DNA of 50,902 nucleotides, from assembly GCA_019057475.1 (NCBI GenBank), contig DXJO01000056.1:1-50902 (forward strand), read 5' to 3'. Below are positions 1-50,902 of this stretch, piece by piece; the stretch's first letter is position 1, and every line of letters begins with the position of its first letter. The stretch comes from Candidatus Thorarchaeota archaeon (GTDB taxonomy: Archaea; Asgardarchaeota; Thorarchaeia; Thorarchaeales; Thorarchaeaceae). The notes under the pieces were generated by a model that saw only the letters and a program-made list of their open reading frames with translations, ran no database searches and was not told the DNA's origin. The position numbers were made by a program, and so were the translations under genes.

Positions 1-1
1 C

Positions 2-478
2 TCAGACGAGAGAGCCAAGATGCTTCTCACAACCTTCGAGATGCAGCATAGGATGAATCACAAGCCCCATCAAATGTCCGGTGGCGAGAATCAAAGAGTT
101 GCGATATGTGTGGCTCTGGCCAATAAGCCTGATCTTCTGCTAGCTGACGAGGTAACCGGCGAGCTTGACACCGAAACCACGGAAATGGTCATGAACGCAC
201 TACGGATGAGCAACCGTGAGTTCGATACGACCATCGTGAACGTGACACATAACCCAAGAGTGTCATCCTACGCCGACAGGATTCTTCACATCAGAGATGG
301 TCTTATCGAGGGGCAGCGTCATACCCTATACGGGGATATAACCGAGATTGATGCGAAAGGGCGCATGGTGATTCCGGAGACCGTTCGTAGATTGGCGAAC
401 ATAGGTCGGCGTGTGATCTTGAAAGTCACATCCGAAGGTCTCTTGGTAAGTCCGTTGAATACTGATGAATATGAATAG
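2..478 (+). CDS. ABC transporter ATPase (LolD/MacB type) with C-terminal AbrB-like domain, 5' partial
   Basis: This is the C-terminal part of an ABC ATPase; the Walker A half lies before the window. In the visible 158 residues the signature motif reads MSGGENQR, Walker B reads LLLADEVTGELD and the H-loop histidine is in VNVTHNPR. This pattern is typical of the LolD/MacB/FtsE class, which powers lipoprotein export, peptide export or mechanotransmission from the cytoplasmic face of the membrane. After the ATPase ends near residue 107 there are about 45 more residues, beginning near EIDAKGRMVIP and ending in LLVSPLN, that match the swapped-hairpin SpoVT/AbrB fold used for DNA binding or dimerisation. 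That fusion is unusual for an ABC ATPase. The reading frame is open from base 2, so the true start is upstream. The ATPase call is secure; the AbrB call rests on pattern recognition. Confidence 0.85.
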   Translation, partial: SDERAKMLLTTFEMQHRMNHKPHQMSGGENQRVAICVALANKPDLLLADEVTGELDTETTEMVMNALRMSNREFDTTIVNVTHNPRVSSYADRILHIRDGLIEGQRHTLYGDITEIDAKGRMVIPETVRRLANIGRRVILKVTSEGLLVSPLNTDEYE

Positions 479-859
479 CTAATGCTTTTAGTGTTTTTTC
501 AGATCGTACCCCAAGGGGCGTGGTATTTAATTCGTTACTGAGTCCACCAGACCAGCCTTGCACCCTTCACCAGTCGGTACTCCCTGATGAAACCAGCTTG
601 CTCCATTATCGAAGAGGTCTTGACAGACTCGAACATCCTAATGGGAAACTGGTCGAACGGCATACGGTCTCTAGGGACCAATCAGGTAGCCGCTTAGGAT
701 GTGGCCCATTCTTACGATCGGTCTCGTTGTGGACCAGTTTTAAGCAGGGCCTTCCCCACCCATGAAACCCCCTACTTTTTAGCAAGTGACCTTTTTCCAT
801 ACCTTCTTACGAGAAAAAAGGGGGGAATTGGCATGTCAGATTCGGTTAAAGCCTGTTAA
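479..859. other. 381-base stretch without a convincing gene; possible structured RNA at about 513-780
   Basis: No open frame here looks like protein: the two longest (82 and 65 codons, opposite strands) have no ribosome-binding site and no recognisable composition. The stretch contains two perfect 9-base complementary pairs that interleave: 633-641 with 694-702, and 646-654 with 732-740. This is the order of a pseudoknot. A short hairpin with one bulge lies at 614-630 (GAGGTCT/AGACTC) and another at 667-680. A T-run (776-780) follows on the plus strand and could terminate a transcript; a weak TATA-like TTTTAG at 485-490 could start one near 513. I found neither the RNase P conserved blocks nor the SRP domain IV motif. 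A structured RNA is therefore only a possibility, and a decayed sequence is the alternative. Confidence 0.3.
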
Positions 860-1339
860 CTAGGATCGAAGTGTCCCCGATAAATCTAGTAAGAAGCTAC
901 CGGGCTCTGTTTCCACACCTCTTCCTGATCCACGGAGATTCGCCAGATCACCTGTGCCGCTTAGGATCACCCACTTACAATCCCACTTGCCCAGTGCCCT
1001 TGTGTTACCAGTCCACTGGATAACCAAGGTGCCCGACTTTTCGCCCACAGAACCTGAAAAAGTGGTTCGACCGATACCAGTTATATAGCCCGCGGGATGT
1101 ATCGTCATTGTGAATGGTCCCTCACCGGCTCCACTAAAGGTTCCACTAAACGTATCATATTCAGTTGCTGAGACGAACATATTGCCGTCGGCAAACCTAA
1201 CCGAAAAACCATCTGCCCACCAGGACCAAGTTCCAGTCACGGGTGTAGGCTTTTCTGCGAGCACTGTCGGTATCAATAGTGCGGACAGAAATACTGCGCT
1301 AGTCATAAGCATAAAGAGTGTCGATATCTTCCTATTCAT
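860..1339 (-). CDS. Secreted barrel-like protein (DUF3224/allene oxide cyclase-like)
   Basis: This 159-residue protein starts with a clear signal peptide (positively charged start, hydrophobic stretch to about residue 26, cleavage probably after VLA). The mature part is beta-rich. Its C-terminal block VILSGTGDLANLRGSG resembles the conserved end of the DUF3224/dirigent-like barrel family, in which GTG-L-L-G repeats close a small beta barrel. The probable location is outside the membrane or at the surface, with no known substrate. The ATG at 1339 is preceded by a purine-rich ribosome-binding site (AAGGAGA). No lipobox or C-terminal anchor is visible. The family assignment comes from recall of the motif and is moderate; the secretion call is strong. 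Confidence 0.75.
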   Translation of the reverse strand: MNRKISTLFMLMTSAVFLSALLIPTVLAEKPTPVTGTWSWWADGFSVRFADGNMFVSATEYDTFSGTFSGAGEGPFTMTIHPAGYITGIGRTTFSGSVGEKSGTLVIQWTGNTRALGKWDCKWVILSGTGDLANLRGSGRGVETEPGSFLLDLSGTLRS

Positions 1340-1575
1340 TCTTTCCTTCTCCTTTCATTCTTGGTACTTGTATAGCTCCCCACGAGAAGCTACACCATTG
1401 AGGGGCTCATAACCGCTTAAATGTTGTCATTACCATTTGATTCAATATAAGGCAAGTAATGTCTTGAATATTTCAACGTTTAGAAAAGGCTCCCGAGTGG
1501 TTTCTTTCATCATTTCGAATCTTTGAAATACAGTTCTATGGATATGATGTATTCGTTAGATTGGAGTGAATTCCA

Positions 1576-1944
1576 GTGGTGAACAAAGGACTTGAAGAAA
1601 TCATTAAGATGCTGGAGATAGCACATACTGACGCCGCAGTATTTCCATCTACGGACCTTTACAATGAGGGTTGGATGCTAAGGATCTTGCTTTCAATCCA
1701 ATCAGAAGGGGTAGAATGCTTCCCTTTCACCTTTCAGCCTGGAGCAAGATGGTTTTCAGAAGCACGAATCGATTCTCCGTTTCTCCCTCGTTCCCCCAGA
1801 GATCCACTAGCTGAGACTCATACACAAATACTGATGAATTTCCTAATGATAACTCTGAGACCCAGTAGACCTATGTCTTCAGACCTCATTCTAGGCAGCC
1901 TTGGACAAGGTCTTTATTGCGCTCTTCAGGAGAATGTGCTGTGA
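1576..1944 (+). CDS. Hypothetical protein, possibly the truncated N-terminal half of a larger family
   Basis: This encodes 122 residues from a GTG start with GGAGTGA nine bases upstream. I do not recognise a named domain. The first 85 residues look like conserved protein, with notable blocks TDLYNEGWMLR, PGARWFSEA and DPLAETHT. They recall an uncharacterised family of roughly 220-260 residues whose later part carries nuclease-like acidic and lysine motifs. After THT the sequence loses that character, which suggests that the C-terminal half is missing or replaced. The stop codon overlaps the GTG of the next gene (GTGA), so the two are probably translated together. Function unknown; the idea of truncation is inference. 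Confidence 0.55.
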   Translation: MVNKGLEEIIKMLEIAHTDAAVFPSTDLYNEGWMLRILLSIQSEGVECFPFTFQPGARWFSEARIDSPFLPRSPRDPLAETHTQILMNFLMITLRPSRPMSSDLILGSLGQGLYCALQENVL

Positions 1945-2192
1945 GCCTCATGAGTCAAGCAAAGATGCCATGGTCGTTCTCAGCTCTTCTAGTCACGTTT
2001 GCCATCTTCTTCTTCTCGTTGAATGTATACATAGGTACGAAGCTCATCTCACATCCATGGGCAAGTGATCTCTGGCTCATCGGTATTGTAGTAGGTGGTG
2101 CGGGACTTCTGTACTCAATTCGAATGATTCGTATGCACCAGCGGCAGATGATAGCTGACAAAGAAGAAAGCGAACAGCAAGAAAATGAGTAA
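1941..2192 (+). CDS. Small two-helix membrane protein
   Basis: This is an 83-residue protein from the GTG at 1941, which overlaps the upstream stop by three bases and has AGGAG eight bases before it. An ATG nine bases further on is an alternative. Two hydrophobic segments (about residues 12-31 and 42-60) are separated by a short loop containing ISHPWASD, followed by a charged tail rich in Glu, Gln and Lys. It should be an integral membrane protein with a cytoplasmic tail. The overlap with the preceding gene suggests a two-gene operon, but nothing in either product says what they do together. No family recognised. Confidence 0.65.
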   Translation: MSLMSQAKMPWSFSALLVTFAIFFFSLNVYIGTKLISHPWASDLWLIGIVVGGAGLLYSIRMIRMHQRQMIADKEESEQQENE

Positions 2193-2230
2193 CCACACAG
2201 GAACCGGCGCTCCGCGGGATTGTCAGAACA

Positions 2231-3526
2231 TTATGGATAAACACGGCTCACTGTCCTTGGAAAGGGCACACAATCCCTGATATGCTCCAAGTCCAACATC
2301 CACGTAATCAGCCTGTCCATGCCAACTCCAAATCCAGAGTGTTCTACACTACCATATCTGCGAATGTCAATGTACCATTTGTACTTAGCAGGATCATCAC
2401 CAATTCGCTCAAGGTTCTGAAGCAATATGTTGCCATCATCCTCGCGTTGAGAACCACCTATCACTTCTCCAAAGCCTTGAGGCATGAGCAAATCATTGTT
2501 CTTGTAGGTCCGCGGGTCTGCCTCATTGTTCTTCATGTAGAAGCTCTTGATTTCCTTCGGATAACACTCGACAAAGAGGAACTTGTCTCTTTCGTCAGTA
2601 AGGATATTCTCAGCCTCTGTTCTGATGTCTTCCCCCCATTTTATCTTCAGTCCTGCACTCTGGCAAATTTCGATTGCCTCGGTGTAAGTCATCCTATCGA
2701 AAGGCGGCTTAACTCCGTAGAGACGCTCAGGGTCGACACCCAATTCATCGAGGTCCTCTCTCCTGTTGTCTGCAACAGCGTGACACATGTAGGAAATGAG
2801 CTCCTCTTGCCGCTTCAAGTTGCACTCGTGGTCGCACCATGCCTCTTCAGCCTCAAGATGCCAGTACTCGGTCAGGTGTTTCCGCGTCCGAGATTTTTCA
2901 GCCCTGAAGGAGGGAGCAAGAGTGAACACACGCTCCATCGCGAAAAGCTGCGGCTCAAGATGCATCTGTGATGTCTGTGTGAGGAAAATCTTGCGTCCGA
3001 AGTAGCCTACTTCAAAAAGATCTGCACCTTCCTCACCAAGGGTGGACACGAACATCGGCGAGGTGGTTTCATAGAATTCTTTCTTTCTGAGATACTCTCT
3101 AGCTGAGTGGAAGACCTCATCCCTGACCTTAAGCACGTTGGTCATCCTTCGAGACCTCATCCAAAGATGTCGATTGTCATTCAGAAATTCGGTGCTCTGG
3201 TGTTCGGTGATTGGGAACTCCTCTGCAAAATGGAGCACCTTGATCTCATCCACCTGTACCTCATATCCACCTTCAGCTCTGGAGTCGGCATTGACTGTAC
3301 CACTGAGAGTTACTAAGGACTCGATAAGCATCTTCTCTGCGTCAGCATACTCCTCTTCACTGACAACGCTTTTCTTGACAACTGTCTGAACGACACCGGA
3401 AGGGTCGCGCAGGAGCACAAAGACCATCTTCTTCTGCTTACGGATTCTGTGAACCCAGCCTCGAAGCATGACCTTCTCGCCCTCGGTCTTACCTTCAAGC
3501 ACATTTCGTATGTGGATGAATCCCAT
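2231..3526 (-). CDS. asnS: Asparaginyl-tRNA synthetase, archaeal type
   Basis: This class IIb synthetase charges tRNA-Asn with asparagine in the cytosol. The N-terminal OB-fold anticodon domain (LRGWVHRIRKQKKMVF) is followed by a catalytic core with motif 2 (SFRAEKSRTRKHLTEYWHLE) and motif 3 (GFGVGMDRLITW). The ending IRDCVPFPRTVSRVYP has the archaeal AsnRS form, whereas archaeal AspRS ends in a FPRDxxRxxP form, so I call AsnRS rather than AspRS. Its length of 431 residues matches Pyrococcus-type AsnRS. I chose the ATG at 3526, which has GGTGA five bases before it; an in-frame GTG at 3559 lacks a ribosome-binding site. Having a dedicated AsnRS makes amidation of Asp-tRNA-Asn unnecessary in this organism. 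Confidence 0.93.
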   Translation of the reverse strand: MGFIHIRNVLEGKTEGEKVMLRGWVHRIRKQKKMVFVLLRDPSGVVQTVVKKSVVSEEEYADAEKMLIESLVTLSGTVNADSRAEGGYEVQVDEIKVLHFAEEFPITEHQSTEFLNDNRHLWMRSRRMTNVLKVRDEVFHSAREYLRKKEFYETTSPMFVSTLGEEGADLFEVGYFGRKIFLTQTSQMHLEPQLFAMERVFTLAPSFRAEKSRTRKHLTEYWHLEAEEAWCDHECNLKRQEELISYMCHAVADNRREDLDELGVDPERLYGVKPPFDRMTYTEAIEICQSAGLKIKWGEDIRTEAENILTDERDKFLFVECYPKEIKSFYMKNNEADPRTYKNNDLLMPQGFGEVIGGSQREDDGNILLQNLERIGDDPAKYKWYIDIRRYGSVEHSGFGVGMDRLITWMLDLEHIRDCVPFPRTVSRVYP

Positions 3527-3628
3527 TTTATCACCACAAAGGAAGCGACTGCCCGCCACGGGTTAGTCTGCTGGGAAATCCCGAACACGGATAAAAGGCT
3601 GACGGCCACTACGAACCGTCAACGCACA

Positions 3629-5533
3629 CTACCGGTACCGGAGATACCAGATGACGAATACGAATACTATGATAGCTCCGACTGCTAGTCCAGCCATAGC
3701 TAAATACACGACCGTGGTTGCGGGCGTAACAGTTACCATGACTGCAGAACTCGCTGAGTTCCCTCCAATATCATAAACAGTCAACTCGACCCAGTGGATT
3801 CCTTCATCGAGCCCGGCGAAATCGAAGTCGATTGTTTCGCTGGTCCAATCCTTGTCGATTTTTACGAAGCCATCAACGACAATTGTGTACCGACTCTTGA
3901 AGTCATCAGTGACAGTCCAGGTACGAACGAGCCCGCCATCACCCCTTGCGTAGACCACATCATCAGGGGCATAGACAATCACTGGTACAATGTCATCACC
4001 GTTGACATGAACGGTTACGTTGTGAGTGGCGGTGTTACCACTAGTATCATTTGCAGACAGCATGTACTCGTATATACCTACGGGCAGTCCATCGACATTG
4101 ATAACTACAAATGGCTCGTCGGGGTTAATGTCGCCACTTTCGATTTCCTCAATGCCACTATGCACGGTGTACATATTCAGGTATTCGTCAGTGATGTTCC
4201 ACTGTATTGTATTGCCGGTTTCTGTGAAGTAGTACTCAACTGACTCAGGACCCACTACTACCGGCACATCTACTTCATGAATTGTTAGAGTGATTTCGTC
4301 TTCCTCGATATTGTCATTCTGGTCCATCACAATAAGTACGAGGTCATAGACGCCAATATCATAGCCAGTGAAGTTGTATGTGTATTCAGTAGTGTTGATC
4401 CAATCAAAGTACTCCACAACAACACCATCAACTTTCATCTGTATGTCATCAGGATATTCATCTTCTACGATCCAGGTGATAGTGATGTTCTCTGCTTCGA
4501 ATAAGAATGTCTGATTACCGGGAGATGTAATCACAGGAACGCGAATATCTGTGCTAGCGGTCGTGAGATTCTCATGGTATCCGCCAGGTCCTATCGTCTC
4601 GCCGTTTTGAGTTACCGTCCAGTTGATGAAGGCAATAGGCAGGTCGAGGAATCGTACTGTCCCATTGGCTGGAGTAGTCTGGGTGGCAATCACGGTACCG
4701 TTTTTGTACGTGATATTCACCAGTGCCCCCTGGAACGCAGCCACACTGGTTTCGAAGTAAGTAAACACCTCTAGGTCATAGAAGCCAGGATCGCCTGCAA
4801 AAGGTCCAATTGTTTGATGAACTTCGATTGTCGTGCCATCGGTTGTGAAGTTCTCTGCATCAATCACATAATTGGCATAATCTCCGGAAACCACGGTGAT
4901 TTTCCACGTGAAGTTGCCGGCGGGGATGTCGAGAAACTCTGCCAGACCGTCGGAACCCAGCACTATCTGGCTCCAGATGGAGTTGTTGTCCTGATGATGT
5001 ATGGAGACATTGAGTCCTTCTCCAGGGTTGCGGTCGATATCTATGACGGTGGCGTTGAAGTCGTCATCGTCATTGTCCCAGTCCAAGTTCCCAATCTCAA
5101 TAGTCGGATATGCATCAGGGCCATCAGACACCATCGTGCCATTCTTGAACAGATTTACATCAAAGTCGCCAATCGCATACTCCAAGGTCACATTCCAGAT
5201 GTAAGTATCTTGGGGGAGATTGTAGAAGATAGCGGAGCCAGAGCCACCCTCAGTGGCTATCGAATCGTAGTATGCATGACTGGAGTTATAGAGGGTAACA
5301 GTAGCGTTTGCAATCTCGTAAGTGTCATTTTTAACACTAAACCGGAAATCATCGTCGTTGAACAACTGTCCGTAATTGAATATCTCAGTGTCGACAACCA
5401 GATTCGTGGCAGCAATGAGGTGCGGGGTCTCTATTGAACCGGTTTCGATTATCGCTGTGCCTTTGTGAAGCATTGTAGTTCCCGTACTGACAAAAATCAG
5501 TAGCACAAAGAGGAGGGCAAATACTCTTTTCAT
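3629..5533 (-). CDS. Large anchored surface protein with Ig-like/beta-sandwich repeats
   Basis: This is a 634-residue exported protein. A signal peptide covers roughly residues 1-22, a long beta-rich ectodomain follows, and one transmembrane helix near residues 607-629 ends in a short basic tail (WYLRYR). The ectodomain has many N-glycosylation sequons (NDT, NAT, NSS, NVT). The first 330 residues hold carboxypeptidase-regulatory or PEGA-like blocks (DLEVFTYFE..., ATVTLYNSS). The last 280 residues hold about three copies of an Ig-like module, each with a variant of the sequence I-W-xVxDEYPDD / G-I-Y-xYxLxxxD. It is probably part of the envelope or an adhesion/ligand-binding protein. It is transcribed alone. 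Nothing points to a catalytic site. Confidence 0.8.
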   Translation of the reverse strand: MKRVFALLFVLLIFVSTGTTMLHKGTAIIETGSIETPHLIAATNLVVDTEIFNYGQLFNDDDFRFSVKNDTYEIANATVTLYNSSHAYYDSIATEGGSGSAIFYNLPQDTYIWNVTLEYAIGDFDVNLFKNGTMVSDGPDAYPTIEIGNLDWDNDDDDFNATVIDIDRNPGEGLNVSIHHQDNNSIWSQIVLGSDGLAEFLDIPAGNFTWKITVVSGDYANYVIDAENFTTDGTTIEVHQTIGPFAGDPGFYDLEVFTYFETSVAAFQGALVNITYKNGTVIATQTTPANGTVRFLDLPIAFINWTVTQNGETIGPGGYHENLTTASTDIRVPVITSPGNQTFLFEAENITITWIVEDEYPDDIQMKVDGVVVEYFDWINTTEYTYNFTGYDIGVYDLVLIVMDQNDNIEEDEITLTIHEVDVPVVVGPESVEYYFTETGNTIQWNITDEYLNMYTVHSGIEEIESGDINPDEPFVVINVDGLPVGIYEYMLSANDTSGNTATHNVTVHVNGDDIVPVIVYAPDDVVYARGDGGLVRTWTVTDDFKSRYTIVVDGFVKIDKDWTSETIDFDFAGLDEGIHWVELTVYDIGGNSASSAVMVTVTPATTVVYLAMAGLAVGAIIVFVFVIWYLRYR

Positions 5534-5812
5534 GGTGTCACTCTCGCAAACTAACGATAGTCTTCTCTAAGGCCGTCGCGTGTCTTGGCGCGGTCGAAAC
5601 TGCGCTGCGCATAAAAGCATTGTCATGGTTCCACCTGTGAACCACTACAGCGCCTCAGAGCTGTATCTAGCCAAGAAGCCTCGAATGCGGATGATACCTC
5701 CTTCATGAACCGAATCCTAGCGACCATCCCAAAAGGCGAAAACGGTAACGAGAAAAGAGTTGAATACGAACTGACAGTACACAATTCCAAGACGTCAATC
5801 TGAGCCACGACA

Positions 5813-6976
5813 TCAAAACATGGCGTACAAGGGTGGAATACAAATTACCAGAATCACCATTGCCAGCAGAAAGATAGCAATTCTTGTTTTTGAAACCGGT
5901 ACTGTATCATTGAGAGGGCCTGGATGAGAGCCACCCCTCGACATGAGAAGGATGAGAATCGCCATCATGTAGTATCCCATCAGGAACATCACAGCCATTG
6001 CTCCCCAGCCAATGTACTTGTGATACTTCTCGCCGACAATTGACCGCAATGCATGACCGCCATCAAGCTGACTAACAGGGAAGAGATTGAGAGAGGTGAT
6101 CAGCATTCCAACCCACGCGACAAATGCAAGAGGATGCATGTATATAGTTCCGCCAGTGGGTATGAAATCAGAGTACAACATTTCAAAGAACGTGAATAGA
6201 AGAGGAACTGCAAGCTCACCTGACATTCCTGGGAATGCCTTATCAAGAGCATCCACTTGTTCAGCCGTCACGGGGACGGACAGGAAAAAGCCAATGGCGA
6301 GCACAACTAGTGTAACCGCGAAGCCGGCAAAAGGTCCTGCAAGCCCTAGGTCAAACAGGTCTTTACGATTCATTGGAGGGCTCTTCTGCTGGATGAATGC
6401 GCCAAAAGTACCACCCAGTTGGGGAAGGCCCGGAATAAAGTAGGGAAGTGTCGCCTCGATGCCCCTGCTCTTAGCGGTCAGAAAATGCCCCATCTCATGA
6501 GTGAAGATAATCCCCATCAAGGCCGCCATGAACCCAATAGTTACAAGCGCTATGTCGAGAAACGTCCAGCCATTAGGATAGAAGAGGGTAAGGAATACCG
6601 GAGATGTTGCCTGCATGAATCCTGCAATGGCAATAGTCGCAAGGGTAGCTATGAATAGAACGTAGTTGATCTTTACATCGGACTTCTTTGCCTTCTGGGC
6701 CGGTACGAAGCGGATGTAGTATTCTCCAGCCGAGTAATTCCTCCAGCGTACAAGGGGCCAGACTCGGAGCTTCTTTGTCTGCTCGCTAATTTCTTGAAAG
6801 ACGCGATCCTGTTCTTCAGGTTCTGGCACGACTCCATTTGGCCATCTGACTGCGAACGTTGGTGCACCATACTCCATCGCGCTCATTAAGACCTCGAATC
6901 TGATTGAGAGTATGTCGCTAAGTTCACTAAATGTGGGATAGCTAATAACGCTAGGATAATCGTCAGATATTGACAC
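5813..6976 (-). CDS. Site-2 protease family membrane metalloprotease (M50)
   Basis: This intramembrane zinc protease cuts membrane-embedded substrates such as anti-sigma-like or regulatory proteins. The HExxH motif appears as FTHEMGHFLTAKSRGIEA inside a hydrophobic segment, and the distal zinc ligand motif is LDGGHALRS. Between them is the family's GLAGPFAGF turn. There are about seven hydrophobic helices, and a soluble N-terminal region of about 110 residues precedes the first. The GTG at 6976 has GGAGGA ten bases upstream; a TTG at 6994 without a ribosome-binding site would add six residues. No substrate gene is recognisable beside it. The large N-terminal extension resembles archaeal members rather than RseP, and no PDZ domain is seen. 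Confidence 0.9.
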   Translation of the reverse strand: MSISDDYPSVISYPTFSELSDILSIRFEVLMSAMEYGAPTFAVRWPNGVVPEPEEQDRVFQEISEQTKKLRVWPLVRWRNYSAGEYYIRFVPAQKAKKSDVKINYVLFIATLATIAIAGFMQATSPVFLTLFYPNGWTFLDIALVTIGFMAALMGIIFTHEMGHFLTAKSRGIEATLPYFIPGLPQLGGTFGAFIQQKSPPMNRKDLFDLGLAGPFAGFAVTLVVLAIGFFLSVPVTAEQVDALDKAFPGMSGELAVPLLFTFFEMLYSDFIPTGGTIYMHPLAFVAWVGMLITSLNLFPVSQLDGGHALRSIVGEKYHKYIGWGAMAVMFLMGYYMMAILILLMSRGGSHPGPLNDTVPVSKTRIAIFLLAMVILVICIPPLYAMF

Positions 6977-7031
6977 AGTACAAGTGTCCTCCAAGGGATG
7001 GCGGGATGACTTCTCTCCGAGTGAACCACCT

Positions 7032-7057
7032 ATAAGATTGGTGTCTCAGGCACCGAG
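7032..7057. repeat. 26-base element, copy 1
   Basis: This copy matches the element at 7987-8012 at 24 of 26 positions. Read on the minus strand in one frame, both copies spell S-V-P-E-T-P-I-L, and both differences fall at third codon positions. In this copy the frame is stopped (TAG) directly after the leucine, where the second copy has TGG. It lies in the region upstream of the metalloprotease gene. It could be the remnant of a small gene or an unknown regulatory element. Confidence 0.6.
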
Positions 7058-7143
7058 AACCCTAGGTCATTGTATTAATAGACTGTAAGTATATTGGAAA
7101 TAAAATATGGAATCCCTATCCCTCAGCACTTCAAAGAGTGCCA

Positions 7144-7152
7144 TTTTAATAT
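7144..7152 (+). promoter_or_regulatory. TATA-like box before the small zinc-ribbon gene
   Basis: TTTTAATAT sits 29-37 bases before the ATG at 7181, which places the expected transcription start near 7171-7175 and leaves a very short leader. The spacing fits an archaeal promoter. Confidence 0.5.
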
Positions 7153-7180
7153 CTACAGAAACAGTTCCATGTGATATACT

Positions 7181-7321
7181 ATGAAAGTCAAATGCCTAGA
7201 CTGTGGATATGTTGGAGAAGCTGCGTTTCCTCCACCAAAAGTAAGCAAACATGGCGAAAAATACCAACAGATTCCAGCATGTGTCAAATGCAAAAGTGGA
7301 CACATAGCTAGATTGGATTAG
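7181..7321 (+). CDS. 46-residue zinc-ribbon protein
   Basis: This very short gene encodes MKVKCLDCGYVGEAAF followed by a Pro/Lys-rich turn and CVKCKSGHIARLD. The two CxxC knuckles (CLDC and CVKC) are about 28 residues apart, the classic arrangement of a single zinc ribbon of the rubredoxin/TFIIS-like fold. Such tiny ribbons often bind nucleic acid or serve as subunits of larger complexes, but no specific role can be assigned. A TATA-like box lies at the right distance upstream and a T-rich stretch (CTTTTTCTTTTT) follows the stop. The cysteine pattern together with these flanking signals makes it a likely real gene despite its length. Confidence 0.65.
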   Translation: MKVKCLDCGYVGEAAFPPPKVSKHGEKYQQIPACVKCKSGHIARLD

Positions 7322-7334
7322 ATTGTTCTCTATC

Positions 7335-7346
7335 CTTTTTCTTTTT
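7335..7346 (+). terminator. T-rich terminator after the zinc-ribbon gene
   Basis: The run CTTTTTCTTTTT begins 14 bases after the stop codon at 7321. Archaeal transcription commonly ends at such T-runs without a hairpin. The last bases overlap the 3' end of a possible small reading frame on the minus strand. Confidence 0.5.
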
Positions 7347-7473
7347 ATCTAACATAAATGTAACAGCCTCTATCCGTTTCAACAATTCTTACAAGAAGCC
7401 CAGGGCTAGGATCAAAACCACTGCTGGTAATCACTGCAATACCATAAACCTTTTCATCCCGTTCCGAAATAAT
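7345..7473 (-). CDS. Possible 42-residue protein without a standard start codon
   Basis: This minus-strand frame is open from just after a stop codon and has protein-like composition: ERDEKVYGIAVITSS, then DPSPGLLVRIVETD and RGCYIYVR. It contains no ATG, GTG or TTG at its beginning; the first codon after the upstream stop is ATT. A TATA-like AAAATAT lies about 21 bases before that ATT, so a leaderless transcript beginning near the ATT is conceivable. The alternative is the tail of a decayed gene. The case rests only on sequence character, so confidence is low. Confidence 0.28.
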   Translation of the reverse strand: MISERDEKVYGIAVITSSGFDPSPGLLVRIVETDRGCYIYVR

Positions 7474-7518
7474 CTAACCGACTACATAACCGCGATATTT
7501 TAGCGGAGGAAGTTATGG

Positions 7519-7794
7519 ATGTCAAATGAAGTAATCACTAATGCGATTCACGAAAGGGACTTGGAGGAACTTCTAGAATCCCGTGGGTTGAAGAATCAAA
7601 TCAAGAAGAACAAGTTCGTCTGTGCTGGTTGCGGCAGGACTATGACAATGGATGAGATAGTCTACATCAAGTCAGTCAAGCCGTGGCCAACAGTGGAACT
7701 CTATGGTAATGAATGTTGGATGAAGGCTCGTCGGCGTCCGTTAGATACTGCATGGAAGATACTCAGACATCTATGGACAGGTGTAAGACAATGA
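7519..7794 (+). CDS. Small protein with a single CxxC knuckle
   Basis: This 91-residue protein starts at an ATG with GGAGGA eight bases upstream. It has a charged helical N-terminus (about residues 5-33), a single zinc-knuckle-like VCAGCGRTMTMDEIVYIK segment around residues 35-53, and a second half containing YGNECWMKARRR. The lone CAGC plus the later cysteine could form an incomplete metal site or act in a dimer. No named family is recognised. Its stop overlaps the ATG of the next small gene (ATGA), which indicates coupled translation. DNA or RNA binding is a guess from the basic character. Confidence 0.65.
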   Translation: MSNEVITNAIHERDLEELLESRGLKNQIKKNKFVCAGCGRTMTMDEIVYIKSVKPWPTVELYGNECWMKARRRPLDTAWKILRHLWTGVRQ

Positions 7795-7877
7795 GTGAAG
7801 AAGAGTTTGAAAGAAGTAATCCACTTGAGCGGTTCAATCCTTATTCAAAAGATGAGGACATATTCGTGAACTATTAA
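7791..7877 (+). CDS. Coupled 28-residue mini-protein
   Basis: This frame encodes MSEEEFERSNPLERFNPYSK followed by DEDIFVNY. Its ATG overlaps the stop of the preceding gene by ATGA, the typical arrangement of translationally coupled archaeal genes. The peptide is acidic, with a repeated NP-xxRFNP-like pattern, and could be a partner of the basic 91-residue protein encoded just before it. The size is small enough that chance cannot be excluded. Confidence 0.4.
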   Translation: MSEEEFERSNPLERFNPYSKDEDIFVNY

Positions 7878-7906
7878 ACGCCATTTTTGAACGTCAGTCC
7901 ACAGTT

Positions 7907-8008
7907 TCAATCCTTAAATGCCGAAGTGTCCTGTGCATAGGTGCAATAGAACCCTATATGCTTGTGACTTGGGAAGTCGGCATCCCATAAGATTGGTGTT
8001 TCAGGCAC
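7907..8008 (-). CDS. Possible 33-residue protein downstream of the flavoprotein gene
   Basis: A GTG five bases after the stop of the flavoprotein gene opens a frame reading MPETPILWDADFPSHKH and continuing with GFYCTYAQDTSAFKD. Its first codons lie inside the 26-base element that is repeated at 7032-7057, where the same PETPIL is encoded with synonymous changes. That argues for selection at protein level at some time. There is no strong ribosome-binding site, so it may be a remnant. Confidence 0.3.
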   Translation of the reverse strand: MPETPILWDADFPSHKHIGFYCTYAQDTSAFKD

Positions 8009-8012
8009 GGAG
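7987..8012. repeat. 26-base element, copy 2
   Basis: This is the second copy of the element at 7032-7057 (24 of 26 identical). It directly abuts the stop codon of the flavoprotein gene at 8014. On the minus strand it encodes S-V-P-E-T-P-I-L and the frame continues for another 26 codons. Whether it acts as DNA, RNA or peptide is unknown. Confidence 0.6.
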
Positions 8013-8013
8013 C

Positions 8014-9921
8014 CTACAGCTCAAATCCTGAAGCAAACTGAAAGGCTCGATGAACAGTTTCAAGAAGACTCATCTTTCGCTCTACAGAGCCAACAAGCTC
8101 AAGTTCAATGCCTTTCGCTCGGAGCTTATCCACCAATCGTAGTCGGGGGTAAGGCTCCGTGGCTAGCACGACTGTATCTGCGGAGAAGAGCTGCTTCTGG
8201 AAATTCTCAGTAAGAACCACGTATTCGCGTGTGATTTGCTTCACCTCCACGTTCTTGTGCAGCTCCACACCCCGCTCATGAAGGTCCTTCATAATGACCC
8301 AACGCGAGGTCCGACCAAGGTCCTTCCCTAGAGATCTACCCTTCTCGAATATGTGCACAGACTCAGCATTTGATGAAAGACGCAGAGCTGTGTAGCATCC
8401 AAGCGCGCCGCCTCCTACTATTGCCACGGTTCCAAGGTCTTGAGGCAGGAGCTCAATCGCATCAACTGCAGACATCACATGCGGCATCTCAACCCCATCA
8501 AGCGCGGGGCTTCCGGAAACCGTTCCGGTTGTACAAATAACGAAATCAAATTTCGTATCATTTAACATACTGGCTTCCACTCTTGTGCTTAGCCTTAGAT
8601 CCACTCCTAGCCTGCGCATCTCTCTCCACATGTGAGTGGTGTAGGAGGCGAATTCCCCTCGACCAGGAATCTTAGCGGCTAGCCTAAGTAGTCCGCCAGG
8701 TGCGGCATGTTCCTCGAACAGAGTAACATTAAAGCCTCGTAAACGGAGCACTCTTGAAGTTTCGAGACCTGCAGGCCCTGCACCAATCACCGCAATCGTT
8801 CCAGAGCCCTGAGACCCAATGTTTCTTTTGAGCTCGAAACCAGCGATTGGATTGATTGCACAAATCACAGGTTGCAACGTGAAAACTTGATCAAGGCAGG
8901 CGTTGCATCCTATGCACGTCCGAATGTCTCTAGAACGACCTGCACGTATCTTCTGAGGCAGCTCCGGGTCCGCGATGAATCCCCGGGACATACCGATAAG
9001 TTGCACTTTTCCTCTTTCCAGTATTCTCTCAGCTATAGTTGGGCTGTTTATTCGATTGCATGCGATGACTGGTACATCAACAGATTTTGCAATTCCCTCT
9101 GCAAGATATGCGAAGTGGCCGCGGGGTACATTCATTGTTATCTGGGGAACACGAGTTTCGTGCCACCCTCCAGTCACATTGAAGCAGTCAACCCCTGCAT
9201 CTTCGAGCCATTGAACTACTTTCTTGTTGTCCTCCATGGTGTTGCCGCCTTCCACGAAGTCCTCGCCGCTGATTCTATACATCACGGGATAATTAGGTCT
9301 GACAGCGGCCCTCACACTCTCGACGACCTCAAGGGCAAATCTTGCTCTAGTTTTCAGGTTTCCGCCATATCCATCAGTTCTCTTGTTCGTACACGCCGCA
9401 AGGAACTGATTGATGATGTATCCTGCAGAGCCAATGAGCTCTACAGCGTCGAAACCGGCTTTCTTTGCCCTACGAGCTGCCTTTCCGAAGTTCTCTACAG
9501 TTTCATGAATCTCATCCTCTGCCAGAGCACGGGGGGTTTCTCGAGTGAGCCTACACGCGACCTCGGATGCAGATACTGCTTGTTCCCCAATCATGATTGA
9601 GTGCACATATCGACCTGCGTGATAGAGCTGAGCGGCCACCGGCACCTTGTATTGATGTATCTGTGAAGCAAGTCTGGAGAGCCCTTCAATGTGCTCATCC
9701 TTGCTGACTCCTAGCATTGTGGGGCTGCTCATGCCTAAATGCTCGGTGTAACAGCCGCCGACGATTATCAGACCCGGCCTATGCTCAGCCCTAGCCCGGT
9801 AGAACTCAACTAGCTGGTCTGACACAACGCCGTCTTGGCAGTAACCCAGATGAGTCGCGAGGAATACGAGTCGGTTCTCAAGGGTGAGGTTTCCTATAGC
9901 AGCAGGTTCAAGGAGGAGCAT
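8014..9921 (-). CDS. NADH:flavin oxidoreductase / 2,4-dienoyl-CoA reductase-like flavoprotein
   Basis: This 635-residue enzyme combines an FMN-binding Old Yellow Enzyme TIM barrel (about residues 1-330), a 4Fe-4S cluster and a C-terminal FAD/NAD(P)-binding half (about 375-635). The cluster ligands form CIGCNAC followed eleven residues later by another cysteine, the CxxCxxC spacing of trimethylamine dehydrogenase rather than the CxxCxxxC of FadH. The FAD motif is VIGAGPAGLE and a second dinucleotide motif is IVGGGALGCY. Likely activity is NAD(P)H-dependent reduction of an enoyl compound or oxidation of an amine, through a flavin-FeS-flavin chain. The start at 9921 has GGTGA five bases upstream and overlaps the end of the metallo-beta-lactamase gene by 14 bases, so the two are coupled. 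Confidence 0.88.
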   Translation of the reverse strand: MLLLEPAAIGNLTLENRLVFLATHLGYCQDGVVSDQLVEFYRARAEHRPGLIIVGGCYTEHLGMSSPTMLGVSKDEHIEGLSRLASQIHQYKVPVAAQLYHAGRYVHSIMIGEQAVSASEVACRLTRETPRALAEDEIHETVENFGKAARRAKKAGFDAVELIGSAGYIINQFLAACTNKRTDGYGGNLKTRARFALEVVESVRAAVRPNYPVMYRISGEDFVEGGNTMEDNKKVVQWLEDAGVDCFNVTGGWHETRVPQITMNVPRGHFAYLAEGIAKSVDVPVIACNRINSPTIAERILERGKVQLIGMSRGFIADPELPQKIRAGRSRDIRTCIGCNACLDQVFTLQPVICAINPIAGFELKRNIGSQGSGTIAVIGAGPAGLETSRVLRLRGFNVTLFEEHAAPGGLLRLAAKIPGRGEFASYTTHMWREMRRLGVDLRLSTRVEASMLNDTKFDFVICTTGTVSGSPALDGVEMPHVMSAVDAIELLPQDLGTVAIVGGGALGCYTALRLSSNAESVHIFEKGRSLGKDLGRTSRWVIMKDLHERGVELHKNVEVKQITREYVVLTENFQKQLFSADTVVLATEPYPRLRLVDKLRAKGIELELVGSVERKMSLLETVHRAFQFASGFEL

Positions 9922-10774
9922 GAGAGTCACCAACCGCTTTGTAGAAATCGAACCAATGCTCGACTGTAGAATAGCTTCTTCTATCTGCACCCTCTGCGTA
10001 GTGATCGGGCAGTAGGTCCTTCTCAAGAAATTCTTCAGGAGTCAAACCTTCTACGAGAGCGTGCTTGATACGTTCCTTCAATGCTGAAAGGAAATCCAGA
10101 TGCCGAGCAATCTCATCTTGCCCGCACACTGGTCCATGCCCCGGGATAATTTGTTCGTATTCAGCGGCCTCGACGCGCTCAAGACCCATGATCCATCGGT
10201 CCGGGTCGCACGTAGGGTCTCCAGCATATGGAAATGAACCATTGAATATCAAGTCCCCCACAAAAACGATGTGCTCTGGTTCAATGACCACAATGGAAGA
10301 ACCAATAGTATGGCCGCCTACAAGTTGTACAGTCATCTCCTTCTCCCGACCAAGGAGCAGCCTGTTGTCGAAAACAATGTCTGGTATCCGAATTTCAAGA
10401 TCATCCAGTGAAGTCCAGAGCTCCGGTCGCTCGTCCTTTACCGGTTTCACATATTCCCTTATCGCGTCTATCTTCCACTGTCCAGAGAGATTCGACTCGC
10501 AAACCTTCCGCATGTCCACGCTGCCGATGATGCTCGTCGGGTCGAATGCTTGTGCGCCGAATACATGGTCAGAATGCGAATGCGTGATGACAAGCTTCAG
10601 AATCGGAAGGGCAAATGTTTCGTCAACATACTGACGCACCTTGCGAGAAAGATTGTGAACCATTCCGGAATCTACCATAACAATTTCGTCATCAAGGATA
10701 ACTGCACCCAAGTTGCCGCCGTTTTTGCCATCAGTGTCTGCGTAGATTCTATCGCTGACCTTCTGCAAAGCCAT
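9908..10774 (-). CDS. Metallo-beta-lactamase-fold hydrolase
   Basis: This 288-residue protein carries the full MBL metal site: HSHSDH for the first cluster, then GGHTIGSS, the aspartate in FVGDLIFNG and the distal histidine in PGHGPV. This is the pattern of glyoxalase II-like and thioesterase-like hydrolases that bind two zinc ions or iron. It starts with an ATG and runs directly into the coupled flavoprotein gene, so it probably hydrolyses a product or precursor (thioester or lactone) of the same pathway. No signal peptide is visible, so it should be cytosolic. The substrate cannot be inferred further. Confidence 0.85.
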   Translation of the reverse strand: MALQKVSDRIYADTDGKNGGNLGAVILDDEIVMVDSGMVHNLSRKVRQYVDETFALPILKLVITHSHSDHVFGAQAFDPTSIIGSVDMRKVCESNLSGQWKIDAIREYVKPVKDERPELWTSLDDLEIRIPDIVFDNRLLLGREKEMTVQLVGGHTIGSSIVVIEPEHIVFVGDLIFNGSFPYAGDPTCDPDRWIMGLERVEAAEYEQIIPGHGPVCGQDEIARHLDFLSALKERIKHALVEGLTPEEFLEKDLLPDHYAEGADRRSYSTVEHWFDFYKAVGDSHAPP

Positions 10775-10814
10775 GTCAGCGTTCTCGTTCCATCTGTCTG
10801 ATATAGTTGGCTAT

Positions 10815-11315
10815 TCACTTGTCAGTTGTGAACCGGGAATCGGCGATTTTATTCTCTTTCTCCGAATCTGAAAGATGACGTTCCAGCCACCCCACTCTTG
10901 CATTGGAAATCTCGTCGAATCCGGGAACATAGGGTTTGATGTCCAAGAGGGGAGTTCCATCCAACATGTCAGCACCCCTGAACACAATCTTGTCCCTCTT
11001 GATTCTAATCAGCTCAACGACTGATAGACCAATGGGGTTTGGGCGGGAAGGGGCACGAGTCGCGAACAGCCCGCGTTCCCTGTTGTCGAGGTATGGTCGG
11101 ACCATCATCTGGGGGGGCTTGACCTTGTGAAACCAATAGAGCAAGATGATATGCGAGAAGCCATCCAGGGACTCCAATCCATCCACGTATTCCTCATTCA
11201 CCAATGCCTCACCAGCCGTAACAGAGAATGCCGGCTGGATAGGTACTTGGTCACTGGTCGCGAAAGGCGTATGGATGACACCGATTGGGCTGATTCTAAA
11301 TTCCAACTTCTGCAC
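10815..11315 (-). CDS. trmO: TrmO/TsaA-family tRNA (adenine-N6)-methyltransferase
   Basis: This 166-residue protein has the TsaA-like beta-barrel hallmarks: PIGVIHTPF at the beginning, LDGFSHIILLYWFH in the middle and the highly conserved RGLFATRAPSRPNPIGLS block that binds S-adenosylmethionine. Bacterial TrmO methylates N6 of t6A37 in tRNA-Thr; archaeal members are usually this short single-domain form and are assumed to act on tRNA. The start is a GTG without a clear ribosome-binding site, so it may begin a few codons later. It lies 40 bases upstream of the metallo-beta-lactamase gene on the same strand and could share its transcript. Confidence 0.88.
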   Translation of the reverse strand: MQKLEFRISPIGVIHTPFATSDQVPIQPAFSVTAGEALVNEEYVDGLESLDGFSHIILLYWFHKVKPPQMMVRPYLDNRERGLFATRAPSRPNPIGLSVVELIRIKRDKIVFRGADMLDGTPLLDIKPYVPGFDEISNARVGWLERHLSDSEKENKIADSRFTTDK

Positions 11316-11495
11316 CGACCCGAGGATGGAAAGGAGCTGGAGTTAAGGTTTCGCTTGTCTGAGGAGGAGCTCAATACACATTTGTGGACTAGATTGCCAA
11401 CAACGCCTAGTTCATTTAGGAGGACTTCCATACTGTCTGTAGATATAGTAGGAACGGATTAGCGCACTGGTTAACTTATGTGAAAGGATGAAATC

Positions 11496-12956
11496 ATGTC
11501 CGAGCCTGACTCCGGACCAAAAAGAAAGAAGGCGATAGACGCCATATTCCTTGTTGCCATCATAGTGGTAGCTGGAATTGTAGGGTTAGCCAGCTTCACA
11601 ACGATTCCGCATTTGCCGCTGATAACAACTACAACTAATGAACCCGGCGCGACACTCGATATCCTGACTCGGTATGATGTCGTATTCCTCAACACATTTG
11701 AAACCGAGTTCCTTGGGAGCGATTACGCTCAGCAAAACCAAATCACTGACATCGTGTGGCGTACAGCATCCACTTACTTGTGGGAGGACTATCTCAGTTC
11801 AGGAGAAGTGGACCTTGTCTGGGGACCAAGTCCGGACTTTTACGACCAAATTACAACAACTGACTTGCTGGAACCGCTTAACAGCACTAGGATGCGGCAA
11901 GCACTATCGAGAGTGAACGACACCATGGGCGGCGTGCTTGTCAAGGGCTGCAACTCAGAAGGACAGGTTGTATGGTGTTCGTCGTCGATTAACTCCTTGG
12001 AGTTAGGTCTCGTCGTAAGTCACGCGTTCCTCGACGAACACGGGCTTCCAGTGCCGAATCAGCTGCCGGACCTAGCAAACCTGTCCTATGGTAGCACACT
12101 CCCAGACAATCCATCCATTGCTGTTTCAAGTTCCCTATTTTCAGAAGTGCGGATTGCGTCGTATGCCGCCCAAATGTACGGGTGGAGTCAAGCCTGGCGG
12201 GACCTAATTGGTATCGCAGGAAGTGCGAGAATCTTCAACAGCTCAAGAGACGCTTCTAACGCAGTGACATATGGCGACAGCGGTTTCGCGTTTTCATACC
12301 TGACGAACGGACTACAGCCTCAGTACGGAAGCATCTCACCAGATTTCATTCGGATAGGGATGAGACCGCTGGTTACTCCAGACATAATGGGCATTCCGAC
12401 CCACAGCACTAAAAAACAGCTGGCCGAGGAGTTCATAGAATTCATCCTTTCAGACAATGGCCAGTCACTCTTTCTTCTCCCCGCCATAGGTCGTCTGCCA
12501 CTCATTAGAGATGCATTCGACCAACCGCTGGGTTTGCAGGCACAAAGCTCCTACGAGGCGTTCAATCGAACTGTCCACGGCGAAGGTGTCTTGTTCGACC
12601 AAGATCTGTTTGAGGAAATTCACACCGCAATCAAGTTGTATTATGAGTCTGTGCTCCTCAACGCTCACAATGAGCTTGCTGTTTGCTGGGAGGCCATAGT
12701 TGCCGCGCTTCAGGATGGCCACATCAACGCTTCAGAGGCCAAATACTATACCGAGCTCATGGCAACGCCCATCACCATTAGTGACCCTCTGAATGGTTCA
12801 GCACAGGAATTCACTCTTCAATACGCCCGAGATGTAAGCGTTATTTTCCTGAGCAATTTCACCTACTACCAGCAGATTAGGGAAAGATGGATGACTGCCG
12901 CCATCGCACAATACAACGACGTATACAACCAGATCATGATGGATGTGCTTAACTAG
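11496..12956 (+). CDS. Membrane-anchored extracellular solute-binding protein
   Basis: This 486-residue protein has an N-terminal anchor helix (about residues 17-38) after a short charged tail, then an ectodomain of the iron/spermidine-type periplasmic binding class. Recognisable blocks are DLVWGPSPDFYDQ near residue 110, the lobe crossover around TPDIMGIPTHSTKKQLAEEFIEF and FLLPAIGRLPLI. Long helical tails follow at the C-terminus. It would bind a small ligand outside the cell for an ABC importer, but no permease or ATPase is adjacent, so it is an orphan. An AAAGGA ribosome-binding site lies seven bases before the ATG. The ligand is unknown. Confidence 0.78.
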   Translation: MSEPDSGPKRKKAIDAIFLVAIIVVAGIVGLASFTTIPHLPLITTTTNEPGATLDILTRYDVVFLNTFETEFLGSDYAQQNQITDIVWRTASTYLWEDYLSSGEVDLVWGPSPDFYDQITTTDLLEPLNSTRMRQALSRVNDTMGGVLVKGCNSEGQVVWCSSSINSLELGLVVSHAFLDEHGLPVPNQLPDLANLSYGSTLPDNPSIAVSSSLFSEVRIASYAAQMYGWSQAWRDLIGIAGSARIFNSSRDASNAVTYGDSGFAFSYLTNGLQPQYGSISPDFIRIGMRPLVTPDIMGIPTHSTKKQLAEEFIEFILSDNGQSLFLLPAIGRLPLIRDAFDQPLGLQAQSSYEAFNRTVHGEGVLFDQDLFEEIHTAIKLYYESVLLNAHNELAVCWEAIVAALQDGHINASEAKYYTELMATPITISDPLNGSAQEFTLQYARDVSVIFLSNFTYYQQIRERWMTAAIAQYNDVYNQIMMDVLN

Positions 12957-13033
12957 ACACTCTGGACGCATGTGATAAAGGGCCTATTCGATAATGACTT
13001 CATTCTGGCAGCCAAGATTGACGAGCTGCATGG

Positions 13034-14644
13034 CTAAATAATGAACCAGAAATATGTCATAATTGCAACTACCAGCGTCATGAGGATGGCAACAACTGCG
13101 CCGTAACGGATGACCTCTCCTTCTATGCCAATCTTGTCGATAACTGCTGTTGCGTTCTGAATTTTCGCCGGACTGAGAACACTGGCGAGGCCACCCCCGA
13201 TGCCGCTGGAGGCAGCGATTATCTGGGCTTGTTGGGCATTTGCACCGATAGCTACACTGGCTTGGTAGTGATAGTCAGTGAACATGGCTATGGCGGACGT
13301 TTCGGATCCTGAAACGAAACCAGCTAGAAGGCCCAAGAAAGCAGCAGTCAATGGATATGCTTGGCCCAGACTTTCAGACGTCAAAGTTGCAAGGAGATGC
13401 ACCATGTTATTCGATGGATCAAGCGGGTACGCCCAGACTCCCCCGGAGCCAGTAAACCATCCACTGTAAATCATCACCTCAGCCATTGCGAAGAAAATAG
13501 CTGCAGCAAGTACTGGTCTTGGTGCACGCTTCGAGAATTTAACAAGCGTTTTCTTCATAATCGTTCTATCTCTCGAGAAGAATGGTATCGACACTAGTGT
13601 TGCAACCAGCATCAAAGTGTAGGCTTGCCAGAGCACTCTAGTATTGATGACCTGAGGATATGCCCCAAGCTGAATAGCGACATTCAGCTGCTCTGCGAGC
13701 AAGAACTTGATTGGTTCAACAAGGGTCGTTAAGAGGCTCAGAATAACAAGGATAACCCATGGGATGCTCGCTCGTCCCAAGCTCATATTCTTCTCGACTT
13801 CCAAATCCTTATCATTCAGCTGACTGCGGTCAATCATTGGGCGTTTCCGAATCCTAGTGTACAGGATGAGAACGAATGCAACTGCAGCTCCTGCGAACAC
13901 GTTGGTCAGCCTGGTCATGTTCACTGCTTCGAGATTGCATATTATCGCAACAAAGCCTGCCGTTAGACCAGATGTCACTGCCAGTAACAGTGCTTCACGA
14001 TCCCTGAGCATCTGTCGACCTCCCGCAATCCAAAGCATCGATATGGCGATTCCAGTTGATATGACTGGCATGAACATAGCAAAGACAGAGCCTGACTGGG
14101 CGAGAGTAATGTTGAGTCCTGACGCGTCATTGAATGCTTTCTGAAATACCTGTGCAGGCACAGCTAATAGAGCGAACGTTGTGAGTGGGTCGTAGCCAAT
14201 AGAAGGTAGTGCTACCGCGACAAGGGGAGAGAACCCCAGTGCTAGCATCACAGGGGGTAACATTGTGACTGGGGTAGCGCCGATACCAACCAAGAACAGA
14301 CCGAGACCAAGGCTGATGAACAGGATTTGCATGGGCCGGTTGCCTCCGCCAAGGGTCTTGAAGAAAACGGTGATTCTCTGGAGCGCGCCTGTTTCTTGCA
14401 TGTACGTCATCATGAGTATCGAAGTTGCAACCATCAGAGAAATCGGAAATGACTTCACCATTCCCGCAAGACTGGCCACTAGTGCGACTCCAACGTCCGT
14501 CTGAAACCCGAAAATGGCTATCAACAAGGTCACAAGCCAAACAATCACGCCAGTAACATCTGCTGCCTTATGTAGAAAAACCAGCAAAACGAAAGCAAGA
14601 ATTATGGGGAACACTATCAAGATTACACCGATGAGGGGATCCAT
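13034..14644 (-). CDS. L-lactate permease (LctP) family transporter
   Basis: This 536-residue integral membrane protein has about twelve or more hydrophobic helices and the LctP signatures GIGATPVTMLPPVM, PSIGYDPLTTFALLAVP and, near the C-terminus, FVSGSETSAIAMF and SSGIGGGLASVLSPAKIQNA. The family imports lactate or glycolate with protons. Its ATG lies one base after the stop of the epimerase gene, so the two form an operon. The epimerase/reductase could act on a hydroxyacid or sugar-derived compound, but the link to lactate is not proven. The best annotation is a monocarboxylate permease. Confidence 0.9.
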   Translation of the reverse strand: MDPLIGVILIVFPIILAFVLLVFLHKAADVTGVIVWLVTLLIAIFGFQTDVGVALVASLAGMVKSFPISLMVATSILMMTYMQETGALQRITVFFKTLGGGNRPMQILFISLGLGLFLVGIGATPVTMLPPVMLALGFSPLVAVALPSIGYDPLTTFALLAVPAQVFQKAFNDASGLNITLAQSGSVFAMFMPVISTGIAISMLWIAGGRQMLRDREALLLAVTSGLTAGFVAIICNLEAVNMTRLTNVFAGAAVAFVLILYTRIRKRPMIDRSQLNDKDLEVEKNMSLGRASIPWVILVILSLLTTLVEPIKFLLAEQLNVAIQLGAYPQVINTRVLWQAYTLMLVATLVSIPFFSRDRTIMKKTLVKFSKRAPRPVLAAAIFFAMAEVMIYSGWFTGSGGVWAYPLDPSNNMVHLLATLTSESLGQAYPLTAAFLGLLAGFVSGSETSAIAMFTDYHYQASVAIGANAQQAQIIAASSGIGGGLASVLSPAKIQNATAVIDKIGIEGEVIRYGAVVAILMTLVVAIMTYFWFII

Positions 14645-14645
14645 T

Positions 14646-15644
14646 CTACTTAGCCATCCTCTCTAGATAGTTATTCTCATAATACCAATCAATGGCTCTC
14701 TTGAGACCTTCACGCATAGTGACCTGTGGCGCCCAACCGAGGAGGCTCTTGGCCTTCTTGTTGGAGTACCATCGCTCCTCATCCATGCTCTGAACCGACT
14801 GCATATGCCACAGAAATGTGGTTCGTTTCCGATTCTTGATTGGACTCAAGAGCCCAATGCCAATCTTCGCGAGAACGGTGGGGATTTTCAGCTTAGGGGG
14901 ATCCACACCAAGAACTTCTCCCAGAAAAGCAAAGTACTCATTGTACGTAAGGGGTTCATCAGGACAAAGGATGATCGTATTGTCAAGTGCTAGCTTCGAC
15001 GACAGGGCTGCCATGAAGCCACTAGCTACATCATCCACATGTGTGTACATGATGCGTTTCTTGCCATCTCCTGGAAGAACAGGCAGCTCACGTTTATTCA
15101 CTGCCTCAATGGCCTCAAACGCGGAATAGAGGTCACCCTCACCTAGTACTCCAGTTGGACGCAGAATGATGTGATGAAGATCGGTTTCCTTCGTGATTTC
15201 CCGAACTGCCTCCTCAGCCATAATCTTGCTTTTTGAGTAGTCAAACTGTGGATTGAGCTCAGTGTCCTCATCACCCGGAGGAAACCTAAGGGGCCCTATT
15301 GTTTCCGTTGTAGAGCAGTAGATGAACCTCTCAACTGATGTCCCAACACAAGCGTTCATCATATTCTTTGTCCCTTCGACGTTCACCTTGTACAGCAAGT
15401 CAACATCCTTGGGGTAAAAGTCGAAATAGGCCGCAAAATGAACTACCGCGTCACAGCCCTGCACGGCTTTCTTCAACGACTGCTTGTCAAAGAGGTCTCC
15501 TTCTATGAAGGTCACACTCTCTGGCAGCCCAGCGGTATTGCTAGTTTCTCTCACGAACGCAACGACATCAAACCCGTTCTCGACCAAATGCGCTACGAAT
15601 TTCCGACCGATGAACCCGGTTGCTCCCGTCACTAAGACTCTCAT
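14646..15644 (-). CDS. NAD-dependent epimerase/dehydratase (extended SDR)
   Basis: This Rossmann enzyme of 332 residues begins with VLVTGATGFIGRKFV, the TGxxGxxG nucleotide motif, and has the catalytic YSKSK (YxxxK) around residue 144 preceded by the CSTTETIG serine/threonine segment. The pattern fits dihydroflavonol-reductase or 3-beta-HSD-like extended SDRs that oxidise or reduce hydroxyl groups on sugars, sterol-like or hydroxyketone substrates. I chose the ATG at 15644, with AAGGTGG five bases before it, over a GTG nine bases further upstream. A TATA-like AATTAAAT lies at about 15680. It is followed after one base by the permease gene. Confidence 0.87.
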   Translation of the reverse strand: MRVLVTGATGFIGRKFVAHLVENGFDVVAFVRETSNTAGLPESVTFIEGDLFDKQSLKKAVQGCDAVVHFAAYFDFYPKDVDLLYKVNVEGTKNMMNACVGTSVERFIYCSTTETIGPLRFPPGDEDTELNPQFDYSKSKIMAEEAVREITKETDLHHIILRPTGVLGEGDLYSAFEAIEAVNKRELPVLPGDGKKRIMYTHVDDVASGFMAALSSKLALDNTIILCPDEPLTYNEYFAFLGEVLGVDPPKLKIPTVLAKIGIGLLSPIKNRKRTTFLWHMQSVQSMDEERWYSNKKAKSLLGWAPQVTMREGLKRAIDWYYENNYLERMAK

Positions 15645-15730
15645 GCCGGCCACCTTTCACGGGCTTGTTTTGCCCCTCATTTAATTGTTCCTTATTATCG
15701 TGAGTGAGAGCCCCACTAATGAATAGGCTG

Positions 15731-16480
15731 TCAAATCAGTGAGTCCAGAGCGGGCAGGGTTTCGCCTGAAGGACCTTGAATGTAGTAGTCAACATTGCGA
15801 GTCAATCGTGATGCTTCCACGTTGAACTCGATTAGAGTTCCACCTCTTTGCTTGACCATGATCGGAAACATCGCAGCAGGTTGCACTATTCCAGAGGTCC
15901 CAATTACTAAACATACAGTGGCTTTCTCCAACTCAGCGTATACCCTTGCCATCACTTCTGAATCAAGGCTCTCTCCGAACCACACAACATTGGGACGAAG
16001 CATTGAGCCACACTCCGGGCATTCCGGTATCCCCTCAGCAGGGACACTCAGTCTGCCATGGTAGTCACATGATATGCACTTCAAAGCCCAGAGGTTTCCG
16101 TGAACCTCAAGGACATTGCTAGACCCAGCACGCCGATGAAGGCCATCAACGTTTTGAGTGATTAGTGATTTGAGGAGCCCAGACTCCTCCCACTTGGCCA
16201 GCGTCAGGTGTCCGGGGTTTGGCTCGCACTCGGCAATTAGTCCCTGCCTCCAAGTGTACCATTCCCAAACCAATTCGGGGTTATTTGCAAACGCAGACGG
16301 CGTCGCTAATTCCATGGCGTTGTAGTTTCTCCAGAGACCGTCTTCACCTCTGAAAGTTGGCACATTGGATTCCTTCGACACACCTGCACCTGTCAGTGCT
16401 ATCAGGTGCTTGGCATGTGCAACTAACTCTGCTGCTTCTCCGAGCTCCCCTTCTGACATATCGGACACAAGGATTTGCAT
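15731..16480 (-). CDS. Sirtuin, NAD-dependent protein deacylase (SIRT5/CobB-like)
   Basis: This 249-residue enzyme removes acyl groups from lysine using NAD. It has LTGAGVSKESNVPTFRG for NAD, TQNVDGLHRRAG, the catalytic histidine in LEVHGNLW, and the zinc cysteines CISC and CPEC. It also has a Y75-x-x-R78 pair in WEWYTWRQ, the residues that let SIRT5 and bacterial CobB accept succinyl or malonyl groups; desuccinylation/demalonylation is therefore likely. I chose the ATG at 16480 because GAGGTG lies eight bases before it and the resulting length is normal; a longer frame to 16603 has no such signal. Alba or acyl-CoA synthetases are typical archaeal targets. Confidence 0.9.
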   Translation of the reverse strand: MQILVSDMSEGELGEAAELVAHAKHLIALTGAGVSKESNVPTFRGEDGLWRNYNAMELATPSAFANNPELVWEWYTWRQGLIAECEPNPGHLTLAKWEESGLLKSLITQNVDGLHRRAGSSNVLEVHGNLWALKCISCDYHGRLSVPAEGIPECPECGSMLRPNVVWFGESLDSEVMARVYAELEKATVCLVIGTSGIVQPAAMFPIMVKQRGGTLIEFNVEASRLTRNVDYYIQGPSGETLPALDSLI

Positions 16481-16662
16481 AACATTGACACCTCTTAAGG
16501 ATGGCCCGTTTTGCTTGACAATCGCTTCTACGGTTCCAAACTGTAACATAGAGTGCTTAGCCCAAGACGAAATGCAATCTCCATCATGCTTATTAGTGAC
16601 CATTCTTCACAATAGTGAATAAGGAATTCAAGAATAACGATTGTTTTCTCGAGGTCACAGCA

Positions 16663-17103
16663 ATGTCAAGCACGAAACAAAAAAGCAAGAAACGAGGAAA
16701 GCGCAGGACATGGCTGATGCCCCAAGAAGTAGTGGTGTGGTACGTTCTCCCAGCAATCAGAAGAGAGCTAACTCGCGCTATGATAAAGAGGAATAAACCT
16801 CAGAAGCAGATTGCCAAGATGCTTGGTGTCACAGAACCAGCGATTACACAGTACAAACTGAAGAAGTCCAAGCGATCCCGAGGTGATCAGGTTAACATTC
16901 CAGATGAGATTCTTGTGGAAATCGAGAAGGCTGCTGACGTGATTATCGAAGCTTATGAACAGAATGGCGACAAGAATATCTATGAAATGATGACTCGAGA
17001 GGTAAACCATCTCATCGAAATCTTGAGAGACGCTGGGGTCATTTGCGACGTGCACCGTGAGCACTGTGAGGGTGTTCATGAGGGCTGCAAGGCTTGCGGG
17101 TAG
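16663..17103 (+). CDS. HTH transcriptional regulator (COG2522-like) with C-terminal cysteine cluster
   Basis: This 146-residue protein starts at the ATG at 16663, which has GAGGT about eight bases upstream. After a very basic N-terminal arm (KQKSKKRGKRR) comes a conserved block MPQEVVVWYVLPAIRRELTRAMIKR and a helix-turn-helix NKPQKQIAKMLGVTEPAITQY. This is the arrangement of the archaeal predicted regulators COG2522. The last third is helical and ends in a cluster of cysteines and histidines (C-x-VHREHCEGVHEGCKAC), which may bind a metal or a redox signal. It is transcribed divergently from the sirtuin gene. A regulator close to the crotonase promoter, with its inverted repeat, is suggestive of a link but not proof. 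Confidence 0.85.
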   Translation: MSSTKQKSKKRGKRRTWLMPQEVVVWYVLPAIRRELTRAMIKRNKPQKQIAKMLGVTEPAITQYKLKKSKRSRGDQVNIPDEILVEIEKAADVIIEAYEQNGDKNIYEMMTREVNHLIEILRDAGVICDVHREHCEGVHEGCKACG

Positions 17104-17172
17104 GGCAGCTGTCCTGCTGCAAATGATTTGCCTAAGACGATTGATTGAGGATTACTGCGACGTATCCTCCTC

Positions 17173-17178
17173 GTTTTT
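17173..17178 (+). terminator. T-run terminator after the HTH gene
   Basis: GTTTTT occurs 70 bases after the HTH stop codon and just before the crotonase promoter. It is the only run of that kind in this spacer. Confidence 0.35.
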
Positions 17179-17188
17179 CCCAGAAAGG

Positions 17189-17218
17189 CTTTATTCACAC
17201 TAAGCTACTTCTTAGTGT
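17189..17218 (+). promoter_or_regulatory. TATA-like box with an adjacent inverted repeat before the crotonase gene
   Basis: CTTTATT (17189-17195) is the TATA-like box. A perfect inverted repeat follows directly: ACACTAAG (17197-17204), six-base spacer, CTTAGTGT (17211-17218). The expected transcription start falls at the right end of the repeat, so a dimeric protein bound there would block initiation. The gene starts at 17240. The candidate regulator nearby is the HTH protein encoded at 16663-17103. Confidence 0.6.
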
Positions 17219-17239
17219 TCGACTAGTTCGGTGAAACTC

Positions 17240-17974
17240 ATGGATGGAGAAATTAAGGTTACGCTGAAGGGTCCCGTAGCCACCCTGACGATATCTCGGT
17301 CAGACAAACTCAACTCTGTCACACGAGAGATGCTGACTGCCTTCGACGACAAAGTCAACCAGTTGACAAACGATCCAGAGATTATGACGGTCATCTTCAC
17401 TGGCGAGGGAGAGAAAGCATTCTCAGCTGGCTTCGATTTGACGACCGTAACGAGTTTGAAGGGTGATGAACGAACGAGCTTTTTCAAACTCCTTGAGAGC
17501 ACAATCCGGTGCATCAAAGAGAATAGAAATTGCATAACTGTGGCTGCAATCAATGGCTATGCAATAGGTTTTGGGGCAATGATTGCTTCCGCTTGTGATT
17601 TTAGGTTCTTCTCTGAGAAGGCTGCATTTCGACTGCCAGAAGTGCAACTTGCGATATTTCCCGGCGCGGGAGCTACAGCCAACCTAATGGATCTTGTAGG
17701 CCCTGCGAGAACAAAGGATATCCTTGTGACTGGAAGGCTGGTTTCAGCGGAGGAGGCGCTGCAAATCGGACTCGCTAGCAGAGTAGTGCCTCATGGCGAG
17801 CTTATGTCCAAGGTTGAGGAGTTCGTGCAAGACATCATCAAAAAGGATAGGAAAATTGTCATGAGGACGGTAAATCTCATTGACATGATGACCGGTCAGG
17901 ACCATGCCGAGGCAGCAGACCTTGAAACCATGTACACAGATGAATGGCTGAGAGAACTCGAAGAGAACGATTGA
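17240..17974 (+). CDS. Crotonase-family enzyme (enoyl-CoA hydratase/isomerase)
   Basis: This 244-residue protein has the crotonase fold signatures: AFSAGFDL for CoA binding, the oxyanion-hole glycines in NGYAIGFGAM and PEVQLAIFPGAGAT. In bacterial enoyl-CoA hydratase two glutamates do catalysis. Here the second (in LPEVQLA) is present, but the first, expected in the GGGCELA-like block, is replaced in GFGAMIASA. The enzyme is therefore more likely an isomerase, hydrolase or other superfamily reaction than a classical hydratase. The ATG at 17240 has GGTGA five bases upstream; an in-frame GTG lies nine bases before. Its promoter carries an inverted repeat, which suggests substrate-dependent control. 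Confidence 0.88.
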   Translation: MDGEIKVTLKGPVATLTISRSDKLNSVTREMLTAFDDKVNQLTNDPEIMTVIFTGEGEKAFSAGFDLTTVTSLKGDERTSFFKLLESTIRCIKENRNCITVAAINGYAIGFGAMIASACDFRFFSEKAAFRLPEVQLAIFPGAGATANLMDLVGPARTKDILVTGRLVSAEEALQIGLASRVVPHGELMSKVEEFVQDIIKKDRKIVMRTVNLIDMMTGQDHAEAADLETMYTDEWLRELEEND

Positions 17975-18026
17975 AGACTCAATGTGTTCATTGCTCATCT
18001 TGCCGGCTTCCAGTGCTCTGAACAGC

Positions 18027-18036
18027 TCTCTTTTTT
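18027..18036 (+). terminator. T-run terminator after the crotonase gene
   Basis: TCTCTTTTTT lies about 55 bases after the crotonase stop codon and before the carbamate kinase gene, and probably separates the two transcripts. Confidence 0.4.
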
Positions 18037-18084
18037 AGGAATTGAGTCTCAGAAAGGACCTCTATTCAAACATAGGTGATTACA

Positions 18085-19059
18085 ATGGCTCGCAGTGCTG
18101 TAGTAGCGATTGGTGGAAATTCGCTGATAAAAGATAAGAAACACAGGACAGTTCCTGATCAGTATGCTGCAACGGTTGAAACCTGCAAGCATATCGCAGA
18201 CATGATCCAAGATGGTTGGAATGTCGTCATCACCTCAGGAAACGGACCCCAAGTAGGATTCATTCTCCGACGTTCAGAACTTGCGGCGCATGAACTTCAC
18301 GAAGTGCCTCTGGACTCTTGTGGTGCAGATACTCAAGGAGCCATTGGATACATGATACAGAAGGCGCTCTACAACGAGTTTCAGAAAAGGAGCATGGACA
18401 GACATGCAGCCAGCTTGGTAACTCAGGTGCGCGTCGATCCTGAAGACCCCGCTTTCAAGAATCCGGCAAAGCCTGTTGGTTCCTTCATGGACGAGAAGAC
18501 AGCAAAGAAACGGGAAAAGGATGAGAACTGGAGCATCATGGAGGACTCAGGAAGAGGATGGAGAAGAGTGGTTCCTTCGCCAATTCCAATAGAGATCATT
18601 GAGCTTCCAGCAATCCATGCGTTGCTTAATGACGATGTTGTTGTTTATGCCGTTGGTGGAGGTGGGATTCCTGTCGTACAGAATGAAGATGGCGACCTAG
18701 AAGGTGTCGCTGCTGTTATTGACAAGGATCGAGCATCTAGTCTTCTTGCTACGGGCCTGAGGGCGGATGTCCTTATCATTTCTACGTCCGTAGAGAAGGC
18801 CTATCTCAATTTCGGAAAGGAAGACGAAGCGCCAATCGATAAGATGGATCATATCCAGGCTCAGAATTACATCAAAGAAGGCCATTTCGCTGCTGGCAGC
18901 ATGCTCCCCAAGGTAGAATCGTGCATTGATTTCATCAAGAATGGCGGTGAGCTGGCCATTATCACAGATCCTCGCAACATTACAAGAGCGTTGAAAGGAG
19001 AAACAGGCACTCATATCGTGCGAGGCCATAACATCCCACCGCCCCCAGAACGCCGCTAG
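18085..19059 (+). CDS. arcC: Carbamate kinase
   Basis: This 324-residue amino-acid-kinase-fold enzyme converts carbamoyl phosphate and ADP to ATP, CO2 and ammonia (or the reverse). It has VVAIGGNSLIKD at the N-terminus, the TSGNGPQVGF substrate motif, the family SMxPKVE-like block seen here as AAGSMLPKVESC, and the C-terminal ITDPRNITRALKGETGTHIV. The length equals that of Enterococcus and Pyrococcus enzymes. The start at 18085 has AGGTGA five bases before; a GTG nine bases upstream is inside that ribosome-binding site. No arginine deiminase or ornithine carbamoyltransferase gene is next to it. The RidA gene begins 31 bases after it. Confidence 0.94.
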   Translation: MARSAVVAIGGNSLIKDKKHRTVPDQYAATVETCKHIADMIQDGWNVVITSGNGPQVGFILRRSELAAHELHEVPLDSCGADTQGAIGYMIQKALYNEFQKRSMDRHAASLVTQVRVDPEDPAFKNPAKPVGSFMDEKTAKKREKDENWSIMEDSGRGWRRVVPSPIPIEIIELPAIHALLNDDVVVYAVGGGGIPVVQNEDGDLEGVAAVIDKDRASSLLATGLRADVLIISTSVEKAYLNFGKEDEAPIDKMDHIQAQNYIKEGHFAAGSMLPKVESCIDFIKNGGELAIITDPRNITRALKGETGTHIVRGHNIPPPPERR

Positions 19060-19090
19060 CTCTTGACCGTCAAATTAAAGGGGGAGGTCC

Positions 19091-19492
19091 ATGTCGCCTG
19101 ACCTGATACAAATGACAAAAGAGGCCGTTTCAACAAAGAAGGCACCGAAAGCTGTTGGCCCCTATTCACAGGCCATCAAAGCGAATGGTTTCCTTTTCTG
19201 CTCAGGGCAGATTCCAATGATCCCCGAAACAGGAGAGGTCCTCACAGGCTCAATAACGGAGCAAACTCATCAAGTGCTGAGCAACCTGAAAGCAGTAATC
19301 GAAGAGGCCGGGTCATCTCTCGCCAATGTGGTGAAAGTTACCGTTTTCCTTCGCGACATGAATGACTTTGCTGAGATGAACACGGAATACGCCAAGTGGT
19401 TCTCAGGGATTCCTCCCGCCAGAGCCGCGGTTCAAGTAGCAAGATTGCCAAAGGATGTTGCCATCGAAGCGGAAGCGATTGTGCTTCTCTAG
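19091..19492 (+). CDS. ridA: RidA family reactive enamine/imine deaminase
   Basis: This 133-residue cytosolic protein hydrolyses 2-aminoacrylate-type enamines made by PLP-dependent dehydratases. It shows the family features [20 protein letters not shown], the arginine in [13 protein letters not shown] that binds the substrate carboxylate and the glutamate in IEAEAIVLL. The trimer-forming fold is complete. It follows the carbamate kinase gene by 31 bases and may be co-transcribed, which fits a nitrogen-metabolism setting. An ATG 21 bases downstream is an alternative start. Confidence 0.93.
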
Positions 19493-19560
19493 GTTGCGTT
19501 TCCAAGCCTAAGTTCAATGATTGTCTGAAAAGCCGGGGCCGCGGCGGATGATGAGAAAGG

Positions 19561-19568
19561 TATTTATC
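19561..19568 (+). promoter_or_regulatory. TATA-like box before the molybdopterin-oxidoreductase-like gene
   Basis: TATTTATC lies 45-52 bases before the ATG at 19613, placing transcription start near 19590 and giving a leader of about 23 bases. The spacing fits archaeal promoters and argues against the GTG at 19589 as the start. Confidence 0.5.
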
Positions 19569-19612
19569 ATTCCTCGACTGGCACAGCCGTGCATATCGGT
19601 GCGTGTTGTACA

Positions 19613-20665
19613 ATGGTCACAATTGGCAGTCAAGGGAAACTCATAGCAGTCCTTGTTGGGGTCATAGTTCTTGCAGGGGCTTCAATAGGGGCGATTATGC
19701 TTCTGCAGCAGCCCTCCGCAGGTCCATCGATTGATGTAATCAAAAAGGATAGCACGCAACAAACAATCGCGTTCTCTCGAATACTATCCATGGAGTCAGT
19801 TGAGGCTTATGGGGCCTACGAGAACTCCTACGGCAACCCTCGCGGCAATGGAACCTACAAGGGAGTCAAGGTTTCAGACCTCGTAGACCTAGCTGGCGGT
19901 ATGGAGAGTACAGACCTGATTGTTGTCAACGCCTCGGACGGTTACAGTGTCACTTTTCCGTACTCCAAGGTATACCCGTCCTTGAGCACACAAGATCTCC
20001 AAGGAGACATGATACTAGCGTACTCGTACAACGAGACCATGACGCCTGAATGGGAGTTGGGATTCAGAATCATCTTTCTCACAGAAGATGAATACTATTC
20101 AAACGCGGATGCTGAAACTACAACACCAGAGGAATACTTCCCAGGTGCGGCTGGGCCACAGTGTGTGTCCAACGTTGCGACGATTCAAATAGTTGAAAGG
20201 GAGCTGGATGAGTTCGCGCTGACTATTACAGTTGGAGGAACAACGGTAGGCTATACTATGAATGAGATTCTTGCTCTCTCGTCAATAGCTGGAGAGGGAG
20301 GATACAAGAATCGACACGGCACTCTCACTGGACCAAACAACTACACCGGTGTAGCATTCTACAACCTGCTGAGATGGGTCAGCGACCTGCCAGAGTCCTA
20401 CGAGATTAGCATACTGACCAGCGATGGCATTGTTCCTACAATCAACCAAAGTGTAGTGGAAGGAACACTCATTGGATACAACTCCACTACTGGCAACTCT
20501 GTTGGTCAAATCAACTGCACAATGATTCTGGCCTACGAGATTAACGGGGAGGGTTTAGGAGAAGATGGTCCGCTTAGGATTGCATTCCTAAATGTGAACG
20601 AATACCTCACGACAAGCACGCTCTGGATCAAATCTGTTGTCAAGATAACAGTGAATGCATTGTAA
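19613..20665 (+). CDS. Membrane-anchored protein with two molybdopterin-oxidoreductase-like domains
   Basis: This 350-residue protein has one N-terminal anchor helix (about residues 9-29) and two related halves on the outside. Each half begins with short beta strands and carries a Y-x-G-V motif followed by a helix: NGTYKGVKVSDLVDLAGG in the first and NNYTGVAFYNLLRW in the second. This motif and the later LAYSYN/LAYEIN blocks resemble the sulfite-oxidase-like molybdopterin-binding fold. I see no obvious cysteine in the position of the molybdenum ligand, so it may be a non-catalytic relative. A start at a GTG eight codons upstream is less likely. Partners are not recognised. Confidence 0.62.
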   Translation: MVTIGSQGKLIAVLVGVIVLAGASIGAIMLLQQPSAGPSIDVIKKDSTQQTIAFSRILSMESVEAYGAYENSYGNPRGNGTYKGVKVSDLVDLAGGMESTDLIVVNASDGYSVTFPYSKVYPSLSTQDLQGDMILAYSYNETMTPEWELGFRIIFLTEDEYYSNADAETTTPEEYFPGAAGPQCVSNVATIQIVERELDEFALTITVGGTTVGYTMNEILALSSIAGEGGYKNRHGTLTGPNNYTGVAFYNLLRWVSDLPESYEISILTSDGIVPTINQSVVEGTLIGYNSTTGNSVGQINCTMILAYEINGEGLGEDGPLRIAFLNVNEYLTTSTLWIKSVVKITVNAL

Positions 20666-20689
20666 AGCTGGAATTGCTACAAGAACAAT

Positions 20690-20699
20690 GTTTTTCTTT
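20690..20699 (+). terminator. T-rich terminator after the anchored protein gene
   Basis: GTTTTTCTTT lies 25 bases after the stop of the preceding gene and before the TPR gene. Confidence 0.4.
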
Positions 20700-20747
20700 G
20701 GAATGCAAAGCGCAGAACACAGACACAGTCTAACCGAGGGATAATCG

Positions 20748-21377
20748 TTGAGTAAACCAATTCAAGAATGTCAAGGCTCAGGCAGCATTCTTGATCAGGC
20801 GGCTTGTTTCATTAAGAATGCCCAGTATCAGCAGGCTATTGTCACTCTGGAACAGGGGCTCACAGTTGACCCCAATAACAAACCCATGTGGGAGGGCGTC
20901 TTTGCCTGCAATCTTGAGTTGAAGAGGCCAGACAAGGCGATTGAGGCGCTAGACCACATAATTCGTATCGAGCCCAACTCGCAGATTGCATGGGGTGAGA
21001 AGGGGTTCCTACATCTGCTCCTCAATGAAAGCAGCGAGGGCATGGAAGCCTTGCACAGAAGCCTTCGTCTTAAGCCTAGAAACGGTCGTGATTGGCATCT
21101 ATTGGCTGCAGCTTTCATGACTAATGAGCAATGGAAAGATGCGCTAGATGCGCTTGGCAAGGCGCTTTCATTGGAACCGAACTCGGCAATGGGCTGGCAC
21201 AACTGTGCCATATGTTATTTCATTCTTGAGAATTTCGAAGCCGCACTCGTCGCAGCAGACCATGCCCTTGCGTTGGACCCAACACTTGAAGACGATACTT
21301 TGGATTGGATAGACATCGTGCGACAAGCGATGTTAGGGTTCGACGATGATTTCGAAATCGAGTCTGATGCCGGGTAA
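20748..21377 (+). CDS. TPR repeat protein
   Basis: This 209-residue protein consists of about five tetratricopeptide repeats, visible as AIVTLEQGLTVDPNN, AIEALDHIIRIEPNS, GMEALHRSLRLKPRN, ALDALGKALSLEPNS and ALVAADHALALDPT, each preceded by a W-x-x-K/R or YFILEN helix. TPR arrays hold proteins together and do not catalyse. The start is a TTG with GAGGG seven bases before it. The gene lies convergently to the WD40-coiled-coil gene and close to the tubulin-like operon, so a scaffold role there is possible but unproven. The end is acidic (DDDFEIESD). Confidence 0.88.
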   Translation: MSKPIQECQGSGSILDQAACFIKNAQYQQAIVTLEQGLTVDPNNKPMWEGVFACNLELKRPDKAIEALDHIIRIEPNSQIAWGEKGFLHLLLNESSEGMEALHRSLRLKPRNGRDWHLLAAAFMTNEQWKDALDALGKALSLEPNSAMGWHNCAICYFILENFEAALVAADHALALDPTLEDDTLDWIDIVRQAMLGFDDDFEIESDAG

Positions 21378-21437
21378 TATGTTACCAAAGCTTCCTTCAA
21401 GAACTGGATTATCGAATTGAAGGAGAAAATCCGAGCT

Positions 21438-23354
21438 TTACGTGTTCTCAGTACGAGCCGCTCCGTTGAGTGCAGCTACACTCTCAATCTCATTCTGGAT
21501 TGACCTAGTTTCTTCTTTCAATCCGTGATGTTTTGCAGACTCCAATGCCTCCTCAAGGGCAGTAGTCAGTCGCTCTAACTCTTTCTGACGCTTCGCGTGA
21601 TCGGAGATGGCAAGCATGGCATTACGTTTCTTCGGTATTATTCTAAGTAGACTATGAATTGCCGCCAGAGCGTCTTCCCTGCTGGACAGCACTGTTTCCT
21701 GCTCGTCATCTGAAGCTGATAGGATGCGACCTATTTGCTCATGGAGTTGTTTGTGCTTGTCGAGAGCACCCTTGAGAATCTCCTGGACTTCATTGTCCGA
21801 CTCTGCGTTGGCAAGTTGCTTTTCGAGCTGCTTGATGGTTCGATCAAGGAAGTCCTTTCTCTCGGACAGACTGGTTCTTCGCTGCTCCATCCAGCGCCAC
21901 TCATTCTCCATGCCGTGAATAAGAGCAACCGCTTGATTCACCTTGCGCTGATAATTCGCGAGCTTCTCCTTGGCAGCCTCAAGGTCAGATTGTAGATTAT
22001 CAGTGAGGTAAGTTAGCTGATAACTTAGCATGTCGTCAGCATTGTCCTCTGAAAGCGTACGTGACTCTCGAATGGCTGATTCGGCATTACTCCAAAGAGA
22101 GCCAATCTCCGTTTCATCCCTCAGGGTTTGGCCTTTAAGCTCAAGCTCGTCTGATATCTGTTCAATCTCCTTATTGATGGATTGAATCGTTTCAATCCTA
22201 GACCGGAGTGATGCTTTGCTTCGTCTGCCGCTGATTTCTCGTGTCAGCTTCTCACGTTCCTCAGGAACGGCTTGCAGAGCGTGAACATTGTCGATTAGAA
22301 GATGTAATGCAGTGTCATACTCCTCCATAGCCTTGGAGAAGTGTCGCTCCTGCAGAAGATTGTCGCCTTGGCGTTGATGATTCAGCACGGACTCTAGCAC
22401 ATCATAGGGCGATGTTTTGAGTAGGTCGTCATCTTGAATTCGATTATCAGCATTGCACAAATCCAGTGCTTGCCCTTCAAGAGAAATGCCTATGACCGCC
22501 AATCCTTCTGAGGATGCAACATATATCAGATCATGGTCAGCTGAAACCATTCCGTACTTGCTCCCATTCTTCCTGACCTGACCCAATTGAGCATCTTTCT
22601 TAAGATCCCAAATGGTTAGGAAACCAGCAGTCGAAGACGTAACGAGATAAAGATTATTAGCCCACATTGAAACCAAGGGCTCATCAGTATGCGATTCCAA
22701 CGTCCGAACATGGTTCCATCCAACACGGTCCCAGAGCTTCACATCACCTGAGGCCAGACCCACCATGATAAACTGGGAGTTGCCTGTTACAGCAGTACCG
22801 CGGTCTGTCTTTTCAAGCACAGCGAGCTCAGTTGGTGCTGTATCAAGATCAGGGGTCCAGACCACTGGAGCTTCCTTCTTGGTTCCTGAGCATATTACGC
22901 TGCCATTTGACCAGAGCATTGTTATTTCGGACTTGTGAAGTGACCAGCTTGAAGTTTCGTTAGTGCCACTCTTAATTGACAATAGACGTCCTTCACGGGT
23001 GCCAATGTAAAAACAGTCACCGTGAAGATCAGAGGTTAACGCATGATAGCTGAGCTCGAACCAGCCAATCATACCCCAAGTTCCCTTTCGCCACATATAC
23101 ACTCGTCGTTCACAGGTGGCGTATACATGGTCTTTGTCAACGTGTACAGCTAATGGTTCAGAGTTGGTTTCACCTAGTTCAGCAACAAGCTGCCAATCAC
23201 CCTTAGACCACACTCTCACGTACTTGTCCTTGCATGCAGCGTAGAGAAACCGGTCATCATAACTAATGTCAACTGCGTCTACCTCAAGTACAGTCACTTC
23301 CTCGTGAGTTATCGAAGATGATGCTGGCGCAGAATTGTCCTGCTGACCGGACAT
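21438..23354 (-). CDS. WD40 propeller-TPR-coiled-coil protein
   Basis: This 638-residue protein has a beta propeller at residues 20-290. Its blades end in variants of WD: VRVWSKG, VYMWRKG, VVWTPDL, VKLWDRV and LTIWDLKK. A short TPR-like helix pair follows near residues 325-355 (HFSKAMEEYDTALHLL). Then comes a long charged coiled coil from about 365 to 625, rich in Glu, Lys, Arg and Leu heptads. No signal or membrane segment is visible, so it should be cytosolic. This design recalls eukaryotic scaffolds that carry a propeller head on a coiled rod. It is divergent from the 898-residue coiled protein and tubulin-like operon with which it shares a promoter region. GAGAGG lies eight bases before the ATG. 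Confidence 0.82.
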   Translation of the reverse strand: MSGQQDNSAPASSSITHEEVTVLEVDAVDISYDDRFLYAACKDKYVRVWSKGDWQLVAELGETNSEPLAVHVDKDHVYATCERRVYMWRKGTWGMIGWFELSYHALTSDLHGDCFYIGTREGRLLSIKSGTNETSSWSLHKSEITMLWSNGSVICSGTKKEAPVVWTPDLDTAPTELAVLEKTDRGTAVTGNSQFIMVGLASGDVKLWDRVGWNHVRTLESHTDEPLVSMWANNLYLVTSSTAGFLTIWDLKKDAQLGQVRKNGSKYGMVSADHDLIYVASSEGLAVIGISLEGQALDLCNADNRIQDDDLLKTSPYDVLESVLNHQRQGDNLLQERHFSKAMEEYDTALHLLIDNVHALQAVPEEREKLTREISGRRSKASLRSRIETIQSINKEIEQISDELELKGQTLRDETEIGSLWSNAESAIRESRTLSEDNADDMLSYQLTYLTDNLQSDLEAAKEKLANYQRKVNQAVALIHGMENEWRWMEQRRTSLSERKDFLDRTIKQLEKQLANAESDNEVQEILKGALDKHKQLHEQIGRILSASDDEQETVLSSREDALAAIHSLLRIIPKKRNAMLAISDHAKRQKELERLTTALEEALESAKHHGLKEETRSIQNEIESVAALNGAARTENT

Positions 23355-23470
23355 TTTGTTGGCCTCTCTCGTATAGGAGTTGAATTCTAGTTTTCGTGAC
23401 GTGACTTAAGACAGTTTCTAGCTTGGCCGCTAGTGCCGAACGGATTTTGAGAAGCTTACAGACACGATTA

Positions 23471-23521
23471 GTGTATAAACAAGCTAGGGGCAATTGTCCT
23501 AAGCGCAGAACAGTTTTAAAA
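23471..23521. promoter_or_regulatory. Divergent promoter pair between the WD40 gene and the tubulin-like operon
   Basis: On the plus strand TTTTAAAA (23514-23521) sits 44-51 bases before the operon's first ATG at 23565. On the minus strand GTTTATACAC (reverse of 23471-23480) would start a transcript near 23450, about 95 bases before the WD40 start at 23354. The two promoters lie some 40 bases apart in a spacer of 210 bases, so one regulator could control both. Confidence 0.5.
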
Positions 23522-23564
23522 CGACAAACCGATTCGAAGCTACGCTACATCTGGAGGAAGGCTC

Positions 23565-26261
23565 ATGGATAGTCACGTATGGCGGCGCGAACTTGATAGA
23601 CTCTCTGAAATGAAAGGAATGCTAGCAACAATCAACTCATCCACAGAACAACAGACCGACCGACAGGTGCGTCAGTTATATGATGTGTATGCGAAGCTTA
23701 CAGGCTTAGACAAGGACCTCAGTGATACTTCAGGATTGAGCGTCCTGAAAAAGAGGAAGATTGCTAGCCAGATTGAAAAGGTGTCTAAGAACATCAAGGA
23801 AGACTTCATGAGAGTGGTCAGAGACTTCGCAGAAATCTTTCGAAAGGAGCAGAGAGACTTCACTGCAATGCTGCCACGCATTCAGTATTTCAAACCCGCC
23901 GAAACAAAGACGCTAGCTTCATTGAGTTTTCCATCAATAGGTGCAGGAGACTTGGATGACTTCGAAACGTTGTACAAATACGGGAAAACGTTCTCACAGC
24001 ATTATGCGACCCTTCATCAGGATTTCGTGCGAGAAGTCAAGGGAAAGCTTGACGAAAACAAGAGGACTCTCGAAACCTATGAAAGACACATTTCCATTGA
24101 CAGAGGAGAGGTGTCCACAACTTCCTCCATCAAGGAAGTCGCCAACCTACCCATGACTGACCTGATCCCTATTATGGAGAAGTTGAAGTTGGATGAAACC
24201 TATCTTGATGGACGCAAGGATGAGGTCAGCAAGATGCTGAGTGTTTCACTCATCACAGAAGTCGAGTCATTGCAGACCTCAGTTGAAACCGCCTCACGTC
24301 TTGGATTGGACCTTCCCATGGATTTCACAAAGCAGCTTCGGGTGATTGCGAGGGACTCATCCAAGGCAAACAACTTGACCGCGCTAATCAGCCTTGAGAA
24401 TCAACTTGACGCTGCTAGGTTGAAGATGTCAAATATGCTTCGGGACAGAATCATAAACATGAAGCATGAGGTCACCGCCAAGATTGCTGAAGGAGGGATT
24501 CCTACTACTGCGGATGTCATTCCTCTACCCCCTGATGTCGTCCCAGAAGCTGATAATATCGCGAGCCTTCTCTCTGCTTACCAGAAAATGGTGGAATGGA
24601 GCGGACAGGTCAAGATATCTCTTAAGGACAGGGTTGTCGACGCCCTCAACGACGTAGAGAAAGCAACGGACTTCCCTGATGATGCTGGCATCAAGGATAT
24701 CATCTCTGTTCGCAAGTTTGTTGCAGACTCCAAGAAAGAACTGAAGCATGCTGAGATTGACAGCATGATAAAGATTCACCTCAAAGCCAAATCCATGGTG
24801 GATGAGTATAACAAGAATATCACAGATCAAATCCGGTCGTATATCACCAGGTTCAACGAACTGGCAACATCGGCAGACAAAGTCCTGGACTACGCACAGC
24901 TAAGTAAGAAAGCTCCAAAGGTCGAGGAACTAGAAGGTGGCACTGTATTTCTCCTCGAATCCTTAGCGAACCTTAGAAAGGCTGTCGAGAGCGGAGTAGG
25001 CACCTTCCGAGATGCTGCAGGCCAGGAGATAGATGCGATAATATCAGACTTGCAAACAATCAAGCCTGCATACGCAGAGATCTTCATGCCCATAATTAGC
25101 GAGCTCGACGAAGCCAAGAATCGCATGACAGTGATGGAAGAATTCGGCGAGATAAGATCTGAGATGCGAAGCACAAAAGAGGCTATTCTAGCCAAGGCAA
25201 AGGATGCCCTGGAGAACCTCCGCTATCGCTTAGGTGTAAAAATTAGACTTGCAGCGGCCAAACTTATGGGTGCAGGAGTGGAAATCCCAAAGGAAGCACA
25301 AGAAGCAATTGGTGAGCTCAATTCTGTGAGCATCGCGGCTGACACCGTATTTAGTCTCCCTGCTATTGCACGTAAGATGGTCGAACTCTATGAACACAAG
25401 ATTACCGCGAAAGTTATCGAGGCACTCGATACGGAAGCGGCGGAGCTAAAGACATCCTTCGGACGCGCTGAAGCGATTGGCGTTGACCTGAAGAAGGAAC
25501 TGAAAGTTCTTGACAAGATCATCTCCAAGCCCCCTCAGGAGCTGGAGGATGCCGCTGAGTACTTTGATAGGATTAGGGCTCTCACTACATCACCAAAAGT
25601 CCAAGACAAAATAAAAGAGAGAGCCAACGAGGCATATGAGCAACTCAAGAATGCAATCACATTGTTTGAAGACCAAGGGATGCCCGAAACCGTGGAACGT
25701 CTGAAAACGCTGCTGGAGAAGGTTCCGGAACAACTCTCTGCAGAGTTTCAGCACGTAAACGAGACACTTGATGTGTGTCTCACTCTTGCAACAATCCAAG
25801 ATGAGATGCTCTCCATTGTAAAGGGGATATCTCGGAAAGATGGGGAGAATCATTTGGAGAAGCTCAAGAAAAAGAGCAAGTATCACTCTACCATAACACG
25901 TGTATACGAAAGCCATCCCGAGGACTTCAGTAAGGTAATCTATCCTCTAAAGGAACTTCAGGAAGCAGAAGAGAATCTGGAGAAATCCGAAACCCTTGAC
26001 GAGGCAGTCAAACATTTCAACAAGATAGCTGAGTTGAGAGAGGGCTGGGTTGAGAAAGCAAGCAAGATGAATGAATGGCACAAATCAATGAAAATGTTTA
26101 TGGCTGGCTTCAGTCCAGCGGCTTCTACAGATGACCGCAACAAATTCATTGATGATGCAACTCGAAAGATTAGAGAAACCTACAGCAGAGAGGACATCAG
26201 TTCATATCTGGGCTGGGCGCTGATAGAAATCGCAGAAACAATGGTTGAGAAACGAGGATAG
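23565..26261 (+). CDS. 898-residue helical repeat/coiled-coil protein, first gene of the tubulin-like operon
   Basis: I do not recognise a family. The protein is almost entirely helical and highly charged, with no signal peptide or membrane helix. Several short motifs recur between long amphipathic helices: LGLDLPMD near residue 247, EGGIPTT near 309, TDFPDD near 368, AGVEIPKE near 570, IGVDLKKE near 638 and QGMPETVE near 704. Where adjacent, they are 60-70 residues apart. This suggests tandem helical hairpins (a rod or solenoid). A start with GGAGGA seven bases upstream and an 18-base gap to the GTPase gene indicate co-expression. It may form filaments or carry the GTPase. Confidence 0.82.
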   Translation: MDSHVWRRELDRLSEMKGMLATINSSTEQQTDRQVRQLYDVYAKLTGLDKDLSDTSGLSVLKKRKIASQIEKVSKNIKEDFMRVVRDFAEIFRKEQRDFTAMLPRIQYFKPAETKTLASLSFPSIGAGDLDDFETLYKYGKTFSQHYATLHQDFVREVKGKLDENKRTLETYERHISIDRGEVSTTSSIKEVANLPMTDLIPIMEKLKLDETYLDGRKDEVSKMLSVSLITEVESLQTSVETASRLGLDLPMDFTKQLRVIARDSSKANNLTALISLENQLDAARLKMSNMLRDRIINMKHEVTAKIAEGGIPTTADVIPLPPDVVPEADNIASLLSAYQKMVEWSGQVKISLKDRVVDALNDVEKATDFPDDAGIKDIISVRKFVADSKKELKHAEIDSMIKIHLKAKSMVDEYNKNITDQIRSYITRFNELATSADKVLDYAQLSKKAPKVEELEGGTVFLLESLANLRKAVESGVGTFRDAAGQEIDAIISDLQTIKPAYAEIFMPIISELDEAKNRMTVMEEFGEIRSEMRSTKEAILAKAKDALENLRYRLGVKIRLAAAKLMGAGVEIPKEAQEAIGELNSVSIAADTVFSLPAIARKMVELYEHKITAKVIEALDTEAAELKTSFGRAEAIGVDLKKELKVLDKIISKPPQELEDAAEYFDRIRALTTSPKVQDKIKERANEAYEQLKNAITLFEDQGMPETVERLKTLLEKVPEQLSAEFQHVNETLDVCLTLATIQDEMLSIVKGISRKDGENHLEKLKKKSKYHSTITRVYESHPEDFSKVIYPLKELQEAEENLEKSETLDEAVKHFNKIAELREGWVEKASKMNEWHKSMKMFMAGFSPAASTDDRNKFIDDATRKIRETYSREDISSYLGWALIEIAETMVEKRG

Positions 26262-26279
26262 CTTCAGGAGATAGAATCC

Positions 26280-27674
26280 ATGCAGAGATTTACAGGAAAG
26301 GACGCTGAATCTGAGGAAACACGAGCCGCAGAAGTATTTGCTATTGGAATTGGCGAATGTGGTTCGAATATTGTTGGATCATATCTGAAGACTAGCCGGG
26401 ATAAGCGGCTACCGTCAAGAGTCAGAGGCTACATGCTCATAAATACTGACAGAGCAGACATCACCAAGGTCCGCTCGAAGTATGGTATACCGAAGGAGAA
26501 CACTCTCCTATACGGCGCCAGTGAGATAGGCGTTGGTGGAAGGTTTATCGATGGATACAACTCGGTACTGGAGTCAAAGGACATCATCTTTAACCAGTTA
26601 GCGGATCTCGGGTTCGAAGGCGTATCAGGGTTCTGCATATTCACCAGCCTTGGCGGTGGTACAGGATGTGGAGGCACACCGGCCATCATCGAAGCTCTGA
26701 AGCAGAGGTTCCAAGAAGAAGAAGGACGTCGCATCTTTGTGTACGTGATTGGTGTTCTTCCATTTGAAGGCCAATCTAGCGAAGCTCTGAACTCCATATG
26801 GGCAGTTTCAAAACTCCTTCGAGCGCAACTACAAGAACGAGGAGCAGATCTGACTATTCTCCTGAGTAATCGTACAATGTTGAAGCGAATTATCCAATCA
26901 AGAAAGGCCGATACTGTGGACTATCTTCAGAGAGAATTGGAAGTCGACATCGCGAACATCGACCAAATTGAGACGATGGTGCCCTCGACCTTGGATGAAG
27001 CCGCAGACCTAGATGTAAGGACCGAGCAAGCCTTTGTGGAGCTCGTGAATCCTCTAGCCATCGATGTGGTCGAAGCAATGCTCTCGCCCGGTGTTTATGA
27101 AGCCAATAAGGATGTATTTCCAACTACAGACCTTGCGGATTATGCTAGGAAGCTGGACCCGGTTGTCGTACCAGCACTATACAAGGATATCGGCCTGATT
27201 CCTGACGCGGGAAGCATGCCTAAGCAGTTAATGACAATGATTGACTATGCTGTCAAAGAGTGCTCTTACGCTGACGTTGGAGAAGAGCCAAACGCTGAGA
27301 GTGTCTACTACGTCCTAACCGGGCCAAAACACGTTGCGAAAGCTGAGTATGGTATGCATCTCAAGGATGCACTAAAAAAGTTCATTGCACCTGGAGCTGC
27401 TATAACTCCCTGCTATGTGCAGCATTTCGTCGAGAATCCCCCCACTGATCTATTACTGCTTCTAGGCTTGCCTAAGATACCTGAACTCACCAAGATTATC
27501 AACGAGGCTACGCAGCTAGTAAATCTCCACAGTGGACCATCTCCATTGAAGCAGAGTTGGTTCATGAGGTCGAAGGGTACGACTCGCAAGGAGCTCGTCA
27601 GTGCAATCGCTGATTTCAGAGAACTGTTCAGCTACTACATGACCCCCGGGGACGCCGCTACACCAATCGAGTAA
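26280..27674 (+). CDS. Divergent tubulin/FtsZ-superfamily GTPase
   Basis: This 464-residue protein shows the superfamily's nucleotide loops in order: IGIGECGSNIV (T1, residues 22-32), NTD (T2, 55-57), a glycine-rich GASEIGVGG (T3, 79-87), GGGTGCGG (T4, 125-132), PFEGQSSEAL (T5, 161-170), and the ribose/guanine-contacting asparagine in LLSNRTML (197). The T7 loop keeps the catalytic acids as PTTDLADY (Asp284, Asp287), matching NxDxxD of FtsZ. So GTP hydrolysis on polymerisation is expected. The sequence lacks the N-terminal and C-terminal tails of division FtsZ and has insertions around 205-245, so it is a separate family, perhaps related to the FtsZ-like membrane-remodelling groups. The ATG has AGGAGA eight bases before. 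Confidence 0.92.
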   Translation: MQRFTGKDAESEETRAAEVFAIGIGECGSNIVGSYLKTSRDKRLPSRVRGYMLINTDRADITKVRSKYGIPKENTLLYGASEIGVGGRFIDGYNSVLESKDIIFNQLADLGFEGVSGFCIFTSLGGGTGCGGTPAIIEALKQRFQEEEGRRIFVYVIGVLPFEGQSSEALNSIWAVSKLLRAQLQERGADLTILLSNRTMLKRIIQSRKADTVDYLQRELEVDIANIDQIETMVPSTLDEAADLDVRTEQAFVELVNPLAIDVVEAMLSPGVYEANKDVFPTTDLADYARKLDPVVVPALYKDIGLIPDAGSMPKQLMTMIDYAVKECSYADVGEEPNAESVYYVLTGPKHVAKAEYGMHLKDALKKFIAPGAAITPCYVQHFVENPPTDLLLLLGLPKIPELTKIINEATQLVNLHSGPSPLKQSWFMRSKGTTRKELVSAIADFRELFSYYMTPGDAATPIE

Positions 27675-27689
27675 GTGGATGGTGACCTA

Positions 27690-28739
27690 ATGAGCGAACC
27701 GTTTCCGATGGATGAATTGGTTGACAGGCTCCTCTTGATTGCTACACTGAACTCTACACTGATTCATTTCCTATTGAGTTCCCAGATTGAGGGTAGCATA
27801 GATCCGGATAGGGTAGATTCACTAACTCAAGGGTTAAAGAGAACCCGGAAATGGATGGAGGATGCTACCACATCAGAAGGCATACCCTCTTCCACCGCAA
27901 ACATCATGGGCTTGATAGTGAAAAGACTCTCTCAGATAGAGAGCCTCCTTCCGAAGCTCTCAGTCATCGCAAAGAAAGCTGAGGTCCAAGGAAGCCCAAC
28001 TCAAGAGATACTATCGCTCCTTGAAGACAGCACTAGATCTGCTGGAGACTCAATCCCTTTTGGAGGGAAATCTAGTATTGTTCCCTTGGTTGAGGGGGCA
28101 GCCCCACCGCCTGAAGAAGCTTTCAGAAAGGTACAGGTCGAGGACGACGAGTGGGGTTTGATAGGAAAGACTCAGCGGCTAATCAAACAGTATTCCAAGC
28201 GGTGTCACGTGCTGTTGCCCATTTTCTGGCTCGAGGTTGTAAGAGACATTCACAAGTACAAGTCAAACTCACCCTACGCCAGCGAGATTATTGAAATACC
28301 TGCGAAGATTGCATCTCAGATTGTGAAGATTCTATTGACTGAAGCTCCAGGTGCAAGACTTTTGCAGGATTTGTCCAAGAAACGGCCTGTTGAGATCTAC
28401 TTGGACCCTTCAGAAACCGAGCGTGTTGAGAGAGCAGTATCAAAGTACTTCTCCGGACTTGAAGGCGTCCTCAGTGGTGCAACTCCCAAACCTGCAGACA
28501 AGGTTTCAGAGGCACAGATGATCTTCGACGGTTTTGATTGGGGTGGGCCTGAATTGGAGAAACGAATCATAAAGCGGTTCAATCAGCGGTGTGAGGAAAC
28601 CCTCCATGATGCAGAAACCGCTACTGATCCCGCTAGGCAAGTCATCTATGCTGAAGCCACAAAGCTGCTCTGCAAACTACAGCACGCGCTCCTTGCCGAA
28701 CCCAGATTCAGAGAGATACTGGCCCAGATGAAACCGTAG
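27690..28739 (+). CDS. Helical protein of unknown family, third gene of the tubulin-like operon
   Basis: This encodes 349 residues from the ATG at 27690, preceded four bases earlier by GGTGA; only 15 bases separate it from the GTPase stop. A GTG at 27675 is a less likely start. The protein is helical, without membrane segments. The first 110 residues form a helical bundle (residues LVDRLLLIATLNSTLIHFL), followed by a Pro/acid linker around residues 140-155 and a second helical part with KRCHVLLPIFWLEVVRDIH and KRFNQRCEETLHDAE. I recognise no family. Position and conserved-looking composition suggest a dedicated partner of the GTPase, such as a regulator, adaptor or cap. Confidence 0.75.
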   Translation: MSEPFPMDELVDRLLLIATLNSTLIHFLLSSQIEGSIDPDRVDSLTQGLKRTRKWMEDATTSEGIPSSTANIMGLIVKRLSQIESLLPKLSVIAKKAEVQGSPTQEILSLLEDSTRSAGDSIPFGGKSSIVPLVEGAAPPPEEAFRKVQVEDDEWGLIGKTQRLIKQYSKRCHVLLPIFWLEVVRDIHKYKSNSPYASEIIEIPAKIASQIVKILLTEAPGARLLQDLSKKRPVEIYLDPSETERVERAVSKYFSGLEGVLSGATPKPADKVSEAQMIFDGFDWGGPELEKRIIKRFNQRCEETLHDAETATDPARQVIYAEATKLLCKLQHALLAEPRFREILAQMKP

Positions 28740-28770
28740 AGCCTGTGAAGCCACCTGCGTTAGCATATCT

Positions 28771-28778
28771 GATATAAG
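28771..28778 (+). promoter_or_regulatory. TATA-like box before the acyl-CoA synthetase gene
   Basis: GATATAAG lies 42-49 bases before the ATG at 28820 and 32 bases after the preceding stop, so this gene probably has its own transcript separate from the tubulin-like operon. Confidence 0.5.
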
Positions 28779-28819
28779 TAAGACATGTCATCTCGCATTA
28801 AACCTAGAGAGGGTAAACA

Positions 28820-30226
28820 ATGTCTGGTCTAAAGGAGATGCTTAATCCCAGAACGACAGCTGTTGTTGGCGTTAGTACATCGAATCCATTCTCCCCCGGA
28901 AACGTCATCTTCAGGAAATTGTGTTTTGAGAATGCCCTCCCCACGTTCCCAATCAACCCGAAAGGAGGAACGGTGGAAGGACAAAAAGTTTACAAATCGA
29001 TTCTGGAAGCTCCGGATGGCATCGACCTTGCCGTCATCTCAGTTCCATCCAAGTACGTGCCCGGAATTCTTGAACAGTGTGGAAGCAAGAATATCCCCTC
29101 TGTCATAGTCGTATCTGGAGGCTTCGGTGAAATAGGTCCCGCAGGTGCAAGTCTACAAACAGAGATTGTCGAAATCGCCAAGAAACACAACATAACAATG
29201 GTAGGGCCGAATTGTATTGGCGTGTTTGTGCCCGATAAGCTTGACACATTTTTCCTGCCCTCTGAAAGAGTTGCTCGACCATTAAAGGGAAACGTGGCGA
29301 TTATTTCTCAGAGTGGAGGATGGCTCGTTGAGCGACTCGAGGAGTTTGCGTCTCGCGATTTGGGAATTGCAGCAGCCATTTCCATTGGCAACTCGGCTCA
29401 GACGAACGTGACTGACTTCATCAGGCATTTCGGCAAAGACAAGAACGTGCGAGTCATTCTGGCATACATCGAAGGTTTCGGTCCGAATGAGGGACGAGAG
29501 TTCGTTGAGGCTTGCGCGGAGGTCGCGCCAAGAAAACCGGTAGTTGTTCTAAAGGGAGGAGACTCGGAAGCAGGACATCGAGCCACACAGAGTCACACCT
29601 CATCCCTTGCTGGGAACTCGGTTATAGCAGCTGCCGCTTTCAAGCAATACGGGATAATTCATGCTGTCGACGAAGATGAAGTTATGGCCTACACAAAGGC
29701 ATTTTCGTTTAGTCCGCGCTTGATGAAAGGCTCGCGAGTTGGAGTGATGACTGTGTCCGGTGGTCACGGCGTTATTGCCAGTGATGAGGCTTCATTCTAT
29801 GGTCTGGAATTCCCACCGTTCATCAGGGAGGACCAAGAAGCCATGAGGGAAGTAATGACCCCTGCGTACAGAGGAATTGCCTCATTCAGAAATCCGATCG
29901 ATCTTACGGGAAGTGCGGCTGATGTCGACTACGAGCAGGTGCTGAAGGTCATGCTCAGCTTGGACTACATAGATTCAGCATTGTTGTTGCTCCTGCCGTA
30001 CGCTCCAGGAATATCCCTTCAGATTGGAGCGAGAGTAGCGAATGTTACAAAGCAATTCAACAAGTGCGTCGTCGCATATGTTCCAGACTTGGATAAATAT
30101 GAAGTAATTTTGAGAGGCTTCGAGCTCAATGGCATTCCTGTGGGCGATACAATAGAAGAAGCAGTGCAGATGCTCAATGGAATTCGAGTTCGCTCCAGGT
30201 TCCTTCAGCAAATAGGAAAGCTCTAA
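28820..30226 (+). CDS. ADP-forming acyl-CoA synthetase, alpha-subunit type
   Basis: This 468-residue protein corresponds to the alpha subunit of ADP-forming acetyl-CoA (or other acyl-CoA) synthetases, which turn acyl-CoA, ADP and phosphate into acid, CoA and ATP. The N-terminal CoA-binding domain has AVVGVSTSNPFSPGN and PSVIVVSGGFGEIG. Then comes VGPNCIGV and the ligase domain with ISQSGG. The active-site histidine that carries phosphate is in QSHTSSLAGN, the family SHTGSLAG motif. The matching beta (ATP-grasp) subunit is not in the window, and fused enzymes have about 700 residues, so a beta subunit must be elsewhere. Its substrate could be acetate, branched or aryl acids. GAGAGG lies before the start. 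Confidence 0.9.
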   Translation: MSGLKEMLNPRTTAVVGVSTSNPFSPGNVIFRKLCFENALPTFPINPKGGTVEGQKVYKSILEAPDGIDLAVISVPSKYVPGILEQCGSKNIPSVIVVSGGFGEIGPAGASLQTEIVEIAKKHNITMVGPNCIGVFVPDKLDTFFLPSERVARPLKGNVAIISQSGGWLVERLEEFASRDLGIAAAISIGNSAQTNVTDFIRHFGKDKNVRVILAYIEGFGPNEGREFVEACAEVAPRKPVVVLKGGDSEAGHRATQSHTSSLAGNSVIAAAAFKQYGIIHAVDEDEVMAYTKAFSFSPRLMKGSRVGVMTVSGGHGVIASDEASFYGLEFPPFIREDQEAMREVMTPAYRGIASFRNPIDLTGSAADVDYEQVLKVMLSLDYIDSALLLLLPYAPGISLQIGARVANVTKQFNKCVVAYVPDLDKYEVILRGFELNGIPVGDTIEEAVQMLNGIRVRSRFLQQIGKL

Positions 30227-30251
30227 TGGCGTAGCGTAGGAGCGGATTTCT

Positions 30252-31379
30252 CTACTTCCGAGTATACTTTGAGTAATCGATACCAAGAGCCTGTAGGTGA
30301 TTCAGAAGATCGCCAGTGATTCTCATCGGTTTCGTTGTCAAGTCTTCAAGGGTTTCACAACCGGTGAGATACATTGCGACTCTTAGACCCTCGATGATCT
30401 TTTCGACCTCATCAATAACCTCTGCAACTGTCCCGCGAGCTGCGGGTCTCAACAGTGGGTGAGCTACTCCTGCGGCAACGGCGCCGAGACTCAAAGCTTT
30501 AGCAACATCAAGCCCAGTTCTAATTCCGCCTGTCGCTATTACATCAAGTTCAGTAGCATCAGCAACCATGATGACACTCAAAGCCGTAGGAATCCCCCAG
30601 TCCCAGAAATCATTACCCAATTGGATTTTGACTTCGTCGCCGTCCCGCACTGCTCGGAAGTACTCTACGGCAGCCCAACTTGTTCCTCCAACGCCGCCAA
30701 CGTCCACTGCATCAACGCCAGCCTCCTCAAGACTGCGAGCAACTTCGCCAGAGATTCCTGCCCCAGTTTCTTTTACCATAACCGGAATATCCACTGAATC
30801 CACGATGGCTCTGATGTGTCCGAGCACTCCAATGGAGTTGCAATCGCCTTCCGGTTGTACAGCCTCTTGAAGTGGATTAAGATGAATCGCAATAATGTCG
30901 GCGTCAATCATCTCGATGGCTTCTTGAGCTGCCTTCACGTGAGTAGCGCCGATATTCGCGATGACCGGCACAGAAGGCGCCTCTTCACGGACTACCTTGA
31001 ATGTGTTTGCGAGGGTTGAATCCTCAATTGCTGCGCGTTGACTCCCAACTCCGATTGGAATCTTCAACCCTTCGGCTGCCTGAGCAAGCCTCCGGTTGAT
31101 CTCCAAAGTTTGAGGGTGACCGCCTGTCATTGCAGCAATAATAATTGGCGCTGAAGCTTTTAGCCCCAGAAGGTTGGTTGTGAGGTCGATATTATCCTTG
31201 TCAATTTCGGGCAATGCATTATGCACGAACTCAATGTCAGCAAACATACTAGGCGCCCTGCACTGAACATCCTCATCCAGACAGATTTCGATGTGTTCGA
31301 TCTTGCGTCTGCGCGTTAGAGAAGCTTCCGAACCATCTTCTTCGCCCAATGGTTTTCCTTCGGAATCATGCTGCACCAT
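30252..31379 (-). CDS. fni: Type 2 isopentenyl-diphosphate isomerase (FMN-dependent)
   Basis: This 375-residue TIM-barrel enzyme interconverts IPP and DMAPP, the building blocks of archaeal lipids. The sequence has the usual opening RRRKIEHIEICLDEDVQ, the flavin-binding MTGGHPQT region, VGSQRAAIED, the catalytic region around HLNPLQEAVQPEGD, and the C-terminal phosphate-binding GGIRTGLDVAKALSLGA. It needs FMN and NAD(P)H for activation. This is the form common in archaea, in place of the type 1 enzyme. It stands alone on the minus strand, convergent with the acyl-CoA synthetase gene and divergent from the membrane protein gene. Confidence 0.94.
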   Translation of the reverse strand: MVQHDSEGKPLGEEDGSEASLTRRRKIEHIEICLDEDVQCRAPSMFADIEFVHNALPEIDKDNIDLTTNLLGLKASAPIIIAAMTGGHPQTLEINRRLAQAAEGLKIPIGVGSQRAAIEDSTLANTFKVVREEAPSVPVIANIGATHVKAAQEAIEMIDADIIAIHLNPLQEAVQPEGDCNSIGVLGHIRAIVDSVDIPVMVKETGAGISGEVARSLEEAGVDAVDVGGVGGTSWAAVEYFRAVRDGDEVKIQLGNDFWDWGIPTALSVIMVADATELDVIATGGIRTGLDVAKALSLGAVAAGVAHPLLRPAARGTVAEVIDEVEKIIEGLRVAMYLTGCETLEDLTTKPMRITGDLLNHLQALGIDYSKYTRK

Positions 31380-31503
31380 GTCAAGAATACCCTTCTACTT
31401 GAAACTCATCCAATTCACTGATAGCACTTGCGGTCACACACGAGTTGCGTGATGCGAAGACTTTATTCTGAGTGCTACCGGAACTTCAACCCGAGGAAGG
31501 AAA

Positions 31504-32043
31504 ATGGACGAGGAAACGAAGTATAGAGTAGAAGACCCCGATCAAGTTGAAGATGAACTGCCAGGCATTATGAAGCCACTTCCCCCAGGTCCTCAAGCCC
31601 ATAGGAAAAGAGGAAAACGTCCTGTACCCATGGTTAAGTTTCTAGGCGTGACAATGAAAGAAACTAGTCGGGACAACCTGCTCCTCATAATGGTACCTCT
31701 TCTTGTTGCTCTCATAGATGCGAACGTTTTCTCTTGGATTATAGTCGGGATTCTGGAGGAATCTTCAATCTACATGTTTGTCATCCCATTATTCGCTGCC
31801 ATTCCGGTGGGCCTTTTGATGGCAAACACGGGAAGGACTATAGGAGGCGCAGTGCTTGTGTCGATATTCTTTGCAGTGCTTATTGTGGGGTTCATTGTAA
31901 TCCCCAGCTTTTTCCTGCAACCTGCTAGCCTCGCTGATTTCTTCATAAGCGCTACTGTTGTAGCCTCAGTTTACGTCCTCTTCGTGTTTCTCGCATCGTT
32001 GTTGGGGAGCATAGTTGGGATGTTGCTTCGCGAGTTCTTATGA
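31504..32043 (+). CDS. Four-helix membrane protein
   Basis: This 179-residue protein has an acidic and proline-rich cytoplasmic N-terminus of about 50 residues, containing MKPLPPGPQAHRKRGKRP, followed by four hydrophobic helices at about 57-82, 90-107, 113-137 and 146-172. There is no signal peptide and no recognisable catalytic motif. GAGGAAGG precedes the ATG. It is followed after 53 bases by the deacetylase gene and may share its transcript. Function unknown. Confidence 0.72.
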   Translation: MDEETKYRVEDPDQVEDELPGIMKPLPPGPQAHRKRGKRPVPMVKFLGVTMKETSRDNLLLIMVPLLVALIDANVFSWIIVGILEESSIYMFVIPLFAAIPVGLLMANTGRTIGGAVLVSIFFAVLIVGFIVIPSFFLQPASLADFFISATVVASVYVLFVFLASLLGSIVGMLLREFL

Positions 32044-32096
32044 CGTACGCCTGCTTCGCAAGAAATAAGCGAGACCCCTCTCAGTAGGAACCCACA

Positions 32097-33245
32097 ATGA
32101 AAGGAAAGCTTGTCTACCCGTATTCAGATGCCTTGCTTCAATACAAGTTCAAGAAGGAACACCCACTGACGCCCGACAGGTTGAAGCTGACTCATCTGCT
32201 ATCAGAACAGCTCGGGCTCATGGACAAGGTACAACTAGTCGAGCCAACAGTGGCAGAGAGAGCGGACTTGGAGATGTTTCATACTCCTGATTTCATAGAT
32301 GCCGTTGTGGAGTGTGGCGATAGCGACCACATCAATGCAAAATACGGTTTAGGGATCGCGGATAATCCAACATTTCCTAGAATATACGATGCGGCGGCGA
32401 GGTATGTCGGAGCAACCCTCGATGGAATGAAGGAGATAGCAAAGGGAGCATCCAAAGCGTTCTGCATTTCAGGCGGACTTCACCACGCTCATAGAAGTGA
32501 GGCTTCCGGCTTCTGCATCTTTAATGACGTTGTGACAGCAGTGATGTACCTTCAGAAGAAAAGGCCAAGTAGAGTGCTCTACCTCGACATTTTTGACGCT
32601 CATCATGGTGATGGGGTTCAGAATGCGTTCTACAGGTCGAAGGACGTTCTTACAATCTCCGCACATCAGACTGGCAAGACCCTATTCCCAGGTACAGGCT
32701 TCGTGTATGAAATTGGCGGTGGAGAAGGCATTGGCCATTCTGTAAACGTGCCGGTGCTTCCGGGAACAGGAACCCCTGAACTGATACGGATTGTCGAAGA
32801 GGTCGTTGTCCCACTCTTTGAGTCGTTTCAACCCAATCTACTTGTCACTCAACTTGGAGTGGACGGACATTTCCTTGATCCGCTAGCACACTTAGCCTAC
32901 ACTAGTCACGGATACGAAACCAGCCTCAAGCGTATCAAGAAGTTATCCGAAGACATCTGCGATGTCGGTTGGCTGGCCGTAGGCGGGGGCGGATATCATC
33001 CTGTGAATGTCGCAAGGCTCTGGACTCTTTTTCTAGCCATCATGTTAGACGAGGATGTACCAAGATACTTGCCAGACGAATTCAAGCAAGAATGCAAAAT
33101 GCGGGGATACAATGAATTCCCGGAAACAATGAGGGATGAGCAGCAAGTAGTCCAGCAGTACTTCTCTCAGGAGCAGGTCACTCTGGATCTTGATAGAGTA
33201 TTCAGACGTATCGAGGAGCTGGTCTTTCCTTATCATGGCATCTAG
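32097..33245 (+). CDS. Histone-deacetylase-family (AcuC-like) deacetylase
   Basis: This 382-residue zinc hydrolase belongs to the arginase/deacetylase fold. It has the charge-relay block SGGLHHAHRSEASGFCIFND, the zinc-binding DAHHGDGVQ (Asp and His ligands), and the third ligand aspartate in TQLGVDGHFLDPLAHL. The GGGGYHP motif near the C-terminus supplies the catalytic tyrosine. Members remove acetyl groups from lysine or from polyamines and acetoin-utilisation targets; in archaea the substrate is mostly unknown. Compared with AcuC, one residue is inserted before the DAHHGDG block (LDIFDAHH). Together with the sirtuin in this window, the organism has at least two unrelated lysine deacylases. 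Confidence 0.91.
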   Translation: MKGKLVYPYSDALLQYKFKKEHPLTPDRLKLTHLLSEQLGLMDKVQLVEPTVAERADLEMFHTPDFIDAVVECGDSDHINAKYGLGIADNPTFPRIYDAAARYVGATLDGMKEIAKGASKAFCISGGLHHAHRSEASGFCIFNDVVTAVMYLQKKRPSRVLYLDIFDAHHGDGVQNAFYRSKDVLTISAHQTGKTLFPGTGFVYEIGGGEGIGHSVNVPVLPGTGTPELIRIVEEVVVPLFESFQPNLLVTQLGVDGHFLDPLAHLAYTSHGYETSLKRIKKLSEDICDVGWLAVGGGGYHPVNVARLWTLFLAIMLDEDVPRYLPDEFKQECKMRGYNEFPETMRDEQQVVQQYFSQEQVTLDLDRVFRRIEELVFPYHGI

Positions 33246-33267
33246 AAATCGGATGGCAGTGTAGAAG

Positions 33268-33861
33268 TCAATGTCGCTCCAGCTGAGCATCGACCCACTT
33301 GCGTACCATCTGTGCTACAAGATTAGATGATGCTGCAATTATTATCGAGTCGGCATCCTCAGATAGCAGAGAGGACGGGTCAACTCCCGATCGAGCCATC
33401 TTAAGAAGAGAAGGAAAGCAGAGAAATCCTAAAGCCTCAACCACGTCAGCAGATTCAGCGCCAGTTATTTGAACTGATACGCCGATGACATCTGTGGGAG
33501 AAATGCGCGAGTCAATGTTCATTATGTCTGTCAGATGGTTTATAGTTCCCGAAACAACAACATCTGGTTCTACACATTCATCATGGATGCTGGTTGCTCC
33601 ATTCTCGAAAACAATAGACAGGAGTTCATCAGCATCCGTGGCCTTGAAGCATATCGTCAGATCTCTGAACGAATGCTCGGTTACATTCATGTATTTCTCG
33701 AATTCCGACTCAGGCAGCTTATGAATATCGCGAGCACGCTCAATGCTTACCTTAAATGCCGCTCTGCAGCCATCAACTACCGGACCCAGATACTCCATGA
33801 GCATAAACTTGTCTAGATTGACCGCGCGCGACACCTGCTTTAGGTGCCACTCCAGATTCAT
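33268..33861 (-). CDS. Protein of unknown function with SCP2-like features
   Basis: This encodes 197 residues from the ATG at 33861, which has AAGGAG six bases before it; the frame continues upstream without such a signal. The middle region contains FRDLTICFKATDADELLS, then DVVVSGTINHLTDIMN, then DVIGVSVQITG, a beta-strand pattern like that of sterol-carrier-protein-2 lipid-binding domains. The C-terminal 50 residues are helical. No signal peptide. It is convergent with the deacetylase gene. The SCP2 idea is only a resemblance in pattern. Confidence 0.6.
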   Translation of the reverse strand: MNLEWHLKQVSRAVNLDKFMLMEYLGPVVDGCRAAFKVSIERARDIHKLPESEFEKYMNVTEHSFRDLTICFKATDADELLSIVFENGATSIHDECVEPDVVVSGTINHLTDIMNIDSRISPTDVIGVSVQITGAESADVVEALGFLCFPSLLKMARSGVDPSSLLSEDADSIIIAASSNLVAQMVRKWVDAQLERH

Positions 33862-33991
33862 TCGATTCTCCTTCTCTGCCAAAGTAATCCGAACTAGCAT
33901 TATTGCATTGGTATTTAGAGATGATGTTTAACCCAAGAAACAATATTACAGGAAGTGATTAGCATAACACACGCAATTGCAACGGGGTTAA

Positions 33992-34741
33992 ATGGTGACC
34001 ATCGACATCCACACGCATCTGGGAAGTACACGAATGGAAGCTGATGATGTCAGTGACCACACATTGAAGAACCATGTTGATGAACTCATCCGACATATGG
34101 ACATGCACGGAATCAAGAAAGCGGTTGTGTGTCCGACATCGCCCAACTATGATAATGACCTCCATGTTGCAGCTGCTTCTATGAACCCCGATAGACTGAT
34201 GAGCGCCTGCGCGATTATTCCAAGACCACTAAGCAACGCACGGAAGATGGTTACACACTACGCTGATGAAGGATGCAAAGCGGTCATTTTCGATGACAGA
34301 CTGTATCACCCTCAAGATCCTGCAGCCTATGCGCTGCTACAGGCATCTGTTGAAGCCAATTTAGCTGTCTATCTGCATAATGCTGAGATGACCAGCGATA
34401 CGATTACCTTCTTGGACCGAGCATCGCAGATGTATCCAGATGGCAGATTCGTTGTGCTCCATATGGGAGGGCTCTTCGGTTTCCCCAAGTTGTTGCCCTT
34501 AGTGGCGAGGAGCAATGTCTGGCTAGAGGTGTCAGTGACATTAATCAAGCTAGTCGAGTCACCACTGAAGGTTTTCCTTGATGCTCTTGTTCAGGATATC
34601 GGCGTCAGGAGACTAGTCTTTGGTTCAGAGCATTATACCGAGTACGGAGACCTAAGAGCTGTGCTGAATATGATTCAGCTGAATGTGGAAACCAGTCAAA
34701 TCATTACGAAAGGCAACGCCAAGGACATCCTGCGCCTCTAG
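33992..34741 (+). CDS. Amidohydrolase-family metal-dependent hydrolase
   Basis: This 249-residue protein has the amidohydrolase_2 pattern: HxH metal ligands in IDIHTHLG at the start, a histidine in VYLHNAEM, another in VLHMGGLFGFPK, and a final acidic residue in VFGSEHY. In most family members the last motif is FGSDxP with an essential aspartate; here it is a glutamate, which may alter chemistry. Reactions in the family include hydrolysis and decarboxylation of ring acids. The ATG lacks a clear ribosome-binding site. It is short compared with usual members (about 280-330 residues). Cytosolic. Confidence 0.83.
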   Translation: MVTIDIHTHLGSTRMEADDVSDHTLKNHVDELIRHMDMHGIKKAVVCPTSPNYDNDLHVAAASMNPDRLMSACAIIPRPLSNARKMVTHYADEGCKAVIFDDRLYHPQDPAAYALLQASVEANLAVYLHNAEMTSDTITFLDRASQMYPDGRFVVLHMGGLFGFPKLLPLVARSNVWLEVSVTLIKLVESPLKVFLDALVQDIGVRRLVFGSEHYTEYGDLRAVLNMIQLNVETSQIITKGNAKDILRL

Positions 34742-34795
34742 GAAACCAAGTCGCACCCAAGGCCTTAACGAACCGACCCTGTGTCTTGTTCATTT

Positions 34796-35149
34796 TCAAG
34801 TGTCTTCAATATGATGGGTGAGCATGGCACCATGAATGAGCTCGCGGACATCTTCTAGCTTGGGAATGCCGATGATGCGTGACTTGCCCACCACAATTGT
34901 TGGCACAGCGATAATGCCCTCAGATTCGATACGATTCAAATGCGTTTCTATCCGTGATTCAACTACTTCAAAAATGTTCGTGCCATAGCTTAAATCCCGC
35001 GTCGCTTCTTTCACTAATTCCACTGCATGACTACAGAAACCGCAGTGGTCGCTCGTGAAGACAGTTATCTTGATTGCATTACTGCGCGTTTGGGATTCAT
35101 CAATCTGAGAATTATCCAACCAGTCCCGTGTTCGACTTCGGTGTGTCAT
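34796..35149 (-). CDS. Glutaredoxin/thioredoxin-like protein
   Basis: This 117-residue protein has a thioredoxin-type fold with the redox motif CGFC in TVFTSDHCGFCSHAVEL and the cis-proline in GIIAVPTIVVG. The active site resembles archaeal protein-disulfide oxidoreductases and alkyl-hydroperoxide-reductase partner domains. It should reduce or exchange disulfides in the cytosol. The ATG at 35149 has AAGGAG nine bases upstream and was preferred over an ATG 30 bases further up. The promoter carries a palindrome, which points to regulated expression, for example by oxidative or metal stress. Confidence 0.85.
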   Translation of the reverse strand: MTHRSRTRDWLDNSQIDESQTRSNAIKITVFTSDHCGFCSHAVELVKEATRDLSYGTNIFEVVESRIETHLNRIESEGIIAVPTIVVGKSRIIGIPKLEDVRELIHGAMLTHHIEDT

Positions 35150-35184
35150 TTGGTCATTCTCCTTACGGCAGTACTTCACAAATT

Positions 35185-35230
35185 GCGTAGATTGACGCTA
35201 CGCTTGATGTTCGGCTTTGATGATATAATC
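35185..35230 (-). promoter_or_regulatory. Promoter and inverted repeat of the glutaredoxin-like gene
   Basis: On the minus strand a TATA-like GATTATATCA (35221-35230) is followed by the perfect inverted repeat GCGTAG, seven-base spacer, CTACGC (35185-35203). The expected transcription start lies inside the repeat, about 50 bases before the ATG at 35149. This is a likely operator. Confidence 0.5.
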
Positions 35231-35267
35231 CCGTCAAGAACAGGAACTCCGCACGATTGCAAGTCCC

Positions 35268-35486
35268 TCACTCAGCGAATATGGGGGGCTTAAGACGGAT
35301 TTCTTCTTGTACGGAATGGATGGCCCTCAGCGGTATTGATTCCCAATGCCGACTGCCTCTCTCCACGATAACAAACGGTCCACTTCCTTCATCATACCAG
35401 ACTTTCTTCACGCGCCCTATGGGAAAGCCCCTGAAGTCGCAAACAAGCTTGTTCTTCAGAAGCCATTTCATCTTCTCATCCGTCAT
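35268..35486 (-). CDS. PRC-barrel-like small protein
   Basis: This 72-residue protein resembles the PRC-barrel domain: LVCDFRGFPIGRVKKVWYDE followed by GPFVIVERGSRHWESIPLRAI. Such small barrels occur in the photosynthetic reaction centre H subunit, in RimM and as stand-alone archaeal proteins; in haloarchaea some PRC-barrel proteins (CdpB) belong to the division machinery. Here no link can be drawn apart from the presence of a tubulin-like operon elsewhere in the window. No ribosome-binding site is obvious. Confidence 0.7.
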   Translation of the reverse strand: MTDEKMKWLLKNKLVCDFRGFPIGRVKKVWYDEGSGPFVIVERGSRHWESIPLRAIHSVQEEIRLKPPIFAE

Positions 35487-35618
35487 AAGTGCTCATCAAT
35501 ATGAAGAACGAATCCCATTGAAGAGCGTGTGTAAGACGGGAGCAATTCCGAGGTAACATACACTCGGTTTGAAAATAACTGAGTTATCGTTGGCCTGCTG
35601 CTGATGGACGCTTGCAAA

Positions 35619-36149
35619 TCACGGGAAGAGTATCATCAATCCGTATAGAAGCCAGTTAGCAATAGCGGGAAAGAGAAGCCAGACAAGATAGTTGCCTGGA
35701 GGTGCAGTGAATCGATCAACCTCAGCGGGAAGGAATCCCAAGTACCCGTTTTCCACCGGAGTCCAAGTCCATAAAGCTCTTTCCCGACTAAGGACTGGCT
35801 CGATTACCAATAGGTCCAGAACAGTGCCTAGCAGCCCAGAACCCAAGATAGCACCAGCTGCAGGTAGCCCCATTACTAATGAAAACACCAATGTACCTTG
35901 AACTGCAAAAACCCACATGAAGGGAATCCACAGGGGCACCCGTCCTACAAAGAAACCATTTGTTTTTGATTTTGTATAATGGTAATACCCCTGTCCCGAA
36001 ATATAGTGTTCTCCAATGGCGCCAACTATCAGGATAGCAACAATTTGCACGCCCACTCTCCAACCTGCCATTGTCCAAAGCAAGTATGTAGTTGAGGCGG
36101 CAAGTACGACGAGTATGGCGGCGAGTATATGTCCAAATACCTTCGACAT
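35619..36149 (-). CDS. Carotenoid-biosynthesis-type membrane protein (DUF422/CruF-like)
   Basis: This 176-residue membrane protein has five or six hydrophobic helices. Two motifs recall the DUF422/CruF family of carotenoid hydratases: GAIGEHYISGQGYYHYT after the second helix and LGTVLDLLVIEPVLS later, the pattern of a conserved acidic pair with EP, followed by a W-x-W block (ALWTWTP). It may hydrate or otherwise modify a polyprenyl chain. The ATG at 36149 has AAGGAG eight bases upstream, and only five bases separate it from the stop of the winged-helix gene. That coupling suggests that the regulator controls it or that both respond to the same signal. Shorter than haloarchaeal CruF (about 280). 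Confidence 0.68.
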   Translation of the reverse strand: MSKVFGHILAAILVVLAASTTYLLWTMAGWRVGVQIVAILIVGAIGEHYISGQGYYHYTKSKTNGFFVGRVPLWIPFMWVFAVQGTLVFSLVMGLPAAGAILGSGLLGTVLDLLVIEPVLSRERALWTWTPVENGYLGFLPAEVDRFTAPPGNYLVWLLFPAIANWLLYGLMILFP

Positions 36150-36154
36150 AACGG

Positions 36155-36499
36155 TCACTCCTTGCCTTTCAGGAAGCTCCATAGACCGAACTGTGAATTT
36201 CTTCGCACGACCTGAGTAGCTAATTTGAGACTCTCACGAATTGCGGCCCCCCGTTCCTTGAAAGCCACGAGGAACCTTCGCCCTCTCTTCTCCGTTGTGA
36301 TGGACTGCGAATTGAAGGTCTCTTGGATATCAAGCAGGACGTCAATTACCCGACCTACCGTACGTCGATCAATGTCGAGCTTCTGTGATAATTCTCCAAT
36401 CGACATCGGAACGCCATTTCTAAGCTCACTAACAATTTGAGCCATGGCGTCAATGTGACCAACGCGGTGTATAGAGGGAGTAAAACCTGCAAATGGCAT
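36155..36499 (-). CDS. Winged-helix transcription regulator
   Basis: This 114-residue protein has a winged helix in residues 17-75: AQIVSELRNGVPMSIGELSQKLDIDRRTVGRVIDVL followed by the wing with ITTEKRGRRFLVAFK. A short amphipathic tail may support dimer formation. The ATG at 36499 has no ribosome-binding site and lies about six bases after the expected transcription start, so the transcript is probably almost leaderless. It is coupled with the CruF-like gene downstream. Confidence 0.8.
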   Translation of the reverse strand: MPFAGFTPSIHRVGHIDAMAQIVSELRNGVPMSIGELSQKLDIDRRTVGRVIDVLLDIQETFNSQSITTEKRGRRFLVAFKERGAAIRESLKLATQVVRRNSQFGLWSFLKGKE

Positions 36500-36525
36500 T
36501 ACAGTTCAATAGGCAGCATCGCCAG

Positions 36526-36537
36526 CTCAAATATATA
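36526..36537 (-). promoter_or_regulatory. TATA box of the winged-helix/CruF-like operon
   Basis: The sequence reads AAGTATATATTT on the minus strand. Its centre lies about 32 bases before the ATG at 36499, so transcription should begin around 36505, giving a leader of a few bases. Confidence 0.6.
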
Positions 36538-36592
36538 CTTTGTTACGCACACATATTTTAGTACATGAAGTCGGCAATTGCTAGTTAACAGT

Positions 36593-37177
36593 TCACGAAG
36601 TCACATATTCGTCCTCTTTTTCGTATCCCCACTCAACAATACTCTCGTCCCCGGTAGGAAGCATCAGTCCGGGTAGGAAGAATCCAATGACAACCATGAT
36701 GAAACCAACGATGTTCATTGTGCCTCCAGTGACAACCCAGTTGCGCATGTCGCTAGACTGGGTAAGGCCTATGTCCGCAAAACCTGCGCCATCGAGGCGG
36801 TCAAGTGTAAGTGTGTAGTTCCCGGGATCCAGATTAATTACAACTGTATTTTCGAAAACGGGAGGATTGCTGTCCAGAATTTGATGTGTAGCTGTTAAGG
36901 TCATGTTGATGGTATACACATTAAACGTATCGTTGTTCAGTAATGAAATGTCTACGTTAACAAGCGTGCTGTTGGACGGCCGCACTGATATCCAGACCTC
37001 AAGTTGGGGGTAAAACCCGGCTTTGTCCCAAATGCTGAATGACCCTCGATTGCCGGCCATTGCTATGTAACCCATCGCATGATATGGGGCGGAGTAGACA
37101 ATTGCCCCACCTAGAATGATTATGAACACTCCTCCGAAATAGAAGAATGCTTTCTTGCTGAACCAGACGCTTCTCAT
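36593..37177 (-). CDS. Two-helix membrane protein with extracytoplasmic beta domain
   Basis: This 194-residue protein has a hydrophobic helix near residues 11-30, a beta-rich external domain with several NxT/S sequons (NST, NDT, NMT, NYT) between about 45 and 150, and a second helix near 155-178 followed by an acidic cytoplasmic tail (DESIVEWGYEKEDEY). The external part has the look of a small Ig or PEGA-like sandwich (NLDPGNYTLTLDRL). The start has GGTGTCTG upstream. Neighbouring genes give no function. Hypothetical. Confidence 0.68.
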   Translation of the reverse strand: MRSVWFSKKAFFYFGGVFIIILGGAIVYSAPYHAMGYIAMAGNRGSFSIWDKAGFYPQLEVWISVRPSNSTLVNVDISLLNNDTFNVYTINMTLTATHQILDSNPPVFENTVVINLDPGNYTLTLDRLDGAGFADIGLTQSSDMRNWVVTGGTMNIVGFIMVVIGFFLPGLMLPTGDESIVEWGYEKEDEYVTS

Positions 37178-37322
37178 CCATCAGACACCGGGTTTAACAA
37201 TTGAAATCGAGGATATAGGTCTAACGAACAGGACAATGTATATGAAACCAAACTCCAAGTGCTGTTCATAGGATAAACGCGCACCATTGCGGGAGCAAGA
37301 TTTTCAATGATGGCAACCATAG

Positions 37323-37331
37323 CCTTTATAG
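37323..37331 (+). promoter_or_regulatory. TATA box before the 130-residue membrane protein
   Basis: CCTTTATAG lies 46-54 bases before the ATG at 37377, so transcription should begin near 37353. Confidence 0.5.
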
Positions 37332-37376
37332 GTACGACCAAAACAGTCAATTTCAAACTACAGGGAGTATCCAGCA

Positions 37377-37769
37377 ATGTTCTTCGAATTGTCGCTAATA
37401 CCATTTCTATCCATAGTGCTACTGTTCCTCATTTTCTGGATCGTGAAGGAAGGGAGCCGGTGGCAAAAGCACCCTCAATTGGGTGTGTTCGCTAGGTTCG
37501 TACAAACATCGCCCGGAAGAGCCTTTTTCTCGTTCTTAATACTCACAATTCTCTTAGTCCCCGCGACGTTGCTTCTCCTGCAAGGAGTGTGGTGGGACTT
37601 ATTAGCGACTGGAGATGCCATCGCGAATACAGTTCCGGTCGTAAACACTCTGCTGCTCATGTTCCTTATCCTAGCGGGAATGATTCCAGTGATGATGAGC
37701 AGTTTCAGAACTTGGCGTCATGCGGTCCGAGCCGCAGCAGAGGTTAGAGTAAGGACTACAGCCGGATAA
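37377..37769 (+). CDS. Small membrane protein with three hydrophobic segments
   Basis: This encodes 130 residues with three hydrophobic stretches at about 5-23, 50-71 and 85-108, separated by a basic loop (KEGSRWQKHP). The C-terminal tail is basic (FRTWRHAVRAAAEVRVRT). GGGAG lies nine bases before the ATG. No family is recognised. Its stop codon overlaps the palindrome that contains the TATA box of the next gene. Confidence 0.62.
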   Translation: MFFELSLIPFLSIVLLFLIFWIVKEGSRWQKHPQLGVFARFVQTSPGRAFFSFLILTILLVPATLLLLQGVWWDLLATGDAIANTVPVVNTLLLMFLILAGMIPVMMSSFRTWRHAVRAAAEVRVRTTAG

Positions 37770-37777
37770 ATATCCGG
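37762..37777 (+). promoter_or_regulatory. Perfect palindrome containing the TATA box of the second MBL gene
   Basis: CCGGATAAATATCCGG is two 7-base arms around two bases. The AT-rich centre (ATAAATAT) would serve as the TATA box for a transcript beginning near 37796, 51 bases before the GTG at 37847. A protein bound to the arms would exclude TBP. It also covers the preceding stop codon, so a role as a terminator hairpin is the alternative. Confidence 0.5.
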
Positions 37778-37797
37778 TCCATTCGATGAATAGACGG

Positions 37798-37821
37798 GTG
37801 AGAAACACCTGTTTCTCTCAC
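37798..37821 (+). repeat. Hairpin in the leader of the second MBL gene
   Basis: GTGAGAAAC (37798-37806), loop ACCT, then GTTT-ct-CTCAC (37811-37821). It forms a 9-base-pair stem with a two-base bulge, located at the expected 5' end of the transcript. It might control RNA stability or be a second operator. Confidence 0.4.
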
Positions 37822-37846
37822 AACCCCAAGATGAGGTTAGGTTCAA

Positions 37847-38779
37847 GTGAGATCGATTGGAATTGGTAATGGAATTCATGTTGTTATTGGGGGCTCCTTT
37901 CCATTCTGCAATACTGTTGTAGTCATCAACTCTGAGGAACTCGTAGTAATAGACCCAGGCTGTCCTATCGAAGAGCTGCGCTCCATTCTGAAGAATCATA
38001 ATTTCGAGCTCCGCGACATTGACACAGTCATTCTGACTCATATTCATCCGGATCATATCACGCATACAATGAAATTGCACAGACTCTCAGAGTGCAGAAT
38101 TGCTGCCAACGAGATGACAGCATCCCTCTTCAATGATAAAGAGGAAATGAAGAAGTTCCTTGGGTTCCACAAAGAGCATCCCATCAGACCCCTGTGGGAA
38201 GATCTGGTCAACAGGAGAATGTACGGAGCCCTAGATAATGGAAGAGTAGATGAAGAGCTACGAAACGGCGACAAGTTCGCGGTGGGGAACCTCACTCTCC
38301 GCGTGCTATACGCGCCTGGTCATCTCCCCGACCATATGTGCATTGAGTTTCTCGAGCCCAACCTCATCTTCGCATCAGATATTGACTGCACGAGGTTCGG
38401 CCCATTTTATGGACATGAGAACTCATCCATTTCTGAATTCAGAGAATCGATACGGATGCTGAAGAAGCGTGACTACAAGGGAATGATCAGTGGGCATCTG
38501 CCGGAACCTCTGATTGTTGACCACAGGAATGCTCTTTCCGAATACGAGAAGCATTTCGACAGACGTGAGGAAGCAGTGCTCAAGTCAATAAGAGATGGTG
38601 CGAAGACAATCGAAGAACTTTCTGTCAACCCAATTGTGTATCCACCTCTCTCAGACTTGGTTCTACTTCAATTCGAGAAATGGATGGTCGAACATCACGT
38701 GAGCTCCCTCATGGAAAAAGGGTTGGTGGAAGCAGTGAATGGGAAGCTAACCGCGATGGTCCCAGAACCATCTATTTAG
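37847..38779 (+). CDS. Metallo-beta-lactamase-fold hydrolase with C-terminal helical domain
   Basis: This 310-residue protein has the MBL metal motif HIHPDHITH, a further histidine in YAPGHLPDH, the aspartate in FASDIDCT and the last histidine in MISGHLPEP. After about residue 210 comes a helical domain (EYEKHFDRREEAVLKSIRDGAKTIEEL and KWMVEHHVSSLMEKGLVE), which resembles the winged-helix-like C-terminal part of LACTB2-like nucleases/hydrolases. The start is a GTG. The family covers thioesterases and RNA nucleases; no further call is safe. A palindrome with the TATA box and a leader hairpin lie upstream. Confidence 0.84.
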   Translation: MRSIGIGNGIHVVIGGSFPFCNTVVVINSEELVVIDPGCPIEELRSILKNHNFELRDIDTVILTHIHPDHITHTMKLHRLSECRIAANEMTASLFNDKEEMKKFLGFHKEHPIRPLWEDLVNRRMYGALDNGRVDEELRNGDKFAVGNLTLRVLYAPGHLPDHMCIEFLEPNLIFASDIDCTRFGPFYGHENSSISEFRESIRMLKKRDYKGMISGHLPEPLIVDHRNALSEYEKHFDRREEAVLKSIRDGAKTIEELSVNPIVYPPLSDLVLLQFEKWMVEHHVSSLMEKGLVEAVNGKLTAMVPEPSI

Positions 38780-38820
38780 GAGTGAATTTGCAGAGAGCGC
38801 CATACATCTACACACCCGCA

Positions 38821-38848
38821 CATTTAATACAGTTAACCATGGTTAACT
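38821..38848 (+). promoter_or_regulatory. TATA-like box and 18-base perfect palindrome before the SPATA20/YyaL gene
   Basis: CATTTAATA (38821-38829) is a TATA-like box. One base later comes the perfect palindrome AGTTAACCATGGTTAACT (38831-38848), which ends right at the expected transcription start; the ATG is at 38867. This is a strong candidate for the binding site of a dimeric repressor. Confidence 0.65.
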
Positions 38849-38866
38849 AGGGAGTGCGGTCAAAAC

Positions 38867-40954
38867 ATGGCAAAAGCAAACAGACTCGTTAATGAGAGGA
38901 GTCCGTATCTTCTCCAGCACGCTTACAATCCAGTAGACTGGTATCCTTGGGGCAAGGAAGCTTTTGAGAAAGCAGAGAAAGAAGACAGGCCAATTTTCCT
39001 TTCAATCGGATATAGCACCTGTCACTGGTGTCATGTAATGGAGCATGAGTCATTCGAGGACCCGGAAGTTGCACAGTTGATGAATGACGCGTTTGTCAGC
39101 ATAAAGGTCGACAGAGAGGAGAGGCCTGACATCGACAAGATGTACATGCAGGTCGCACAGATGATGACAGGTAGGGGAGGATGGCCTCTCACCATCATCA
39201 TGACTCCGGACAAAGAGCCCTTCTTCGCCGGGACTTACATCCCGAAAGGCGACCGATTCGGACAAGCTGGGATGCTCAGCATGATCCCTCAAATCACTGA
39301 TGTTTGGAAGTCTGACCGTTTACGTGTGGACAAGATATCCGACCAAATCAAGCAATCGCTGTCAATCCCTGAAACATTGGAGCATGCAGAACTCGGACAT
39401 GAAAGCATTGAGCAGATGGTGAGTGCGCAGGCTAACAGATTCGATGAGATAAATGGAGGATTCGGACGCGCTCCCAAGTTTCCCACACCACACAATCTGA
39501 TGCTGCTCCTACGGCATTGGAAGAAGACCGGGGATGAGTTCTCGTTGTTGATGGTCGAGAAGACTCTGCAGAAGATGCGTGACGGAGGTATCTTCGACCA
39601 TGTTGGATACGGATTCCATCGCTATGCAACGGATGCACATTGGTTGTTGCCACACTTCGAGAAGATGTTGTATGATCAGGCTATGCTTGCTCTGGTGTAC
39701 ACTGAAACGTACCAAGCAACAAGAGATGACCAATATGCGAACGTGGTCAAAGAAATACTCACGTACGTCATGCGGGACATGAGAAGTCCTGAGGGTGCAT
39801 TCTACTCTGCGGAGGATGCAGACAGTGAGGGGGAAGAGGGAAAGTTCTACGTCTGGTCGGAGGAGGAAATCAGGAGCCTCCTGACAGACAAGGAAGCCGA
39901 AGCATTCGTGAAGGTTTTCAACATACAAAAAGATGGCAACTTTTACGATGAAGCAACTCGAGAAAAGGCCGGTACAAACATACCACACGTGACTTCGTCA
40001 TTAAGTAACGCGGCTCGTGCCCTCAAGACTAATGAAGAAACCCTCTCAGATCTCCTAGAGAGCGCACGGGAGAAGTTGTTCAACGCAAGGGAGAAACGTG
40101 TTAGACCTCTCAGAGATGACAAGGTGCTTTCCGACTGGAACGGCCTTATGATTGCAGCACTTGCAAAGGCGGCACGGGTTCTTAATGACCCGGAATACGC
40201 TCGGAGTGCAGAGCTTGCCGTTCAGTTCATACTCAAGACCATGCGTAGAGATGATGGCATTTTGATGCATCGATTTAGGGAGAACGAGGTCTCAGTCCCT
40301 GCGTTTCTTGACGACTACGCATTCCTCGTCTGGGGATTGTTGGAGCTGTATGAAACAACATTCGACGTCCAATACCTCAGGACTGCGAGAGACCTCAATC
40401 AAGATATGCTGGATTACTTCTGGGATGAAAAAGACGGCGCTCTGTTCTTTGCGGGGGACTATTCTGAAAAGCTACTTATTCGTCAGAAGGAAGCATACGA
40501 CGGAGCGATCCCCTCTGGCAACTCGATAGCCATGTTGAACCTAATTCGTCTAGCGAGACTCCTTGGAGAAGCTGAGTACGAGCAGAAGGCTTCAGACATA
40601 GCAAAGGCATTCTCAATGCAAGTAGAAAGGAGCCCCACGGGCTTTGGGATGATGCTTCTTGCATTGGATTTTGCTCTAGGACCGTCCTATGAGGTTATCA
40701 TTGCGGGAAATCCAGAAGCAGACGATACTCAAGATATGCTAAGGATGCTGAGGGAGAAATTCATTCCGAACAAGATTGTTCTTCTCAGAGGTGGCAAGGA
40801 GCAGTCACAGCAGATCACGCAGCTAGCTCCATACACCAAGTATTACAACTCTCTCAAGGGCAAAGCAACTGTGCATGTTTGCATCAATCAGAACTGCAAG
40901 CTCCCTACAACAGAAACATCACAGATGATAAAGATTCTAGATGAAGCCGAGTAG
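38867..40954 (+). CDS. SPATA20/YyaL family protein (thioredoxin-like plus glycosidase-like toroid)
   Basis: This 695-residue protein matches the DUF255 family in length. Its N-terminal thioredoxin-like domain opens with the hallmark [21 protein letters not shown] and carries the redox-like motif STCHWCHVM, with the [10 protein letters not shown] and [12 protein letters not shown] blocks. The rest is an (alpha/alpha) barrel like N-acyl-glucosamine epimerase or cellulase toroids ([36 protein letters not shown]). The biochemical role is not established; mammalian SPATA20 may be redox-related and bacterial YyaL is uncharacterised. It has no signal peptide. The strong palindrome in its promoter suggests regulated expression. 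Confidence 0.93.
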
Positions 40955-41277
40955 CGATGTGTCCCCCCTAGAACCAAGGCATGATCTATCGCCAGTTTCT
41001 GCTCAATGCACTACCGTTCATTGTAAGTTGGACATTCTTGGACACAGGAGTGGTGTCCGCCCATAAAACGGCAATGGGCACAACTCCTCGAGATTCGAAA
41101 TCGTGTCGGGTCAACCTCAACATTACATTCTTTGCCCGGGTATAAAAGCACCTCCTGAAAATGCCCAAGATTGCACAATTTTATGGTAGCTATTAGTAAC
41201 CCTTATTTCCGGGTTGGAAAGCGTTTCGAAGCAGATTGAACTGGCTTTAATGCTAGAAAGACTGGAGACTCTCATCG
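40955..41277. other. 323-base spacer with a possible small gene on the minus strand
   Basis: No plus-strand coding frame is visible. A TATA-like GTATAAAAG (41140-41148) and AATTTTATGG (about 41177-41186) may belong to the following binding-protein gene (ATG at 41278, GGAGA nine bases before). The minus strand contains two overlapping short frames; the more convincing, at 41011-41151, is listed separately. No tRNA or strong hairpin was found. Confidence 0.5.
41011..41151 (-). CDS. Possible 46-residue cysteine-rich protein
   Basis: A GTG at 41151 opens a frame encoding LLYPGKECNVEVDPTR, then SCAHCRFMGGHHSCVQEC and PTYNER. The cysteine and histidine arrangement CxxC-x8-C-x3-C, with GGHH, looks like a zinc finger. 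It overlaps another frame of 60 codons on the same strand that has no recognisable pattern. AGGAG directly abuts the GTG, which is too close for a normal ribosome-binding site, so the true start could be a TTG further upstream. Low confidence because of its length. Confidence 0.33.
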   Translation of the reverse strand: MLLYPGKECNVEVDPTRFRISRSCAHCRFMGGHHSCVQECPTYNER

Positions 41278-43446
41278 ATGCTACGCTCGAAATACACTGC
41301 AAGAATCGCGCTAGTCACTTTAGCCATAGCGTTGCTATGCATTCCGGCAACACCCCCAAATCTGGCTCAGCAAACCAATGCTCGCCTCTTTTCGGTTCGT
41401 CCGCTATCGCAAGAAAGCGCACTTCAGATTTATCACAGCGGCGATGTGGAAACAGTTCGCGTCGTTGAATATGACAATCTAGCGCTTGCTCTAGCTGCAC
41501 TTGACAGCGGCGAAGCAGACATCTTCGGTCACGTAGTTGAACCTGAAGACTACGCAGCAGTCGACAGTTACAGCAACGTACAGAAACAATGGGCACACGA
41601 CACCAAAACCTACATGCTCGTGTTGAATGCTGAAGTGTACCCATTGGACAACTCGCACCTTAGAAGAGCCATAGCATTCGCGATTGATAAGAATGAAATC
41701 GTTACGTCAGCAATGGGGGGCATCGTTGACGCGATAGATTTCGCCCTCCCCCTGAACAACGAATTCTCAATTGAACTGACAGAAGGCGGTACATTCTATG
41801 CATCGGACAATGTGAGCGCTGCGGCTGAGCTAGCACTCGCAGGAATGCTGGATGTTGATGAGGATGGAATGGTTGAAGCCCCAAATGGTAATGAAGTGCA
41901 ATTGACTGTTTGGTATCCTCAGGATGTTCCAAGGCTTAACGAAACGGCGTTGATCATTTCTGACAACCTTTTAGCTAGTGGAATCAACAACACTCTTGTT
42001 GGGATGAATTACATAGACCTGCAAAGTGAGATAGAGAATCACAACCAAACGTTCTCCTTGGCATTGTACCATCAAGACTTGCCGCTTTATGGCCTAGATT
42101 GGGCAGCGATGACCTTCCACAGTGACAATCTAGCAGTAGTAGGGGAGAATCCAGCCAACATAGAGGATGCCGCCCTAGACCAGGTTGCAGCCTATTATGA
42201 GGATAACATCTACATCGATGAGGCCCCTGTGATAGGTCTCAATGCGTTGAGAATTGTTAGAGACCTTTGTCCGGTCATCCCGCTCTTCGCAGAGAGGTGG
42301 CTCTCAGTCTACACTGACAGCAATTACCAAGGCTGGATCGATGAGAGGAATGGTGGAGCTTACAGCGTTTGGAATCCGGTAACCCTCAGTCCCAACAGCG
42401 CAGAGGTAGACGAGCTAATTGTAGCTGTTCTTCCGGAGTTCTTTGGCGATTATTTCACCTCACTTAACCCATTCCTGTCAGGTCAGCCAATAGATAGCGA
42501 TTGGCTCTTCAGAAGCCAATTTAATCCGTACATGCTTATCTACGACTCGCCAATCGCCACAACCCCCGACGGAAATGCTGTGCCGAGAGCTTCTACTTCT
42601 TGGACAATGTACTACAGAGGTGTAGTGACAGACCTTCGCAGTAACCAGACTCGTGCAAGGTTCTATTGCGACCCCAATGCAAATTGGAGTGACGGTACAC
42701 AATTGGATGCTCAGGACTACAGGTTCACTTTCGAGTATTACTCCAATAACTCCCTCACCAACTTCACAGGCACAGTGGAAGAATTCAGAGTCACAGGCGA
42801 TTTCATTGTTGGAGTCACGATGAACAGTCGACTCATGTTTGGCTACAGAGAGCTTGGAGCGTTACCGATTCTACCACAGCATATCTGGAACGACAAGGAT
42901 CCTCGTGCATGGGATCCCACCGTTGAGGAATTCCTTGGCTCCGGACCATTTGTGGTTTCATCATTCGTGCAGGGTGCAAATCCGGAACTTGTTCTGGCCA
43001 AGAACTCTGGTTACTATCCTGTTGTAGATATCGAACCTCCGACGCTCCTGAGCCTTGTGCTGATTCCTGAGAACCCGATACCTGCAGAAAGCGTTGTTAT
43101 TCGCACTCACGTTGATGATAGAAGCAAGATCGACAATGTCAATCTTAGCTACATCTACGAAGTTGGAACGATTAACATCACCGATTCAGTGATGACGACA
43201 GAATCCGCATCCGGATATGAAGGGACGATTCCTGCGCGCGTGACAGCTACTCGTGTTATCTACGAGATTGTTGCGACCGATGCATGGGGCAACTCAGCCG
43301 TGATAGCAACGGGTTCATACGCCCGGGAAACCACGAGCGGTAGCGAAACATGGCTAGGAGATGCATTGATGGTAATAGGTATCATCGGTGCGGGAGCGCT
43401 TGTAGTCGTTGCCATCGTGTTTCTGAGGAAAGGGAAACAGAGTTAG
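41278..43446 (+). CDS. Anchored oligopeptide-binding-type (SBP_bac_5) protein with lobes in swapped order
   Basis: This 722-residue protein has a signal peptide (about residues 1-32) and a C-terminal transmembrane helix (about 693-716, then RKGKQS). Between them are both halves of an SBP_bac_5 binding protein, in unusual order. Residues 50-350 match the part that normally comes last: ALAALDSGEADIF, then SHLRRAIAFAIDKNEIV. Residues 375-595 match the part that normally comes first: NPFLSGQ, the ANWSDGTQLDAQDYRFTFEYY block, LPILPQHIWND and GSGPFVV ending in NSGYY. An Ig-like domain follows. It is either a circular permutation or the fusion of two truncated copies. No importer genes are adjacent. 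Confidence 0.82.
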   Translation: MLRSKYTARIALVTLAIALLCIPATPPNLAQQTNARLFSVRPLSQESALQIYHSGDVETVRVVEYDNLALALAALDSGEADIFGHVVEPEDYAAVDSYSNVQKQWAHDTKTYMLVLNAEVYPLDNSHLRRAIAFAIDKNEIVTSAMGGIVDAIDFALPLNNEFSIELTEGGTFYASDNVSAAAELALAGMLDVDEDGMVEAPNGNEVQLTVWYPQDVPRLNETALIISDNLLASGINNTLVGMNYIDLQSEIENHNQTFSLALYHQDLPLYGLDWAAMTFHSDNLAVVGENPANIEDAALDQVAAYYEDNIYIDEAPVIGLNALRIVRDLCPVIPLFAERWLSVYTDSNYQGWIDERNGGAYSVWNPVTLSPNSAEVDELIVAVLPEFFGDYFTSLNPFLSGQPIDSDWLFRSQFNPYMLIYDSPIATTPDGNAVPRASTSWTMYYRGVVTDLRSNQTRARFYCDPNANWSDGTQLDAQDYRFTFEYYSNNSLTNFTGTVEEFRVTGDFIVGVTMNSRLMFGYRELGALPILPQHIWNDKDPRAWDPTVEEFLGSGPFVVSSFVQGANPELVLAKNSGYYPVVDIEPPTLLSLVLIPENPIPAESVVIRTHVDDRSKIDNVNLSYIYEVGTINITDSVMTTESASGYEGTIPARVTATRVIYEIVATDAWGNSAVIATGSYARETTSGSETWLGDALMVIGIIGAGALVVVAIVFLRKGKQS

Positions 43447-43447
43447 C

Positions 43448-45025
43448 TCACTGAGAAGGCGTCTTTCGAATCCACCATATGATAGCGATGACAAGTGCCA
43501 CGACAGCCACGCCAGCTACTGCAACGATAGGCCCATAGACACTGAAGAAGTCGTTTGGCCATATCTCTGTCAGCGCGTTTCCAGCAGCTTGCCACGAATC
43601 CGCTATGCCTAGCAGAGCCGCTGAGGTGGCATTCAGGTCGGTTCGATAGTGCTCGAGAGCGTCTTCCATATCGCCTGTCGAGTTGTACATATCAGCAATA
43701 TGCCAGAATGTGCCAAATGCAAGAGAATCTCGAAACGTCACATTTCCCGGATTGATCAGGCTGGAGTTGTCTGCCAATGCTTCGAAGTGCGGAAGTGCTT
43801 GCTCACCCGCGGCAGTGAAATCGGTCATGTTAATATCAGGCATCAGGGCTGGAAGTCGTGCCAATGCAGTCCTATAAGACAAGTATTGAAGAGTTGTCTG
43901 GGCTTCCAAACCCAGTCCAATGAAGAGAAGCAGAGATGTCTTGAACTCCCGTTCATTCTGAATGCCATCGAACACAGATATGAATGAACTGAGCCCTTCC
44001 ATGGTCATGTCAGAGCTCATTGCGCGGAATCCTTTCTCGCCAAACTGCCATATGTAGGCGCTTGCTGCGTCCGGACTGTAGCTTGCTCCGACTCCTAGGA
44101 GCCGGTCTCTTATGTGAGGACCCAGCAATGAGCTTGGGTCATCAACAGGACCGTCACCTGGTTTGATCAGTATGCTGATGTAGTATCGCTTAGACCAAGC
44201 CCAATTGAGGGCTGTGTATGTTATATTGTACTCGTAGCGCCCATTATCGGGGTATCCGAAATCCTCGCCAAACGAGCCAACTCCAGGATCCAGAATCATT
44301 GCAATCCCGCTCGTATCATTGTATCCTGTGATGAGGACACCGTGTCCGCCGCCTGTTAATCCCTGATTCCGAAGAATGTCATAATCTTGAGGAGGTAACC
44401 AAGAGGGGTCGACACTAGCAATCAAGGGATAGCCATCATCAATCGATTGCCGCATCAAATCGAAGGCGGCAGTCTGCCCATCTAGAAGTTGTGCATTGAT
44501 TCCCTGAGATGTCCAGAGCTGAGTCTGAAGCTCCGCTCCCGTTAACCCATCGTCCAAGTAAATGCTGAGGTTAAGTCCGTAGAGGTCGGTTGCAAGCTTC
44601 GTGGGTTCAACCTGTTGATAGATTGCTCCTGGGAACATAAGCATCGTATCATTGAACCGGATGTATGCGTACGAGAAACCCACAGTGGAGAGAGCAAACA
44701 AATCGTGCAGTTCTACTGGTGCACCGGCATGCTGCATGGCCATTGCTGTGGCCGCCCAAGCGCAGAAGCCGTTGATCTCTTGCCAGACATAGGGAACTTC
44801 AGATAGAAGTCCATCACCTTCGTAAGCCAGCTGGGAGCTCTGATGCACGCTGGCTGGGCTTGTTGCTAGCGGGTTTGCAGCGATTGGAATGGCCGCAAGG
44901 ACTAGGATTGTCATGAAGATGAGAGCTGAGTATCTCAAGTGAGTGTTCCCAGATGTGAGTTCATTCGATGGCATCATAAGGGTGTCGATGGGGGCGGTGA
45001 GGGCACAGGGCTTTGAGCCCCCCAC
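43448..45025 (-). CDS. Surface-anchored papain-like (C39-type) cysteine peptidase
   Basis: This 525-residue protein has an N-terminal hydrophobic signal (about residues 33-52) and a C-terminal transmembrane helix (about 494-516) with a short basic tail. The catalytic core near residues 70-270 contains the nucleophile in EINGFCAWAATAMA (Cys88), the histidine in GGGHGVLITGY (His228) and an aspartate in MILDPGVG (Asp246), the order of C39-like or BtrH-like papain-fold enzymes. The C-terminal 250 residues are helical. The GTG start lies 14 bases after the stop of the DUF3160 gene, so both belong to one operon. Role unknown; cleavage of an exported protein is likely. Confidence 0.75.
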   Translation of the reverse strand: MGGSKPCALTAPIDTLMMPSNELTSGNTHLRYSALIFMTILVLAAIPIAANPLATSPASVHQSSQLAYEGDGLLSEVPYVWQEINGFCAWAATAMAMQHAGAPVELHDLFALSTVGFSYAYIRFNDTMLMFPGAIYQQVEPTKLATDLYGLNLSIYLDDGLTGAELQTQLWTSQGINAQLLDGQTAAFDLMRQSIDDGYPLIASVDPSWLPPQDYDILRNQGLTGGGHGVLITGYNDTSGIAMILDPGVGSFGEDFGYPDNGRYEYNITYTALNWAWSKRYYISILIKPGDGPVDDPSSLLGPHIRDRLLGVGASYSPDAASAYIWQFGEKGFRAMSSDMTMEGLSSFISVFDGIQNEREFKTSLLLFIGLGLEAQTTLQYLSYRTALARLPALMPDINMTDFTAAGEQALPHFEALADNSSLINPGNVTFRDSLAFGTFWHIADMYNSTGDMEDALEHYRTDLNATSAALLGIADSWQAAGNALTEIWPNDFFSVYGPIVAVAGVAVVALVIAIIWWIRKTPSQ

Positions 45026-45039
45026 CGGGAATCTTTCCC

Positions 45040-47295
45040 CTACTCATCTGGCCGCTCAACTGTTGAAGCTAGGAGAAATGCTCCTTCAGACCCAGTATTG
45101 ACCACGAAACTGCCTAGCCACGACGGAAGAGGAGGTTCTTCGCCTGCGTCAAGCATGTCCTGCCATGCTTCGTCTGTAAGCCGATCAGTCATTGGCTGAG
45201 CGAATTCGTAGTACGAGAATGTTCCCCCGCGAGTGATAACCACTTGTCCTTCAATGTATACAGCTACATAGATGATCAGTGGGTTGCCAACAGCTTCCTC
45301 AAGTACTGTCATTGTGTTGACGTCAGTATGCACGTCTGCGATGACCGCCATCTTTTCGTCAGCATCGGACATTAGCGGGTCATCTGCTGGTCGTGAGGCT
45401 ATGTAATCCAGCGTATCACCGCTATTCTTTATGATGCTAATCTCGGTTTCGTTCAATGACTGTCCACTAAGCTCTTTAATCGAAATCTCCTGCATGGACC
45501 TGAGAAAATCATGAAGTGCATAAAGTCTGGAACTCGTTGTCCAAGATAAGAGAGACCGTTGCTCTAATCCTGATTTCATCATGGCGCAGAGTGAGGCAAG
45601 GCGAGCATAGAGTCTGGGCATGGGTTCCACATAGCCTATGGGTGGCGGTGGCGGAATGCTTGTTAGCTCCACAGTGTAAGACTGCTTCGCATAGAGTATT
45701 GTGTCATGGCGCAGTTCAGTCCATGAACCAAGCGCAGTCATAAGCTGCTTGTCGACCCAAGCCTCACTCTGCATGAAAGCTGGATATCCCTCTCCAGGGT
45801 CTGTCAGGAGAGGAAGCAGAGAATACAACCATAGGTAGTAGAGATTTTTCGTCCACTCCTGTGCAGAGATGTTATCAGTTACATTCCAGAGCATCTCCAT
45901 CTGCTCGATGTAGTTGATATAGTGCTTCTGATCATCAAGAAGATCCCACGCTCTTTCTGAACCAAGGGCAGCCATAACATCAAGCCCCTTGGGCATCAGA
46001 CGGGGTGTCAACTGCGTTCCAACGTATACGTACACGAGTTGACCAAGGATGTAACTGTCTGGGATAAACCTCTGACCCATGAACCGGAAACCCTTGGTCT
46101 GGTTGAAGTCTTCCGTATCGTCTAGGCGCGATGAGAGTATCAACGGGTCTCTGAACGTAAGGGTTTCTTGAATGAATTCATGAAGAAGCACATCATCGTC
46201 GAGTTCCTGCAATTCGACACCTTCGCCGTAGATTTCAAGAACCAGTGACAGGTACTCTGATGGCAAGAGATCATCAGCTGAACCCACGAAGAATACGGTA
46301 GGTTGGTAAATTGCGTCCCAAATCTCGTATCCGACGGCTCCTCCAGGAAGATTCGATACTTCATCTTCGAGGGCAAGGGACACCAAAATGGCCTGAGCGG
46401 TTTCGTTCAATCCGCGGTTGTTTGGCATTGTGTCACCATCAGGAATCAGGTGAAATGCAACTCGTCCGAACCACATCATGGCCTTGAAGTAGCGTCCCAG
46501 CAAGTCGGTACGAGTGTAATGTCCACGTGGAACATACTGGCTAAAGTCTTCATCATATCCCATGAACCATTGATCTGAGAACCCTTCGTGCGCTTCTATC
46601 AAGGCCAGGACCTGAGCAACAGCATCCCGTACATCTTCGTGAACGGTCGTCTGGTTGTCAAGAAGGCTAAGCGCTACAGAGAAGAATATCACATTTCTCA
46701 GAGCCGCATCCTGCCATCTTCCCTCTGGTGCATCGAGGTACTGAGCATATGATGAATCCACAAGTGATTCCGTCAGATTGCCTAGTAGGCTCCAGAATGA
46801 GTATGTTTCGGCTTCACGAAGTGCAAGGTCGTACAGAACGTGGAATGCGTGCAGAACGGCGTCTGATGAAACAAAGCTTGGCAGGTCGTGGTCGTCATTG
46901 TCCGAGAGAATCTCATGTATCTGCTTGAATTCCGATTGGGGCACAGCCACAAACCCGTTGCTCTCGATGAACTGACAGTCATCCGCAGTCAACGTCGGGA
47001 AGAGACCTAGGTTTGCGATGTTGGTGAGACCTGGAGAAATCGAGTACTGTAGAGCGTTGGGAGTGAACGCCTCATCGTATGGAATGAAGTCCGCGAAGTC
47101 ATTCTCCACAGTTTCGGTAATTGTGAAAACTAGAGCATTCGGGTGCGCGGCTGGACCCGCAGGATTCCAGACACCACCCAGAAAGCTCAGGGTCAATACG
47201 AAACTAGCTGCAAGTAGAGTGGCACCCAGACCACCTGCTAACATCTTGCGCTTTGTCTGACTATCAATAGCACGGATAAGGACGGCAGGATTCAT
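45040..47295 (-). CDS. DUF3160 family surface protein
   Basis: This 751-residue protein has one N-terminal hydrophobic helix (about residues 19-42) that can act as a signal anchor. Then follows a large helical domain with DUF3160 hallmarks: PSFVSSDAVLHAFHVLYDLALR, QYVPRGHYTRTDLLGRYFKAMMWFGR, FRFMGQRFIPDSY and near the end ADVHTDVNT. Members are found in archaea and bacteria and remain functionally uncharacterised. They occur on the surface and often near peptidases, as here with the coupled cysteine peptidase. AGAGAG lies before the ATG. The upstream 180 bases are shared with the divergent winged-helix gene. Confidence 0.85.
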   Translation of the reverse strand: MNPAVLIRAIDSQTKRKMLAGGLGATLLAASFVLTLSFLGGVWNPAGPAAHPNALVFTITETVENDFADFIPYDEAFTPNALQYSISPGLTNIANLGLFPTLTADDCQFIESNGFVAVPQSEFKQIHEILSDNDDHDLPSFVSSDAVLHAFHVLYDLALREAETYSFWSLLGNLTESLVDSSYAQYLDAPEGRWQDAALRNVIFFSVALSLLDNQTTVHEDVRDAVAQVLALIEAHEGFSDQWFMGYDEDFSQYVPRGHYTRTDLLGRYFKAMMWFGRVAFHLIPDGDTMPNNRGLNETAQAILVSLALEDEVSNLPGGAVGYEIWDAIYQPTVFFVGSADDLLPSEYLSLVLEIYGEGVELQELDDDVLLHEFIQETLTFRDPLILSSRLDDTEDFNQTKGFRFMGQRFIPDSYILGQLVYVYVGTQLTPRLMPKGLDVMAALGSERAWDLLDDQKHYINYIEQMEMLWNVTDNISAQEWTKNLYYLWLYSLLPLLTDPGEGYPAFMQSEAWVDKQLMTALGSWTELRHDTILYAKQSYTVELTSIPPPPPIGYVEPMPRLYARLASLCAMMKSGLEQRSLLSWTTSSRLYALHDFLRSMQEISIKELSGQSLNETEISIIKNSGDTLDYIASRPADDPLMSDADEKMAVIADVHTDVNTMTVLEEAVGNPLIIYVAVYIEGQVVITRGGTFSYYEFAQPMTDRLTDEAWQDMLDAGEEPPLPSWLGSFVVNTGSEGAFLLASTVERPDE

Positions 47296-47474
47296 GCTCT
47301 CTTCATGGAATCATTTGTACTTAGTACCACAGATTAGAACAGCGATTTTCTTGCTGTACAGCGAATAGAACAGCCACCAAACAGGCACTATCTTCGATAT
47401 GGGTCAGTGCATGATGCTCAAAGGACAACAGATTAATCGAGTAAGCGCCTCAGCGATACTCGGTTGGGTATCCA

Positions 47475-47927
47475 ATGGGAGAGAATTCGCTGGAAACTGA
47501 ACTGGAACCGGATTTGCGAGGCAACACTCTTCGTGTGTATTGGTATATGCTTCAGCAGGGTCAGTCCGTCGGCGTGAGAGAGGTTCAGAGGGCGATAGGG
47601 ATGTCGAGCCCTTCAGTGTCAAGCCACCATCTGAACAAGCTCGTTGACATGGACTTGATTGCGAAACAACCGGACAACTCGTATGAACTCAAGAGAGTTG
47701 TCAAAGTGGGTATTCTCCGGAACTTCGTGGCCTACCGCGGTGTTCTTCTACCACGCTATTCATTTGTAGCGCTATTCTTCACTGTCTACACTGTCGCCTA
47801 CATTGCTCTAACGATGGTAACTCCAATAGGGCTCTTTGATAGATACATCGCGATTGCCGTAGGTATCGTGGGGGCGCTATTCGCATGGTTCGAAACCTAC
47901 AGACTGTGGAAGATCAAGCTCACGTGA
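47475..47927 (+). CDS. Membrane-bound winged-helix regulator
   Basis: This 150-residue protein joins a winged-helix DNA-binding domain (about residues 15-75: TLRVYWYMLQQGQSVGVREV, then MSSPSVSSHHLNKLVDMDLI) to two transmembrane helices (about 93-118 and 122-143). The recognition helix lies in the serine-rich block. Such one-component membrane regulators sense membrane state or an external cue and bind DNA directly. It is divergent from the DUF3160/peptidase operon, which makes that operon a natural target. Confidence 0.83.
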   Translation: MGENSLETELEPDLRGNTLRVYWYMLQQGQSVGVREVQRAIGMSSPSVSSHHLNKLVDMDLIAKQPDNSYELKRVVKVGILRNFVAYRGVLLPRYSFVALFFTVYTVAYIALTMVTPIGLFDRYIAIAVGIVGALFAWFETYRLWKIKLT

Positions 47928-47952
47928 GTTTCATTGTTGGGCTGAAAGGCAA

Positions 47953-47961
47953 CGTTTATCC
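47953..47961 (+). promoter_or_regulatory. TATA box before the radical SAM gene
   Basis: CGTTTATCC lies 46-54 bases before the TTG start at 48007, which would place transcription start near 47983. Confidence 0.5.
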
Positions 47962-48006
47962 AACAGGTACAACGAAAGGGATTCAGACTCTCGGAGCGGC
48001 TTTGGC

Positions 48007-49089
48007 TTGAACTATCATCTTTTACTAACAAGACGCTGCAATCTAAATTGCATCTACTGCCACGGCGGTGAAGAAACAGGCCCACAAGCAGAAGTCCAGT
48101 ACTCGCTGGATGACTTGGCAGCCTTCCTAGAGCAAGACGATAACGTTCAACTCATGTTCTACGGGGGTGAGCCCACACTCAGGATACCATTGATGACAAA
48201 AGTGATGGACCGATTCCCTAATGCTCGATTTATGATGCAGACCAATGGCCTTTTGCTCAACAAAATCTCGGAGGACTATGTAGGACGAATCCACTCCGTG
48301 TTAGTATCAATCGATGGCTCCAAGGAAGTGACTGATAGCTACAGGTCCAAGGGAGTCTACGAGAGAGTTCTTAAGAACGTACGTTGGCTGCGTGACACTG
48401 GGTTTGATGGTGATATCGTGGCAAGGATGGCAGTGTCGCAAGAGAGCGACATCTATCGTGATGTACACCATCTTCTCAATCTTAAGGATCCCGGGTTTGA
48501 CCATGTTCATTGGCAGCTCAATGTGATGTGGGACGCCGAGGGAAACTGGATTGACTTTGATAGTTGGGTGAAAGAATCATACAATCCGGGGATTACTCGA
48601 CTTGTGAAAGAATGGGTTGCTGGAATGAAAAACGGAAAGGTTGCTGGAATCGTACCATTCCTCCCCGTTATGCACACGATTCTGACAGATGAGCCTTCGC
48701 TCCTTCGGTGTGGCTCTGGTCTTGATACTTTCGCGATTCACGTCGATGGCTCAATCGGTGTATGTCCGATTTCTCCTGACTGGGAATTCTCGATTGTTGG
48801 AAACATCAGGGATACGAGTCCAAGAGACCTCAAGAATGTCATGACGGTTGAAGATCCCTGCCCAACCTGTGAGGAGTACGATATCTGCGGAGGAAGATGC
48901 CTTTTTGTGAACAAGCAGCGTTTGTGGGGACAAGAGGGCTTCGACAAAGTATGTGATACAGTCAAGCACATGATATCTGCTCTGCAAGCGGAGGCATCTA
49001 CGGTCCGTCAACTCATGAAATCTGGCGTCATCTCAGTTGACAGCTTCGTCTATCCTGAATTCAACAATGGATGCGAAATAATACCTTAG
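48007..49089 (+). CDS. Peptide-modifying-type radical SAM/SPASM enzyme (AF1577-like)
   Basis: This 360-residue enzyme has the radical SAM cluster motif CNLNCIYC near its start, GGEPT at about residue 57 for SAM binding, and a C-terminal SPASM region with cysteines in GVCPIS and CPTCEEYDICGGRCLF. It resembles the AF1577 family of putative peptide-modifying radical SAM proteins in archaea (established by homology only, substrate unknown). The start is a TTG with CGGAG ten bases upstream. No precursor peptide is obvious next to it. Its last four bases overlap the end of the convergent GNAT gene. Likely cytosolic; modifies a ribosomal peptide or a protein side chain. Confidence 0.87.
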   Translation: MNYHLLLTRRCNLNCIYCHGGEETGPQAEVQYSLDDLAAFLEQDDNVQLMFYGGEPTLRIPLMTKVMDRFPNARFMMQTNGLLLNKISEDYVGRIHSVLVSIDGSKEVTDSYRSKGVYERVLKNVRWLRDTGFDGDIVARMAVSQESDIYRDVHHLLNLKDPGFDHVHWQLNVMWDAEGNWIDFDSWVKESYNPGITRLVKEWVAGMKNGKVAGIVPFLPVMHTILTDEPSLLRCGSGLDTFAIHVDGSIGVCPISPDWEFSIVGNIRDTSPRDLKNVMTVEDPCPTCEEYDICGGRCLFVNKQRLWGQEGFDKVCDTVKHMISALQAEASTVRQLMKSGVISVDSFVYPEFNNGCEIIP

Positions 49090-49538
49090 AGCGGTTCTTC
49101 TTCTTCCACTTCCTCGTTGAAATTTTTCCTCATGAGGACAATTTCTTCTCCAGATCGCTTCTGCCGGGTTGTTTCCTTGTAACCAATGCGGTCATAGAAT
49201 TTCTGTTGCTCTTCGACCCCACCATAGACCTCCAGCTCAATGCAGATTGCATCCATGCCTTCCATGAGATTCTCGGCATGCTGAACTAGCATTGTGCCGA
49301 TTCTGCGATTGCGGAAATTGGAGGATACAGCTAGTCGCTCTATGACACCAATCTGACCCCGTAGAGTGACGCGCATTGTCCCAACTACTTGGTTTCCAAC
49401 AAGAGCAACGTATTGATTGCCCATCTGAATGTGTCGAGATATCTTGCCCAAGTCCTCATTAAGGGCTGCAGGGGCCCTTGAGAGCTGCTTCTTCACAGGC
49501 TGATATGCATCATTCAGGATTTCCTTAATGAGGTCCAC
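49086..49538 (-). CDS. GNAT family N-acetyltransferase, probably with an ATT start upstream
   Basis: This GNAT enzyme moves an acetyl group from acetyl-CoA to an amine. Recognisable are the beta strands YVALVGNQVVGTMRV, the acetyl-CoA loop FRNRRIGTMLVQHAE and the FYDRIGYKETTRQK end. The frame continues upstream of the GTG at 49538 as RRAELSEVDLIKEIL, exactly the kind of N-terminal strand and helix that GNATs have, back to an ATT at 49562 with GAGGT four bases before it. No ATG, GTG or TTG occurs in that extension. The true protein is thus probably eight residues longer with a rare ATT start. The C-terminus is acidic (NEEVEEEEPL). Confidence 0.85.
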   Translation of the reverse strand: MDLIKEILNDAYQPVKKQLSRAPAALNEDLGKISRHIQMGNQYVALVGNQVVGTMRVTLRGQIGVIERLAVSSNFRNRRIGTMLVQHAENLMEGMDAICIELEVYGGVEEQQKFYDRIGYKETTRQKRSGEEIVLMRKNFNEEVEEEEPL

Positions 49539-49753
49539 TTCGCTAAGTTCAGCTCGACGAATCTTAACCTCAGCATAGTTGTATATTTCTGGAAGCCTCC
49601 AGTGGTTTGGTTCTCAATTCATAACGTGCACTGTCAGACATAAATGATTTGGACAGGCAGCAAGTCGGATATCCTGAGTCACTTATGACCAAGAGAGGGC
49701 AGGTATTCAACCAAATAAATCAAATACATAGGCCACCCTTTTATAAGCCAGTT

Positions 49754-49888
49754 ATGAGAAGCCACTCCATTGCTCCAATCCATGCTCAGGACAGGGATTG
49801 GGTCAAACAGATTGTCGCTGAGCAGTGGGCGTCATCCATTGTTGTCACACGGGGTCAAATTCACAGGCCAGCGAATCTCCCCGGATAA
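49754..49888 (+). pseudogene. Remnant of a GNAT acetyltransferase (N-terminal part only)
   Basis: This 44-codon frame reads SIAPIHAQDRDWVKQIVAE then WASSIVVTRGQIHRPANLPG and stops. The pattern matches the first strand and helix of GNAT acetyltransferases with the typical variable loop, but the acetyl-CoA-binding remainder is absent: none of the three frames after the stop shows it. A TATA-like TTTTATAAG lies only seven bases before the ATG. It looks like the leftover of a decayed gene rather than a functional protein. Confidence 0.5.
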
Positions 49889-49990
49889 CCCATTTCTTAC
49901 ATTTCATGTGAGTGATACTCAACTGCAAGAAACTCCTGTGTTCCACCCTTCCCCTGCCAGCTCCTCAAATCCATGTATTCTCTGATTCCG

Positions 49991-50902
49991 CTAACTCACT
50001 CCCCTTCGCCTTTTCAAGATGAGGATTATCACAACTGTCACTACGACACCTGAACCCGCAATGGCAATCACTAACACCAGAGGAGTGAGCTCGTCGGGTG
50101 GTGGAGAACTGCTTGTGGTTGTGGGAGTTGTTGTTGTGGTAGGTGTAGTCGTTGTGGTTGTCGTCGTAGATGTAGTTGCACCGGGGTAATCATTAGCATC
50201 AAGCGGGTCAGTCCCCGCTATCACCTCAATACCATCAAGGTAGGTGTCTCCATCCGAGTCGTCATCAAGCGGATCGGTCCCTATCTTCACTTCGAAGGCA
50301 TCGTTGAGATTGTCGCAGTCTGTGTCGATGCATTGAATGTTCGTCCCGATGGCAATCTCATCGAGGTCGTCCAGTCCGTCATAGTCAGTGTCTCCGACTG
50401 TCGCTCCAAGCATGTCCAGAATTGCACGAATCTGATCAATATCACCGATATGAGTGGCATTGATACTGCTCAGTGCTTCAGTATTCTGAGTGACAATCGC
50501 TGCGAGCAGAACGAGCTGGGCGCTGTTAGCATTGACCGCGTTCACTGTATCCACCAGCAGGGTGGCGTTACCCTCAACGAAGGTGAACAGGGTCTCTATG
50601 GCAGTGTGGTTTCCATCGAGCCACGAGATGACCTGCTGGAGCAAGGACGCGTTCGTATCCAGCTGTTGCATGACCGTCTGTAGTAGTGTAGCATTGCCAT
50701 CCGTCCACTCAATCAGGTTCTGGACCAGTGTTGCATTCGCATTTAGAGCGTTCACGGTTTGCATCAGCAGGGTGGCGTTACCCTCAACGAAGGTGAACAG
50801 TGTCTCTATGGCAGTGTGGTTTCCATCGAGCCACGAGATGACCTGCTGGAGCAAGGTCGCATTCGCATCCAGCTGTTGCATGACCGTCTGTAGTAGTGTA
50901 GC
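49991..50902 (-). CDS. Repeat-rich anchored surface protein, 5' partial
   Basis: The frame continues beyond the window end, so only the last 303 residues are seen. The first 150 are tandem helical repeats (ATLLQTVMQQLDANATLL, EWTDGNATLLQ, SWLDGNHTAIETLF, FVEGNATLL) rich in NAT/NHT glycosylation sequons. Then come calcium-binding thrombospondin-3-like blocks (DTDYDGLDDLDEIAIGT, DTDCDNLNDAFEVKIGT, DDSDGDTYLDGIEVIAGT), a Thr/Pro/Ser-rich linker and a transmembrane helix (about 272-294) with a basic stop-transfer end (KRRRGVS). A stalk-like surface protein that holds an unseen N-terminal domain. Ca2+ binding is inferred from DxDxDGxxD. Confidence 0.85.
   Translation of the reverse strand, partial: ATLLQTVMQQLDANATLLQQVISWLDGNHTAIETLFTFVEGNATLLMQTVNALNANATLVQNLIEWTDGNATLLQTVMQQLDTNASLLQQVISWLDGNHTAIETLFTFVEGNATLLVDTVNAVNANSAQLVLLAAIVTQNTEALSSINATHIGDIDQIRAILDMLGATVGDTDYDGLDDLDEIAIGTNIQCIDTDCDNLNDAFEVKIGTDPLDDDSDGDTYLDGIEVIAGTDPLDANDYPGATTSTTTTTTTTPTTTTTPTTTSSSPPPDELTPLVLVIAIAGSGVVVTVVIILILKRRRGVS
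50555..50902. repeat. 210-base tandem repeat inside the surface protein gene
   Basis: A unit of 210 bases (70 codons) beginning at 50555 recurs at 50765 with only a few changes and runs out of the window. The high identity at DNA level, not only at protein level, implies recent duplication or gene conversion. It encodes the NAT-rich helical repeats. Confidence 0.85.

Follow-up and report, generated by a model that had tools for sequence, protein, structure and literature searches.

A putative tubulin-superfamily cytoskeletal module with two helical partner proteins in Thorarchaeota and other Asgard archaea

Does the chromosome of a Thorarchaeota archaeon encode, in addition to FtsZ, a further GTP-driven filament with partner proteins of its own? 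The question is raised by three genes, here called A, B and C, in a stretch of DNA of 50,902 nucleotides (the window), which is a single contig (DXJO01000056.1, C38) within a 3.34-Mb genome of Candidatus Thorarchaeota archaeon. The original prediction of three adjacent genes separated by only 18 and 15 bases is borne out by the coordinates of the open reading frames (ORFs): A, B and C lie head to tail on the + strand, according to the ORF list and to ribosome-binding sites read from the sequence, with 18 bases between A and B and, if C starts at the ATG at 27690, 15 bases between B and C. The features of the operon are as follows.

23474..23479, + strand: TATAAA box, a putative archaeal TATA element for the operon, presumed from the sequence only
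23553..23557, + strand: GGAGG ribosome-binding site of gene A (sequence)
23565..26261, + strand: gene A, 898 aa, elongated soluble protein, all-helical, candidate rod or crosslinker associated with filaments (ORF, AlphaFold2, searches)
26266..26270, + strand: AGGAG ribosome-binding site of gene B (sequence)
26280..27674, + strand: gene B, 464 aa, tubulin-superfamily GTPase of a separate family (Pfam, alignment, tree)
26346..26369, + strand: T1 loop of B, GIGECGSN, residues 23-30 (alignment, 27 homologs)
26652..26672, + strand: T4 tubulin signature of B, GGGTGCG, residues 125-131 (alignment, 27 homologs)
27129..27140, + strand: T7-type catalytic loop of B, DLAD (D284, D287), assigned by motif (alignment, 27 homologs)
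27681..27685, + strand: GGTGA ribosome-binding site of gene C (sequence)
27690..28739, + strand: gene C, 349 aa, soluble helical protein, candidate adaptor or regulator (ORF, starts of homologs, AlphaFold2, searches)

The candidate TATAAA box sits inside a divergent intergenic region of 210 bp. Several aligned homologs of C begin at the position that matches the ATG at 27690; an alternative GTG start at 27675 gives a protein of 354 aa, and this longer ORF was the one used in searches with C.

B is indeed a GTPase of the tubulin/FtsZ superfamily, with a score of 70.1 bits against Pfam Tubulin (cut-off 33), 16.1 bits against Tubulin_2 (below the cut-off of 27) and 29.1 bits against the ftsZ equivalog (far below the cut-off of 295.2), and the Pfam search gave no FtsZ_C match. 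The GGGTGCG signature and the acids of DLAD that it was predicted to keep are present: T1 residues G23, G25, E26, G28 and N30, the whole of the T4 signature, and both D284 and D287 are invariant in 27 homologs, with identities that run from 42 to 97%. The assignment of D284-x-[A/G]-D287 as the T7 loop is motif-based, at a place where profile alignments are not confident, and is made because the motif comes after an H7-like helix ('AF...PG') and before a strand-like stretch. E254 of the H7-like helix, which in one gappy alignment falls near the 'SEIINTL' motif of CetZ, was considered as an alternative T7 acid and rejected; since this residue is E, D, Q or R among the copies, D284 and D287 are preferred.

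Phylogenetic comparison of B with FtsZ1, FtsZ2, CetZ and Asgard tubulins sets it apart from all of them. In a tree of 62 sequences, which included B, FtsZ, CetZ, tubulins (from Asgard archaea only) and a further divergent Asgard group, B forms a single clade (support 100/100) on a long stem, outside the FtsZ1 and FtsZ2 clades, while FtsZ, CetZ, the Asgard tubulins and the second divergent group each form a clade of their own (100/100 for FtsZ and for the tubulins). A weak join of B with the tubulins (94/74) was flagged as a meeting of long branches. Without the tubulins, CetZ is the neighbor of B weakly favored by the sequences (81/49) and may be its sister; FtsZ as the sister of B was not rejected by AU tests (p-AU 0.36), and neither was the second divergent group. 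The closest solved relatives of B are of the CetZ type (4b46, profile E 8e-14, an entry titled FtsZ that we nevertheless take to be CetZ), and CetZ also gives the best profile-profile match. The identification of B as a plain FtsZ1 or FtsZ2 was rejected on the grounds of its separate clade and of the presence of both FtsZ types besides B in the window genome; its identification as FtsZl1 was rejected on the grounds of its Tubulin_2 score.

The partner proteins were predicted to be helical, A with repeats. AlphaFold2 models sustain the helical part, and the repeat in A is weakly supported, by internal profile matches at a shift of approximately 130 residues (probability 41-69%). The model of A is almost all-helical and elongated, and its mean pLDDT of 86.2 with a pTM of 0.39 is consistent with a chain of bundles that is extended and flexible. 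C is likewise modeled as almost all-helical (mean pLDDT 84.8), with an N-terminal helical domain, a disordered linker and a compact, conserved C-terminal domain in which pLDDT is mostly >95. Sequence searches for relatives of A and C gave nothing significant in Pfam, NCBIfam or PDB, and searches with the predicted models gave no PDB fold match at E<=0.001; the weak Foldseek hits of A at E 0.2-10 (dynein tail, vinculin, gamma-TuRC) were set aside. Between Thorarchaeota and the other lineages, identity is 42-61% for B, 21-29% for A and 24-30% for C, versus 47-58% for FtsZ across comparable lineages. Thus, B is about as constrained as FtsZ, and its partners drift much faster. Partner proteins that bind filaments often diverge fast.

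Of 228 Asgard genomes, 74 gave a match to B at E <= 1e-5 (two weak matches, in G032 and G173, are FtsZ genes), and profile searches with A and C gave matches in 69 and 67 of 227 genomes, respectively. A, B and C occur in the same seven families (f1, f3, f4, f9, f10, f12 and f27), and none of them was found elsewhere in the phylum among approximately 228 Asgard genomes. Families f9 and f10 share one class (59 genomes), f3 and f4 another (4 genomes) and f12 belongs to a third (8 genomes), with f1 in none of these; therefore, at least four class-level groups carry the cassette. Family f12 is identified by sequence as Hermodarchaeota, because an f12 locus (L070) and a locus of Hermodarchaeota (L031) share 1.3 kb of identical sequence. 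The order A-B-C is retained in every lineage, so that the gene order noticed in the window is not limited to one genome, and clustering of the neighbors within approximately 10 kb yielded no gene family common to all lineages other than A, B and C. The cassette is not a chance arrangement, because it recurs in seven families. Nearly every near-complete genome of these families carries the cassette, which gave no match in viral contigs (pattern and tblastn searches) or in PHROGs and therefore looks like a core chromosomal system; a mobile, viral or plasmid origin was rejected in view of the same viral searches and of its spread across whole families. A scan of genome contigs with one of the proteins returned Asgard loci only, and neither A nor C was observed next to the plasmid CetZ genes retrieved for comparison.

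Departures from the standard cassette concern C. Three f9 genomes have a second A-B pair without C (L075:9419-15177, L078:3040-8795 and L080:9102-14892), and in genome G219 C lies approximately 8 kb from B with other genes between (L196:2499-15921), the only displaced C observed. Because of these exceptions, C may be dispensable or loosely linked to A-B. The B protein of the second pairs is approximately 50% identical to that of the window, and a gene of approximately 311 aa without a Pfam match is located just upstream of their A gene.

The suggestion that two further genes of the window, encoding a WD40-TPR-coil protein and a TPR protein, specify scaffolds of the system did not hold. For the WD40-coil protein (21438-23354), the C-terminal part was found in the family of the window only, but in neither g13 nor g7, two genera of that family; in most Thorarchaeota loci the gene adjoins A and is transcribed divergently from it, the TPR gene is a neighbor in Thorarchaeota only, and neither was seen near the cassette in other lineages. 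Both were rejected as parts of the system on account of this restriction to the family of the window. The WD40-coil gene is possibly linked to A-B-C in the Thorarchaeota lineage only, and not as part of the core.

The genomes that carry the cassette differ in their complement of FtsZ. The window genome has two further Tubulin matches, one of them a presumptive FtsZ1-type and the other a presumptive FtsZ2-type gene, named thus because of the N-terminal extension described for OdinFtsZ1 (PMC12583498). B coexists with FtsZ1 and/or FtsZ2 in most genomes: f1 and f3/f4 keep both FtsZ genes beside the cassette, f9 and f10 have A-B-C plus a single FtsZ outside the FtsZ1-type clade, f12 has the FtsZ1 type only or, in genus g32, no FtsZ, and f27 has a second FtsZ gene that has diverged strongly. 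In the class to which f9 belongs, both FtsZ types are present in f11, which lacks the cassette, and f5-f8 carry a different tubulin-like cassette together with one FtsZ that falls outside the FtsZ1-type clade. The three g32 genomes in which no canonical FtsZ was found (G070, G071 and G072) are drafts that are 80-83% complete. Two of these three have B as their sole tubulin-superfamily gene, and the third has none.

The other cassette of f5-f8, which lack A-B-C, is also conserved (L180:8253-13653 and L181-L195) and consists of two divergent tubulin-like genes (approximately 390 aa and 420-477 aa) and a putative multi-pass membrane protein of approximately 450 aa, adjoining pyruvate kinase. Compared by description only, it may be the Asg.Tub group of PMC9871819. 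One f9 genome, G047, has A-B-C and also a 4-kb contig (L190:1-4053) bearing the other tubulin-like cassette, which is possibly contamination.

A-B-C is probably an Asgard-specific (as far as tested), chromosomal and vertically inherited cytoskeletal module driven by GTP, with a helical rod and an adaptor. We infer polymerization and GTP hydrolysis by B, a physical complex of the three proteins, the roles of rod and adaptor and a function in the cell along the following lines. B would bind GTP and assemble into protofilaments. As in FtsZ, CetZ and tubulin, GTP bound to one subunit would be hydrolyzed with the T7 acids that the next subunit brings to the interface. A, encoded in the same operon, would be a long helical rod that binds along or between B filaments, bundling or spacing them, or that tethers them to some other structure. 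C would be a two-part helical adaptor, the conserved C-terminal domain of which would engage B or A, and it might cap filaments, nucleate them or connect them to cargo. Because of its vertical inheritance, its near-universal presence within the families and its coexistence with FtsZ, the likeliest role of the module is a housekeeping one in cell shape or intracellular organization, beside FtsZ-based division rather than in its place.

A part in division is conceivable nonetheless, because FtsZ1 or FtsZ2 is missing from some of the lineages that carry the cassette, and A-B-C could accordingly be a third division system, in which B would be a far-diverged FtsZ that has taken over part of the work of FtsZ1 or FtsZ2, and A and C would be lineage-specific divisome proteins. 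The pattern within the class of f9 and f10 fits such a replacement, since these two families have the cassette and lack the FtsZ1 type, whereas f11 has both FtsZ types and lacks the cassette; the reduced FtsZ complement of f12 and the highly diverged second gene of f27 point in the same direction. However, f1 and f3/f4 retain both FtsZ genes alongside the cassette, other families in the class of f9 are also without the FtsZ1 type yet have no A-B-C, several of the genomes are incomplete drafts, and B itself has neither an FtsZ_C match nor an ftsZ score near the cut-off (29 versus 295 bits), which makes this explanation unlikely.

Still less likely is a membrane-remodeling or vesicle system such as that predicted for FtsZ-like family 1 (FtsZl1), a family likewise encoded in a locus of several genes and possessing a coiled-coil region (PMC2875224). 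The rich trafficking machinery of Asgard archaea would suit a role of this kind, but A, B and C are all without a transmembrane-like window, the conserved neighbors do not include vWA, OmpA-like or kinase genes, and B does not reach the Tubulin_2 cut-off. B might instead be a regulator switched by GTP rather than a dynamic filament, with A and C as a scaffold unrelated to the cytoskeleton, as its long stem in the tree and the variation of E254 to D, Q or R in some copies would allow; the invariance of T4 and of both T7-type aspartates in the B homologs, and the conservation of B at about the level of FtsZ, render this highly improbable. The preferred reading is still that of a GTP-driven cytoskeletal module with a rod and an adaptor.

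The chances are about even that A-B-C is, furthermore, a separate tubulin-superfamily polymer with its own helical rod of ~100 kDa and adaptor, distinct from FtsZ rings, CetZ, Asgard microtubules and actin, in at least four class-level lineages. If so, this cytoskeleton may date to an early Asgard ancestor, in the phylum nearest to eukaryotes. Asgard filaments beyond actin, FtsZ and the recently found tubulins bear on the origin of the eukaryotic cytoskeleton, and here a tubulin-superfamily system with dedicated partners is present in Thorarchaeota, Hermodarchaeota and at least two more class-level lineages. Because it comprises three soluble proteins from a single short operon, the system lends itself directly to tests in vitro. 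A-B-C was not found, among approximately 228 Asgard genomes, in a large family-level group that seemingly holds Lokiarchaeia, home of cultured strains, and may have been missed so far for this reason. In the accessible portions of papers on the FtsZl1 and FtsZl2 families (PMC2875224), the CetZ-like 'Asg.Tub' of Heimdallarchaeia and Lokiarchaeia (PMC9871819), Asgard tubulins (PMC13394414) and the two Odinarchaeal FtsZ proteins (PMC12583498), and in a wider search of the accessible literature, no description of A-B-C or of a third FtsZ/tubulin family in Thorarchaeota was found. Thus, as the original prediction supposed, A-B-C is apparently an undescribed family and operon within the tubulin superfamily with two helical partners, Asg.Tub having been compared by description only.

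Among the known systems, the archaeal division proteins FtsZ1 and FtsZ2 are, like B, tubulin-superfamily GTPases with a T4 loop and a D-x-A-D motif, but they are only approximately 30% identical to B, which forms a separate clade and has no FtsZ_C match. CetZ, an archaeal tubulin-like protein of cell shape, is approximately 27% identical to B, which lies outside its clade. OdinTubulin and the Asgard AtubA/AtubB share with B both the superfamily and the phylum, but OdinTubulin is approximately 23% identical and in a separate clade, and B occurs in lineages other than those in which tubulins were detected here.

Like B, FtsZl1 and FtsZl2 (PMC2875224) are divergent GTPases of the tubulin superfamily that belong to neither FtsZ nor tubulin. 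FtsZl1 has a coiled-coil region and is encoded in a multi-gene locus (PMC2875224), whereas B has no fused coiled coil and its partners differ; no vWA-domain or membrane partner gene, a feature of FtsZl1, is among the conserved neighbors common to all lineages. FtsZl2, considered here by description only, is proteobacterial (PMC2875224). Asg.Tub, according to PMC9871819, comprises divergent CetZ-like Asgard proteins with coiled-coil neighbors and is reported there from Heimdallarchaeia and Lokiarchaeia, not Thorarchaeia; it was compared by description only, and might overlap in part with B or with the second tubulin-like cassette. BtubC of Prosthecobacter is kinesin-light-chain-like, whereas A and C show no sequence relationship to known families, but the BtubAB-BtubC system, as described in that paper (PMC9871819), resembles A-B-C in that a tubulin-family polymer is encoded together with a dedicated filament-stabilizing protein.
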